The notes below the pieces were generated by a model, which was not told where the DNA came from, searched no databases, and worked only from the letters and a program-made list of their open reading frames with translations. From a virus: 32,627 bases of DNA. A program made the position numbers and the translations under genes. This document shows, in pieces, positions 1 through 32,627 of this stretch (position 1 is its first letter; each line of letters begins with the position of its first letter). The stretch lies in IMG/VR virus record IMGVR_UViG_3300032291_001745, positions 1 through 32,627 of that record. One strand, 5' to 3'.

Positions 1-2
1 AC

Positions 3-122
3 TTCAAAGAAACTCCCAAACTCCCAAGAAAACTTAAAAAAAGACGTAGAAAAGAATTAAATTTAGAATACTCTTATTTAATGTCAGTGAAAGAATTTTA
101 CGAAAATAATTTTGGTTTTTAA
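3..122 (+). CDS. C-terminal end of a gene cut by the window edge
   Basis: An open frame enters at the left edge and stops with TAA at 120-122, giving 39 residues. The visible part has a very basic stretch (PRKLKKRRRKE) followed by a short tail ending NNFGF. The other two plus-strand frames close earlier. The family cannot be recognised from this tail. A promoter for the next gene overlaps its last codons, as is usual in this compact genome. Confidence 0.5.
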   Translation, partial: FKETPKLPRKLKKRRRKELNLEYSYLMSVKEFYENNFGF

Positions 123-142
123 AAAAATAAGTATTACCTTTG
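112..142 (+). promoter_or_regulatory. Bacteroidetes-type promoter for the HD-domain gene
   Basis: TTG at 112-114 lies about 20 bp before TACCTTTG at 135-142, which matches the TTG/TTTG and TAnnTTTG consensus of the Bacteroidetes primary sigma factor. The ATG follows 4 bp later at 147, so the mRNA would be nearly leaderless. Confidence 0.65.
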
Positions 143-146
143 TTAT

Positions 147-707
147 ATGGAAAAATGGTGCATAGAACAACACAAGAGTACAAATCATTTTTACGATACG
201 TACTTGCCCTACGAGTTCCATCTACGTATGGTGAATCAGGTGGCTTTAGATTTCAAACATCTTTTGGATGATACGAAAGATTATTTTACGGGTGAAAAAT
301 ACCGTGGTCCTTGTCAAGACCAAGTAACATTACAAACCGCTTGTTTAAGAGCGACTTTTGGTCACGACCTTATTGAGGATTGTCGTGTTTCATACAATGA
401 TGTTAAAAATCATTTGGGTCAAGAAGCTGCTGATATCATCTACGCAGTTACAAACGAAAAAGGTAAGAACAGGTCAGAACGAGCCAACGACAAATACTAC
501 GAGGGTATCAGAAATACTCCTGGTGCTGTATTCGTTAAATTGTGTGACCGAATCGCCAACGTTCAATACTCAAAGATGACCAAGAGTCGTATGTTTGAGA
601 TGTACAAGAAAGAAAATATGAACTTTGAAACCATGTTGGGTAGATTCACAGACAATAAAGATTTGGAACCAATGTTCCAATACTTGTATAACTTATTTGA
701 AAATTAA
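147..707 (+). CDS. HD-domain phosphohydrolase, MESH1/SpoT-like
   Basis: This 186-residue single-domain protein resembles the hydrolase half of RelA/SpoT and stand-alone MESH1 enzymes, which remove pyrophosphate from (p)ppGpp or hydrolyse related nucleotides. The metal-binding pattern is visible: His25, the GHDLIED motif at 72-78 (His73-Asp74, Glu77) and Asp134 in KLCDRIANVQYSK, the counterpart of KLADRLHNM in SpoT. No synthetase, TGS or ACT domain follows. It starts at ATG right after a promoter and its stop lies 3 bp before the PRPP-synthetase-like gene, so the two are probably co-transcribed. The substrate is inferred; it could also be another nucleotide hydrolase. Confidence 0.75.
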   Translation: MEKWCIEQHKSTNHFYDTYLPYEFHLRMVNQVALDFKHLLDDTKDYFTGEKYRGPCQDQVTLQTACLRATFGHDLIEDCRVSYNDVKNHLGQEAADIIYAVTNEKGKNRSERANDKYYEGIRNTPGAVFVKLCDRIANVQYSKMTKSRMFEMYKKENMNFETMLGRFTDNKDLEPMFQYLYNLFEN

Positions 708-710
708 GAT

Positions 711-1643
711 ATGGATTATATAAATTTAGTAAACCCGGACGACATATACTCATTCAAGTATGAGGTTAGTCATTTTCCTGATGGTCAACACTCACTCAAC
801 TTAATAGAATCAGAATCTAGGGACTACACCTTTGATGCGTTAAGAGAACATGCTAAAAAACATGGCATAACAATTAAATCAAGATTGAATAGTTTTGAAG
901 ATTTGGAAATTATTCTTTGTGCTACCCAAGCGTTAAAGAATCTTGGTATTAAACGAATTCGTCTTTACATTCCATATTGTTTGGGTGGAAGAAGTGACCG
1001 TAAATTCGTGAAAGGTGGTATCAATTACATTAAGGATGTTATTGCGCCTATCATCAATCTACAAGGTTATGAGGAGGTTGAAATTATGGACCCACACAGT
1101 TACGTACTTGAGGCTTGTATCAACAACTTCAGTAAGATAGATAATAAGGACTTAATTGACCATACCTTCAAAGATTATTTTCTTTCAAAAGGACATACTC
1201 ACAGGAAACAAGAGAACATTGATAAAATATTACTCGTTTCACCTGACGCTGGTGCGTTGAAAAAGATTTATGGTGTAGCTCAACACATCGGATATCAGTC
1301 CGATGTTATTGTGGCAACAAAATATAGAAACCCAATTACAGGTCAAATTGAAAAAACCAATGTACCCATGTCAGTAAATGACGCTCACAAAGATGTGTTT
1401 ATCATTGATGATATTGGTGATGGGTTTGGTACATTCGTTGAAATTGCCAAAACAATTCAACAAGTAAGAAATTTATCAAGTTCAGTTAAACCTGAACACT
1501 TTGGTAAGAACTATTTAGTTATTACACACTCAATACAAGAAGCCGGAATAATAAGAGCTTTAAACGTTTTTGAAAAAATATACACCACCAATTCTATTAA
1601 TGATTGGGAAATAGAAAATCTTAATGTTTTAAATGTATTTTAA
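711..1643 (+). CDS. prs: Ribose-phosphate pyrophosphokinase family (PRPP or ADPR-PP synthetase)
   Basis: The family transfers pyrophosphate from ATP to C1 of ribose-5-phosphate to make PRPP. Hallmarks are in order: FPDG at 22-25, the GGRSDR segment near 92-97, DPHS at 128-131 (place of the catalytic histidine of DLH), PDAGA at 178-182 and the phosphoribosyltransferase loop VFIIDDIGDGFGTF at 229-242. At 310 residues it has normal length. A nicotinamide phosphoribosyltransferase relative lies 1.4 kb downstream on the same strand, so the product probably feeds NAD+ salvage. In the phage NARP1 pathway a Prs relative (Adps) instead activates ADP-ribose. Which substrate applies cannot be read from sequence alone. 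Confidence 0.88.
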   Translation: MDYINLVNPDDIYSFKYEVSHFPDGQHSLNLIESESRDYTFDALREHAKKHGITIKSRLNSFEDLEIILCATQALKNLGIKRIRLYIPYCLGGRSDRKFVKGGINYIKDVIAPIINLQGYEEVEIMDPHSYVLEACINNFSKIDNKDLIDHTFKDYFLSKGHTHRKQENIDKILLVSPDAGALKKIYGVAQHIGYQSDVIVATKYRNPITGQIEKTNVPMSVNDAHKDVFIIDDIGDGFGTFVEIAKTIQQVRNLSSSVKPEHFGKNYLVITHSIQEAGIIRALNVFEKIYTTNSINDWEIENLNVLNVF

Positions 1644-1655
1644 TAAGTTTTACCA

Positions 1656-1663
1656 TATTTATA
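1656..1663 (+). promoter_or_regulatory. TATTTATA element before the LAGLIDADG gene
   Basis: TATTTATA lies 13 bp before the ATG at 1677. The same element precedes many genes here and may be a second promoter class, distinct from TAnnTTTG. Confidence 0.4.
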
Positions 1664-1676
1664 ATAATATGCGACT

Positions 1677-2459
1677 ATGGAAGAACTTAAGAAACCACAA
1701 ATTAAATGGACGGAAGATAAAAAACAATATCTCATAGAAAATTACCCTTATGGTGATAAAAAAAAGATGTGTATAGACTTAGGGTGTACCTATACCGCCT
1801 TAAAAAGTATGGCAAGATTTTTGGGGGTAAAATCGTTGACTGATAATAAACATTATAAACTAAAAATATTGGTTGAGGATAATCTTTATAACAACTATTG
1901 GTGGGGGTACATCTTGGCGGACGGACACATTAACGAAAAAAACCAATTAAGTGTGATTATTAAAGAATCCGACTCACATCATTTAAAAAAAATATCAGAT
2001 TATTTGGGTGTTAATTTAAAACATAGAAAAATTAAAACAGAATACTCCGAAGGTGTTTATTATAATTTTACATGTCAAGATGTAAAATATGGTAAAATCC
2101 TAAAAGAAAATTTAGGGATTAGTAAAAATAAAACATATGAATGTATTGACTATACATGGATTAACAACAAAGAAAAGTTTTTAAGTGTTTTTGCCGGGTT
2201 TTATGATGGTGATGGATGTATGTCAAAATCTAAAAATAAAAAACCAATAACAATGAAAATTGAATGTCACTATAATTGGATTAAGTTTTTAGAGTTTTGT
2301 GGTTTAATGTTAAAAACACATTTTAATGTTGACTCAACAGTATATATTACAACAAAAGGTTCGTCGGCACTAAGGATATATGGTCAAAAAAATATAAATA
2401 CTTTATATAGAAACTGTAAAAAAAATAACTTACCTTTGTTGGAAAGAAAATGGAGGTAA
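1677..2459 (+). CDS. LAGLIDADG homing endonuclease
   Basis: This 260-residue free-standing homing endonuclease has two LAGLIDADG-type helices, WWGYILADGHI near 75-85 and SVFAGFYDGDGCM near 170-182, each supplying an acidic residue to a metal-dependent double-strand cut. The N-terminal 50 residues (WTEDKKQYLIENYPYGDK and after) look like a small helix-turn-helix DNA-binding domain. It sits between the PRPP-synthetase-like gene and the small membrane protein genes, apparently inserted between genes and disrupting neither neighbour. Codons are very AT-rich compared with the metabolic genes beside it, consistent with recent arrival. Confidence 0.9.
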   Translation: MEELKKPQIKWTEDKKQYLIENYPYGDKKKMCIDLGCTYTALKSMARFLGVKSLTDNKHYKLKILVEDNLYNNYWWGYILADGHINEKNQLSVIIKESDSHHLKKISDYLGVNLKHRKIKTEYSEGVYYNFTCQDVKYGKILKENLGISKNKTYECIDYTWINNKEKFLSVFAGFYDGDGCMSKSKNKKPITMKIECHYNWIKFLEFCGLMLKTHFNVDSTVYITTKGSSALRIYGQKNINTLYRNCKKNNLPLLERKWR

Positions 2460-2471
2460 AAATAAAATAAT

Positions 2472-2579
2472 ATGGAAAACTTACATCCTGCAGCTCAAAT
2501 CACAGCAATTATCGTAACAGGTATATGTGTGTGTGTTTTGGTATTATCACTTTATACTAACTACTTTGACAAAAAATAA
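2472..2579 (+). CDS. Small single-pass membrane protein
   Basis: A 35-residue ORF starts at ATG 2472 and ends one base before the next gene. It has a short N-terminus (MENLHPAAQ), one hydrophobic helix (ITAIIVTGICVCVLVLSLY) and a short charged tail. The tight junction with the DUF3307-like gene suggests coupled expression. Function unknown. Such small membrane peptides are common in phage early regions. Confidence 0.55.
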   Translation: MENLHPAAQITAIIVTGICVCVLVLSLYTNYFDKK

Positions 2580-2580
2580 T

Positions 2581-3000
2581 ATGACATTAACAGTAATTTT
2601 ATCAATTATCTTCATCCACTGGGTTGCGGATTTTATCTTCCAAGCGGAAGAGTGGGCAGTAAACAAGAGTAAGAGTTTAAAGGCTCTTTTGAAACATACG
2701 GTAATGTATTCCTTTATTTGGTATATTGTAATACTAGGATTTGCGATATATGGAAATCATTTTAATGGTCCTAAAATAGAGGACCTAGGATGGACACCAT
2801 GGATGGGATTATTTCCTATTATAACTTTTGTTTTCCACACAATTACAGATTATTTCACTAGTAAGATTGTTAGTCGTAAATTTGCTAACAATGAATATGG
2901 GTCACCAATACCTAACCTCGGAGCATTTACGGTCATTGGATTTGACCAAGTATTACATTACATCCAATTATTTGGAACCTATTACCTTTTAATAAAATAA
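2581..3000 (+). CDS. DUF3307-like integral membrane protein
   Basis: The protein has 139 residues from ATG 2581. An in-frame TTG upstream at 2527 would run through the small membrane ORF and is less likely. The HWVADFIFQAEEWAVNKS segment near the N-terminus is typical of DUF3307 proteins, found in bacteria and phages. Several hydrophobic helices are visible (residues about 1-15, 38-55, 77-92 and near the C-terminus). It ends 10 bp before the Nampt gene. Biochemical role unknown. Confidence 0.75.
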   Translation: MTLTVILSIIFIHWVADFIFQAEEWAVNKSKSLKALLKHTVMYSFIWYIVILGFAIYGNHFNGPKIEDLGWTPWMGLFPIITFVFHTITDYFTSKIVSRKFANNEYGSPIPNLGAFTVIGFDQVLHYIQLFGTYYLLIK

Positions 3001-3010
3001 AAATAAAAAT

Positions 3011-4528
3011 ATGAATCCATTATTATTGACAGACGGCTACAAAACAGGCCACCACCAACAATACCCAAAAGGAACCACGTTGGTTTATTCAAATTTTACA
3101 CCACGTTCTAACAAGTACGCCCCTAAAGGATGTAATGAAGTAGTTGTGTTTGGTACACAAATGGTTATGCAGCAATTGCATGAAGCGTTTCAAAACGATT
3201 TCTTTAGTAGACGTAAGGAAGACGTATGTGGGGAAATGAAACGTGAATTGTCTATGTACTTAGGAACTGATTACGATGTTTCACATTTTGAAGCATTACA
3301 CGATTTAGGCTACTTACCTATTTGTGTTAAGTCCTTACCTGAAGGAACTAAAGTACCTATGAAAGTTCCTGTATTGACTATTTACAATACACACCCCGAT
3401 TTTTACTGGGTTACGAATTATTTAGAGACTATCCTGTCTAACTTGTTGTGGAAGCCAATGACATCTGCTACTATTGCTCATCAATATAGAAAAGTATTGA
3501 CTAAGTGGATGGAAAAAACAGATAAAGAAAGAGCTTGGTTTATTGATTGGCAAGGTCATGACTTCTCAATGAGAGGTATGGATTCAGCAGATGCTGTTAT
3601 TAGTTCAGGTTTAGGTCATTTAACTTCATTCTTAGGTTCAGATTCATTACCTACTATTTATGGAGCTAGAAAATATTATGGTGCGGAAGGTATGGTTTGT
3701 GGTTCTGTTAATGCTACCGAGCATAGTGTAATGTGCGCTGGCGGTAAAGAAGATGAGGTTCATACATTCCGTAGATTGTTAGAAACTTATCCAACAGGTA
3801 TTTTATCAGTTGTATCTGATACTTGGGACTTATGGAAAGTATGTACCGAGCACGTGGTTACATTGAAAGACGAGATTTTGGCTCGTGATGGTAAATTGGT
3901 TATTCGTCCTGATTCAGGTGACCCGGTAGATATTCTTTGTGGCAAAATTAAAGATGACTTTTCTATAATTACACCTACTAAAGAAGAGTCTAAAGGTGTT
4001 ATTGAATTACTTTGGGATGTGTTTGGTGGAACAATTAACGAACAAGGTTACAAAGTTCTTGACCCACACATCGGAGCTATTTATGGTGATTCAATTACTA
4101 TTGATAGAGCAGATGAGATTTGTAAACGTTTAGAAGATAAAGGATTTGCTTCAACAAACGTAGTATTAGGTATTGGTTCATTTACTTATCAATATAATAC
4201 TAGAGATACATTTGGTTTTGCGATGAAGGCAACCTATGTTGAGTTGATGGAAGAAAAAACTACGGATTACGGAAATTCTGGTACTGAAGTACCCATTAGA
4301 GTTAAAGTAGGTAGAGAAATCTTTAAAGACCCAATTACAGATGACGGAACTAAAAAATCGGCAACTGGATTGTTAGCGGTATTTAAAGATGAAATAAATG
4401 GTTCTTATCAATTACATGACCGTTGTGATTGGAAAACAGATGGTACCGGAGAACTAAAGACAATCTACCTCAATGGAGAGTTTCACAACCAAACGACACT
4501 AACTCAGATTAGGTCTTTATTGAAGTAA
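3011..4528 (+). CDS. nampt: Nicotinamide phosphoribosyltransferase family protein (Nampt/Namat-like)
   Basis: Nampt joins nicotinamide to PRPP to form NMN. The family pattern is complete: LLLTDGYKTGHHQQYP at the N-terminus, the DWQGHDFSMRG region near 179-189, Asp211 in LGSDS, the phosphorylated-histidine region ATEHS with His238, and RPDSGDP at 299-305. Length (505) is near that of vertebrate and phage Nampt (about 490). With a Prs relative in the same block and no NMN adenylyltransferase in view, the pair also fits NARP1, in which a Nampt relative (Namat) joins nicotinamide directly to ADPR-pyrophosphate to give NAD+. A strong terminator follows, closing the operon. Confidence 0.93.
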   Translation: MNPLLLTDGYKTGHHQQYPKGTTLVYSNFTPRSNKYAPKGCNEVVVFGTQMVMQQLHEAFQNDFFSRRKEDVCGEMKRELSMYLGTDYDVSHFEALHDLGYLPICVKSLPEGTKVPMKVPVLTIYNTHPDFYWVTNYLETILSNLLWKPMTSATIAHQYRKVLTKWMEKTDKERAWFIDWQGHDFSMRGMDSADAVISSGLGHLTSFLGSDSLPTIYGARKYYGAEGMVCGSVNATEHSVMCAGGKEDEVHTFRRLLETYPTGILSVVSDTWDLWKVCTEHVVTLKDEILARDGKLVIRPDSGDPVDILCGKIKDDFSIITPTKEESKGVIELLWDVFGGTINEQGYKVLDPHIGAIYGDSITIDRADEICKRLEDKGFASTNVVLGIGSFTYQYNTRDTFGFAMKATYVELMEEKTTDYGNSGTEVPIRVKVGREIFKDPITDDGTKKSATGLLAVFKDEINGSYQLHDRCDWKTDGTGELKTIYLNGEFHNQTTLTQIRSLLK

Positions 4529-4539
4529 AAAAAAAATGA

Positions 4540-4569
4540 CCCGAGATTTTAAAGTCTCGGGTTTTTTTT
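4540..4569 (+). terminator. Intrinsic terminator after the Nampt gene
   Basis: A perfect 7-bp stem CCCGAGA/TCTCGGG with an 8-nt loop is followed by eight T residues. It closes the NAD module. Confidence 0.92.
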
Positions 4570-4585
4570 ATTTAAGAATTATCTG

Positions 4586-4593
4586 TATCTTTG
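4586..4593 (+). promoter_or_regulatory. TATCTTTG promoter element
   Basis: TATCTTTG matches TAnnTTTG and lies 7 bp before the ATG at 4601, directly after the terminator. The upstream TTG half is not clear. Confidence 0.6.
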
Positions 4594-4600
4594 TTCTATT

Positions 4601-5125
4601 ATGACATTTATTCTTTATTTTTTAGGGTCCTTACTAGCCGGTATAATCCTTGGATATGTTTACCATTCTATTAAAATCAACGACAGAAAAAAACAATGTG
4701 CGACTTGGGAAGTTGGTGACGTAATTGTTGTAAAAAGGTATGAGGTTAGTAATGGACTGACTAAAGAACTCCAAAAAAACGGAAATTCAAGAACAGTTAA
4801 ATTATCAGGTTGGAATGAAGACAATGTCATGTTTGAACTTGGTGATAAGTGTTTTATTGAAGAATGGAAAAGTATTGATACAAACAAAAGTGACTATTGG
4901 AGAACCCAACACAATAAATGTAAGAACTTTATGGGAAAAAACCCTAGTTTCAATCCTATTGTAACGGACAAAGTCTCATTGTCATCTGATACCGACATGA
5001 TAGACGGACAACCAATTGAAACCTTGAATGAAATCATGTGTGAGATTTATTTAAAACAGGCCATTAGTCAAGAGAATTATGAGTTGGCCGATAAAATAAG
5101 AAAAAGAATGGAAAGGTTTAGATAA
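4601..5125 (+). CDS. Membrane-anchored protein with UVR-like C-terminal motif
   Basis: The 174-residue product has one N-terminal transmembrane helix (about residues 2-22), then a soluble domain with a VGDVIVVKRYEV strand region. The C-terminal helix AISQENYELADKIRKRMERF resembles the UVR motif of UvrB/UvrC and McsA, a short protein-interaction hairpin. It has its own promoter and runs straight into the remnant of the nucleotidyltransferase gene. Function unknown. The UVR likeness is a pattern judgement only. Confidence 0.6.
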   Translation: MTFILYFLGSLLAGIILGYVYHSIKINDRKKQCATWEVGDVIVVKRYEVSNGLTKELQKNGNSRTVKLSGWNEDNVMFELGDKCFIEEWKSIDTNKSDYWRTQHNKCKNFMGKNPSFNPIVTDKVSLSSDTDMIDGQPIETLNEIMCEIYLKQAISQENYELADKIRKRMERFR

Positions 5126-5126
5126 T

Positions 5127-5192
5127 ATGAAAGAATTTAAATTTTATGAAGTAGGTGGTTGCGTCAGAGACGAACTTCTTGGGTTGAATTAA
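5127..5192 (+). pseudogene. Severed 5' end of the tRNA nucleotidyltransferase gene
   Basis: This 21-codon ORF encodes MKEFKFYEVGGCVRDELLGL plus one Asn before TAA. It matches the N-terminus of the complete copy at 6134 (YLVGGSVRDEILGL), the nucleotide-binding GGxVRDxLLG motif of class II CCA-adding and poly(A) polymerases. Reading stops exactly after that motif, where the RHH/GIY-YIG cassette begins. The nucleotides differ at many third positions from the downstream copy, so it is not a recent duplicate. Confidence 0.85.
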
Positions 5193-5230
5193 AAAAATAC
5201 GATAAAAGTAGGATTTTTTAATTTTTAAAG

Positions 5231-5238
5231 TATTTATA
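5231..5238 (+). promoter_or_regulatory. TATTTATA element before the RHH gene
   Basis: TATTTATA lies 3 bp before the ATG at 5242, inside the mobile cassette. It is the same element as at 1656 and 10082, which also precede homing endonuclease genes. Confidence 0.4.
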
Positions 5239-5241
5239 TAT

Positions 5242-5415
5242 ATGAGAAGTAAATTAAATAATGATGAAAAAAAAATAAAAATTAGTGTAACTATTAATCC
5301 TGAATTAATTAAAATTCTAAATAAAAATTACAAAAATAAATCTAAATACATTGAAAAATTAATATATCGTGACTTATTTTCGAATAAACATATAAATGAT
5401 AATTTTCTGTTGTGA
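5242..5415 (+). CDS. Ribbon-helix-helix DNA-binding protein of the homing cassette
   Basis: This 57-residue protein has the CopG/Arc layout: a basic start, one beta strand (KIKISVTINPE), then two helices (LIKILNKNY and SKYIEKLIYRDLF). Such proteins bind DNA as dimers and often repress their own operon. Its TGA overlaps the GTG start of the endonuclease gene (GTGA), so translation is probably coupled. It may restrain nuclease expression or assist target binding. Both roles are inference. Confidence 0.6.
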   Translation: MRSKLNNDEKKIKISVTINPELIKILNKNYKNKSKYIEKLIYRDLFSNKHINDNFLL

Positions 5416-6158
5416 ATAAATTAAAAAATGATGATTTTTTTGGTAGATGTGAAAAGAAATTTGGTAAAAAATTTATATACCACAATGATTATAGTGGTAT
5501 GGACAAGCCAATTAAAATTACTTGTCCCATCCACGGGGATTTCCAAATATTATCTGAATATCATTGGCAAAGCAAGGATGGTGGTTGTTTAAAGTGTCAG
5601 AAAGATAAACATTTATTAAAGTATATTGATAACGGAAACATTTTTATTGAAAAATCGAAAGTAATACATAATAATAAATATGATTACAGTAAAACCAAAT
5701 ACGTTAATAATAACGTTAATGTGATAATAATATGTCCCGAACACGGGGAATTTGTTAAAAAACCGACTTGTCATTTAAATAGAGGTCAAGGATGCGTTGA
5801 ATGTAGTAAAAAAACTATGGGGGGTTATGGTGGATATAATCTTAAAAATGCTGAAAAATTTAAAGATAAATGGATAAATAAACGTGGCTTTATTTATTTT
5901 GTTATAATGAATAACGAACTTGAAAAGTTTGTTAAAATAGGTATAACCACCCAAAAAAACATACGAAGACGATTTTCAGGGTATAAATATGATGTTGAAG
6001 TATTTGATTTTATTGAAGATAATTTGTATAATCTTGTTTATAAAGAAAAAATAATTTTAGAAAAATTTAAAGAATTTAAATATAAACCAAAACAACACTT
6101 TAGTGGATACCAAGAATGTTTTAATTTAAAAATATGCGAAAATATAAAGAATATTTAG
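5412..6158 (+). CDS. GIY-YIG (T5orf172-like) homing endonuclease with zinc-finger repeats
   Basis: The 248-residue protein starts at GTG 5412. The first half has two copies of a Cys/His module, CPIHGDF...C..C and CPEHGEF...H....GC.EC (around 38-62 and 110-133), typical DNA-binding zinc modules of phage homing proteins. The C-terminal third (GFIYFVIMNNELEKFVKIGIT, then RRRFSGYKYDV, then Glu) fits the GIY-YIG/T5orf172 nuclease fold. It ends in TAG, which is rare here. The stop lies inside the rebuilt nucleotidyltransferase start. Confidence 0.8.
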   Translation: MNKLKNDDFFGRCEKKFGKKFIYHNDYSGMDKPIKITCPIHGDFQILSEYHWQSKDGGCLKCQKDKHLLKYIDNGNIFIEKSKVIHNNKYDYSKTKYVNNNVNVIIICPEHGEFVKKPTCHLNRGQGCVECSKKTMGGYGGYNLKNAEKFKDKWINKRGFIYFVIMNNELEKFVKIGITTQKNIRRRFSGYKYDVEVFDFIEDNLYNLVYKEKIILEKFKEFKYKPKQHFSGYQECFNLKICENIKNI

Positions 6159-6865
6159 TGGGGGGTTCAGTTAGAGACGAAATATTAGGTCTACCGAGAA
6201 AAGATTTAGATTATGTATTTGTCTTTGAAAATTTTGATGAAAACCAAACCGTTTCTGATTGTTTTAATGATATGTATCAAATTATACAAGAAAGAGGTGA
6301 AATATTTTTATCTACACCAAGTTGTTATACTATTAGATATAAAGATAAAAAAACCAAAGAAGTTAAAGATGTGGTGATGGCTCGAAAAGAGGTTGGGTAT
6401 ATTCCCAACACAAGACAACCGATGATTGTTCCTGGTACATTGAGAGACGATTTGATTCGTAGGGATTTTACCTTAAACGCATTGGCAAAAGACGAAGATG
6501 GTAATATCATTGACATGTTTGATGGTATGTGGGCTTTGGAGAACAAAATTCTTATGACACCACAAACCGCATGGACAACCATGTTGGATGACCCATTAAG
6601 GCTGGTTAGGGCTTTTAGATTCTCAATCACCAAAGGATTTGACATCTCACCAAGAATATGGGAGACCTGTCACGTGGATGAAATTGTGGACAAACTCGAA
6701 CAGGTTGTTTCACAGGAAAGAATTAGAGATGAGGTTTTCAAGATGATGAAACATGACACCTTGAAAACTTTGGATTTGTTTGAAAAAATTAAATATACCA
6801 ACCCAAGGATATTGGAAATTATGTTTGGTCGTGGTATGTGGTTAAAACCAACAACTGAATTATAA
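6134..6865 (+). CDS. cca: tRNA nucleotidyltransferase / poly(A) polymerase family protein
   Basis: Class II CCA-adding enzymes build or repair the CCA end of tRNA from CTP and ATP. Seen here are GGSVRDEILGL (nucleotide motif), KDLDYVF with the catalytic DxD pair, RRDFTLNALA and DDPLRLVRAFRF. At 243 residues it covers the head and neck but lacks the longer C-terminal body or HD domain of bacterial enzymes. The start overlaps the homing endonuclease end by 25 bp and re-creates the N-terminus severed at 5127. Context supports tRNA maintenance: the suppressor tRNA at 8878 lacks an encoded CCA. Poly(A) polymerase activity cannot be excluded. Confidence 0.85.
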   Translation: MRKYKEYLVGGSVRDEILGLPRKDLDYVFVFENFDENQTVSDCFNDMYQIIQERGEIFLSTPSCYTIRYKDKKTKEVKDVVMARKEVGYIPNTRQPMIVPGTLRDDLIRRDFTLNALAKDEDGNIIDMFDGMWALENKILMTPQTAWTTMLDDPLRLVRAFRFSITKGFDISPRIWETCHVDEIVDKLEQVVSQERIRDEVFKMMKHDTLKTLDLFEKIKYTNPRILEIMFGRGMWLKPTTEL

Positions 6866-6871
6866 CAAATA

Positions 6872-6900
6872 ATCCTCATAGAAATATGGGGATTTTTTTT
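6872..6900 (+). terminator. Intrinsic terminator after the nucleotidyltransferase gene
   Basis: The stem ATCCTCAT/ATGGGGAT (one G-U pair) has a 6-nt loop and is followed by T8. The T run leads directly into the next promoter. Confidence 0.75.
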
Positions 6901-6907
6901 ATATTTG
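6900..6907 (+). promoter_or_regulatory. TATATTTG promoter element
   Basis: TATATTTG fits TAnnTTTG and lies 4 bp before the ATG at 6912. No convincing upstream TTG is seen within the terminator hairpin. Confidence 0.5.
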
Positions 6908-6911
6908 TATT

Positions 6912-7316
6912 ATGAAAATCTGGGAAAAAATATACAACTTGAAAATCGTACCATCATTTTTGTTATGGTCATCGTTTTTATTCATTATCTTTTATAGTGT
7001 TTGGGTGTTTGGTGCGGGATTAGATAAAAACCTTTTTTTATCAATATCAATTGTATTTGCAATCATTGGTGGGGTAATTGTAGAACTTGGAAAGGGTGGA
7101 ATGAAAAACAGCCAAAAGTTTTGGGACATGGCTAAAATAGTTGAAAATAAACTTGACGATGCAACATCTACAGATGAATTAGATGGTATCATTATCGAGT
7201 ATTTTGTTAAAGGTGGTAAACTACGTGAACTATCTATGGGAGGTCCTCATATTACTGAAATAAATAGACTTTATACAATATACAAAGTTTACTATAAAGT
7301 TCAGAACAAAGAGTAA
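6912..7316 (+). CDS. Small membrane protein with two helices
   Basis: The 134-residue product has two hydrophobic helices (about residues 13-33 and 40-60), then a soluble tail of about 70 residues rich in charged helices. The second helix ends in GGVIVELGKGGMKNS, so the tail probably faces the cytoplasm. It has its own terminator-promoter junction upstream. Family not recognised. Confidence 0.6.
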   Translation: MKIWEKIYNLKIVPSFLLWSSFLFIIFYSVWVFGAGLDKNLFLSISIVFAIIGGVIVELGKGGMKNSQKFWDMAKIVENKLDDATSTDELDGIIIEYFVKGGKLRELSMGGPHITEINRLYTIYKVYYKVQNKE

Positions 7317-7325
7317 TTATGGTTA

Positions 7326-7333
7326 TATTTATA
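7326..7333 (+). promoter_or_regulatory. TATTTATA element
   Basis: TATTTATA lies 4 bp before the ATG at 7338. With the preceding TA it reads TATATTTATA, close to the host-like TATATTTG. Confidence 0.4.
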
Positions 7334-7337
7334 ATAA

Positions 7338-7697
7338 ATGACAACACTTAACGAAGATATTGAGAGAAACAAAGAGTTGATGAATATCGTCAATTTTTCA
7401 GATTTAGAAACTAAAAAAGGTGGTTCTGATTGGAACCCAAGACGAGTGTATCGAAACTTAAAGAATATTCATGTCTATACTTTGGAAAATGGTGTAATGG
7501 TTTATAGAGATGTTGAACCGTCAAGAAGAGCCTCTTGGAAATGGGGATACAAAGGAAAAGACATTTTTTATTTAACTCCGGAAGAAGCTGAAGAGACGAA
7601 TAATTTATTATCTCAAGCGAAAGAATTGGAATCTCAGGCGAAAGAATTAAGAAAACAAGCAAAAGAAATTTATAGAAAAGGTGAATCAAACATTTGA
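7338..7697 (+). CDS. Unknown protein with C-terminal coiled coil
   Basis: This 119-residue protein is not recognised. Residues 25-80 form a compact domain with conserved-looking aromatic positions (SDWNPRRVYRNLKN, YRDVEPSRRASWKWGY, DIFYLTPEEAEE). The tail carries three near-repeats of a QAKEL heptad (SQAKELESQAKELRKQAKEI), a coiled coil that could oligomerise. Confidence 0.55.
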   Translation: MTTLNEDIERNKELMNIVNFSDLETKKGGSDWNPRRVYRNLKNIHVYTLENGVMVYRDVEPSRRASWKWGYKGKDIFYLTPEEAEETNNLLSQAKELESQAKELRKQAKEIYRKGESNI

Positions 7698-7707
7698 TTA
7701 TCCTGAA

Positions 7708-7724
7708 TATTTATATTATATTTG
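7708..7724 (+). promoter_or_regulatory. Overlapping TATTTATA and TATATTTG elements before pth2
   Basis: TATTTATA at 7708-7715 is followed by TATATTTG at 7717-7724, 4 bp before the ATG at 7729. Having both motif classes at one gene is unusual here and may give expression in two phases. Confidence 0.5.
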
Positions 7725-7728
7725 AATT

Positions 7729-8055
7729 ATGAAATAGATAACTAATAGACTTTATGTCGTAAGTAGAAAAGATTTGAAGCCGGGTGCACAAATCGCCCAA
7801 TCAGCACATTCAATTGCTCAATTTTTCTTGGAGTACCCTGAATTATCAAAAGAGTGGAACAATAATTACCTTATTTGTTTATCCACCGAAAACGAACAAT
7901 CATTAAAAAAATTATTAGACAAATTAACGTCGTTTGGTATTCCCATCTCTACGTTCTATGAACCTGATTTGAACAATCAGTTAACATCCATTGCGTTCCA
8001 ACACAATGAGAAGAGTCACGGACATACCAAATCATTACCACTTGCACTTAAATAA
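7729..8055 (+). CDS. pth2: Pth2-type peptidyl-tRNA hydrolase with in-frame amber codon 3
   Basis: Pth2 frees tRNA from stalled or dropped peptidyl-tRNA. The family signature is clear: strand LYVVSRKDLKPGAQIAQSAHS, then a YLICLSTENEQSL strand-helix, and a C-terminal LTSIAF strand with basic residues. The frame begins ATG AAA TAG (7729-7737) and then reads ITNRLYVVSRKDL without interruption, so the essential first strand lies after the TAG. Starting at the next plausible codon (TTG 7774) would delete that strand. The suppressor tRNA (anticodon CTA) at 8878 would decode the TAG. With TAG read as one residue the protein has 108 residues; glutamine is my guess because CAG to TAG is one change. Confidence 0.85.
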
Positions 8056-8062
8056 ACAAACT

Positions 8063-8320
8063 ATGAAATAGATTACAGAAAAAAAAGAAGAAATTGTGTT
8101 TCATTTCAACAAGAAACACCTTCAGGACGAAACAATCCCGATGTGGGTTGTGAAATGTCGTGGTGACACCCATTACGTTGACCACGTTGATGTATCACCA
8201 GGAATTGGTTTTTCAACAAAGGAAACTCCCAATAACTCGCACACCAAAGGGAGTATAAAATTTAAAGGTAGATTATCTATCGGTGTGGAAAACAATAAAA
8301 CTATTGCAAAAATATATTAA
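8063..8320 (+). CDS. Conserved phage protein with in-frame amber codon 3
   Basis: The frame begins ATG AAA TAG ATT ACA (8063 on), the same amber start as the upstream pth2 gene, and continues to TAA at 8320. With TAG translated the product has 85 residues; starting at GTG 8096 would give 74. The body (FHFNKKHLQDETIPMWVVKC, then THYVDHVDV and GSIKFKGRL) looks like a small beta-rich phage protein seen in other marine and Bacteroidetes phages. Function unknown. It lies 7 bp after pth2, so both amber genes are probably one transcript. Confidence 0.7.
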
Positions 8321-8321
8321 A

Positions 8322-8690
8322 ATGAAAAACACAAAACACAACCCAACAATGATGATTAAATCGGCTTTCGCAAATAAAATTCATAAACTAATTAACAAAT
8401 GTTGCGGTATTAAAAAAGGTACCAAGGAATGGTATGACTGTAGAAGACAACACAACCAAAACGTTTGGAGCGATTTTCGTAAATTAACCGACCAAGAAAA
8501 AATCGAATTATTTAATCAGATTGAAGCGATTTATGTGGAAAGTAATACAGAATTATCAAACTACTATAACGACAAAAACTTTAAGAAATATGTGAATAAG
8601 AAAAGAATGGAAAGAGGTTATGTTCCAAAGAAAAAAACAACTAAAGAAGAATATCTGAAAATGGTTGAAAATATGGAAAAAGTTTTTTAA
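8322..8690 (+). CDS. Unknown basic protein
   Basis: The ATG at 8322 follows the previous stop by one base and gives 122 residues; a longer frame from GTG 8283 would overlap the previous gene. The protein is rich in Lys, Asn and Gln and mostly helical, with a CCGIKKGTKEWYDCRRQHN segment holding three Cys near the middle and a basic tail (KKRMERGYVPKKKTTKEEY). Family not recognised. It ends 9 bp before the RNA cluster. Confidence 0.6.
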   Translation: MKNTKHNPTMMIKSAFANKIHKLINKCCGIKKGTKEWYDCRRQHNQNVWSDFRKLTDQEKIELFNQIEAIYVESNTELSNYYNDKNFKKYVNKKRMERGYVPKKKTTKEEYLKMVENMEKVF

Positions 8691-8699
8691 CTTTGAACC

Positions 8700-8796
8700 A
8701 TGTGATTGAAAAGTGACAATGACGATTAGACCAAGTGGGGCACACGTAAAATTGTATCAGTCGAAAGTCGAGGTGTTAGACCACCATCAATCACAT
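8700..8796 (+). ncRNA. Cloverleaf-capable structured RNA, unknown
   Basis: A perfect 10-bp stem ATGTGATTGA (8700-8709)/TCAATCACAT (8787-8796) closes a 77-nt interior. Inside, ACAAT/ATTGT, a TCGA/TCGA hairpin and a GGTG/CACC hairpin can form, giving a multi-branched shape. The octamer TTAGACCA occurs twice. It sits directly before two tRNA-type genes, but canonical T-loop and anticodon-loop sequences are missing, so I do not call it a tRNA. No ORF covers it. Confidence 0.45.
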
Positions 8797-8800
8797 ATAA

Positions 8801-8874
8801 GGTCAGGTGGCCGAGTACTTAGGCGTGGGTCCGCAAGACCCTCTACGGTAGTGGAAATCTATCCCTGACCTCCA
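8801..8874 (+). tRNA. tRNA-Cys-like gene (anticodon GCA) with atypical loops
   Basis: The cloverleaf spacing is exact: acceptor GGTCAGG/CCTGACC, a 15-nt D arm, a 17-nt anticodon arm with loop CCGCAAG (8831-8837), a 4-nt variable region, a T arm GGTAG/CTATC (one G-U pair), T at the discriminator position and encoded CCA. Anticodon GCA and U73 are both hallmarks of tRNA-Cys. Oddities are C instead of T at position 33, a T-T mismatch at 27-43, no GG in the D loop, and T loop TGGAAAT instead of TTCGAAT. It may be degenerate or a divergent functional tRNA. Confidence 0.6.
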
Positions 8875-8877
8875 AAT

Positions 8878-8950
8878 GGCTCTGTGGTGTAGTGGTTAAC
8901 ACAACATTCTCTAAAAGTGCTAGTCACGGGTTCGAATCCCGTCAGGGCCA
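8878..8950 (+). tRNA. Amber suppressor tRNA (anticodon CTA)
   Basis: The acceptor GGCTCTG/CAGGGCC (one G-U pair), D arm GTGT/ACAC with the GG-containing loop AGTGGTTA, anticodon loop CTCTAAA (8909-8915), 5-nt variable region, T arm ACGGG/CCCGT with canonical loop TTCGAAT and A73 make a sound tRNA. The anticodon is CTA at 8911-8913, which reads UAG. CCA is not encoded, so it needs a nucleotidyltransferase such as the one at 6134. The D arm (GGTGTAGTGGTTAACAC) resembles tRNA-Gln, so glutamine is the likely charge; this is inference. Confidence 0.9.
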
Positions 8951-8952
8951 CT

Positions 8953-9372
8953 ATGAATACCTTTAATGAGGATAAGGCCGGAAAGGCCGCCCATAAATGG
9001 GTTTTTGATAAAAACTCTCATAAGCGGTCAAACAACGACAACACCGCAGGTGATAATTATGGTTCATTTATTGCTGGTGCCAGATGGCAATCCAAACGAA
9101 TGTACACCCAAGAGGAGGTTGAAAAACTATTGGATGTCCAAAGAGGTAATTGTTATGTTGCGGTCTATAATAAAACATTAGATATTGAAATGGCATCACT
9201 TGCTAGTGGTGCCCCCGAACCTTGGAGTTGGAGGAAAAAAGGTAAAAAGGTTAAAAGTGGTCTCAATAAAAATATTGGTGTTGACCCAAGAATGATTAGA
9301 GATGTACCACCTCCTCCTGAAGATAGAATTATCAAAGAAGGTAAAACACCAAAACCACCCAAAAAGAAATAA
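8953..9372 (+). CDS. Unknown phage protein with proline/lysine-rich tail
   Basis: The ATG lies 2 bp after the suppressor tRNA; an apparent upstream extension runs through the tRNA and is rejected. The 139-residue product has an N-terminal helical segment with GARWQSKRMYTQEEVEKLL, seen in many small phage proteins, and a low-complexity tail (PPPPEDR, TPKPPKKK). Function unknown. It begins a run with the two paralogs downstream. Confidence 0.6.
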   Translation: MNTFNEDKAGKAAHKWVFDKNSHKRSNNDNTAGDNYGSFIAGARWQSKRMYTQEEVEKLLDVQRGNCYVAVYNKTLDIEMASLASGAPEPWSWRKKGKKVKSGLNKNIGVDPRMIRDVPPPPEDRIIKEGKTPKPPKKK

Positions 9373-9373
9373 G

Positions 9374-9736
9374 ATGACTAAAGAAAGATACAATCAGATT
9401 GTTAATGAGGTTTATAAGAATTATCTTGGAAAATATAAACAAGATAAAACCCCTGGTATTGTTTATTATACTGACCCCCTACAATTTAGACCTTATACGG
9501 AAGAAGAATTCACCAACAGAATCAAAACCGATAATGAATTCTCTGAAAGATGGGGATTGAAGATTGAAGAACGAGAGTTGAGTTTGGATGAAAGGAAACA
9601 AATCTTCGATGACAGAGGTTATGTTTGTGATGTATGGCCTTTTAATGGTGATTGGCATGGTGAATATGATGGGTTTAGAATACCACGCAGAGCAATCTCT
9701 TTAACATACTATAACGAAACAATTGAAATAAGATGA
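9374..9736 (+). CDS. Unknown protein, first of two tandem paralogs
   Basis: The 120-residue product starts at ATG 9374, just after the previous stop; the upstream in-frame extension overlaps that gene. It shares MTKERYNQIV, GLKIEERELSL, ISLTYYNETIE and overall layout with the next gene. The middle differs (YTDPLQFRPYTEEEF here). Mostly charged helices with a C-terminal strand. No known family. Confidence 0.6.
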   Translation: MTKERYNQIVNEVYKNYLGKYKQDKTPGIVYYTDPLQFRPYTEEEFTNRIKTDNEFSERWGLKIEERELSLDERKQIFDDRGYVCDVWPFNGDWHGEYDGFRIPRRAISLTYYNETIEIR

Positions 9737-10074
9737 CTAAAGAAAGATACAATCAGATTGTTGATGAGGTCTATGAGAATTTTCTAATGATTAGTAAAAA
9801 GATGGTAAGTAAAGATGAAAATACACCAAAAGAAGAATTCATCAACAAAATTCAAACAGATGAAAGATTCTCTAAATATTGGGGATTGAAAATCGAAGAA
9901 CGAGAGTTGAGTTTAGAAGAAAGATATAAATTAGTCAACATTATTAGTAAAGAAAAATTACCAGGAGAACCTTCCTACACAGAAGAACAGCAACACTCTA
10001 TGTTAGATGAACTAACGCCTAAAAGAGTAATCTCTTTAACATACTATAACGAAACAATTGAAGTGTTTTTATAA
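9733..10074 (+). CDS. Unknown protein, second tandem paralog
   Basis: The start overlaps the previous stop (ATGA), implying coupled translation. The 113 residues match the preceding gene at both ends (MTKERYNQIVDEVYENF, YWGLKIEERELSLEER, VISLTYYNETIE). The central segment has diverged, which suggests selection holds the ends. Function unknown. Confidence 0.6.
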   Translation: MTKERYNQIVDEVYENFLMISKKMVSKDENTPKEEFINKIQTDERFSKYWGLKIEERELSLEERYKLVNIISKEKLPGEPSYTEEQQHSMLDELTPKRVISLTYYNETIEVFL

Positions 10075-10081
10075 TGTTAGA

Positions 10082-10089
10082 TATTTATA
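10082..10089 (+). promoter_or_regulatory. TATTTATA element before the GIY-YIG gene
   Basis: TATTTATA lies 13 bp before the ATG at 10103. A TATAAATA in the spacer makes the region nearly palindromic. Confidence 0.4.
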
Positions 10090-10102
10090 ATATATAAATA
10101 TT

Positions 10103-10870
10103 ATGAAAGGATACATTTATAAAATAACATCACCGACAGGTAAAACGTATATTGGGAAAACAGTAAACATTGATAAAAGAAAAATGTACTATGCTTATGG
10201 ACATTGTAAATCTCAAAAAATACTATGTTCATCTATAAAAAAATACGGTTGGAATAAACATAAATTTGAAATTATAAAAGAGGTTAATAATATTTCCGAA
10301 CTCAATCAAACTGAGATAGAATTAATTTTAGAATGTAAAACTAATTTATTGAGATACCCGGAAAATAATGGGATGAATCTATCAGATGGAGGTGAAGGTA
10401 ATAGTGGTCCTAAGTCAGATGAATGGAAGAGTAAAATGAAAGAAAAATGGGACTCAGTGGAGTATAGAGAAAAAATGGAAAAAATATATAAATCTCAAGA
10501 GTGGATTGAGAAGTGTAGAGATAGACAATTAGGTAAAAAACATTCAGAAGAAACAAAACAAAAGATGAGAGGACCAATAACTGATGAACATAAAGAAAAA
10601 CTAAAAAAACCAAAGACAAAGAGAACTAAAGAACACTGTTCAAATTTATCAAAGGCAAATAAGGGTAGAAAATTAAGTGATGGGCATAAAAAAACGATAA
10701 AAGAAAGACAATCCAAATCAGTAATTCAGACTACTCTAACAGGTGAATTTGTAAAAGAGTGGGAATCAATCAAACAAGCGGAAAACACTCTCAATATACA
10801 TAACGTAGGAAGAGTGTGTAACAGAAAACAGAATAGTTCAGGTGGATTTAAATGGAAATTTAAGAATTAG
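10103..10870 (+). CDS. GIY-YIG homing endonuclease with NUMOD modules
   Basis: The 255-residue nuclease opens with GYIYKITSPTGKTYIGKT, the GIY-YIG core, followed by the expected Arg region (NIDKRKMYY) and the NGMNLSDGGEGNSGP segment. DNA-binding NUMOD3-type repeats follow (GKKHSEETKQKM, GRKLSDGHKKTI). The C-terminal IENR/NUMOD1-like unit ends SSGGFKWKF. It stops with TAG, rare in this window. If that TAG were suppressed, translation would run in frame into the small Cys-rich ORF at 10892. It sits between genes, so no gene is visibly interrupted. Confidence 0.93.
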   Translation: MKGYIYKITSPTGKTYIGKTVNIDKRKMYYAYGHCKSQKILCSSIKKYGWNKHKFEIIKEVNNISELNQTEIELILECKTNLLRYPENNGMNLSDGGEGNSGPKSDEWKSKMKEKWDSVEYREKMEKIYKSQEWIEKCRDRQLGKKHSEETKQKMRGPITDEHKEKLKKPKTKRTKEHCSNLSKANKGRKLSDGHKKTIKERQSKSVIQTTLTGEFVKEWESIKQAENTLNIHNVGRVCNRKQNSSGGFKWKFKN

Positions 10871-10891
10871 AAATTTATAAGTAGTAAAAAA

Positions 10892-11011
10892 ATGTTATTT
10901 GAATTAAAACCCTGTAATGAATGTTCACACACTTGTGTTGAAGGTGAAGTCGGTGTTAAATGTCCTTTTGATATCATGGTAGAAAATTTAATAATAGATG
11001 AAGATGAATAA
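10892..11011 (+). CDS. Small Cys-rich (zinc-binding?) protein
   Basis: This 39-residue ORF starts at ATG 10892. It has PCNECSHTC near residues 7-15 and a later C-P pair, a spacing that could bind zinc. The acidic tail ends IIDEDE. It overlaps the next gene start by a few bases. Function unknown. Confidence 0.5.
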   Translation: MLFELKPCNECSHTCVEGEVGVKCPFDIMVENLIIDEDE

Positions 11012-11192
11012 ACCCAGAAAATATCACAGTAAGACTATTGAACGATTACAACAACAATACGACAACCTTCCTTGGTATAAGAAACTTAAAATGTGGCTCA
11101 ATACACAAAGATGGGTATGGGTGTGCCGTACTCGTTTTATTTGGGACCTGAATTATCGACACAACATATTCAAAAAGAAAAATGGAAAATAA
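11004..11192 (+). CDS. Small basic, Trp-rich protein
   Basis: The ATG at 11004 overlaps the previous stop (ATGAATAA); an ATG at 10998 is also possible. The 62 residues have a high aromatic content (LPWYKKLKMWL, RWVWVCRTRFIWDL) and strong positive charge, which suggests membrane-surface or nucleic-acid binding. No family recognised. Confidence 0.5.
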   Translation: MNKPRKYHSKTIERLQQQYDNLPWYKKLKMWLNTQRWVWVCRTRFIWDLNYRHNIFKKKNGK

Positions 11193-11385
11193 AGTAGACA
11201 TAGAAGACTGGGAACGAGTACGGTACCGAATAGATGACGAAGGTATGGAATATTGTTTTAGACAATATTCTAGTTGGGAAGAAATTAATGACGAAAAGTT
11301 CCACGAATTGAGACTTAGGTTAATTAATACGATGGAAGAGATGAGAGAGTATGTAGATAGACAAATAGAAAATTATGATGAATAA
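11182..11385 (+). CDS. Unknown small acidic phage protein
   Basis: The 67-residue product overlaps the previous gene by 11 bp. It has a strand-rich start with YRIDDEGMEYCFRQYSSWEE and a long C-terminal helix (DEKFHELRLRLINTMEEMREY). Similar small proteins occur in large phages. Function unknown. Confidence 0.55.
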   Translation: MENKVDIEDWERVRYRIDDEGMEYCFRQYSSWEEINDEKFHELRLRLINTMEEMREYVDRQIENYDE

Positions 11386-11386
11386 T

Positions 11387-11662
11387 ATGGAAAAAGAATA
11401 CAAACCAAGAGACATTAGATATGGTTTAATTGCTATAGACCCTGCGGAAGAAGGTGAAATGAAAACTGTCCTACATTTTTGTGGATATTGGAATGAACCT
11501 AACGAAATTGAATCTCAATCATTACTTGAAGAATTAATGCTCGATGAAGAATTTGGTCTAACCGAAATTGCTGACAGGTTAGTTATTATGAGAGCATCCG
11601 ATGACCTTGTTCAAGAGTATGTTAAAAAAATTATTGAACATGAAAAAAATAATAACAATTGA
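11387..11662 (+). CDS. Unknown acidic protein
   Basis: I chose ATG 11387, right after the previous stop, over the overlapping ATG at 11375; this gives 91 residues. The first half is strand-like (RYGLIAIDPAEEGEMKTVLHF), followed by a Glu-rich helical segment (SLLEELMLDEEFGLTEIADRL). It overlaps the next gene by 23 bp. No family recognised. Confidence 0.5.
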   Translation: MEKEYKPRDIRYGLIAIDPAEEGEMKTVLHFCGYWNEPNEIESQSLLEELMLDEEFGLTEIADRLVIMRASDDLVQEYVKKIIEHEKNNNN

Positions 11663-11840
11663 ACTTAACGACAAACAACAGGTAATGTTTGATGAGTGGA
11701 AATCACATATAAAATCTTTGTATGGCGAATATGGATTGTTTACATGGAAAATCACACCTAATGGTGTTGGTGAGGAAATTATTGTATATAGTCATTTGGC
11801 AAAGGTTGAATTGGATTTAACAGACATTGATTCTTGGTAA
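11640..11840 (+). CDS. Unknown small protein
   Basis: The 66-residue frame starts at ATG 11640, inside the end of the previous gene. It reads as an alpha/beta fold (KKIITIELNDKQQVMFDEW, then FTWKITPNGVGEEIIVYS). Function unknown. The frame is set by the absence of another ORF to 11840. Confidence 0.5.
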   Translation: MKKIITIELNDKQQVMFDEWKSHIKSLYGEYGLFTWKITPNGVGEEIIVYSHLAKVELDLTDIDSW

Positions 11841-11843
11841 ATT

Positions 11844-11972
11844 ATGAAATCCCACAGTGTTTGGTTTAAACGAGCTTTTAATCCCATCTTAAGGAAGGTA
11901 TTTAAGGTGGAAATTTGTTCCATTATTCAAGACGATAAAGTTATTGGATATGGAATAAGAAAACATTTGTAA
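11844..11972 (+). CDS. Unknown 42-residue protein
   Basis: A short ORF begins 3 bp after the previous stop. The basic N-terminus (KSHSVWFKRAFNPILRKVFK) is followed by a strand pair (VEICSIIQDDKVIGYGIRKH). Small size makes it less certain, but position and codon pattern fit the operon. Confidence 0.4.
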   Translation: MKSHSVWFKRAFNPILRKVFKVEICSIIQDDKVIGYGIRKHL

Positions 11973-11997
11973 AAACAATTTTAATTTATTACCTTCG
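11966..11997 (+). promoter_or_regulatory. Bacteroidetes-type promoter; short gene-poor stretch follows
   Basis: TTTG at 11966-11969 is spaced 20 bp from TACCTTCG at 11990-11997, one change from TAnnTTTG. From 11998 to 12167 I see only very short frames (one of 20 codons at 12075), so this stretch is an untranslated leader or a small RNA. Confidence 0.45.
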
Positions 11998-12167
11998 TGA
12001 TATTGTTAAAGACTTTACACTCTGTCAAGAAGTATCGGACATTTTTTTATTTAAAATGGTAAAGGAAGGTACAAAATGAAAACACTTACAATATTGATAA
12101 TATTATGGTATTTTTTTTTAATTTTACCAAATCGTGAAAATAAAAAACAAAACAAAATAAATAACAA

Positions 12168-12431
12168 ATGAGATTTAGAATTGTAAGAATAATTCACAAC
12201 GTAGGTGAATTAAAAAATGAAAATGGTAATTTTACACAAGAGTATGTAATTGAGAAAAAACGTTGGTGGGGATGGACTGAGGTTATGCAGAAAGAAATAG
12301 AACCAAGAAGAATATCTCACAAAACATATGAAGATGCTGAAGCATATATGGTTGCCAATTATATGGGCCATGGTGTATGTAAAATTATTGGGAATGAATA
12401 TGAATATACTTCATACACTTATTGGCATTAA
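12168..12431 (+). CDS. Unknown small protein
   Basis: The 87-residue product is beta-rich with paired Trp (KKRWWGWTEVMQKEI) and a Tyr/His-rich tail (GNEYEYTSYTYWH). It is separated by 3 bp from the next gene. Family not recognised. Confidence 0.55.
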   Translation: MRFRIVRIIHNVGELKNENGNFTQEYVIEKKRWWGWTEVMQKEIEPRRISHKTYEDAEAYMVANYMGHGVCKIIGNEYEYTSYTYWH

Positions 12432-12434
12432 TTT

Positions 12435-12893
12435 ATGGCACGCACACCGAAAATAAAAAGACGTTGGATTAAAGAAGAAAAACGAATTGTTGAACTTCTT
12501 TACAAAAAAGGATTCATCAAGGGTGAATGGAAGTTAAAAGATTTATATTGGGCATCATATAATTGGCTTAACAAAAAATGTTATAAAACAAGACCAAATT
12601 CATACGATGGTAGAAGATATAGGAGCCCTGTCTATATGCCCGAGATTCATTTCAGCACCAGTGATTATTGGGGGGAAACTGATGAACATGGTATTGTTGA
12701 TTGTGTTTTAGAAATGTTACATTGGGAACATATTGACACAACAAATTGGGACTCTGACTCAGGTGAATATCCAATATCAACATTCCCAAAAATGACAAGA
12801 TGTCAATTCATCAAATACTTAAAAGGATTACCAACAAAAGTTGGTGACAACAAGATTAAGAAAGTATTAAAGAAAACAAACGAATATGATTGA
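12435..12893 (+). CDS. Unknown phage protein
   Basis: The 152-residue product has a basic N-terminus (KIKRRWIKEEKRIVELLY), a Trp/Tyr-rich middle (WASYNWLNKKCYKTRPNSY) and a basic C-terminal helix. It overlaps the next gene by 8 bp, implying coupling. No known domain. Confidence 0.55.
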   Translation: MARTPKIKRRWIKEEKRIVELLYKKGFIKGEWKLKDLYWASYNWLNKKCYKTRPNSYDGRRYRSPVYMPEIHFSTSDYWGETDEHGIVDCVLEMLHWEHIDTTNWDSDSGEYPISTFPKMTRCQFIKYLKGLPTKVGDNKIKKVLKKTNEYD

Positions 12894-13485
12894 TAATTTA
12901 GAAATAATCAAACCACTTTTGAACTTCGATAATGAAGGTGACTTTTTTCATCTCCTTATTTTGAAAAGGAAGAAAGACCAACCTGAGGGTGAAAGAGACA
13001 ATCACCAATCGGTAAGAACAATTAAGACTTATTGTATTAGTAGTATTGACCATTTAGAACGTAGGTATGATGAGATTAAACAACTTTGTGAAATGTTTAA
13101 AGCACGTGCATATATCCACGTTCAGAAACAAAACCATAAAGATGTTTCACTTCACATGATGGTTGATTTGGCTCAAAGAATTCAAAATGGTAACATGTAC
13201 CAACAAGGACTATTTGATTCGGTTGTAGGGCAAATCAAAACATATGAAAAAAGATGGATTGTTGATATTGACACAAAAGATTGGATGACAGTACATGCTG
13301 TATATCAGTTTATTGATAGTTTACGACCTGAGGGTCCAAAAGTTGAAACAATTATTCCCACTAAAAATGGTTATCATTTAATCACCGCTAGATTTGATGT
13401 AATGGAGTTTAAAAAACAATATCCTGAAATAGAAATCCAAAAGAAAAACCCAACATTACTGTATCTACCTGATAGTTTAGATTAA
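12886..13485 (+). CDS. Conserved phage protein, possible primase-polymerase-like fold
   Basis: The 199-residue product contains RWIVDIDTKDW (VDID at 126-129) followed 35 residues later by IPTKNGYHLI (His164). A hydrophobic-DhD strand followed by a G-x-H strand is the pattern of archaeo-eukaryotic primase/PrimPol catalytic cores. The rest (ARAYIHVQKQNHKDVSL, LFDSVVGQ, NPTLLYLPDSL) recurs in hypothetical proteins of large phages. The fold assignment is tentative; length is short for a full PrimPol. Confidence 0.55.
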   Translation: MIDNLEIIKPLLNFDNEGDFFHLLILKRKKDQPEGERDNHQSVRTIKTYCISSIDHLERRYDEIKQLCEMFKARAYIHVQKQNHKDVSLHMMVDLAQRIQNGNMYQQGLFDSVVGQIKTYEKRWIVDIDTKDWMTVHAVYQFIDSLRPEGPKVETIIPTKNGYHLITARFDVMEFKKQYPEIEIQKKNPTLLYLPDSLD

Positions 13486-14201
13486 TTACTGGTGGTGTTA
13501 CCACATTTGTGACAAGTAAATGGGTCATCACCACCTTCTGATAATTTCCAAGACCAACCACAGTTATCACAAATAACTTTTTCATCGATTATGGATTCGT
13601 AGATTTTAACTTTATTATCTAAAGTGCTCGACATTCCTGTAATATAAAAATCATCAAAAACATTGCTACCAAACATACCAAGTGTAAGAATAAAATAACT
13701 GTGATTAAATTGTCTGTCTTTTTTATCTATAAAAATTGTTAATCCGGGACTTGAAAAGGATGATAAAAATTTATAAGGTAAAATTGGTAAACCATAAATT
13801 CTATTATACATTTTAAATGTTTTATCCAACATTGGCTTTAATAAATTAATAATATAATCAACGTTTTTATGTTTAAACGCAACAACTTCGAATGACGCAA
13901 TTCCACTAAAATATTTATCAACTAACTGATAAATTTTATCATCTAAACCGTCAATAAAGTCATGATACTTTTTATCGTATTTAGGTGAAATTTTGTGGTA
14001 AACACTTGAGTCGATAGTTGCTTCAACACTAAAATAAAATTCATCATCAGAACCTATTGAGGGTTCTTCAATAACTTTATATTCGATTTGATTATCAAAA
14101 TTTAGATATTCATTTAATAGGTCTTCAACTAATAATATCTTATCTTCGGTACTTTCAATCATTAACACCCTAGACCTAAAAATTTGCTCTTTTAAATTCA
14201 T
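13482..14201 (-). CDS. Leader-bearing protein with C-terminal zinc ribbon
   Basis: The 239-residue minus-strand gene converges on 13485 and starts divergently 12 bp from the next gene. The N-terminus MNLKEQIFRSRVLMIES is a variant of the leader at 24975 and 25820. The C-terminus has CDNCGWSWKLSEGG then DPFTCHKCG, a four-Cys zinc ribbon seen at the ends of many marine-phage proteins. The middle is unrecognised alpha/beta. I infer a virion-associated protein whose leader is cut (M-I-E near residue 16). Confidence 0.6.
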   Translation of the reverse strand: MNLKEQIFRSRVLMIESTEDKILLVEDLLNEYLNFDNQIEYKVIEEPSIGSDDEFYFSVEATIDSSVYHKISPKYDKKYHDFIDGLDDKIYQLVDKYFSGIASFEVVAFKHKNVDYIINLLKPMLDKTFKMYNRIYGLPILPYKFLSSFSSPGLTIFIDKKDRQFNHSYFILTLGMFGSNVFDDFYITGMSSTLDNKVKIYESIIDEKVICDNCGWSWKLSEGGDDPFTCHKCGNTTSN

Positions 14202-14202
14202 A

Positions 14203-14214
14203 TATTTATAAATA
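14203..14214. promoter_or_regulatory. Palindromic bidirectional TATTTATA/TATAAATA element
   Basis: Start codons of two divergent genes (14201 minus, 14214 plus) are separated by 12 bp. The spacer with the first bases of the plus gene contains TATTTATA (14203-14210) and, overlapping, TATAAATA (14207-14214), so each strand shows the same motif just before its ATG. There is no room for ribosome-binding sites. Confidence 0.5.
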
Positions 14215-14945
14215 TGAAGATTAGTAATTTTATTGATATACTAAATAATAAATGGGTAACACCAATTGTGACAATAATAACCGGAATTTATGGAATGGTT
14301 TTTACCATTTATTTGAACAAGATGGATATTCAGGAAAAAAAACTAAATCAAATTGAAACAAATGTTAATACGAAGATTAGGGAAAAAGAATTTGTTAATA
14401 ATTTAAGATTAACATTGTATGAGGAAGTTAAACAATCCATGAAAACTAATGATACTAATCAACAAAAAATTACGTTATTATTGATTGATGAATTATTAAA
14501 GGAAGACATTGAATTTAGGGATAAATTAATAACTTTAGTTTTATCACACAATAACTCACCAAGTCTTGTTAAACATCAAAAAGACTTTATGGATTTTAGT
14601 GAAACTGAATCAATGAAAACTAATTCATGGAATATAAATGTCTATTGGTTAGAGGACATACCATCTGAATCACGACCAAGAGCTGAAAAAATTGTAAAAA
14701 TAATTCAAGAAAAATATCCGAATATAAATGTTAGGTTAAAAAAATTATCAAAGTTGGTTAATTCTAAAAAAGGATATAGAATAACTCAAAATATGATTAG
14801 AGCGGAAAAAGATGAAATGTTCTTGGCTACAGATATTATGAAATTAATAAACCAAACAAATGTTTTAGAAAAAGAAAAATTAATTTTAGTTAAATCTAAT
14901 GTTAAAACTAAGTTAATATTTTCTATATTTGTACGAAATATGTAA
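14214..14945 (+). CDS. Membrane-anchored protein with cytoplasmic alpha/beta domain
   Basis: The 243-residue product has one membrane helix near residues 15-34 (VTPIVTIITGIYGMVFTIYL), a coiled-coil-like linker (KLNQIETNVNTKIREKE), and a C-terminal domain with WNINVYWLEDIPSES and a helix-strand pattern resembling receiver-type or amidase-like folds. No catalytic motif is evident. A TATATTTG promoter for the next gene lies in its last codons. Confidence 0.55.
   Translation: MKISNFIDILNNKWVTPIVTIITGIYGMVFTIYLNKMDIQEKKLNQIETNVNTKIREKEFVNNLRLTLYEEVKQSMKTNDTNQQKITLLLIDELLKEDIEFRDKLITLVLSHNNSPSLVKHQKDFMDFSETESMKTNSWNINVYWLEDIPSESRPRAEKIVKIIQEKYPNINVRLKKLSKLVNSKKGYRITQNMIRAEKDEMFLATDIMKLINQTNVLEKEKLILVKSNVKTKLIFSIFVRNM
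14924..14931 (+). promoter_or_regulatory. TATATTTG promoter element
   Basis: TATATTTG lies within the 3' end of the preceding gene, 33 bp before the ATG at 14965. The leader is longer than at other such promoters. Confidence 0.45.
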
Positions 14946-14964
14946 TTAAAGTATTTAATATTGT

Positions 14965-15384
14965 ATGAAACCTGTATATCAAACAAAATTTTCACTATTT
15001 TATTCAAGCGGTAAAAGATTAACATATGGTAATTGTTTAATTGCTTGTGTGGCATCAATTGTCGATTTGCCAATTGATGAAGTTCCAAATGTCTATACTT
15101 TTTATGGTTTAGACTTTGAAGAAAAAATCGAAAATAAATTATGGTTTAAGACCTTGGAAATTTGGTTAAAAAACAAGTTTAATAAAAAACTAAAATACAA
15201 TGACATTAATGACATTACAAATGAAAGATATGTGATTATGAGAGGAACATCGACAAGAAACAAACCACATACGTGTATTTATGAAAATATCGATGGAAAG
15301 TTTGTACCATTTTTTGACCCACATCAAACCGGTGAATTTCTAGGTAAGATGGATTATTACCTGACGATTGAGAATAATCAATAA
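14965..15384 (+). CDS. Papain-like cysteine peptidase candidate
   Basis: The 139-residue protein has a Cys-His-Asp pattern in order: Cys24 in GNCLIACVAS, His102 in NKPHTCIYE and Asp118 in FFDPH. The segment GNC..ACVAS..DLPIDEVPNV followed by G-S/T-x-R and DPH is shared by small phage proteins predicted to adopt a papain/C39-like fold. It could cleave a host or virion protein or an isopeptide; the substrate is unknown. Short size fits a single domain. Confidence 0.6.
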   Translation: MKPVYQTKFSLFYSSGKRLTYGNCLIACVASIVDLPIDEVPNVYTFYGLDFEEKIENKLWFKTLEIWLKNKFNKKLKYNDINDITNERYVIMRGTSTRNKPHTCIYENIDGKFVPFFDPHQTGEFLGKMDYYLTIENNQ

Positions 15385-15392
15385 TAAATTGA

Positions 15393-15400
15393 TATTTATT
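15393..15400 (+). promoter_or_regulatory. TATTTATT element
   Basis: A TATTTAT-class element lies 19 bp before the ATG at 15420. Confidence 0.35.
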
Positions 15401-15419
15401 ATTATAACAATTAAAAAAT

Positions 15420-15728
15420 ATGTCTACGGGAACGATAAAACCACAACCAACACCGACTAACTTACCCAACAAACATAGACAAACGATAGATTGGGATAGT
15501 ACATATGGCCAGATATTTAAGATAGTTCAAAAACCAAAACACATTGAAACTATTGAGGACAATACAATAATTGTAACGCCGAAAAATAAAAAAGAATGGA
15601 ACACGTGGTCTGAAGTCCCTGAAGAAAAATTATGTAAGTTAAAAAGAAATTGGGAAATGATTCAAAAAAATTTATCAGAACATAAATATAACGAAATATT
15701 ACAATACATACAAACATCTTTTGATTGA
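15420..15728 (+). CDS. Unknown protein with Pro/Thr-rich N-terminus
   Basis: The 102-residue product opens with a disordered Pro/Thr segment (TIKPQPTPTNLPNKH), then has a helical domain with conserved-looking Trp (KKEWNTWSEVPEE, KRNWEMIQKNLSEH). Unrecognised. It is followed by a TAnnTTTG promoter. Confidence 0.5.
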   Translation: MSTGTIKPQPTPTNLPNKHRQTIDWDSTYGQIFKIVQKPKHIETIEDNTIIVTPKNKKEWNTWSEVPEEKLCKLKRNWEMIQKNLSEHKYNEILQYIQTSFD

Positions 15729-15752
15729 TTTTTTTAAATCAATTATTTTAAG

Positions 15753-15760
15753 TATATTTG
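15753..15760 (+). promoter_or_regulatory. TATATTTG promoter element
   Basis: TATATTTG lies 38 bp before ATG 15799. The spacing to an upstream TTG is not ideal. An AAGGAA purine run before the ATG may serve as a ribosome site. Confidence 0.45.
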
Positions 15761-15798
15761 TGTGTTAGTTAGACATTTTTAATTAGAAAGGAACGGTT

Positions 15799-16506
15799 AT
15801 GAGTAATGAAATGAGAAAATTGATAAACGAATTTAATGACTTAGTATCAGAAGATTCACTTTTACGTGTTAGAAGAAGATTACCTGAAAGTTTTTACTCT
15901 CAGGAAACTATTACCGAATCAAGTTTATCAAGATTACATTCACATATTAAAAATCATGATTGTGCTATCATAAGTGCTTTCAGAAATCAAATGGTGAACT
16001 GTGTTGACAAACCAACCAATGAAGAAATGATATCACTTAAAGATAATAGAGAAAGAAATAGAGGTTTAAAGTCGGCATTATTACTGTTTGGGTATTCTGT
16101 TACAAATGTTAAGGGTAGTTATATTGAAAATTATTTACAAGATAATCAGATTGAAGTTCTTGAAGACTCGTATTTTGTCGTAAATACTAATGACGATTCA
16201 AAGTTCGAAAAAAATTTAACAACTCTCGGTATTTTATTTTGTCAAGACTCAGTAATGTTCATTAAAGATGGGGGACAACACGTCTATTTAAAAGGTACAA
16301 ATAACAGCGATTATCCCGGTTTCGGAGATATCGATGTTAAAGGTAAAATATCGTTCGGTAAAGAAGGTGAGTTCATGACTAAAATTGGGAATCGACCATT
16401 TGTGATTGAAAGTTTTAAATCTCTACAGAACAATAGTAAAAATTTAGTTTCAAAATACGGTAGACCCATAATTGAACAAATTGAAAATTTTGATATTGAA
16501 TTTTAA
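15799..16506 (+). CDS. Conserved phage protein (DUF3293-like pattern)
   Basis: The 235-residue product contains SRLHSHIKNHDCAIISAFR, ERNRGLKSALLLFGYSVTNV, then VKGSYIE and SYFVVNTND, an order resembling DUF3293-type proteins of phages and bacteria. The following LGILFCQDSVMFIKDGG strengthens the match to phage members. Its start (MRKLINEFNDLVSE) also contains an L-I-N-E site like the leader-bearing proteins. Function unknown. Confidence 0.6.
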   Translation: MSNEMRKLINEFNDLVSEDSLLRVRRRLPESFYSQETITESSLSRLHSHIKNHDCAIISAFRNQMVNCVDKPTNEEMISLKDNRERNRGLKSALLLFGYSVTNVKGSYIENYLQDNQIEVLEDSYFVVNTNDDSKFEKNLTTLGILFCQDSVMFIKDGGQHVYLKGTNNSDYPGFGDIDVKGKISFGKEGEFMTKIGNRPFVIESFKSLQNNSKNLVSKYGRPIIEQIENFDIEF

Positions 16507-16541
16507 TTAATATGTGATATATTTAATGTTATTTAAATTGT

Positions 16542-16610
16542 ATGAATATACAAGTTTTAGAAAAATTGGACGATGAAGATTGGTTCTTACTTACTAAGAA
16601 AAAAAAATAA
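16542..16610 (+). CDS. Possible 22-residue peptide
   Basis: A short ORF (MNIQVLEKLDDEDWFLL and a Lys tail) fits between two genes and ends directly at a terminator. Being bounded by a gene and a terminator supports it, but the length gives little statistical weight. Confidence 0.3.
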   Translation: MNIQVLEKLDDEDWFLLTKKKK

Positions 16611-16644
16611 ACTCCATCCTTAAAAGGTGGGGTTTTCTTTTTTT
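16610..16644 (+). terminator. Intrinsic terminator
   Basis: AACTCC pairs with GGGGTT (one G-U), extended by inner pairs around a small A-rich loop, followed by a T-rich tract from 16633. Confidence 0.7.
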
Positions 16645-16678
16645 AATATGTTCATATACTTATTATCAAACCTTGTGA

Positions 16679-16742
16679 TTGAGGTCCACCCGAACATAGA
16701 TTCGGTTGAGTTGGAATAAACACCCAACGAAGTGGAGTTCAA
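16679..16742 (+). ncRNA. Three-way-junction RNA in the leader of the 16770 gene
   Basis: Three stems fit with no overlap: P1 TTGA-TCCAC (16679-16689) with GTGGA-TCAA (16732-16742), P2 CCGAA/TTCGG (16690-16705) and P3 GTTGG/CCAAC (16710-16728). The junction strands are TTGA and GAA. The gene starts 27 bp later, so it is placed like a riboswitch or processing element. It does not match the hammerhead core. Confidence 0.5.
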
Positions 16743-16769
16743 ATAAACCAAAAATAAGGAAAAAAGAAA

Positions 16770-17699
16770 ATGAACAAAACATTTAAGGAGGCTTTCAAGG
16801 AGCCCACCGCTTTTATTACCGTTAAAAAGCAAAGACAGAAACAAAACGGTACTAACATTTATCTACACGATAAAACAGAGTTTGAGATTGAACTCTATAA
16901 TCCCACAACAGAAAAGATTAAGGCAACGATTGAATTGAATGGTACACCCATTTCAAGTTCAGGTATTGTTCTTAAACCAGGCCAAAGAGTTTTCTTGGAA
17001 AGATTCATAGATGTTGACCGTAAGTTTTTATTTGAAACATACGAAGTTAGTTTAACTCAAGGTAGTATGGAGGCAATCCAAAATAACGGATTGGTTAAGG
17101 TTAAGTTTTTCAAAAAACATCGACCTCTACCATACACTGGTGGATATACATGGTATGGTTCGAACACTCTATATTATAATGGTGGTGTTCCTCCTATACT
17201 TAATGGAACGTTATCTACCACTAACGGTGCGGGTTCCATAACTAACACCGCATCATATTCAAATGAAGTACCAAGGTCAAGAAAGTCAAAAAATTTCATT
17301 GAAACAGGTAGTGTTGAAATGGGTAAAAAAAGTAACCAAGAGTTTGGTTCAGATTACGACACATATAGTGTTCTTGCAACATGGGTTAGAGAATGGAAGA
17401 TATTACCATACAGCGCAAAAGAAATAACCACTGAGGATTTGGTAAAAAAATGTGGTTGTGGAACCAAAATGAAAGACAACTATAAGTTTTGTCCTAATTG
17501 CGGAAAACAATTAATCAGAACCAAAACCGAAATTCATTATACAATGGATAGTTACGTAAGTATTGGTGGTAAACATTATTTGATGTCAACCTACCAAGAC
17601 ACTTTGGATAATTTTCTAAAGAGACATGAAAATAAACTAATTTACATAAAGTCGGATTCTCTTACATCAGATTCGTTAAGAGCAATCGTTATTGACTAA
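16770..17699 (+). CDS. Probable virion surface/decoration protein with zinc ribbon
   Basis: The 309-residue product starts with a short tail, then a beta-rich domain (EFEIELYNPTTEKIKATIEL, LKPGQRVFLERFID) found in proteins of large phages and some giant viruses. A Gly/Ser/Thr/Asn-rich linker follows (about 110-165). Near 228-245 a zinc ribbon CGCGTKMKDNYKFCPNCGKQ is present. The C-terminal part is beta-rich. The virion role is inferred from composition and family resemblance. It sits alone between two terminators. Confidence 0.6.
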   Translation: MNKTFKEAFKEPTAFITVKKQRQKQNGTNIYLHDKTEFEIELYNPTTEKIKATIELNGTPISSSGIVLKPGQRVFLERFIDVDRKFLFETYEVSLTQGSMEAIQNNGLVKVKFFKKHRPLPYTGGYTWYGSNTLYYNGGVPPILNGTLSTTNGAGSITNTASYSNEVPRSRKSKNFIETGSVEMGKKSNQEFGSDYDTYSVLATWVREWKILPYSAKEITTEDLVKKCGCGTKMKDNYKFCPNCGKQLIRTKTEIHYTMDSYVSIGGKHYLMSTYQDTLDNFLKRHENKLIYIKSDSLTSDSLRAIVID

Positions 17700-17724
17700 A
17701 CAAATAAAATCACAAGGTTATGGA

Positions 17725-17749
17725 ACCCTCAGTTTGACTGGGGGTTTTT
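17725..17749 (+). terminator. Intrinsic terminator
   Basis: The 8-bp stem ACCCTCAG/CTGGGGGT (one G-U) with a 5-nt loop is followed by T5. Confidence 0.85.
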
Positions 17750-17770
17750 ATTTTATATACTTGATAAGTT

Positions 17771-18010
17771 ATGACTAAAGAAGAATTTGATACATTATTG
17801 TGCGGCAAGACCGTACAACCAAATTATCCTGAATATAATAATCAAGGATTTAGGGTTTTAACCATTAATCGCAGAGAAGGGTTGGTTGAAGTTAGTGAAG
17901 TTAGATATTTTGGCAAAACAACATGGTATCGTTATGAAAATCTAAGTGTTGTTGAGTATTCAAAAGTACTTAATAGCCAAACATTTGAAGTGGTTGAAAA
18001 ATATAAATAA
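17771..18010 (+). CDS. Unknown small protein
   Basis: The 79-residue product is bounded by terminators on both sides, so it is a single-gene unit. Mostly beta strands (GFRVLTINRREGLVEVSEV). Family not recognised. Confidence 0.55.
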   Translation: MTKEEFDTLLCGKTVQPNYPEYNNQGFRVLTINRREGLVEVSEVRYFGKTTWYRYENLSVVEYSKVLNSQTFEVVEKYK

Positions 18011-18031
18011 CAATTCATAAAATGTTTATCA

Positions 18032-18063
18032 AATCCCATCTCTAAAAGGTGGGGGTTTTTTTC
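18032..18063 (+). terminator. Intrinsic terminator
   Basis: CCCATC pairs with GGTGGG around a short A-rich loop, followed by a T-rich tract. Confidence 0.8.
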
Positions 18064-18073
18064 TTTTACTGAC

Positions 18074-18081
18074 TATTTATG
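18074..18081 (+). promoter_or_regulatory. TATTTATG element
   Basis: A TATTTAT-class element lies 4 bp before ATG 18086, directly after a terminator, so this gene needs its own promoter. Confidence 0.45.
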
Positions 18082-18085
18082 TTAG

Positions 18086-19147
18086 ATGAAAATTATAATA
18101 ACAGAACAACAGCTTTCTCAAATAATTAATGAAGTTAGAAACAAACCTGGCGATAGGGACAAAATCTATCAAGATGAGAATATTGTTGTTGTTGCACCTT
18201 TAACACATACGTCTTCATGTAAGTATGGTGCCCATACAAAATGGTGCGTTTCGGTTCCATCAAATCCTGAACATTTTAATCAATATATGAAACATGGTGT
18301 TTTGATTTATTTTATTATTCGTTCACCATATAAAAACACCAATAAACCCGAATATAAATTTGCTTACTATCACCCATTTGATAATAATGGGGATGAATAT
18401 AAAGGGTGGTACGATATGTCTGACAATCAACTTTCATTTAAAGATAGTGTCGACCAAAACTTGATTAAGTTTCTAATCCCTGATGAGGTTTTTAATATGG
18501 TGAAAGATTATATTAAAACTCAAAAACCTATTTGGAAGGAAAAAGTTAAAAAATCGAAAATTGAACTTGTTGATAAAATAAAGAATGACCCAAAGAACAA
18601 GGAAAACATCATTGTGGACGACAAAGATTGGCTTATTATTAGATTAGATGACGGTTTTGACTATATTTTTGATGAAATGATGACTTATATCTACACCGAA
18701 CCGTCATTACAAATGACTATATTATATATCAATAAAAAAACTTACAACATGTATAGTCAAAGATTCGTATATTATAAAGACATAAGAAACAAAAACGTTT
18801 CAGAACATTTGATTATAAGAGATGTTAATAATGATGTTGAGACTAACAAAATTAACAACATTTATGAAAAATATTATCCAAAAATTGAAAAACAATATTT
18901 CAAAGATAGGAAAAAGTTTTACAATCCGCAAACCTTTGATAATGTTTATTTGTCACCGGAAGATGTTGAGGTTGGAGATAAAGTTAATAAGGATTATGTA
19001 ATCATTCGAAAATATAATGACCCCCAAACTAACCGAATTGTTTTTGACGGAATTGATAGTCATGGAAGAGAATATACAAATATCCATTATAATGATTCAG
19101 TCGGAGTTGGTGTAAAATACGACAAAGAACGACACAACCCAATATAA
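18086..19147 (+). CDS. Leader-bearing phage protein with YGAxTKWC domain
   Basis: The 353-residue product begins MKIIITEQQLSQIINEV, the same leader class as the three LRR-like genes. After it comes VVVAPLTHTSSCKYGAHTKWCVS (about 34-56), a conserved Cys/Trp motif of proteins in large phages, then an AYYHPFDNN...WYDMSDNQ stretch. The remaining 200 residues are charged alpha/beta. I infer a virion-packaged protein; the L/I-x-E site (I-N-E, residues 14-16) could be cut. Enzymatic role unknown. Flanking terminators make it monocistronic. Confidence 0.6.
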   Translation: MKIIITEQQLSQIINEVRNKPGDRDKIYQDENIVVVAPLTHTSSCKYGAHTKWCVSVPSNPEHFNQYMKHGVLIYFIIRSPYKNTNKPEYKFAYYHPFDNNGDEYKGWYDMSDNQLSFKDSVDQNLIKFLIPDEVFNMVKDYIKTQKPIWKEKVKKSKIELVDKIKNDPKNKENIIVDDKDWLIIRLDDGFDYIFDEMMTYIYTEPSLQMTILYINKKTYNMYSQRFVYYKDIRNKNVSEHLIIRDVNNDVETNKINNIYEKYYPKIEKQYFKDRKKFYNPQTFDNVYLSPEDVEVGDKVNKDYVIIRKYNDPQTNRIVFDGIDSHGREYTNIHYNDSVGVGVKYDKERHNPI

Positions 19148-19151
19148 TTGA

Positions 19152-19180
19152 AATCCCACCCCAAAAAGGTGGGGTTTTTT
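19152..19180 (+). terminator. Intrinsic terminator
   Basis: CCCACC/GGTGGG with an A-rich 7-nt loop is followed by six T. Confidence 0.88.
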
Positions 19181-19194
19181 GTTTTAAAAAAAGT

Positions 19195-19225
19195 TTTGGT
19201 GGTTTAAAAAAAAATTGTATCTTTG
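19195..19225 (+). promoter_or_regulatory. Bacteroidetes-type promoter of the paralog operon
   Basis: TTTG at 19195-19198, exactly 19 bp, then TATCTTTG at 19218-19225. It is a near-ideal match and follows a terminator. The GTG start is 5 bp downstream. Confidence 0.8.
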
Positions 19226-19230
19226 TTATT

Positions 19231-19851
19231 GTGAAAAAAGAAATTATCTACACAGAACACTACGTGCTTATTGTAAGTGAATTAACATCCACAGGAAAAG
19301 AAGGACAAGTCTTTTTAACTAAAGAAAACACAATACACACCGTAATTGGATGGAATTATGGCGATAGAGTTATAATCGCACACCGACCATTAACAGACGC
19401 ACCTATTCTTGAAGGAGTTCCTCTGTTGCCTTACTTTGGTCAAGAAGATGATGTTGAAGATTTAGCACTCGCATACGCATCATCAAAAGGATATGTAAAT
19501 CCAGAAGGATATTCAGATAAACAAGTTGGACTTTTACATGGATTTATTGATGGTTACAACAAATCAAAAGAAACCTACAAGTACACTGAAGATGATTTGA
19601 TTGCCTTTTCCAACTTTGTAACTACAAATTTAATGAATCATTCAGATTCAAATGGTTTTTATATTGGGGTTAGAAAGGTTCTTGAATTATTTAAACAAAC
19701 TCAACAACCAGAACGTCCTAAGTATTTTGAGTGTGAGATGGAAGATGGTTTAATCAATCAACAAACTGAATTGAATAATTGGGGGGAACGACAAATTGTA
19801 AAAATCAACTTACAAGGTCAAATAGAATTAATTGGTAAATACATTTATTAA
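19231..19851 (+). CDS. Unknown phage protein, family A copy 1
   Basis: The 206-residue product starts at GTG. It shares with copies at 19870 and 21073 the order EIIYTEHYVLIVS, IIAHRPLTDAPILEGVPLLP, ETYKYTEDDL, RPKYFECEME and a C-terminal Q-G-Q-x-E-L-I-G-x-Y. Copies 1 and 3 also share a PEGYSDKQVGLLHGFIDGYN insert that copy 2 lacks. Similar proteins are frequent in Flavobacteria phages. Function unknown. Confidence 0.65.
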   Translation: MKKEIIYTEHYVLIVSELTSTGKEGQVFLTKENTIHTVIGWNYGDRVIIAHRPLTDAPILEGVPLLPYFGQEDDVEDLALAYASSKGYVNPEGYSDKQVGLLHGFIDGYNKSKETYKYTEDDLIAFSNFVTTNLMNHSDSNGFYIGVRKVLELFKQTQQPERPKYFECEMEDGLINQQTELNNWGERQIVKINLQGQIELIGKYIY

Positions 19852-19856
19852 AACAC

Positions 19857-19864
19857 AAGGAGGT
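19857..19864 (+). promoter_or_regulatory. Strong Shine-Dalgarno sequence (AAGGAGGT)
   Basis: AAGGAGGT lies 5 bp before ATG 19870. Most genes here have no such site, as expected for a Bacteroidetes host, so this one stands out. GGAGGT also precedes the short frame at 31484. Confidence 0.55.
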
Positions 19865-19869
19865 AACAA

Positions 19870-20442
19870 ATGAAACACGAAATAATCTACACCAAACATT
19901 ACGCACTTATTATAAGTGACGAAAATATTAAAGATGTATGTAAAAATTTTCTTGAGGATGATTTGAAAACTAATACCCTCCCCATTTACTCAAATACTTT
20001 GGGTGAGTCTAAAAAAATCATCGCATATCGACCATTAATAGATGCACCTATTTTTGAAGGAGTTCCTTTATTACCTGAGTTTGAGGAGGATGACTTTTTA
20101 AATACTGAGATACAAGTTGTCGGAGATAATAAGACAATGTCTGTTAGTACTTTTTTAAAAAAATACGGTAAAGAAACCTACAAGTACACTGAAGATGATT
20201 TGATTAGTTTCCATAAATGGGCTTTTCAAAAAGTAAGGATAGAAGAATCTGATAAAAATACAAAAGAATTACTTGATGAGTGGCAATCTATTAAACAACC
20301 AAAACGTCCTAAGTATTTTGAGTGTGAGATTGAATACATCCATGACGAAACTGTACCCTATCCTAAAACATTAGGTACTAAACCAAAAACAACCACCAAC
20401 TCACAAGGTCAAACCGAGTTAATTGGAGAATACATTTTTTAA
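19870..20442 (+). CDS. Unknown phage protein, family A copy 2
   Basis: The 190-residue product matches copies 1 and 3 at both ends (EIIYTKHYALIIS, RPKYFECEIE, GQTELIGEY) and in ETYKYTEDDLI, but has lost or never had the central PEGYSDKQ segment. It has its own strong ribosome site, so translation does not depend on the upstream copy. Confidence 0.65.
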   Translation: MKHEIIYTKHYALIISDENIKDVCKNFLEDDLKTNTLPIYSNTLGESKKIIAYRPLIDAPIFEGVPLLPEFEEDDFLNTEIQVVGDNKTMSVSTFLKKYGKETYKYTEDDLISFHKWAFQKVRIEESDKNTKELLDEWQSIKQPKRPKYFECEIEYIHDETVPYPKTLGTKPKTTTNSQGQTELIGEYIF

Positions 20443-20458
20443 TACACGGTAGTAACAA

Positions 20459-20683
20459 ATGAAAAAACTAACAGATTCTAAACAAAAAAGCATTGAAGAA
20501 ATTAGAAATCAAGAAATGCCAGAAGATTACTATCCGCCAAAAGATTTGGCTAATGCTATTTGGGGTTCTTGTTTTCAGTATGAAAACATGGAAAATAATA
20601 ATATTGAAGAAAAAGTAAGAAATGCTTGTTTTATGATTGAAAAAATTTATAAAATACAAGAATTAATCAACAATCAGGATTAA
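20459..20683 (+). CDS. Unknown small helical protein
   Basis: The 74 residues are mainly helical and charged (SIEEIRNQEMPEDYY, EEKVRNACFMIEKIYKIQELI). It lies within the operon between family A copies. No known family. Confidence 0.55.
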   Translation: MKKLTDSKQKSIEEIRNQEMPEDYYPPKDLANAIWGSCFQYENMENNNIEEKVRNACFMIEKIYKIQELINNQD

Positions 20684-20698
20684 AAGGGGAATCTATTT

Positions 20699-21076
20699 AT
20701 GAATGACTTAGAAAAAGACTTCGTAAAATATCCGGAAGCATTAGGTTTAAAAGAGTTAGGATTTGATGAGTATTGTATGGGATGTTGTTATTATGAATGG
20801 AAAGATAGAGGAGTAACACATATACTACTACACACACCAGACAGTTATGATTCGCATTCAGGTGTAAAAGCACCAACATATTCACAATCCTTCCGATGGT
20901 TTAGAGAGAAGTATAAATTGGGTGCAATAGTCGCTCAATTTGGGTGGGGGATAGAAAATGAATTTGGACAAATCATCCATAATATTACCAGTGGTGAAAC
21001 TGTTTTATGTTACGAAGAAGCAGAACGAGCTTGTCTTAAAAAGTTAATTGAAATAGTAAAAGAAAAACAAAAATGA
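20699..21076 (+). CDS. Conserved phage protein
   Basis: The 125-residue product carries ALGLKELGFDEYCMG and APTYSQSFRWFREKYKL, a motif set common in small proteins of temperate and large phages. It ends in overlap with copy 3 (ATGA). Function unknown. Confidence 0.6.
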   Translation: MNDLEKDFVKYPEALGLKELGFDEYCMGCCYYEWKDRGVTHILLHTPDSYDSHSGVKAPTYSQSFRWFREKYKLGAIVAQFGWGIENEFGQIIHNITSGETVLCYEEAERACLKKLIEIVKEKQK

Positions 21077-21708
21077 AAAAAGAAGTTATTTATACGGAAC
21101 ACTACGCGCTTATTATAAGTGATGAAAAAGCTGTAGAGGGGGACGTTATGTTTTGTACAGAAATCAAAAACATAATGATTGGCGGAATCACATCAGGACA
21201 ACTTAGGTATTTGGATAGTGAAATATTTAAAAAAATAATCGCGCACCGACCACTAACAGATGTACCTAATCTTAAAGGAGTTCCTTTGTTGCCTGATTTT
21301 AGTCAAGAAGATGATGTTGAAGATTTATCACTTGCATATTCATCATCAAAAGGGAATGTAAACCCAGAAGGATATTCGGATAAACAAGTTGGACTATTGC
21401 ATGGATTTATTGATGGTTACAACAAATCAAGAGAAACCTACAAGTACACCGAAGAAGATTTGAGAAATGCTTTTTACAACGGATGGTTATATCGTGGAGA
21501 AAAACAATATCAATACCCAAAAGCATTAAATGAATTTATCCAATCTCTTCAACAACCAAAACGTCCTAAGTATTTTGAGTGTGAGATGGAAAAAGTATGG
21601 GTGCGAAATACTGATAGAAATGCACCAACATTAGATGATTTTGATACTATTGTAAAAACCTTCACCAACTCACAAGGTCAAGTAGAGTTAGTCGGTGAAT
21701 ATGTCTAA
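21073..21708 (+). CDS. Unknown phage protein, family A copy 3
   Basis: The 211-residue product overlaps the previous gene by 4 bp. It is closest to copy 1, with the same GYSDKQVGLLHGFIDGYNKS and YTEEDL segments, and keeps RPKYFECEMEKV and GQVELVGEY at the end. The interval after EIIYTEHYALIIS differs among copies. Confidence 0.65.
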   Translation: MKKEVIYTEHYALIISDEKAVEGDVMFCTEIKNIMIGGITSGQLRYLDSEIFKKIIAHRPLTDVPNLKGVPLLPDFSQEDDVEDLSLAYSSSKGNVNPEGYSDKQVGLLHGFIDGYNKSRETYKYTEEDLRNAFYNGWLYRGEKQYQYPKALNEFIQSLQQPKRPKYFECEMEKVWVRNTDRNAPTLDDFDTIVKTFTNSQGQVELVGEYV

Positions 21709-21725
21709 AATGTAAAAATTAAATA

Positions 21726-22382
21726 ATGGATAAATCTGATGTAATTTTCGATTTAATTAATTTTAATATTGAGGGTGTTGATGTATATCATCACAACGGT
21801 TCCTTGTGGCTAATATTCACAGATAATAAAAAATGGATAATTGAATTAACTAAAGACGGTACCTTATGGTATAATCATTATTTTTTCACCAATTGTTTTA
21901 AATATTTATCGTTAGATGTTATTCATAATCAACACTATATTACCAAATGGGTTGAAAATGTCATACAAAATGGGGTGATAAACACCAATCATCCCCAATG
22001 GTGCTTTACCTGGTCGGTTGAAAATGTCATACAAAATGGGGTGATAAACACCATTTCCGCAGAATTGGTAGCGCCACTGGAAGTTGAAAATGTCATACAA
22101 AATGGGGTGATAAACACCCCCAAACACACGTCACAACAATTTAATTCTGTTGAAAATGTCATACAAAATGGGGTGATAAACACCATCCTTGTTGTATGCG
22201 GTGGTTTGTCCCATGTTGAAAATGTCATACAAAATGGGGTGATAAACACCACTGTAGGTGTTTCCAACCACACAACTAACGTTGAAAATGTCATACAAAA
22301 TGGGGTGATAAACACCATCGCACATGGGTTGATGTCCGCGAACACCGTTGAACATGTCTTACAAAATGGGGTGAAATTGTGA
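21726..22382 (+). CDS. CRISPR-like in-frame repeat protein, copy 1
   Basis: The 218-residue product has an N-terminal domain of about 75 residues (starting MDKSDVIFDLINFNIEGVDV, with WLIFTDNKKW and GTLWYN) and then seven 22-residue units. Each unit is the constant VENVIQNGVINT plus ten variable residues; the last is degenerate (VEHVLQNGVKL) and ends in TGA. The DNA of the constant part is identical in six units. The N-terminal domain differs from copy 2 mostly at synonymous sites or by mild changes, evidence for selection on a protein. Function unknown. Confidence 0.75.
   Translation: MDKSDVIFDLINFNIEGVDVYHHNGSLWLIFTDNKKWIIELTKDGTLWYNHYFFTNCFKYLSLDVIHNQHYITKWVENVIQNGVINTNHPQWCFTWSVENVIQNGVINTISAELVAPLEVENVIQNGVINTPKHTSQQFNSVENVIQNGVINTILVVCGGLSHVENVIQNGVINTTVGVSNHTTNVENVIQNGVINTIAHGLMSANTVEHVLQNGVKL
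21951..22382 (+). repeat. CRISPR-like array 1 (36-bp repeats, 30-bp spacers) inside a coding frame
   Basis: Repeats begin at 21951, 22017, 22083, 22149, 22215 and 22281, all identical over 36 bp, starting GTTGAAAATGTCATAC and ending GGTGATAAACACC; a degenerate seventh is at 22347. The end can form a GGTG/CACC hairpin with an ATAAA loop. The six 30-bp spacers share no sequence and are roughly half G+C by hand count, against an AT-rich genome. The 66-bp period keeps the reading frame and no spacer adds a stop. No cas gene lies in the window. Confidence 0.8.
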
Positions 22383-22446
22383 TAGATGTTGGTGTTTATT
22401 AATTTAAAAGTTTGATAATAAAGTTTTTAATTGTTATTTTTAAATA

Positions 22447-23688
22447 ATGGACAATTCTGAAGTAATTTTCGATTTAATTAATTTTAATATTGAGGGTGTT
22501 GATGTATATCATCACAACGGTTCCTTGTGGTTAATATTTACTGATGATAAAAAATGGGTAATCGAATTAACTAAAGACGGTACCTTATGGTATAATTATT
22601 ATTTTTTCACCAATTGTTTTAAATATTTGTCATTAGATGTCGTTAATAATCAACACTATATTACCAAATGGGTTGAAAATGTCATACAAAATGGGGTGAT
22701 AAACACCAAAACTTTTAAGCGCATGCACGCCAGACTGGTTGAAAATGTCATACAAAATGGGGTGATAAACACCCACTACCACTGGGACCTTGAATCGACA
22801 ATCGTTGAAAATGTCATACAAAATGGGGTGATAAACACCGGAATGCCGATGGGGGCGCTAGTCGCATCTGTTGAAAATGTCATACAAAATGGGGTGATAA
22901 ACACCTCGTTCCCCCTGAGCCACTCACACTCACACGTTGAAAATGTCATACAAAATGGGGTGATAAACACCATCGCACATGGGTTGATTTCCGCGAACAC
23001 CGTTGAAAACGTCATACAAAATGGGGTGACAAACACCATGTCGGCACGATTGGTTGCTGCCAAAATGGTTGAAAATGTCATACAAAATGGGGTGACAAAC
23101 ACTAAATGTGGTTCGATTAATGATGAACAACGTGCTGAAAATGTCATACAAAATGGAATAAGAAACACCATCCGACAGGATATTACTCAATTAAGTGAAG
23201 TTGAAGATGTGATTCAAAATGGGGTTAAAGAGGTTACAGCAGGAAAGACAGAAAGATTAACAATGATTAATGAGACCATTCAAAATGGGGTTAAGGAAAT
23301 CAAAACAAATGACAGTTACCGTAATTATTTCAAACAAAATAATAAAACAGAAAAGGTAATTGAAAATGGTGTGAAAATTATTAAACCTGCTTTTAAATAC
23401 GTATGCAACCCAATTAATTTTGAAATAATAAAACAAGAAGAAACGAGATATTGTACTGTTAAAGATGTTGTTGATTTTGGTGTTAAAAAAACCTTACCGG
23501 ATAACTTATTTGACACATCTGTTGTTGAATACAACATTGAAAATGGTATTAACGAAGTTATACCATTACCGGCACAAGATGGTAATCGAGATTGGGGTGT
23601 GTATTATCAAAGACAAGGGGATGTCCTAAAACCACATGTAAAATATGTTGACGATGCAATTAATTTAGGAATTAAGAAGACTATATAA
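22447..23688 (+). CDS. CRISPR-like in-frame repeat protein, copy 2
   Basis: The 413-residue paralog of the gene at 21726 has the same N-terminal domain (MDNSEVIFDLINFNIEGVDV) and 10 regular 22-residue units, then units that are longer and diverged. Constant parts drift from VENVIQNGVINT to VENVIQNGVTNT, VEDVIQNGVKEV, TEKVIENGVKII, VKDVVDFGVKKT and VEYNIENGINEV, keeping the pattern V-x-x-V-I-x-N/F-G-V-K. A non-repeat C-terminal tail follows. The repeat core is thus an old protein fold, with new DNA-identical units at its N-terminal side. Confidence 0.75.
   Translation: MDNSEVIFDLINFNIEGVDVYHHNGSLWLIFTDDKKWVIELTKDGTLWYNYYFFTNCFKYLSLDVVNNQHYITKWVENVIQNGVINTKTFKRMHARLVENVIQNGVINTHYHWDLESTIVENVIQNGVINTGMPMGALVASVENVIQNGVINTSFPLSHSHSHVENVIQNGVINTIAHGLISANTVENVIQNGVTNTMSARLVAAKMVENVIQNGVTNTKCGSINDEQRAENVIQNGIRNTIRQDITQLSEVEDVIQNGVKEVTAGKTERLTMINETIQNGVKEIKTNDSYRNYFKQNNKTEKVIENGVKIIKPAFKYVCNPINFEIIKQEETRYCTVKDVVDFGVKKTLPDNLFDTSVVEYNIENGINEVIPLPAQDGNRDWGVYYQRQGDVLKPHVKYVDDAINLGIKKTI
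22672..23301 (+). repeat. CRISPR-like array 2 (36-bp repeats, 30-bp spacers) inside a coding frame
   Basis: Perfect 36-bp repeats, identical to array 1, begin at 22672, 22738, 22804, 22870 and 22936. Those at 23002, 23068 and 23134 carry a few changes, and those at 23200 and 23266 many. Spacers are 30 bp throughout. The spacer at 22972-23001 differs from the array 1 spacer at 22317-22346 by one base; all others are private. The spacer at 22840 is the most G+C-rich (19 of 30). Confidence 0.8.
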
Positions 23689-23710
23689 TATATATTGTAT
23701 ATATAAGAAT

Positions 23711-24046
23711 ATGGAAAATCAAGAATTATTTAAATTAATTGATGAATTTATTCAGGAAAACAAACCTAAAAATATACATAAACTATTACTTGATATATCG
23801 ATACCTTATTCATCTGATAATGTTATTCGTATTAAACCACACTACGTTATTGATGTAGATAGTGGTTTATTAAATCCTGTATATAATAGTAGTAATCATA
23901 ATTGGAACACTGAAGGTGATGTATTGTATGATAAGTTCGAATCCCAAATGGAAAAACTTATAAGAAAATATTTTAGTGCTAGAATGTATTTTAGTGGTAG
24001 AAGCGTTACCGAAAAAGATTACTGGTATAAGACTTATAACAAATAA
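23711..24046 (+). CDS. Unknown protein
   Basis: The 111-residue product lies 22 bp after the repeat gene. It has an N-terminal helix (ENQELFKLIDEFIQEN), a strand region (NVIRIKPHYVIDVDSG) and a basic helix near the end. No family recognised. Confidence 0.55.
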   Translation: MENQELFKLIDEFIQENKPKNIHKLLLDISIPYSSDNVIRIKPHYVIDVDSGLLNPVYNSSNHNWNTEGDVLYDKFESQMEKLIRKYFSARMYFSGRSVTEKDYWYKTYNK

Positions 24047-24057
24047 AAGTATGTTTA

Positions 24058-24065
24058 TATTTATT
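24058..24065 (+). promoter_or_regulatory. TATTTATT element
   Basis: A TATTTAT-class element lies 4 bp before ATG 24070. Confidence 0.4.
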
Positions 24066-24069
24066 ATTA

Positions 24070-24954
24070 ATGAATGTTAAACTAACTAAAAGTCAATTAT
24101 TTGATTTGTTATATGATATTATGGATATGGTCTATCCTAACCCTGAGGTCTACACTAAAGGTGATTCAGGTACTGTATCTGTAAGTCGTGAAAACAGAAA
24201 AAACCTTGCATCAAAAGACATGATGATGCATTGGTTTCCACATGAACCAAGGTATAAAGATTATATTTTTGTGGGTATGGAAGTGTATAAACAAATAAGA
24301 AAATATGTACCAATACTTTCAAACGACCCAAACTTAGGTGAATTCTTTGTTGACTATTTTAGTAAATTGTGTAACACCGAATTTAATGTTATGTATTACG
24401 ATGTTCTTAATGCTGATGAAATTTTTAGAAGGGGTAAAACAATTACTGAAAATATGGATGATAGTGATAAAGAAATAATTAAAGATTTAGTTGATAATGT
24501 TGGAATGACCAATGCTATTAAATACATTGGTGGTATCGATAAACTAATTGAAGTATATGGTGGGTTTGATGAAATTAAACAAGATTTTTTTGAAAAATAT
24601 GGAAGATATCCTGTTTATATATCATCTGATGAAATGGCGATGTACATTGCTGATTTTATAATTCCAATTATGAATAAACAACGACAAGATAATAATTACA
24701 TTATCTTACAAGATAATTTTAGAGTTAAATCAAATGGTATGAATTATGCTTTTTCTGTTATATTAGTTAGGGCTAAACTCTTGAACGATAATTGGAATGA
24801 TAGTCAAATTTTTTGGAAAGTTACTGGAACATCAGGGTCTCATGGTTTTGGTTTATCATTTATAACCAAAAAAGAAACTTTTGGAAAAAGAATTAGAAAA
24901 CAAGTTTTCGACCAAGTTATTGAAAAATATAATTTGAAACCTTTTATGGGGTAA
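24070..24954 (+). CDS. Unknown, possibly virion-packaged protein
   Basis: The 294-residue product starts MNVKLTKSQLFDLLYDIMD, similar in character to the T-E-S-Q leader class. The middle holds an IIKDLVDNVGMTNAIKYIGG segment with IDKLIEVYGG, a motif repeated in large-phage proteins. The C-terminus is beta-rich (VTGTSGSHGFGLSFITKKETFGKR). No enzyme motif identified. Confidence 0.5.
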   Translation: MNVKLTKSQLFDLLYDIMDMVYPNPEVYTKGDSGTVSVSRENRKNLASKDMMMHWFPHEPRYKDYIFVGMEVYKQIRKYVPILSNDPNLGEFFVDYFSKLCNTEFNVMYYDVLNADEIFRRGKTITENMDDSDKEIIKDLVDNVGMTNAIKYIGGIDKLIEVYGGFDEIKQDFFEKYGRYPVYISSDEMAMYIADFIIPIMNKQRQDNNYIILQDNFRVKSNGMNYAFSVILVRAKLLNDNWNDSQIFWKVTGTSGSHGFGLSFITKKETFGKRIRKQVFDQVIEKYNLKPFMG

Positions 24955-24974
24955 TATTAAATGTGGTGATTAAA

Positions 24975-25823
24975 ATGAATTTACAAGAACAAATATCAAG
25001 AATTAAAGAAATGATGAGTATAAACCCAAATGAAAAGGTTTATGATTATCAGGAAGGTAGAAATACTGTACCTGAAAGACTTCCATTTGATATTAACAAG
25101 TTGGTTAATTCAGGGGTTGTTTTTGTTACACCGGCAATTGATGGTGACCCAAATTCAAAAACATATAAAGAATGGTTAGAAGAACCAGGTTCACATTTAA
25201 TTACTTTACTTAATGTTATAAAATCAAGTAAAAATGGATGGATAAGAAAGGCTATAACCAAAAGGGCATCAACTAAAGATTGGAAAGGTAATTTTGTTGA
25301 TAATATATATGATGGTAAATACAATCAAATACTATGGAGTTTAGAAAAACTTGGTATAGACCCTATGGATATGTTAATTGATGGTGAAACTGGGGGAATA
25401 AATGAATCAGACCCAAAAGTTGGTACAGGGAAAAAACCTGAAGGTTCTGATAGAAGATTATATACCGATGAAAATCCAAAAGATACCGTATCAGTTAAGT
25501 TCAAGACCAAACAAGATATTGTAGACACGTTAAGTAAAGAAAGTTTTAAGTCCAAATCACATGCAAGACAATCACAAATTATTAATTTAATTCATCAGAG
25601 ATTAAGAGTTGCCTTAGAAAGAGCTAAAGACCCTGAAGTTAAAAAAAGACTAAGAACTGCTTTTGAATATATTGAAACAAAAAAAGAACAATCAAAAAAG
25701 AAAACTCAGGAAATGAAAGAAGGTGAATTAACTGAAAAATGTTGGAAAGGGTATACTCAAAAAGGTATGAAGACTATGTTTGGTAAAAGATATCCTAATT
25801 GTGTAAAAAAAAAACTAAAATGA
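24975..25823 (+). CDS. Leader-bearing protein with C-terminal CWKGY module
   Basis: I take ATG 24975 (MNLQEQISRIKEMMS) over GTG 24963, because this leader recurs at 25820 and 14201. The product has 282 residues. The end KCWKGYTQKGMKTMFGKRY followed by PNCVKK is a conserved short module in cyanophage-like and other large-phage proteins. The region in between is Lys/Asp-rich and partly disordered (TGKKPEGSDRRLYTDENPKD), with a helical segment near 190-230. Likely virion-associated; inference. Confidence 0.6.
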   Translation: MNLQEQISRIKEMMSINPNEKVYDYQEGRNTVPERLPFDINKLVNSGVVFVTPAIDGDPNSKTYKEWLEEPGSHLITLLNVIKSSKNGWIRKAITKRASTKDWKGNFVDNIYDGKYNQILWSLEKLGIDPMDMLIDGETGGINESDPKVGTGKKPEGSDRRLYTDENPKDTVSVKFKTKQDIVDTLSKESFKSKSHARQSQIINLIHQRLRVALERAKDPEVKKRLRTAFEYIETKKEQSKKKTQEMKEGELTEKCWKGYTQKGMKTMFGKRYPNCVKKKLK

Positions 25824-26440
25824 ATTTACAAGAACAAATATCGAGAATGAAATCAATGATACTATTGGAAAATAGTAGAAGATATAACAAAATGACTGAA
25901 TCATTGTTAGATATGATTGTGGAATATTTGGATGATTACATCGGGGATGGTGAAAGAAAAGTAAAAAGTAGAGAACGTAATTATGGTAATTATCGAGAAG
26001 ATTGGTGTGTTAATGGTATTGAATCAATTATAGTTATATATTTTTATGATAATGATATATTTTCCACAAGCAGAATGTTAGTTTCAAGAAAACTTGTTAA
26101 CGACATACAAAAGTATTTTAGTGTAAGACAATCATTTGCGTTAGCGTCAATTGAAACATGGTATGAACAAAACATGTTACCACAGTTTGAACAAATAGTA
26201 GGGGAAACCAACTTATCACTCGATAGTATTGATATACAATCAAGTGAGACCGAATGTCGTCCTGAACCAAAAAAACCTGAAGGCATTACTGATGAGGAAA
26301 TGATTGAGTTTATTGTAAAAAATACCTTAATGACTTATGATGGTGTGAAGAAAAGATTAGAAAGTGATAATGTTAGTTTGGATGATTTGTATCTACAAAT
26401 TGTAGATATTGTGAATGAAAGAAATATAACAGGTATGTAG
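25820..26440 (+). CDS. Leader-bearing unknown protein
   Basis: The start overlaps the previous stop (ATGA) and repeats the leader as MNLQEQISRMKSMILLEN, with an L-L-E candidate cleavage site. The 206-residue body is unrecognised alpha/beta, ending with a helix (YDGVKKRLESDNVSLDDLYL). It stops with TAG, one of only three in the window; read-through would add three residues before TAA. Confidence 0.55.
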   Translation: MNLQEQISRMKSMILLENSRRYNKMTESLLDMIVEYLDDYIGDGERKVKSRERNYGNYREDWCVNGIESIIVIYFYDNDIFSTSRMLVSRKLVNDIQKYFSVRQSFALASIETWYEQNMLPQFEQIVGETNLSLDSIDIQSSETECRPEPKKPEGITDEEMIEFIVKNTLMTYDGVKKRLESDNVSLDDLYLQIVDIVNERNITGM

Positions 26441-26484
26441 AATATATAAAAATGTAGGAACTTTAATAAGTGCCCGAATATATA

Positions 26485-26504
26485 ATGATTTTTTTAGAAA
26501 TCAT
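26485..26504. terminator. Possible bidirectional terminator between convergent genes
   Basis: The 7-bp stem ATGATTT/AAATCAT with a short loop lies between genes ending at 26440 (plus) and 26501 (minus). AT-rich and weak. Confidence 0.35.
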
Positions 26505-27172
26505 ATTAAAATAACGCCACCCACATTAACCATTTTTCTTATTTCTTCTTCTGAATATTTTTTGGATAATGGTGTATCACGTAAATCCAAATTACCATCA
26601 ACGGTGCGAAGATTTCCAAGGGATTCGATATTGGAATCTTGTAAATCCAACCATCCACCAACGGAGCGAAGGTTTCCAAGGTTTTTAATGTCAGAACCTG
26701 ATAAATCCAACCCACCACCAACGGAGCGAAGATTTCCAAGGGATTTGATATTGGTTTCACGTAAATCCAACCTACCACCAACGGAGCGAAGGTTTCCGAG
26801 GGATTCGATTTTGGATGATGATAAACCTAAATCACCACCAACGGTTTGAAGGTTTCCAAGGGATTTGATTTTGGTCCCATATAAATCCAACCAACCACCA
26901 ACGGTTTGAAGGTTTCCGAGGGATTTAATTTCGGAATATGCTAAAAACAAATTACCACCAACGGATTGAAGGTTTCCAAGGGATTCGATTTCGACATATC
27001 GTAAATTCAAATCACCACCAATTGTATATAGAGGATTACCTTCGGATTCCATATATTCTTGCAAAAAATTCCAATCATTATTAAAATATTTTAACGATGG
27101 AATATGAAGAACCTCAGGTTCTTCCTGTTCAATCAATCTTCTGTATTGTGATTCAGTTATTATTATTTTCAT
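26501..27172 (-). CDS. LRR-like repeat protein, copy 1 (last in operon)
   Basis: The 223-residue product has the leader MKIIITESQYRRLIEQEE, a short domain (HIPSLKYFNNDWNFLQEYM), and then about seven 20-residue LRR-like units (ESLGNLQSVGGNLFL type) forming a probable solenoid. The end SKKYSEEEIRKMVNVGG is shared by all copies. Its start overlaps the upstream copy's stop (TAATG). The leader holds L-I-E, a prohead-protease-like site. A binding or decoration role is inferred. Confidence 0.7.
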   Translation of the reverse strand: MKIIITESQYRRLIEQEEPEVLHIPSLKYFNNDWNFLQEYMESEGNPLYTIGGDLNLRYVEIESLGNLQSVGGNLFLAYSEIKSLGNLQTVGGWLDLYGTKIKSLGNLQTVGGDLGLSSSKIESLGNLRSVGGRLDLRETNIKSLGNLRSVGGGLDLSGSDIKNLGNLRSVGGWLDLQDSNIESLGNLRTVDGNLDLRDTPLSKKYSEEEIRKMVNVGGVILI

Positions 27173-27846
27173 TACATATAAATATTACCACCAACCTGAA
27201 CCATTTGTCTTATTTCTTGCTCTGAATATTTTTTAGATATCTGTGTATCACGTAAAAACAAATCACCACCAACGGAGTGAAGGTTTCCAAGAGATTCGAT
27301 TTTGGTTCCTTCTAAAAACAAATTACCACCAACGGAGTGAAGGTTTCCAAGGGATTCGATATTGGATTCATATAAATTCAAATCACCACCAACGGAGTGA
27401 AGGTTTCCAAGGGATTTGATTTTGGTTTCATATAAACCCAAATCACCACCAACGGAGTGAAGGTTTCCAAAGGATTTGATTTTGGTTCCATGTAAATTCA
27501 AACCACCACCAACGGAGCGAAGGTCTCCAAGGGATTCGATATTAGTTCCATATAAATTCAAATAATTACCAACAGATTGAAGATTCCCTAAAGATTCGAT
27601 TTTGGTTTTATATAAACTCAAATAACCACCAACGGATAGGAGATTTCCAAGGGATTTGATATTGGTTCCTCGTAAATTCAAATCACCACCAATGGTATAA
27701 GGTGGATTTCCTTCGGATTCCAGATATTCTTGCAGAAAATTCCAATCATCATTAAAATATTTTAACGATGGAATATGAATAACATCCAAGCGTTCTTCCT
27801 GTTCAATTAATCTTTTATATTGTGATTCAGTTATTATTATTTTCAT
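27172..27846 (-). CDS. LRR-like repeat protein, copy 2
   Basis: The 224-residue paralog has the same leader (MKIIITESQYKRLIEQEE), linker, seven to eight LRR-like units and C-terminal cap (KKYSEQEIRQMVQVGG then NIYM). The NIYM codons read AATATTTATATG and double as the TATTTATA element for the next gene. Confidence 0.7.
   Translation of the reverse strand: MKIIITESQYKRLIEQEERLDVIHIPSLKYFNDDWNFLQEYLESEGNPPYTIGGDLNLRGTNIKSLGNLLSVGGYLSLYKTKIESLGNLQSVGNYLNLYGTNIESLGDLRSVGGGLNLHGTKIKSFGNLHSVGGDLGLYETKIKSLGNLHSVGGDLNLYESNIESLGNLHSVGGNLFLEGTKIESLGNLHSVGGDLFLRDTQISKKYSEQEIRQMVQVGGNIYM
27177..27184 (-). promoter_or_regulatory. TATTTATA element (minus strand) inside the end of LRR copy 2
   Basis: TATAAATA on the plus strand, i.e. 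TATTTATA on the minus strand, lies 4 bp before the ATG of LRR copy 1 and overlaps the upstream NIYM codons. Confidence 0.4.
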
Positions 27847-28457
27847 TACATATAAATATTACTACCAACATTAACCATTTGTCTTATTTCTTCTTTGGAA
27901 TATTTTTCGGATATTGGTGTATTACGTAAATCCAACCAACCACCAACGGTTTGAAGGTTTCCGAGGGATTCGACATTGGTTCCTCGTAAATCCAAACTAC
28001 CACCAACGGATTGGAGGTTTCCAAGAAATTCGATTTTGACTCTATGTAAACTCAAATTACCACCAACGGATGTTAAATTTCCAAGGGATTGGATTTTGGT
28101 ACCATATAAACTCAAATAACCGCCAACGGATTGAAGGTTTCCAAGGGATTCAATATTGGTGTTATATAAATTCAAATAACCACCAACGGATTGGAGGTTT
28201 CCAAGGGATTCGATTTTGGTATTAAATAAATCCAAATAACCACCAACGGATGTTAAATTTCCAAGGGATTGGATTTCGGTTCGTCGTAAATCCAAATTAT
28301 CATCAATTGTATATGGAGGATTTCCTTCAGATTCCAAATATTCTTGCAAAGAATTCCAATCATTATTAAAATATTTTAACGATGGAATATGGAGAACTTC
28401 CGGTTCTTCCTGTTCAATCAATCTTCTATATTGTGATTCAGTTATTATTATTTTCAT
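27846..28457 (-). CDS. LRR-like repeat protein, copy 3 (first intact in operon)
   Basis: The 203-residue paralog with the leader MKIIITESQYRRLIEQEE has about six LRR-like units (SLGNLQSVGGYLNLYNTNI type) and the same cap (EKYSKEEIRQMVNVG). Upstream lies the stump of a fourth copy carrying the same stop/start junction. Confidence 0.7.
   Translation of the reverse strand: MKIIITESQYRRLIEQEEPEVLHIPSLKYFNNDWNSLQEYLESEGNPPYTIDDNLDLRRTEIQSLGNLTSVGGYLDLFNTKIESLGNLQSVGGYLNLYNTNIESLGNLQSVGGYLSLYGTKIQSLGNLTSVGGNLSLHRVKIEFLGNLQSVGGSLDLRGTNVESLGNLQTVGGWLDLRNTPISEKYSKEEIRQMVNVGSNIYM
27851..27858 (-). promoter_or_regulatory. TATTTATA element (minus strand) inside the end of LRR copy 3
   Basis: Same arrangement as at 27177, before the ATG of LRR copy 2. 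Confidence 0.4.
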
Positions 28458-28522
28458 TATATATAAATATCACCACCAACCTGAACCATTTGTCTTATTT
28501 CTTGCTCTGAATATTTTTTAAG
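28457..28522 (-). pseudogene. C-terminal stump of a fourth LRR-like gene
   Basis: The minus strand reads KKYSEQEIRQMVQVGGDIYI then TAA, matching the cap of LRR copy 2 almost exactly. No repeat units or start precede it. The deletion leaves the cap fused to the intergenic region before the 28535 gene. Confidence 0.8.
28462..28469 (-). promoter_or_regulatory. TATTTATA element (minus strand) in the LRR gene stump
   Basis: TATTTATA lies 4 bp before the ATG of LRR copy 3, in the GDIYI codons of the stump. Its retention while the rest of the fourth gene was lost fits a promoter role. Confidence 0.45.
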
Positions 28523-28534
28523 TAAATTAAAGAT

Positions 28535-29056
28535 TTATATACTAAAAAGTAAATTTTTAGACTTTAATTTTGACATTTCATGTTCTTGTTGTTTAAATAT
28601 TAAAACTTCTGTCGGTGTGGGATTATAAACAGAATAAAAACGAATGGGTATATATACATTACCATGAACAATTTTAGAATAATCTCTATTAATTGTTGTC
28701 CTAACATTACAGCATTTTAAAAGAAACTTAATTTTGTCTATGATATCGATATAAATATTTACGGTGTTAGTGATAAAATTATGAAGGGTGTAATAACAAT
28801 AAAATATTTTAGGGTTATCTTTAGAACCTGTTATGTTTTCATGTTCAAACACATAAGGTACTTCATGATATTTTAGCTTAAAAACTACGTCATATTCATC
28901 AAAGATTTCTTTACGAATAAATTCTAATTTATAATCCAAGTCTTCATTCATGTTAATAATACCATTACGAGATGTTAACACATTATTATTAATAAACGTA
29001 CCATTGTTTATATGGGGGTCATTATCATAATCATATATAACAAACTCTGTTTTCAT
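28535..29056 (-). CDS. Unknown protein
   Basis: I use the ATG at 29056 (MKTEFVIYDYDND), since the longer frame would begin with TTG at 29095. The 173-residue product is beta-rich and acidic early (NEDLDYKLEFIRKEIFDEYD), with Tyr-rich strands (IFYCYYTLHNFITNTVNIYI). No family recognised. It is the first gene of the minus-strand block. Confidence 0.5.
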   Translation of the reverse strand: MKTEFVIYDYDNDPHINNGTFINNNVLTSRNGIINMNEDLDYKLEFIRKEIFDEYDVVFKLKYHEVPYVFEHENITGSKDNPKIFYCYYTLHNFITNTVNIYIDIIDKIKFLLKCCNVRTTINRDYSKIVHGNVYIPIRFYSVYNPTPTEVLIFKQQEHEMSKLKSKNLLFSI

Positions 29057-29104
29057 GGGTTTAAAATAATAAAGAGCGTTTAGAATGTCAAACAATGAAA
29101 AACA

Positions 29105-29136
29105 TTTGGTTTAATTAAATTATATTGGTATATTTG
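29105..29136 (+). promoter_or_regulatory. Bacteroidetes-type promoter
   Basis: TTTG at 29105-29108, 20 bp, then TATATTTG at 29129-29136, 21 bp before ATG 29158. Confidence 0.7.
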
Positions 29137-29157
29137 TAATAAAATAGATATTAATAT

Positions 29158-29406
29158 ATGTTCAAGAAAAAAGAAAAAGAAATCAATATCCCACATTGGG
29201 GTGATGCCAAAAATTGGGTAAACAAAGTTATTGATTCCTGTACAACAACTCGACAAATAGGTACCGCAAGAAGACTAATGTATCGTTGGAGTGACCAATA
29301 CTATAATAAAATTGATAACTCCATTTTTAGACTGGCTGAAATAGAATTACAAATAAAGTTAGATAATAAGTGGGAAGAACTAATGGAAAAAACAAAATGT
29401 GGATAA
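29158..29406 (+). CDS. Unknown small basic protein
   Basis: The 82-residue product is helical and Lys-rich at its start (FKKKEKEINIPHWGD). It contains TTRQIGTARRLMYRWSDQYY, a plausible helix-turn-helix-like stretch. It overlaps the next gene by 10 bp. Not recognised. Confidence 0.55.
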   Translation: MFKKKEKEINIPHWGDAKNWVNKVIDSCTTTRQIGTARRLMYRWSDQYYNKIDNSIFRLAEIELQIKLDNKWEELMEKTKCG

Positions 29407-29666
29407 AGGCGAATAATTTTTTATTTGATATGGAAGTTGGTGATTATTACTTAACCTCATCGACAACCAAAGTAGAGTGTGTTAAAAGAACGCCAAAGAA
29501 AATATATCTATCAAATAATGTTATCATACACATTAAACAACTAAGTAATGGTTATTTTTACTTGGATAGTAGGTCCGTTGTAAGACACAATAAATCTTAT
29601 CCAATAGTAAATCAAATCCTCAGGGATATTGAAGGGTATATGATTTACAAAACACATTCGACATAA
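29397..29666 (+). CDS. Unknown small protein
   Basis: The ATG at 29397 overlaps the previous stop region; an upstream in-frame start at 29370 is less likely. The 89 residues are beta-rich (MEVGDYYLTSSTTKVECV, SNNVIIHIKQLSNGYFYL), suggesting a small barrel. Function unknown. Confidence 0.5.
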   Translation: MWIKANNFLFDMEVGDYYLTSSTTKVECVKRTPKKIYLSNNVIIHIKQLSNGYFYLDSRSVVRHNKSYPIVNQILRDIEGYMIYKTHST

Positions 29667-29694
29667 ATTTAAATCCTAGTAAAATACGAAAAAA

Positions 29695-29725
29695 TTGTAT
29701 GATTAGAAAATTTATTTTATCTTTG
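29695..29725 (+). promoter_or_regulatory. Bacteroidetes-type promoter
   Basis: TTG at 29695-29697, 20 bp, then TATCTTTG at 29718-29725, 4 bp before ATG 29730. Confidence 0.72.
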
Positions 29726-29729
29726 TAAT

Positions 29730-30005
29730 ATGGAAAAGAAATTAGTAGATAGGGTAATATTCAGAATGGTTAAAGATTCGGCCTTTACTTGGAAAGATAT
29801 CAAACATATCGAATTTCATGATGATGATGAAATTGGTATTGAAGAAGATGATGATGGTAGTTTTTATGCTGAGGTATCCAGAAAAGAATTAGAAACCGAT
29901 GAAGAGTTTGAAGAAAGAAAACAATCCGCTGAGAGTATGAGAATACTCTTTAAACAACGAAGACATCAACAATACTTAAAATTAAAAGAAGAATTTGAAA
30001 AATAA
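29730..30005 (+). CDS. Unknown acidic protein
   Basis: The 91-residue product has an acidic centre (HDDDEIGIEEDDDGSFY) and a charged C-terminal helix (LFKQRRHQQYLKLKEEFEK). It ends 3 bp before a tRNA-like element. No family recognised. Confidence 0.5.
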   Translation: MEKKLVDRVIFRMVKDSAFTWKDIKHIEFHDDDEIGIEEDDDGSFYAEVSRKELETDEEFEERKQSAESMRILFKQRRHQQYLKLKEEFEK

Positions 30006-30008
30006 AAT

Positions 30009-30126
30009 AGTCAGGTAGCTCTAACGGTTAAAAGCGGGTGGCGAGGGAAATGTATTGATACCCAACCTATCGGACACGGCCAATACAGGTAAAGTGTAAA
30101 TGCAGGTTCGAGTCCTGTCCTGGCAA
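30009..30126 (+). tRNA. tRNA-like gene with an expanded centre
   Basis: The 5' end AGTCAGG-TA-GCT...AGC and the 3' end GCAGG-TTCGAGT-CCTGT-CCTGGCA-A form a good acceptor (six of seven pairs), D arm with GG and canonical T arm. Between D and T arms there are about 65 nt instead of 25-40, including a 7-bp stem TGTATTG/CAATACA (30051-30087). A GATA/TATC stem with a 7-nt loop CCCAACC inside it would give anticodon CAA, but this is uncertain. It may be intron-bearing, decayed, or a tRNA mimic. Confidence 0.45.
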
Positions 30127-30137
30127 CTAAAAAAAGA

Positions 30138-30169
30138 TTTGGTATTGTCAAATATATTAAGTAGATTTG
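30138..30169 (+). promoter_or_regulatory. Bacteroidetes-type promoter
   Basis: TTTG at 30138-30141, 20 bp, then TAGATTTG at 30162-30169, 4 bp before ATG 30174. Confidence 0.7.
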
Positions 30170-30173
30170 TATT

Positions 30174-30473
30174 ATGGAATTACAAGACTTGGAAATGAAA
30201 ATAAGGGAACTCGAACAAGAGTTTGAGCAAAAGAAAAGAAATACAATAAAGGAATATTGTGATGTAAATAATCCTTATAAAATTGGGGATAAATTCACAG
30301 ACCGTATTGGGACCATATTAATTGAGTCTATCCATTATAATCATAATATTGGAATTTTTGGTCCCCCATGTTGTGTATATTTTGGTCCCGAATTAAAAAA
30401 AGATGGTACACCCAAGAAAAACGGTAACAAACGTAAAGCTTGGCAAAGTAATGATGTTAATTTGAAAAATTAA
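30174..30473 (+). CDS. Unknown protein with N-terminal coiled coil
   Basis: The 99-residue product starts with a heptad-like helix (LQDLEMKIRELEQEFEQKK), then a small domain with NPYKIGDKFTDRIGTILIES and a basic end. Function unknown. Confidence 0.55.
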   Translation: MELQDLEMKIRELEQEFEQKKRNTIKEYCDVNNPYKIGDKFTDRIGTILIESIHYNHNIGIFGPPCCVYFGPELKKDGTPKKNGNKRKAWQSNDVNLKN

Positions 30474-30480
30474 ACATAGT

Positions 30481-30744
30481 ATGAGTAATCAATGGAGAAC
30501 AATAACGATGGATGAACTATATGATTATTCACATAGTAATCAAAATATATTTATCAAACCAAGTTTTCCATCAAGAAGATGGGGGTATATTTACACCAAA
30601 GATTCGACCACAAATATTAAAGAGATTAACAATCTTATCAACAAATTGAAAGAGGATGGATATACGGTAAGAAAGAGAATAGATAAGAAGAATAACTCGG
30701 GAACATTTTACAGAATAGAAATCAAAGACAATATAAAGTTATGA
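30481..30744 (+). CDS. Unknown small protein
   Basis: The 87-residue product is rich in aromatic and basic residues (PSFPSRRWGYIYTKDS) with a central helix and a strand-rich end (TYRVRK-like basic pairs). It overlaps the next gene (ATGA). Not recognised. Confidence 0.5.
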   Translation: MSNQWRTITMDELYDYSHSNQNIFIKPSFPSRRWGYIYTKDSTTNIKEINNLINKLKEDGYTVRKRIDKKNNSGTFYRIEIKDNIKL

Positions 30745-30968
30745 CACTTAAAGAATATTTTGAACAACTACAGGAGTTTATTAATGAAAACCCTGATGCG
30801 TTAGAATTGGAAGTTATCACATCCGTAGATGATGAAGGAAATGGATTTAACCAAGTTAATTATGGACCATCAAAAGGTAATTACGATGGGGATAGTTTTA
30901 CTTCAGAGGATATGTTTGATGATTGGGGAATAGGTGAGGATGGTATAAATGCGGTTTGTTTGAATTAA
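30741..30968 (+). CDS. Conserved small acidic phage protein
   Basis: The 75-residue product begins MTLKEYFEQLQEFINENPD, followed by EVITSVDDEGNGFNQV and an acidic end. This arrangement is common in small proteins of large phages. Function unknown. Confidence 0.6.
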   Translation: MTLKEYFEQLQEFINENPDALELEVITSVDDEGNGFNQVNYGPSKGNYDGDSFTSEDMFDDWGIGEDGINAVCLN

Positions 30969-30987
30969 TGATATAACAGTTAGATTT

Positions 30988-31314
30988 ATGAAAGAATTTA
31001 ATTTAAAAGAGTACAACAAGATGTGTGCTGAGTTCCTTGAATGGGAATTTCAACATGGATATTACAATCCTGACCACTTACATGAATATTCATTCAAAAC
31101 AACTGAAGAATTAAAATTCCACTCAGACTGGAACCTAATTATGGAAGTGGTTGAAAAGATTAAATCAATCAATGTTTATAAAAACAATCCATCAGATGCA
31201 ACTCTAGCAATCATACGTGAGGAAATAAGAATATTTTTGGGTTTGTGTAATAAAAAAGCGGCGGTACAAACAATTTGGGAATTTCTTCAACTGTATAAGG
31301 AGAGTCACAAATGA
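30988..31314 (+). CDS. Conserved phage protein
   Basis: The 108-residue product contains KFHSDWNLIMEVVEKIKSI and TIWEFLQLYKE, motifs repeatedly seen in phage hypothetical proteins. It ends overlapping the next gene (ATGA). Function unknown. Confidence 0.6.
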   Translation: MKEFNLKEYNKMCAEFLEWEFQHGYYNPDHLHEYSFKTTEELKFHSDWNLIMEVVEKIKSINVYKNNPSDATLAIIREEIRIFLGLCNKKAAVQTIWEFLQLYKESHK

Positions 31315-31487
31315 AATTTGAATTAACAAAAGAAGAGTTAGAAAAACTTTACCAACCACCACCATTTTTTCCCGAAAAAGAAACTGAATTTCAACGAGTA
31401 TACCGAATGGGAAGAAATTCATTAATATTAGAGTTGATAGAAAAAATAGAAATTGATAAAGTGGTAATTTACGGAGGTAACAAATGA
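31311..31487 (+). CDS. Unknown 58-residue protein
   Basis: The ORF starts in the ATGA overlap. It contains ELTKEELEKLYQPPPFFP and a helix RMGRNSLILELIEKIE. Position and coupling support it being real. Function unknown. Confidence 0.55.
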   Translation: MKFELTKEELEKLYQPPPFFPEKETEFQRVYRMGRNSLILELIEKIEIDKVVIYGGNK

Positions 31488-31511
31488 GTAATTTTATTAA
31501 ACATTAAAAAT

Positions 31512-31784
31512 ATGAATAAAAGTTATGTATTTATAATAGCGTTAACGATGTTTACCGCTTTATCGAGTTGTGGGAACGATAAATCAAAATCTAACGAAAC
31601 TAACACCATTGATGAAGAATATTCGGTGATTGAGAATATTCCTGCAATTAATCGTGTGGGTGTTTGTGGGATAAGACTTTATGTTATTGATAGTTGTGAA
31701 TATGTTGGATATATAAATTGTTCTAATGGTGATTTTCTAACACATAAGGGTAATTGTAAATTTTGTCAGGTTAGAAAAAAATAA
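31512..31784 (+). CDS. Phage-encoded lipoprotein
   Basis: The 90-residue product has a lipoprotein signal: KSYVFIIALTMFTALSSCGN with the lipobox L-S-S-C (Cys at residue 20), so the mature form would be membrane-anchored. A Ser/Asn/Glu linker follows. The C-terminal Cys-rich part (VIDSCEYVGYINCSNGDF, then THKGNCKFC) resembles small host and phage proteins with paired Cys. Phage lipoproteins often block superinfection; that role is inferred. Confidence 0.75.
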   Translation: MNKSYVFIIALTMFTALSSCGNDKSKSNETNTIDEEYSVIENIPAINRVGVCGIRLYVIDSCEYVGYINCSNGDFLTHKGNCKFCQVRKK

Positions 31785-31803
31785 ACCTAACCAATTAAAA
31801 TAC

Positions 31804-31929
31804 AGTCAGGTAGTGGAGTTGGGTGTATTCGATACGGAATGAGTTTACATCCCTAATATGAACAAGTGTAATTGTGCCGTAAACTCTGTCATGGGGTCCA
31901 AAGACAGGTTCGAGCCCCTGGTTCTACCA
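31804..31929 (+). tRNA. Second tRNA-like element with expanded centre
   Basis: It begins AGTCAGGTAG like the element at 30009 and ends CAGGTTCGAGC then CCTGGTT (31917-31923) and CTACCA. AGTCAGG/CCTGGTT can pair (two G-U). The T arm is imperfect. The centre holds a perfect 8-bp stem GAGTTTAC (31841-31848)/GTAAACTC (31879-31886). It may be decayed or a tRNA mimic. Confidence 0.35.
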
Positions 31930-31947
31930 CAAAAACAATTAAAGTAT

Positions 31948-32223
31948 ATGGAAATTAAAAAAGGAAATCTGAACTATGACCAATCAGGTAGAGCATACCC
32001 TGATGAACCCAATGTAAAAGAAAATTGGGAATGTATTTGGGAATTTAAAGGGAAACACTACATATTAGTTGGTGATAATGAACATAAGGAATGGGAAGTT
32101 TACTTGGGTGAAATGATTAATTTTTGGGTTGAACATCACGGTTATCTTGACATCGATACTGATGAACAGGAAATCATTAATTTTTACAATAAAACAAAAA
32201 AACATGAAGGCATATTACATTAA
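31948..32223 (+). CDS. Unknown protein
   Basis: The ATG at 31948 gives 91 residues; the longer frame upstream runs through the tRNA-like element. It is Trp-rich (NWECIWEFKGKHYILVGD, KEWEVYLGEMINFWVEHHG), with an acidic end. Not recognised. Confidence 0.55.
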   Translation: MEIKKGNLNYDQSGRAYPDEPNVKENWECIWEFKGKHYILVGDNEHKEWEVYLGEMINFWVEHHGYLDIDTDEQEIINFYNKTKKHEGILH

Positions 32224-32443
32224 AACTACGATTAAAAAGGATTTTACTCGAACTTTTGAGGAATCATTACAAATGATGAATGAAAATCAGGGGTCATATG
32301 TTCCCGAAACAGCTGAGCTTGATTTAAAATTGGAATCTGTTGACATTCCCGCTCATCTTATTGAAAAATTTAAAGAGTCGTTTAAAAATAAAACAGTACC
32401 ATTTCAAGAGGATGATATTTTAACATTTTTAAAGGAAAATTAA
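32204..32443 (+). CDS. Unknown small protein
   Basis: The 79-residue product begins at ATG 32204, overlapping the previous gene by 20 bp (MKAYYIKTTIKKDFTRTFEE). It looks like an alpha/beta protein with a Lys-rich helix near the end. A terminator follows after about 50 bp. Confidence 0.55.
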   Translation: MKAYYIKTTIKKDFTRTFEESLQMMNENQGSYVPETAELDLKLESVDIPAHLIEKFKESFKNKTVPFQEDDILTFLKEN

Positions 32444-32496
32444 ATAAAGGGGGGTTGAGGATTACTGAAAGGTTCCCGACTTCAGAAAAATAATAT

Positions 32497-32524
32497 AACC
32501 CTCACATAAAAGTGGGGGTTTTTT
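32497..32524. terminator. Intrinsic terminator between convergent genes
   Basis: The 9-bp stem AACCCTCAC/GTGGGGGTT (one G-U) with a 6-nt loop is followed by a T run on the plus strand. It also ends the minus-strand gene. Confidence 0.85.
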
Positions 32525-32627
32525 ATTCCTCATCACCATCATGAATCGGTTTCGGTGGTACGAAAGACATATCATACTCATCCAACATACGTTCATACTT
32601 AGCCAAACTCTCACGAGTATATACAGG
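32523..32627 (-). CDS. C-terminal end of a minus-strand gene cut by the window edge
   Basis: The minus strand is open from the right edge to TAA at 32523-32525, giving 34 residues (YTRESLAKYERMLDEYDM, then FVPPKPIHDGDEE). The family cannot be told from this tail. Confidence 0.55.
   Translation of the reverse strand, partial: PVYTRESLAKYERMLDEYDMSFVPPKPIHDGDEE

Follow-up and report, generated by a model that had tools for sequence, protein, structure and literature searches.

As a rule, free-standing homing nucleases occupy intergenic positions, and the place where they cut is not recorded in the sequence. A different arrangement is known from fungal mitochondria, where mobile ORFs (mORFs) replace the ends of genes: passages of one report describe this for atp6, atp9, cox2 and nad3 of Glomus and for atp6 of Allomyces (PMC3630166). 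The locus that we describe here belongs to a viral sequence record that is 32,627 bases long; the whole record was analysed and is referred to below as the window. It resembles the mORFs, as those passages portray them (PMC3630166), in that a gene has been interrupted by an endonuclease ORF and made whole again with a gene end of foreign origin, the original end surviving beyond the ORF; in both settings trees separate native from foreign ends. There are also clear differences from what the same passages describe. In the mORFs it is the 3′ end, and hence the C-terminus, that is replaced, whereas in the window it is the 5′ end together with the start codon. The fungal nucleases are mitochondrial LAGLIDADG enzymes (with one GIY-YIG), whereas the window has a phage DUF723/T5orf172 nuclease accompanied by a small ribbon-helix-helix (RHH)-like ORF. 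Some of the fungal hybrids are in phase with the nuclease, whereas the new start in the window overlaps it out of frame. Thus, the window has the foreign end at a nuclease ORF and the abandoned native end of an mORF hybrid, but neither its C-terminal position nor its mitochondrial setting.

Three descriptions of phage systems are also pertinent, each as far as the passages that bear on this subject go. Free-standing T5orf172/DUF723 homing endonucleases carry the same domain pair, sit beside conserved genes and occur at boundaries of phage exchange; that account concerns neighbourhoods, islands of homing endonuclease genes (HEGs) and domain swaps, whereas in the window the target gene has left a relic and acquired a different start (Barth et al. 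2023, PMC10448857). Insertions of the mobE/mobA type, which split nrdA and other genes, likewise place a free-standing nuclease where it interrupts a functionally critical part of a phage gene; the genes described there stay split and act as two polypeptides, whereas a complete gene is restored in the window (PMC2988022). Finally, in the asymmetric co-conversion described for T4, donor sequence replaces the recipient's flank on one side of the cut, as it would here; the difference is that the other side in the window apparently had no homology and would have been left with a scar (PMC2988022). In a literature search that covered titles and the opening parts of abstracts, with subscription journals thinly represented, we found no description of a phage gene whose 5′ end had been replaced by nuclease insertion. 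Nuclease-borne replacement of gene ends is already known from fungal mitochondria, and its 5′-end version in a phage appears to be new; the phenomenon would thereby extend to phages, at the opposite end of the gene.

A split and rebuilt tRNA nucleotidyltransferase gene

The features of the locus are collected in Table 1; all key loci are metagenome contigs. The stop of the resident upstream gene runs into the old start of the tRNA nucleotidyltransferase (NT) gene, an arrangement shared with the relative L001. The reading frame of the relic, 5127-5192, is MKEFKFYEVGGCVRDELLGLN and closes with a TAA at 5190-5192. In a sensitive profile search the relic matches the NT profile (E 2.4e-6), and it is 95% identical over 20 aa to the N-terminus of the cassette-free L001. 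A preliminary description of this DNA had counted 21 codons left upstream; 20 codons and two further bases are indeed native NT, whereas the last base of codon 21, like the TAA that follows, is derived from the insert. At the other end of the cassette, the complete NT begins inside the nuclease end, as that description had it: the start codon lies 25 nt within the 3′ end of the nuclease ORF, and the overlap is out of frame. The encoded protein scores above the Pfam cut-off for PolyA_pol and matches PHROG tRNA nucleotidyltransferases.

Table 1. Features of the window and of comparable loci in other contigs
Locus	Position	Strand	Feature	Remarks
Window	4601..5125	+	Resident upstream gene (UvrB/C-motif protein)	L001 homologue 63% aa, same junction AGATAATATG
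Window	5127..5188	+	Relic of resident NT, 20 codons + 2 bases	Ends in conserved GGCVRDELLGL motif
Window	5189..6131	+	Inserted cassette, 23% GC	Left end set by two genomes (window, L309)
Window	5242..5415	+	Small ribbon-helix-helix-like ORF, 57 aa	70% identical homologue in L309
Window	5412..6158	+	DUF723 + T5orf172 (GIY-YIG family) endonuclease, 248 aa	
Window	6134..6865	+	Complete rebuilt NT gene, 243 aa	
Window	6134..6392	+	Rebuilt NT, foreign L161-like 5′ part	Includes new start codon, within nuclease ORF
Window	6393..6408	+	Putative right-hand crossover interval	Codons of conserved MARKEVGYIP stretch
Window	6409..6865	+	Rebuilt NT, resident L001-like remainder	
L097			Same-strand relic, nuclease and restarted gene: FEN-like exonuclease	Relic ends LLIDGNS
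L120			Same-strand relic, nuclease and restarted gene: nicotinate phosphoribosyltransferase (NAPRTase)	
L197			Same-strand relic, nuclease and restarted gene: thioredoxin	Relic ends shortly after WC of WCxxC
L250			Same-strand relic, nuclease and restarted gene: weakly DUF559-like	
L151 (reverse complement)	9260-10563		GIY-YIG/NUMOD nuclease with restarted HAD gene	HAD relic ISVFDLDGTLK, then stop, upstream; restarted gene overlaps nuclease end by 26 nt

Among 80 viral loci with NT relatives, L001 is the closest to the window (78% aa). Its DNA matches positions 4796-5188 without a break (82%; the E value of 8e-108 is far beyond chance), and matches again at 6374-6865 (89%); between these two flanks there are 196 bp in L001 versus 1185 bp in the window. 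In the junction alignment, identity with L001 runs through the upstream gene and the relic as far as TTGAA, after which the window continues with the insert and its TAA stop. L001 therefore joins both flanks, and is the element-free allele of the insertion site that one would look for if, as the preliminary description proposed, a homing-type cassette had split the NT gene and its start had been rebuilt at the nuclease end. That proposal is borne out by the relic, by L001 and by the complete NT that runs from 6134.

The rebuilt gene is itself a mosaic. Querying with residues 1-80 of the rebuilt NT, we found four loci (L161-L164) whose sequences around NT are mutually identical, which match the query at 76% aa and which carry no cassette. 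Diagnostic sites along the rebuilt gene agree with L161 as far as about 6392 and, from about 6408 onwards, with L001; that is, an L161-like allele (the donor type in the account given below) has replaced the sequence flanking the insert. We also built separate trees of the N-terminal and C-terminal parts of NT, each from an alignment with 66 rows. The N-terminal tree groups the window with L161 (support 100) and rejects a window plus L001 grouping (AU p 0.02, 86 columns); the C-terminal tree groups the window with L001 (support 98) and rejects a window plus L161 grouping (p 2.4e-5). These results bear on a further claim of the preliminary description, namely, that the new start is a synonymously recoded copy of the old one. 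Over 20 aligned codons the two starts share only 65% of their amino acids and 65% of their DNA, and a different codon is used at 6 of the 13 identical residues. Since the start of the rebuilt NT groups with L161 and the rest with L001, the first ~85 codons are, as judged from the trees, a diverged foreign allele from another phage lineage, and the idea of synonymous recoding has to be given up.

A separate observation concerns the same gene family: at L136:7517-10272 a full-length NT gene of the bacterial type appears to be divided in two, an opposite-strand ORF separating the parts, which is a different kind of interruption.

The cassette and its second copy

The nuclease gene starts with a GTG and overlaps the stop of the small ORF by 4 nt. 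The encoded protein matches Pfam DUF723 with 27.8 bits (cut-off 20.9) and T5orf172 with 22.8 bits (cut-off 20), so that PF10544 and PF05265 are both above their gathering cut-offs, and it matches the PHROG endonuclease family phrog_681 (E 2e-40). By these Pfam and PHROG matches the protein has a catalytic domain of the GIY-YIG family with a DNA-binding zinc-finger region. An alignment, inspected by eye, indicates that an Arg (in IRRRF) and a Glu (in YKEKI) are conserved in three relatives that span the domain; an Arg and a Glu are given as the catalytic residues of GIY-YIG enzymes in the relevant passages of PMC2988022. A fold search with the predicted model of the nuclease returned no match to solved folds at E 0.001.

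The small ORF has no Pfam or PHROG match. Sub-threshold matches to RHH families were obtained for three of the four relatives scanned, and the predicted model consists of two helices (helix-helix; mean pLDDT 74). Nucleases in L105, L113 and L134 are likewise immediately preceded by similar small ORFs. The preliminary description had assigned RHH and GIY-YIG genes to the cassette: the second label is secure by the Pfam cut-offs, and the first is weaker. The GC content of the cassette is equally low in none of the 634 same-size sliding windows of the record.

A scan with the small ORF yielded one relative, L309. Its DNA matches positions 5189-5554 (78%), with homology setting in precisely at the scar (5189), the point at which the NT relic stops. 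On its left side, the L309 cassette is flanked by the end of a different gene, with no NT relic. The neighbouring sequences of L309 match L077, L048, L061 and L161; in L077, the neighbour that is shared with L309 sits directly before NT. The L309 contig stops inside the nuclease, before any NT, and it is for this reason that we infer, rather than observe, a donor in which the cassette is directly upstream of NT. A second copy of the cassette is nevertheless seen directly in an L161-like genome, and the cassette is thus a mobile unit. Nuclease relatives in a scan of genome contigs were all distant; a further viral scan contained no second complete cassette copy, its yield being one 42% relative and more distant ones.

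The window also contains two further homing-type nucleases, one at 1677-2459 (LAGLIDADG-like by eye, with a PHROG endonuclease match, located after a PRPP synthetase gene) and one at 10103-10870 (GIY-YIG/NUMOD-like). Neither of these two has a duplicated gene end in its flanks.

A one-sided repair model

We consider it probable that this locus arose through a cut by a homing nuclease followed by one-sided repair, with the start of the donor's NT imported alongside the cassette. The small RHH-like ORF and the DUF723/T5orf172 nuclease would together constitute a free-standing homing element, situated just upstream of NT, and overlapping it, in an L161/L309-like phage. During a mixed infection, the nuclease would cut NT of an L001-like phage in its 5′ part, at about codon 21; this places the predicted break among the conserved GGxVRD...LLGL codons, close to 5188. 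Repair would then use the donor as template, with only one homologous flank. To the right of the break both phages have NT and would recombine within it, at 6393-6408, and because of this the donor's NT start (~85 codons) would be carried in. On the left, the donor would bring no homologous flank; because no sequence is shared, the element would be joined at or near the break, with the 20-codon relic staying behind as a scar. The outcome would be a full-length, chimeric NT gene that is physically linked to the nuclease. Such a linkage may have consequences: with the new start of a useful gene placed inside its coding sequence, the nuclease would be hard to lose.

Cutting at the codon-21 site, one-sided repair, co-transfer in a single event and insensitivity of the new start to the nuclease are the steps that we infer from sequence comparison; the donor and recipient phages are represented in this model by relatives and not by the parents themselves. 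Several observations count against it: L161 itself has no cassette, the cassette of L309 follows another gene, and the N-terminal AU test (p 0.02) covers 86 columns; the unmatched fold of the nuclease model and, as described below, the unscarred loci of isolated phages and the frequent overlaps at unscarred genes are further points of this kind.

The cassette and the foreign NT start might instead have been acquired separately, such that the cassette first broke NT and ordinary recombination with an L161-like phage later supplied the new 5′ end. Mosaic NT genes can arise without nucleases, and L161 demonstrates that the donor allele exists without the cassette. However, no gap separates the foreign tract from the nuclease end, the new ATG falls within the nuclease ORF, and the same L161-like lineage that gave the NT start also contains the second cassette copy. 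Since the cassette copy and the NT start both trace to one lineage, two independent imports are the less parsimonious account, and we regard it as unlikely.

Similar scars at other nucleases

We compared the ends of genes that abut DUF723-type nucleases with the flank across the nuclease, using a score threshold of 46. This stricter screen replaced a raw tblastx duplication screen (22/114 nuclease ORFs versus 32/400 control ORFs), in which most hits were nuclease self-repeats and non-coding repeats. Before cleaning, 13 of 193 nuclease centres and 13 of 524 control centres reached the threshold (p 0.009). Post hoc cleaning by eye left 11/192 nuclease centres, the window itself included, versus 5/524 controls (p 0.0005): L202 (tandem paralogues) and L186 (same contig as L120) were removed from the nuclease side, and eight cases of tandem paralogues or repeat proteins from the control side. 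Scores in the mismatched-pair null were at most 42, apart from four values above 170.

The arrangement of relic, nuclease and restarted gene on the same strand recurs at the loci listed in Table 1. One of these, L151, in which the nuclease splits a HAD phosphatase gene at its DxDGT motif, arose among the five cleaned controls, and its family names were assigned by eye. Several targets are split inside active-site motifs, namely, GGxVRD (NT), VDGNS (FEN-like exonuclease), WCxxC (thioredoxin) and DxDGT (HAD phosphatase). In L102 the scar is on the opposite strand; over 45 residues its relic and restart do not differ at all, yet 24 of the codons do, and the closest cassette-free relatives are nearer to the relic (92-93% DNA) than to the restart (79-80%). 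As proof of selected recoding L102 is weak: the restart differs synonymously from its relative L262 at 25 of 45 codons, and a later stretch of the same gene at 22 of 45. The mirror case, a replaced 3′ end, was seen at L229, L116, L232, L205 and L138 in the stricter screen, and also at L128. Some relics at these other loci are short (10-15 residues) and individually weak, and no scar was present at the 10 nuclease loci examined in isolated phages. We had also considered an overlap between the nuclease and the next start as a hallmark of such scars; this was rejected because 48/105 unscarred next genes overlap as well (by at least 5 nt), so the feature is not specific to scarred loci.

From a relic ending at the break one could read both the target gene and the position of the cut, in the window and in about ten other contigs. 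We raise, tentatively, the possibility that DUF723-type phage nucleases are a broad class that replaces gene starts (and also ends) by cutting active-site codons near the ends of conserved genes, by carrying, in overlap with the nuclease, an uncuttable copy of that end, and by leaving short relics that record the cut sites. If that were true, nuclease specificities could be read from genome scars.

The recurrence of this anatomy could be taken to favour a different process, a transposing module in which the nuclease and an immune 5′ end of the target gene are always carried together, in the manner of the fungal mitochondrial mORFs with their foreign C-termini. The repeated restarts that overlap the nuclease end (five same-strand DUF723 cases and L151) are in keeping with such a module, as is the protein-level identity in L102 in spite of its codon differences. 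On the other hand, the L309 copy adjoins a different gene and has no NT relic, and most nuclease loci are without a relic (180/193 centres are below the score cut-off); we consider an obligate module to be quite improbable.

A tandem duplication of NT, or an assembly chimera, with the nuclease lying between the copies by chance, is very unlikely indeed. The window is a single contig, which leaves some room for such an error, but its two switches are clean and biologically plausible in position, its gene body is orthologous to that of L001, and the same anatomy is found again in unrelated contigs. Moreover, a sensitive profile search of the 84 other NT loci (L001-L080 and L161-L164) detected no second NT N-terminal fragment, the window alone having one; among these relatives, none has both fragments without the cassette, which accords with the split posited in the preliminary description. 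Least credible of all is an intron, intein or split gene whose NT pieces are joined by splicing of RNA or protein: insertion into a conserved motif is generally typical of such elements, but the downstream NT is a whole gene that has a start codon of its own, the relic is closed by a stop, no Rfam intron matches at gathering (the best sub-threshold E is 3.7 or worse), and the locus has neither the ribozyme or protein-splicing element nor the two retained exons of a group I/II intron or an intein, so that proof of splicing, which would have conflicted with the original proposal, is absent from these searches. The cut with one-sided repair is therefore the reading that we retain as probable.

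Other features of the window

At 21726-23688 there are two ORFs that share a 281-nt lead (93% identical), each with a CRISPR-like array. In these arrays a 36-nt repeat, GTTGAAAATGTCATACAAAATGGGGTGATAAACACC, recurs every 66 nt with different 30-nt spacers, and its in-frame reading is VENVIQNGVINT; the later repeats are decayed, with the protein pattern kept. A local comparison of 12 array spacers with the compared loci gave no match longer than 17 bases among the matches listed. At 8801-8951, a tRNA-Cys is followed by a tRNA with a CUA anticodon, which ARAGORN names tRNA-Pyl and which is possibly an amber suppressor. Finally, the minus strand at 26501-28457 contains three tandem paralogues that have a repeated SLGNLQSVGG motif, each of them starting with MKIIITESQY.

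Follow-up and report, generated by a model that had tools for sequence, protein, structure and literature searches.

Organization of the locus

The window, i.e., the whole stretch of DNA analysed (32,627 nt, IMG/VR record IMGVR_UViG_3300032291_001745), carries a cluster of small genes followed by two tRNAs:

7729..8055, plus strand: pth2 (peptidyl-tRNA hydrolase type 2), start ATG AAA TAG, 108 aa with the TAG read
7735..7737, plus strand: in-frame TAG, candidate gate, codon 3 of pth2; next base A; conserved in the relative L003
8063..8320, plus strand: gene X, 85 aa with the TAG read, previously unannotated
8069..8071, plus strand: in-frame TAG, candidate gate, codon 3 of X; next base A
8323..8690, plus strand: next gene of the cluster, no TAG gate, unknown function; L003 has one too
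8801..8874, plus strand: tRNA-Cys(GCA) (ARAGORN, Rfam)
8878..8951, plus strand: suppressor tRNA, anticodon CTA at 8911-8913, predicted trans-acting key (ARAGORN, Rfam)

The initial annotation had described two consecutive genes starting with ATG AAA TAG, both frames open after the TAG, and a CTA-anticodon tRNA about 0.6 kb downstream, and all of this was confirmed. A pattern count over the window found ATG AAA TAG at 7729-7737 and 8063-8071 and nowhere else, the reversed pattern being absent; likewise, ATGAAATAG occurs exactly twice within the window, at the pth2 and X starts. Beyond the TAG, the pth2 frame is open until the TAA at 8055 and the X frame until the TAA at 8320. The former matches the Pfam PTH2 family (PF01981; E 6.6e-06, 26.8 bits against a curated cut-off of 23), to which window pth2 is assigned, with a predicted hydrolase activity. 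The CTA tRNA, detected by ARAGORN and also by Rfam (63.7 bits, cut-off 29), lies 558 nt past the end of X. In L003, a near relative that is 89% identical across the pth2 match, both ATG AAA TAG starts and the CTA tRNA are kept, and the gates are retained while the flanks and many silent positions have diverged. The co-occurrence of two gates and a CTA tRNA in the window is far above chance.

Conservation of the early stop in X and pth2

X was found to be encoded by 338 IMG/VR contigs in an alignment-based scan, of which the best 80 were taken; a first scan with X had given 79 loci. In total, 162 loci with a profile hit were examined (the window, three named phages and the loci from both scans, contigs found by both being partly counted twice), and they fell into 58 clusters at 90% core identity. 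The interval between the ATG and the core of X contained a TAG in 113 of the 162 loci (32 of the 58 clusters), and never a TAA or a TGA. The other loci comprised 44 with an open ATG (21 clusters), one with a TAG within the core (L099) and four that were not decidable. Among the 113 gated X genes, the TAG was located at codon 3 (79 loci), codon 4 (8), codon 5 (15), codon 6 (5) or codons 10-13 (6), after peptides as diverse as MK, MS, MTQQ, MQ, MM, MKTEL, METLV and others. A comparison of 45 distinct 5' ends, all having their TAG ten codons ahead of the core, showed this codon to be invariant at all three bases (45/45), and the codons after it varied mostly at their third bases (TAT/TAC, TGT/TGC, AAG/AAA, GTN). 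Such third-base drift with kept residues indicates that the stretch following the TAG is translated.

Decayed or misassembled genes would account for the stop itself and nothing further. Against this explanation, which can practically be dismissed, invariant residues of the X body are maintained over 24 diverse sequences, third bases vary while residues do not, and independent metagenomes as well as isolates show the same arrangement. One of these isolates, RHph_I1_18, has an unannotated X (MSEFM[TAG]NESCREVIFHF...) at most 0.1 kb from a tRNA-Pyl(cta). No Pfam or PHROG family was found for X. Its structure was modeled with confidence as all-beta (pLDDT 92; 76 for the long form), and the structure search gave no clear PDB match (best Foldseek E 0.5, VIA-align Z 3.7), nor any match at E 0.001 for the long form. 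In bacterial and archaeal genomes, none of 30 pattern-matched candidate stretches encoded X.

The pth2 profile gave hits in 76 loci. After manual reading, pth2 carried a TAG in its first codons in 67 loci (22 clusters), a count that omits L118 (a true gate), L114, L115 and L099. When X had a clean start (L053-L063 and others), it was mostly close behind a TAG-gated pth2. Twelve loci had been called ungated by the script. Of these, L112, L114 and L115 have a leader gate, in L160 and L162 the TAG precedes an internal Met of pth2, and in L058 and L149 the contig end cuts the locus. Five stayed ungated (L111, L105, L106, L108 and L116). In L111 a CTA tRNA is present beside the ungated X, which counts against the gate reading; in the other four, no CTA tRNA was found by ARAGORN. 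In L116, a CTA-loop tRNA-like stretch (~5940-6030) was observed immediately upstream of a truncated X frame.

A putative suppressor-gated X family would be marked by a TAG either between the ATG and the FHFNK core of X or in the adjacent upstream pth2, together with a suppressor anticodon matching the stop; the window has both TAGs and a CTA anticodon for TAG. Beyond what had been noted from the window alone, the survey reveals a wide phage family whose stop may be located in X, pth2 or both genes, or else in a leader peptide.

Linkage of the suppressor tRNA and co-variation with the stop

Of 147 gated loci, 118 had a CTA tRNA on the sequence fetched; its absence from that sequence in the other 29 counts against the gate reading. 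Every CTA tRNA of the examined loci shared its strand with X (128/128). By cluster, a CTA tRNA accompanied 35 gated and 4 ungated ones and was lacking from 13 gated and 3 ungated ones, with 3 undecided. In whole gated contigs, the CTA tRNA was located elsewhere on the contig (G025, G034) or only a degenerate one was seen (G026), whereas G036 (188 kb) and G028 (55 kb) yielded none; the contigs may be incomplete. Permissive ARAGORN output was noise and was discarded, except for a degenerate CTA tRNA recognized by visual inspection. When 80 distinct CTA tRNAs were compared with ordinary tRNAs, their closest counterparts had mixed identities (Trp 14, Met 11, Thr 9, Arg 9, among others), which point to no particular inserted amino acid.

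The type of stop followed the anticodon. In Phosso, which has two CTA tRNAs, pth2 begins, after a Shine-Dalgarno (SD) motif, with ATG AAG TAT TAG GTT (MKY[TAG]..). In its relative Atu_ph07, the corresponding start is ATG ATT GGC GAA CAC TTT TGA ATT (MIGEHF[TGA]IN..), and the sole suppressor tRNA is UCA, as also stated in the accessible part of PMC6102473. Both pth2 genes had been annotated from an internal Met, dropping the first conserved strand. Similarly, members of one clade with CTA tRNAs have, before pth2, the leaders MKLDKL[TAG]VTKPP*, MKLNKL[TAG]VTKPP* and MKPNKL[TAG]VTKPP*, and L112/L349 of the same clade have MKKQKLYEL[TGA]VIEPP* with a TCA tRNA at the matching place. A UCA suppressor anticodon thus goes with a TGA gate in two cases. 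It is highly probable that stop type (UAG or UGA) and tRNA anticodon evolve together and that the tRNA acts as a dedicated gene regulator, the cis element being a conserved stop, either in the target gene or in a leader peptide that ends next to an SD-masking hairpin.

As a side observation, the CTA suppressor tRNA of DLP3 (L363 1843-1916) is labelled tRNA-Glu in the public record. In OLIVR1 (L366 2312-2388), a tRNA labelled tRNA-Val has an 8-base anticodon loop with CCTA, lies next to a TAG leader and may perform four-base decoding.

Translation start and stop context

An SD motif was present in 72 of the 113 gated X genes and, in 71 of these 72, lay 5-9 nt from the ATG that precedes the TAG. 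Between the TAG and the core, 17 of the 58 clusters contain no ATG, GTG or TTG at all. The sequence data place the predicted translation start at the ATG ahead of the TAG.

The alternative would be a start after the TAG (at ATT, ATA or GTG, or by re-initiation), ATG AAA TAG then being a minigene or drop-off sensor comparable to lambda bar. This alternative draws on the ATT that follows the TAG in most gates (91/113 for X, 53/67 for pth2), and on the pth2 product being the kind of enzyme that relieves minigene toxicity. However, seven further codons are also seen after the TAG (GTT, AAT, AAC, CCC, GTC, GTA and ACA), and the SD spacing suits the ATG and not the post-TAG codon. Homologues starting after the TAG, which would have spoken for this alternative, were sought, and no gated homologue has a downstream start codon with its own ribosome-binding site. 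A downstream start was rejected on the SD spacing, the clusters devoid of start codons and these homologues. Besides, a minigene does not explain that TAA never substitutes for TAG, nor that the stop turns into TGA where the tRNA is UCA. Altogether the alternative is improbable, but a minigene sensor could still work alongside readthrough.

The base following the stop (+4) was A in 28, G in 3, C in 1 and T in none of the X gates counted by cluster, and A in 19, G in 3 and C or T in none of the pth2 gates. Over both gate types (54 cluster entries, 32 for X and 22 for pth2), the counts were A47, G6, C1 and T0, as compared with T85, A74, G43 and C43 at ordinary TAG stops of the whole contigs examined. 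The gates avoid +4 T(U), a base that, according to the accessible part of PMC5289835, strengthens bacterial termination and lowers readthrough.

Stop codon usage across genomes

A reassignment of TAG over the whole genome (code 15, as in crAss-like or Lak phages) would make the two early TAGs just two among many sense codons. The presence of a CTA tRNA fits this possibility, as does the fairly low number of TAG stops in some contigs. Stop usage was measured as the share of ORFs of at least 80 aa ending in TAG. It was low in the window (3/49, counted on non-overlapping ORFs, in agreement with the three of about 60 genes given by the initial annotation), in G001 (1/52) and in G027 (4/158). However, ordinary ORFs do end in TAG in G025 (36/447), G034 (28/169), RHph_I1_18 (18/219) and Phosso (78/578). 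The further values were 9/163 in G020, 8/145 in G021, 36/235 in G026, 47/248 in G036, 9/81 in G028, 23/157 in G039 and 41/726 in Atu_ph07, with 21/155 and 2/22 in the ungated contigs G037 and G035. Moreover, the standard code leaves the annotated structural, replication and metabolic genes of RHph_I1_18 uninterrupted (full-length capsid, portal, terminase, polymerase and tail genes are annotated), and X was the sole homologue-supported gene with a TAG ahead of its body in an ORF-gap scan. A neutral sense TAG would also be expected to swap with sense codons, which none of the 45 gated 5' ends does. In the window itself, the CTA tRNA is there, whereas a TAG used as a general sense codon with TAG stops gone is not. 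Genome-wide recoding, rejected within the contigs examined on TAG stop usage and on the intact annotated genes, is very unlikely, and the earlier proposal of a switch rather than of whole-genome recoding held in every test made (start, SD, TAG invariance, stop usage and TGA/UCA switch).

Candidate leader-type gates

Sixteen relatives carry the stop within a leader peptide, typically of the form M..[TAG]VxKPP-stop. This leader was first met upstream of the gene preceding the DLP5 suppressor tRNA (MK[TAG]VYKPP*), and it is identical in Summit and DLP3; these three phages are mutually close relatives among the 16. Other leaders are MKS[TAG]IRPPP* in DSS3_MAL1, IEPL[TAG]IKKPP* with a GTG start in OLIVR1, ML[TAG]FKPP* in RHph_I1_18 and MK[TGA]IVFKPP* in Atu_ph07. 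The contigs L355-L358 and L360 have one as well, with two TAGs in series in one of them (MY[TAG]VFNFP[TAG]VFKPP*). A generic leader regex applied to the 4.81 Mb of fetched DNA gave 6 hits with TAG, 3 with TGA and none with TAA; one hit of each of the first two kinds appears fortuitous. A strict pattern over all viral contigs gave TAG in 6 contigs, TGA in none and TAA in 1, inside another gene. L187 and L032 (regex) and L361 (pattern) were judged chance matches and rejected as leaders, and the whole-record patterns AAGGAG..ATG..TAG and ATGAAATAG were too noisy and were left unused. In the window, where the gate is direct, the regex found no leader.

Stop and anticodon were paired as TAG-CTA in 12 of the 16 leaders and as TGA-TCA in 2, without any mismatch; of the remaining two, OLIVR1 combines TAG with the CCTA of the 8-nt loop and L355 has no suppressor in the 10 kb covered. 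The leader of OLIVR1 ends in TAG again, which, like the 8-nt loop of its tRNA, counts against the gate reading. In NCTB, a relative with respect to the leader-downstream gene, neither a tRNA (in 5.3 kb) nor such a leader was found.

When the segment from the leader stop to the following start codon was folded, the predicted minimum-energy structure paired the downstream gene's SD in 14 of the 16 cases, and in 15 once the leader of Atu_ph07 is folded along; in RHph_I1_18 it was free. In the 14 SD-pairing leaders, the 5' arm of the hairpin always started at most 7 nt from the last leader stop (14/14). Upon shuffling, hairpin z-scores were at or below -2 in 10 of the 16 leaders (lowest, -5.9) and not significant in six (the three Delepquintavirus leaders, L112, Atu_ph07 and RHph_I1_18); these six, like the free SD of RHph_I1_18, count against the reading. 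Downstream of the leader, family Y (gp070 of DLP5, without PHROG match) was found by tblastn in DLP5, Summit, DLP3, MAL1 and OLIVR1, and from translations judged by eye in L355, L356, L357 and L360. In L356, a Pth2-like domain is joined to Y (it matches Pfam weakly, at E 0.033, and shows an EPDL motif as in Pth2), and Pth2 hence recurs in both the direct-gate and the leader branch.

These leaders bear on the purpose of the gate. A real gate could serve a selfish end, making the suppressor tRNA indispensable (addiction) without any sensing, and the constant location of the tRNA on the X strand, usually near, would suit it. Yet a leader gate that has a second stop and masks the next SD in a hairpin resembles a regulatory device and not merely an obligate one, and addiction appears to be an unlikely though serious candidate.

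Proposed mechanism

Many bacteriophages appear to lock a small operon by an early stop, with the suppressor tRNA usually adjoining. At the sequence level, the locus family presents a conserved stop, a matching anticodon, no other start, and a TAG that still is a normal stop elsewhere. It is very probable that the stop codon gates translation and that a suppressor tRNA encoded by the phage itself opens this gate. In the best reading, this tRNA would be the trans-acting key of the Pth2/X/Y operon, via direct readthrough or via a readthrough-dependent attenuator.

In the direct form, the ribosome would initiate at the ATG and reach the TAG a few codons on, where release factor 1 (RF1) would terminate unless a charged CUA suppressor tRNA decodes the codon. 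Since RF1 would stop translation at the gate without the suppressor, pth2 and X would be made only when the tRNA is present, charged and outcompeting RF1. In the leader form, readthrough would take the ribosome about five codons further to a second stop, usually after Pro-Pro, adjoining the hairpin that masks the ribosome-binding site of the next gene. Ribosomes pause at Pro-Pro before a stop. Termination at the first stop would leave the hairpin arm free, whereas a pause at the PP-stop would cover it, and the ribosome paused at the leader end would, by analogy with ermC/cat, open the hairpin. Suppression extends other proteins too and may increase the drop-off of peptidyl-tRNA; as Pth2 would clear the latter, Pth2 made in proportion to suppression would act as damage control. 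The likely use of the gate would be to couple Pth2 and its partners to how much suppression takes place in the cell, for feedback or damage control; equally possibly, the tRNA and the operon form a coherent feed-forward loop (cf. the accessible part of PMC7969014).

Relation to known systems

The ermC/cat attenuators combine a leader peptide, a pausing ribosome and a hairpin masking the next ribosome-binding site. In the phage leaders, by contrast, the pause site would be reached only through a suppressor reading the leader stop, with no drug or free amino acid as signal. The autoregulation of prfB uses +1 frameshifting and senses RF2, whereas here there is no frameshift and the input would be a dedicated suppressor tRNA. 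The likeness to prfB lies in an early in-frame stop that senses termination strength (PMC13245932, accessible part). In code-15 phages (crAss-like, Lak and others), a phage CUA tRNA likewise reads UAG in a standard-code host; in the accessible parts of PMC13037316 and PMC9523058, TAG is a general sense codon of many genes, whereas here it still terminates most genes and would be decoded at a single conserved gate or at two, close to where one operon begins. A synthetic "leak dampener" also makes a stop-bearing gene dependent on a co-induced suppressor tRNA. As far as the accessible part of PMC7969014 goes, it is man-made and works in E. coli, while the phage form is natural, widespread and also found as a leader attenuator.

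Suppressor tRNAs have been repeatedly reported in phages that do not recode, such as XacN1 (PMC5852040), Summit (PMC9022506), Atu_ph07 (PMC6102473) and RsoM2USA (PMC8504454). In the accessible parts of these reports, the authors could not identify targets for the two CUA tRNAs of XacN1 or for the suppressor tRNA of Summit, and named no specific suppressor target gene for Atu_ph07 and RsoM2USA. The targets proposed here would cover the suppressor tRNAs of Summit and Atu_ph07. For XacN1, neither X nor a leader was found in the 75 kb searched with the X profile and the leader regex. Its two suppressor tRNAs (L124 36047-36205) are followed by one ORF and by a 2.5-kb stretch without annotated genes, in which neither gate nor leader was found. 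No description of a stop-codon/tRNA gate was met in the literature searched, which covered few subscription journals and did not extend to a 2022 survey of phages that recode.

If true, the gate would supply the target that has been lacking for many "orphan" suppressor tRNAs in standard-code phages. Concrete, conserved and testable targets are now named for such tRNAs, several of which belong to isolates whose laboratory hosts are known by name. The gate would add a regulatory principle in which a stop codon is the lock and a tRNA the key, explain why annotation missed X in RHph_I1_18 and mis-started pth2 in Phosso and Atu_ph07, and give a simple search rule for further cases.

Additional features of the window

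A block of about 95 nt (~8700-8797), just upstream of the tRNA-Cys, is conserved in L003 (~6937-7037), has complementary ends and is possibly an unknown structured RNA; a search against Rfam at E 5 gave only tRNA and tRNA-overlapping matches for it. Elsewhere, the genes at 711-1643 and 3011-4528 resemble ribose-phosphate pyrophosphokinase and nicotinamide phosphoribosyltransferase (NAD salvage). Two CRISPR-like arrays (21949-22374 and 22670-23227) share the 36-nt repeat GTTGAAAATGTCATACAAAATGGGGTGATAAACACC, with a constant period of 66 nt and differing 30-nt spacers; both double as open reading frames, each after a near-identical stretch of 139 nt. Finally, three tandem paralogues made of short repeats (..SLGNL.SVGG.L.L..) lie on the minus strand at 26501-28457 and have the N-terminus MKIIITESQY.RLIEQEE in common.

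What the first reader, a model, noticed from the sequence alone, without database searches (positions are those of the whole stretch)
21951..23301. CRISPR-like repeat/spacer arrays embedded in protein-coding frames
Eleven perfect 36-bp repeats in two arrays alternate with exact 30-bp segments that are unrelated to each other and roughly half G+C in an AT-rich genome. The repeat starts GTTG and ends with a GGTG-ATAAA-CACC hairpin. The 36/30 geometry resembles arrays known in Bacteroidetes (for example type VI-B). Yet the 66-bp period is in frame and no spacer adds a stop. Identical repeats with wholly different spacers cannot come from simple duplication. They need a mechanism that inserts or swaps 30-bp cassettes.
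Basis: partly seen in the sequence, partly recalled or inferred. Interest (0 to 1): 0.95.

Follow-up and report, generated by a model that had tools for sequence, protein, structure and literature searches.

The report
Phage genes that capture host DNA
Large viruses of lake Bacteroidota bacteria carry genes that keep inserting exact 30-letter pieces of their hosts' chromosomes between copies of a 36-letter repeat, as a CRISPR memory array does, but here the array is translated into protein, for which I found no precedent.

Summary
In detail: two paralogous ORFs (21726-22382, 22447-23688) hold 11 perfect 36-bp repeats alternating with exact 30-bp spacers (49% GC; genome 31%; no stops). It is not a conventional CRISPR array. 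It belongs to a family of phage repeat proteins found in 61 viral contigs up to 318 kb.

Across 527 distinct spacers, those between near-identical repeats (0-2 mismatches, 72 spacers) are all exactly 30 bp. At 0-1 mismatch their GC3 is about 0.45-0.47 against 0.24 for phage genes. As the repeats diverge, GC3 decays to 0.25 and spacer lengths begin to vary. Sister arrays differ by whole 66-bp units.

Decisive result: 38 distinct spacers match genes in Bacteroidia chromosomes, 7 of them 30/30. Genes include ftsH (a window spacer, 27/27 core), rpoB and pepP, in either orientation and any frame. 75/240 genomes of one family matched at E<=0.002, against 0/240 for reversed spacers. Protospacers carry a 3' A-rich flank motif (+2 to +4, p=2e-6).

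New units are therefore pieces of host DNA inserted in frame with duplication of the repeat, then selected as protein. The integrase is unidentified. Cas1 was not found in 30 phage records. Host type II-C machinery (30-bp spacers) is one candidate.

The parts
21726..22382 (+). ORF A1 (218 aa): N-terminal domain plus array 1
   Evidence: homologous N-domain in 61 viral loci
22447..23688 (+). ORF A2 (413 aa): N-terminal domain plus array 2 plus decayed old repeats and the conserved C-terminal cassette PLPAQDGNRDWG
21726..21950 (+). N-terminal domain of A1 (confident alpha/beta fold in AlphaFold2, pLDDT 83-96)
22447..22671 (+). N-terminal domain of A2, paralog of A1 (93% nt identity over 281 bp)
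   Evidence: family D6
21951..22316 (+). array 1: six perfect 36-bp repeats with five 30-bp spacers between them (NHPQWCFTWS, ISAELVAPLE, PKHTSQQFNS, ILVVCGGLSH, TVGVSNHTTN)
22317..22346 (+). array 1 spacer 6 (IAHGLMSANT), shared with array 2 at 29/30 nt
22347..22382 (+). degenerate terminal repeat of array 1 carrying the stop codon
22672..22971 (+). array 2: five perfect repeats with four private spacers (KTFKRMHARL, HYHWDLESTI, GMPMGALVAS, SFPLSHSHSH)
22972..23001 (+). array 2 spacer 5 (IAHGLISANT), shared with array 1
23038..23067 (+). array 2 spacer 6 (MSARLVAAKM): host-derived, antisense to ftsH, 28/30 with a 27/27 core in genome G673; weaker hits in 14 further genomes of the family at E<=0.05
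23002..23301 (+). older, decaying repeats (2, 2, 5, 10 and 14 mismatches) with increasingly AT-rich older spacers
23302..23688 (+). C-terminal remnant: strongly diverged repeats and the family-wide cassette VIPLPAQDGNRDWGVYYQRQ...KPHVKYVDDAI

Best explanation
These genes are translated capture arrays. During infection, exact 30-bp fragments of the host chromosome are taken next to a 3' A-rich motif. Each is inserted at a 36-bp repeat inside the gene, with duplication of that repeat. Because 36+30 = 66 bp = 22 codons, every insertion without a stop codon adds one in-frame unit: the fixed 12-aa motif VEDTIQNGVK(H/E/N)T plus 10 new amino acids. Insertions with stops are lost. Retained units then lose their host base composition, come under purifying selection as protein, drift in length and are shuffled between phages as cassettes. 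Shown: host origin, fixed 30-bp length, array-specific identical repeats around young spacers, gain and loss of whole units, flank motif, coding selection. Inferred: insertion happens during infection, by a CRISPR-adaptation-type integrase acting in trans (the host's Cas1-Cas2, possibly type II-C, or an unrecognised phage enzyme), and the product is a repeat protein whose variable segments bind or contact something in the host.
For: Host origin: 75/240 genomes of one Bacteroidia family match at E<=0.002 and 49/240 with a second spacer set, against 0/240 for reversed spacers of the same composition. 38 distinct spacers match at <=3 mismatches, 7 of them 30/30, inside chromosomal genes (aminopeptidase P, ftsH, rpoB, PBP1A, mazG, ung, a TonB receptor and others). 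Orientation: 14 sense (8 in frame, 3+3 out of frame) and 23 antisense (7/8/8); one matched locus has no ORF. Flank motif: A at +2..+4 in 49/93, p=2e-6, the top of all 3-nt windows scanned. Age clock: spacers between repeats with 0-2 mismatches are all 30 bp (72/72); GC3 is 0.47/0.45/0.37 at 0/1/2 mismatches and falls to 0.25 (excluding the window rho=-0.29, p=4e-11); phage coding GC3 is 0.242+-0.053. Young spacers have amino-acid usage close to random codons; old ones do not. Turnover between sister phages. Polarity: young, consensus-like units lie towards the 5' end (p=4e-8). Coding selection: no in-frame stop codons in 449 spacers, pN/pS 0.33. The repeat begins GTTG, so it lacks the flank motif.
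Against: No integrase has been identified: Cas1 is absent from 30 (partly incomplete) phage records and only 35/240 genomes of the matched family have it. Only one of the window's own 13 spacers matches a sequenced genome, and as a conserved gene at 28/30, so for this phage host origin rests mainly on its relatives. The flank motif is read from relatives of the true hosts and is weak. Arrays in phages found identical in several samples show no turnover there, so the rate is unknown. Protein function is unknown: repeat region pLDDT 42-68 and no confident structural neighbour.
Confidence: 0.68

Rival explanations
1. Guide-RNA reading: the array transcript is processed into crRNA-like guides against host genes and works with a host or phage effector to shut off or cut the host; translation is secondary.
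For: 36/30 geometry as in type VI-B arrays; spacers match host genes with a 3' PAM-like motif that the repeat itself lacks; repeat DNA is conserved at synonymous sites (GGG and GTG codons far above genome usage, AAT almost invariant); 2 of 6 repeats fold into a nested hairpin.
Against: The ORF is under strong selection (no in-frame stops); no anti-repeat or Cas1 found; repeat RNA no more stable than shuffles; old spacers decay as DNA but are conserved as peptides; no Rfam family.
Confidence: 0.15
2. Decoy reading: the host's own CRISPR adaptation machinery (type II-C, or the Cas1-Cas2 serving VI-B) writes host self-spacers into a CRISPR-repeat-like phage gene; the phage tolerates or exploits this. 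This overlaps with the best explanation as to events and differs in who acts and who benefits.
For: A type II-C array in the matched host family has 30-bp spacers (30,30,30,31,30,30,29,30,30) and a repeat GTTG...ATAAACAAC whose ends resemble the window repeat GTTG...ATAAACACC; a Bacteroidota II-C Cas9 PAM is A-rich, NNAAAG (PMC12609912); fixed length and repeat duplication are Cas1-Cas2 behaviour.
Against: 85% of genomes in the matched family lack Cas1, including nearly all with the best spacer matches; the II-C repeat there is 57 bp, not 36; no host array shares the phage repeat; new units appear at several positions, not only at a leader.
Confidence: 0.3
3. Illegitimate copying: random short host fragments are joined into repeats by phage replication or end-joining, and only 30-bp in-frame inserts survive because the protein needs a 22-aa period.
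For: The protein has a 22-aa period in all relatives, so selection could fix the length; phages shuffle cassettes by recombination.
Against: Older units tolerate 9, 11 and longer linkers, yet 72/72 of the youngest are exactly 10 aa; protospacer flanks show no homology to the repeat ends and do show a fixed 3' motif.
Confidence: 0.12
4. Ordinary variable repeat protein: repeats homogenised by gene conversion, linkers diverged by neutral drift.
For: Repeats are homogenised within arrays; C-terminal units are diverged as drift would give.
Against: Drift cannot give exact matches to bacterial chromosomal genes (control) or GC3 of 0.45-0.5 in a phage with coding GC3 of 0.24.
Confidence: 0.02

Closest known systems
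CRISPR arrays (type VI-B and II-C of Bacteroidota)
   Same: Identical repeats, unrelated spacers of fixed 30-bp length, 36/30 geometry (VI-B), array-specific repeats and new units mostly at one end, PAM-like 3' motif absent from the repeat
   Different: The array is a selected open reading frame; spacers come from the host chromosome; no cas genes linked; insertion not confined to a leader end; no anti-repeat; old spacers are conserved as peptides
Phage-borne CRISPR arrays, for example Nostoc cyanophages A-1 and N-1 (PMC4916379), and RNA anti-CRISPRs (PMC10651486)
   Same: Repeat-spacer arrays or repeats carried by phages
   Different: Those are non-coding arrays or solitary repeats that resemble host CRISPR repeats; here the repeats are coding and none was found in the host family
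Diversity-generating retroelements (from own knowledge)
   Same: Diversification of a phage protein segment
   Different: Here whole 30-bp segments are host-derived and inserted; A-rich repeats are untouched. No search for a reverse transcriptase or template repeat was made
Tandem repeats of Borg elements (from own knowledge)
   Same: Fast-evolving repeats inside ORFs of large extrachromosomal elements
   Different: Borg repeats are copies of one unit with no foreign spacers
FNIP/FGxxFN leucine-rich repeat protein Crov588 (PDB 6nyr; PMC9525666)
   Same: 22-residue period; profile match E=2.4e-16 over the whole chain with an ENVLPNSL-like segment
   Different: Each single stretch scores only 10-17 bits (E 0.03 or worse), so this may be resonance of the period; variable segments do not keep the LRR pattern

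Membership tests
CRISPR array | Near-identical direct repeats with unrelated spacers of uniform length | tested here: met
CRISPR array | Spacers copied from other DNA, with protospacers found | tested here: met
   38 spacers match bacterial chromosomes; control 0/240
CRISPR array | Protospacers in mobile elements (foreign DNA) | tested here: not met
   No match in phage or plasmid collections or outside arrays in relatives; matches lie in host chromosomal genes
CRISPR array | Protospacer-adjacent motif | tested here: met
   A-rich at +2..+4, p=2e-6; weak and inferred from relatives of the true hosts
CRISPR array | Non-coding array | tested here: not met
   No in-frame stops in 449 spacers; pN/pS 0.33
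CRISPR array | Associated cas genes, or a repeat shared with a cas-linked array | tested here: not met
   Cas1 not found in 30 phage records; 10 window proteins have no Cas hit in PADLOC; repeat absent from 240 host-family genomes
CRISPR array | New spacers added at one end | tested here: inconclusive
   Clear polarity towards the 5' end, but private spacers also occur inside arrays
CRISPR type VI-B | cas13b and processed crRNA | not testable with these tools
   Needs RNA data; cas13b was not searched for in full genomes
Diversity-generating retroelement | Adenine-specific changes relative to a template repeat | tested here: not met
   A-rich repeats are unchanged and spacers are host DNA
Diversity-generating retroelement | Linked reverse transcriptase | not tested
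   No reverse-transcriptase profile search of the phage genomes was run
Simple tandem repeat or gene-conversion repeat protein | Variation explained by mutation of copies | tested here: not met
   Exact host matches

The most novel reading that the evidence does not exclude
A previously undescribed DNA-capture system of large Bacteroidota phages: a motif-selecting, 30-bp-measuring integrase writes pieces of the host genome into a protein-coding repeat array with repeat duplication, so that the phage builds a growing protein from random host DNA. It would be a translated relative or analogue of CRISPR adaptation, used by the parasite.
Probability: 0.55. Interest if true: 0.98.

Novelty: categorically new. 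Interest (0 to 1): 0.95.

Why it matters
It is a heritable record of host DNA kept in the coding sequence of a phage gene, and a route by which random foreign DNA becomes new protein sequence unit by unit. It bears on where CRISPR adaptation could come from, on how new coding sequence is born, and on how large phages diversify proteins. It is also practical: the spacers name the phage's past hosts, which most metagenomic phages lack.

Tried and rejected
Simple duplication or drift: rejected by host matches and base composition. Spacers from other phages, plasmids or the phage itself: none found. Identical repeat or shared spacer elsewhere in IMG/VR: none. Family naming of the protein: no significant Pfam or PHROG hit. 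Conserved enzyme next to the arrays: flanking-gene clusters show nothing integrase-like by eye. Cas1 in phage records: none over cut-off; one 13-bit hit in a 595-aa ORF (L163) judged chance and not followed. Anti-repeat: chance level. Repeat RNA fold: not better than shuffles. Rfam: nothing. Peptide mimicry: only 8 of 37 located spacers are in the host reading frame, about what a no-stop filter alone gives. Structure: N-terminal domain confident, repeats low confidence; the CsgA/FapC amyloid and antifreeze beta-solenoid matches and the Crov588 match are weak leads only. The ORFs of the 318-kb phage G028 were read by eye, not searched with profile libraries. Literature searches found no description, but most subscription papers and preprints are not held.

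Full report
OBSERVATION. The window (a 32.6-kb virus record, G000) encodes two tandem paralogs, 218 and 413 aa. After a roughly 75-aa N-terminal domain each consists of 22-aa units: VENVIQNGVINT plus 10 variable residues. At DNA level there are 11 perfect 36-bp repeats and 30-bp spacers of 49% GC. The arrays share one distal spacer (29/30 nt), while all 5' spacers differ although the paralogs' N-terminal regions are 93% identical. Beyond the shared spacer, array 2 decays stepwise into diverged repeats with AT-rich linkers.

FAMILY. Profile searches found 15, then 61, then 79 loci in IMG/VR on contigs up to 318 kb, about 27-36% GC. In a scan of 84,980 prokaryote species the only hit was one 17-residue chance-like match. 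The family has no significant Pfam or PHROG assignment. The repeat consensus is V-E-D-T-I-Q-N-G-V-K-(E/H/N)-T. Its DNA is conserved beyond the protein: AAT for Asn in nearly all units, GGG for Gly in 245 of 406 against 12% in the phages' other genes, GTG at position 8 in 226 of 369 against 11%. Old linkers recur as peptide cassettes in different orders in different phages (EYGDWLDGDER, KSLQIDGSCV, HDDVYHHKGR, PLPAQDGNRDWG). A second repeat type, VEEHYKVGVTST, with the same 66-bp period occurs in at least two of these phages.

AGE CLOCK. I used the number of mismatches between the two repeats flanking a spacer as its age. Of 527 distinct spacers, the 72 with 0-2 mismatches are all exactly 30 bp. 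GC3 is 0.47 at 0 mismatches, 0.45 at 1, 0.37 at 2, 0.32 at 3, and declines to 0.25 at 13 or more. Other genes of these phages average 0.242 (sd 0.053). Without the window the correlation is rho=-0.29, p=4e-11. Lengths of 33 and 36 bp appear only in older units. In the first data set young spacers made up about 26 units outside the window; in the enlarged set 61. Young spacers have nearly the amino-acid usage of random codons; old ones are rich in Asp, Gly and Tyr. So spacers enter as 30-bp DNA of foreign composition and are then domesticated.

TURNOVER. Sister phages with near-identical N-terminal domains differ by whole units. L086 and L115 share 13-14 spacers and have 10 and 4 private ones, mostly towards the N-terminus, and L114/L123/L132/L134 show similar gains, losses and shuffling. 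Private spacers have higher GC3 (0.37 v 0.29, p=0.005) and more similar flanking repeats (p=3e-4) than shared ones. The repeats around new units carry array-specific variants (for example ...GTTAAGTATACC in L112...GTTAAGAACACC throughout L122), which points to local duplication of the repeat at each insertion. Identical arrays recovered from several samples show that turnover is not fast on that scale.

SOURCE. Phages, plasmids and the phages' own genomes gave nothing. Bacteroidia genomes did. Within one family of that class, 75 of 240 genomes matched at E<=0.002 and 49 of 240 with a second spacer set. The same search with reversed spacers, a slightly smaller query, gave 0 of 240. After local checking, 38 distinct spacers match at 3 mismatches or fewer (31 at 2 or fewer, 20 at 1 or fewer, 7 perfect), inside chromosomal genes: aminopeptidase P, ftsH, rpoB, PBP1A, mazG, uracil-DNA glycosylase, a TonB-dependent receptor, a SprA-like protein, a radical SAM protein and others. 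Gene names are my reading of the translated ORFs, not profile hits. The window's own spacer 23038-23067 is antisense to ftsH, 27/27 in its core, and recurs in relatives as this conserved gene does. The family is unnamed in the tool. Conserved genes are over-represented because the true hosts are probably not in the collection.

HOW IT IS TAKEN. Among located spacers 14 are sense (8 in frame) and 23 antisense, in all phases; one locus has no ORF. This is close to random capture filtered for stops. Flanks show no homology to repeat ends. Immediately 3' of the protospacer, positions +2 to +4 are A-rich: 49/93 for matches with 2 or fewer mismatches, local A 0.29, p=2e-6, the highest of all 3-nt windows scanned within 30 nt. 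The repeat that follows a spacer in the array begins GTTG and lacks this motif, as CRISPR repeats lack PAMs. Fixed length, motif and repeat duplication together look like CRISPR adaptation.

WHO DOES IT. Not shown. Cas1 was not found above cut-off in 30 phage records; 35 of 240 genomes of the matched family have it. Arrays next to four of those Cas1 genes include three with 36-bp repeats that look like type V-A and one type II-C array. The II-C array has 30-bp spacers and a 57-bp repeat GTTG...ATAAACAAC, so host II-C machinery is a candidate; a Flavobacterium II-C Cas9 uses an NNAAAG PAM (PMC12609912). But the phage repeat is not in the family and genomes with the best matches mostly lack Cas1. 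An unrecognised phage integrase is as likely.

WHAT IT IS FOR. The frame is strictly kept: no in-frame stops in 449 distinct spacers, against 2-13% per codon in the other five frames. Shared spacers have pN/pS 0.33 and differences concentrated at codon position 3; part of the pN/pS result follows from choosing pairs by peptide similarity, but pairs chosen by DNA identity also show 1005 third-position against 449 second-position differences. So the product is a protein. AlphaFold2 gives a confident N-terminal domain and low-confidence strands for the units; Foldseek's best matches are curli-type and antifreeze solenoids at E 0.02 or worse, and a sequence-profile resonance with the 22-residue LRR protein Crov588 is weak per repeat. 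I infer a solenoid or fibre with a diversifying surface. A guide-RNA role is not excluded: repeat DNA is conserved at silent sites, but no anti-repeat, Cas effector in the window or stable RNA fold was found.

CERTAINTY. That recent spacers of this family are pieces of Bacteroidota chromosomes I hold at about 0.93. That insertion is by a dedicated length-measuring enzyme, about 0.8. Which enzyme, and what the protein does, are open. The confidences of the best explanation and the decoy rival are not additive, because they agree on the events.

Noticed in passing
L279:9962-10831 (-), phage record G028; also L041: A second, diverged translated array with repeat VEEHYKVGVTST and 10-aa variable linkers, 66-bp period, near-identical 36-bp DNA repeats; same architecture and a similar N-terminal domain.
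   Followed up: partly
window 26501-28457 (-): Three tandem paralogs of a 20-aa LRR-like repeat protein (SLGNLQSVGG) with 60-bp DNA period; relatives also in L009.
   Followed up: no
window 18086, 24963, 25799, 26501, 27172, 27846 and many ORFs in relatives: Unrelated proteins share a short N-terminal motif (MKIIITESQYRRLIEQ or MNLQEQISRIKEMM); possibly a capsid-targeting or processed leader peptide.
   Followed up: no
window 19231-19851, 19870-20442, 21073-21708: Three paralogs (M-K-x-E-I/V-I-Y-T-x-H-Y-x-L-I) upstream of the arrays.
   Followed up: no
window 3011-4528, 711-1643, 6134-6865: Phage-encoded nicotinamide phosphoribosyltransferase, a phosphoribosyltransferase-like protein and a CCA/poly(A)-polymerase head domain.
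   Followed up: no
L122 (end of G057, 190 kb): Another pristine array: eight identical repeats and seven unrelated spacers, one of them (YSDVIYHVSY) with an internal palindrome GACGTGATATATCACGTC.
   Followed up: partly
L241:40-850 (G235): Host-family type II-C CRISPR array with an unusually long 57-bp repeat and 30-bp spacers.
   Followed up: partly
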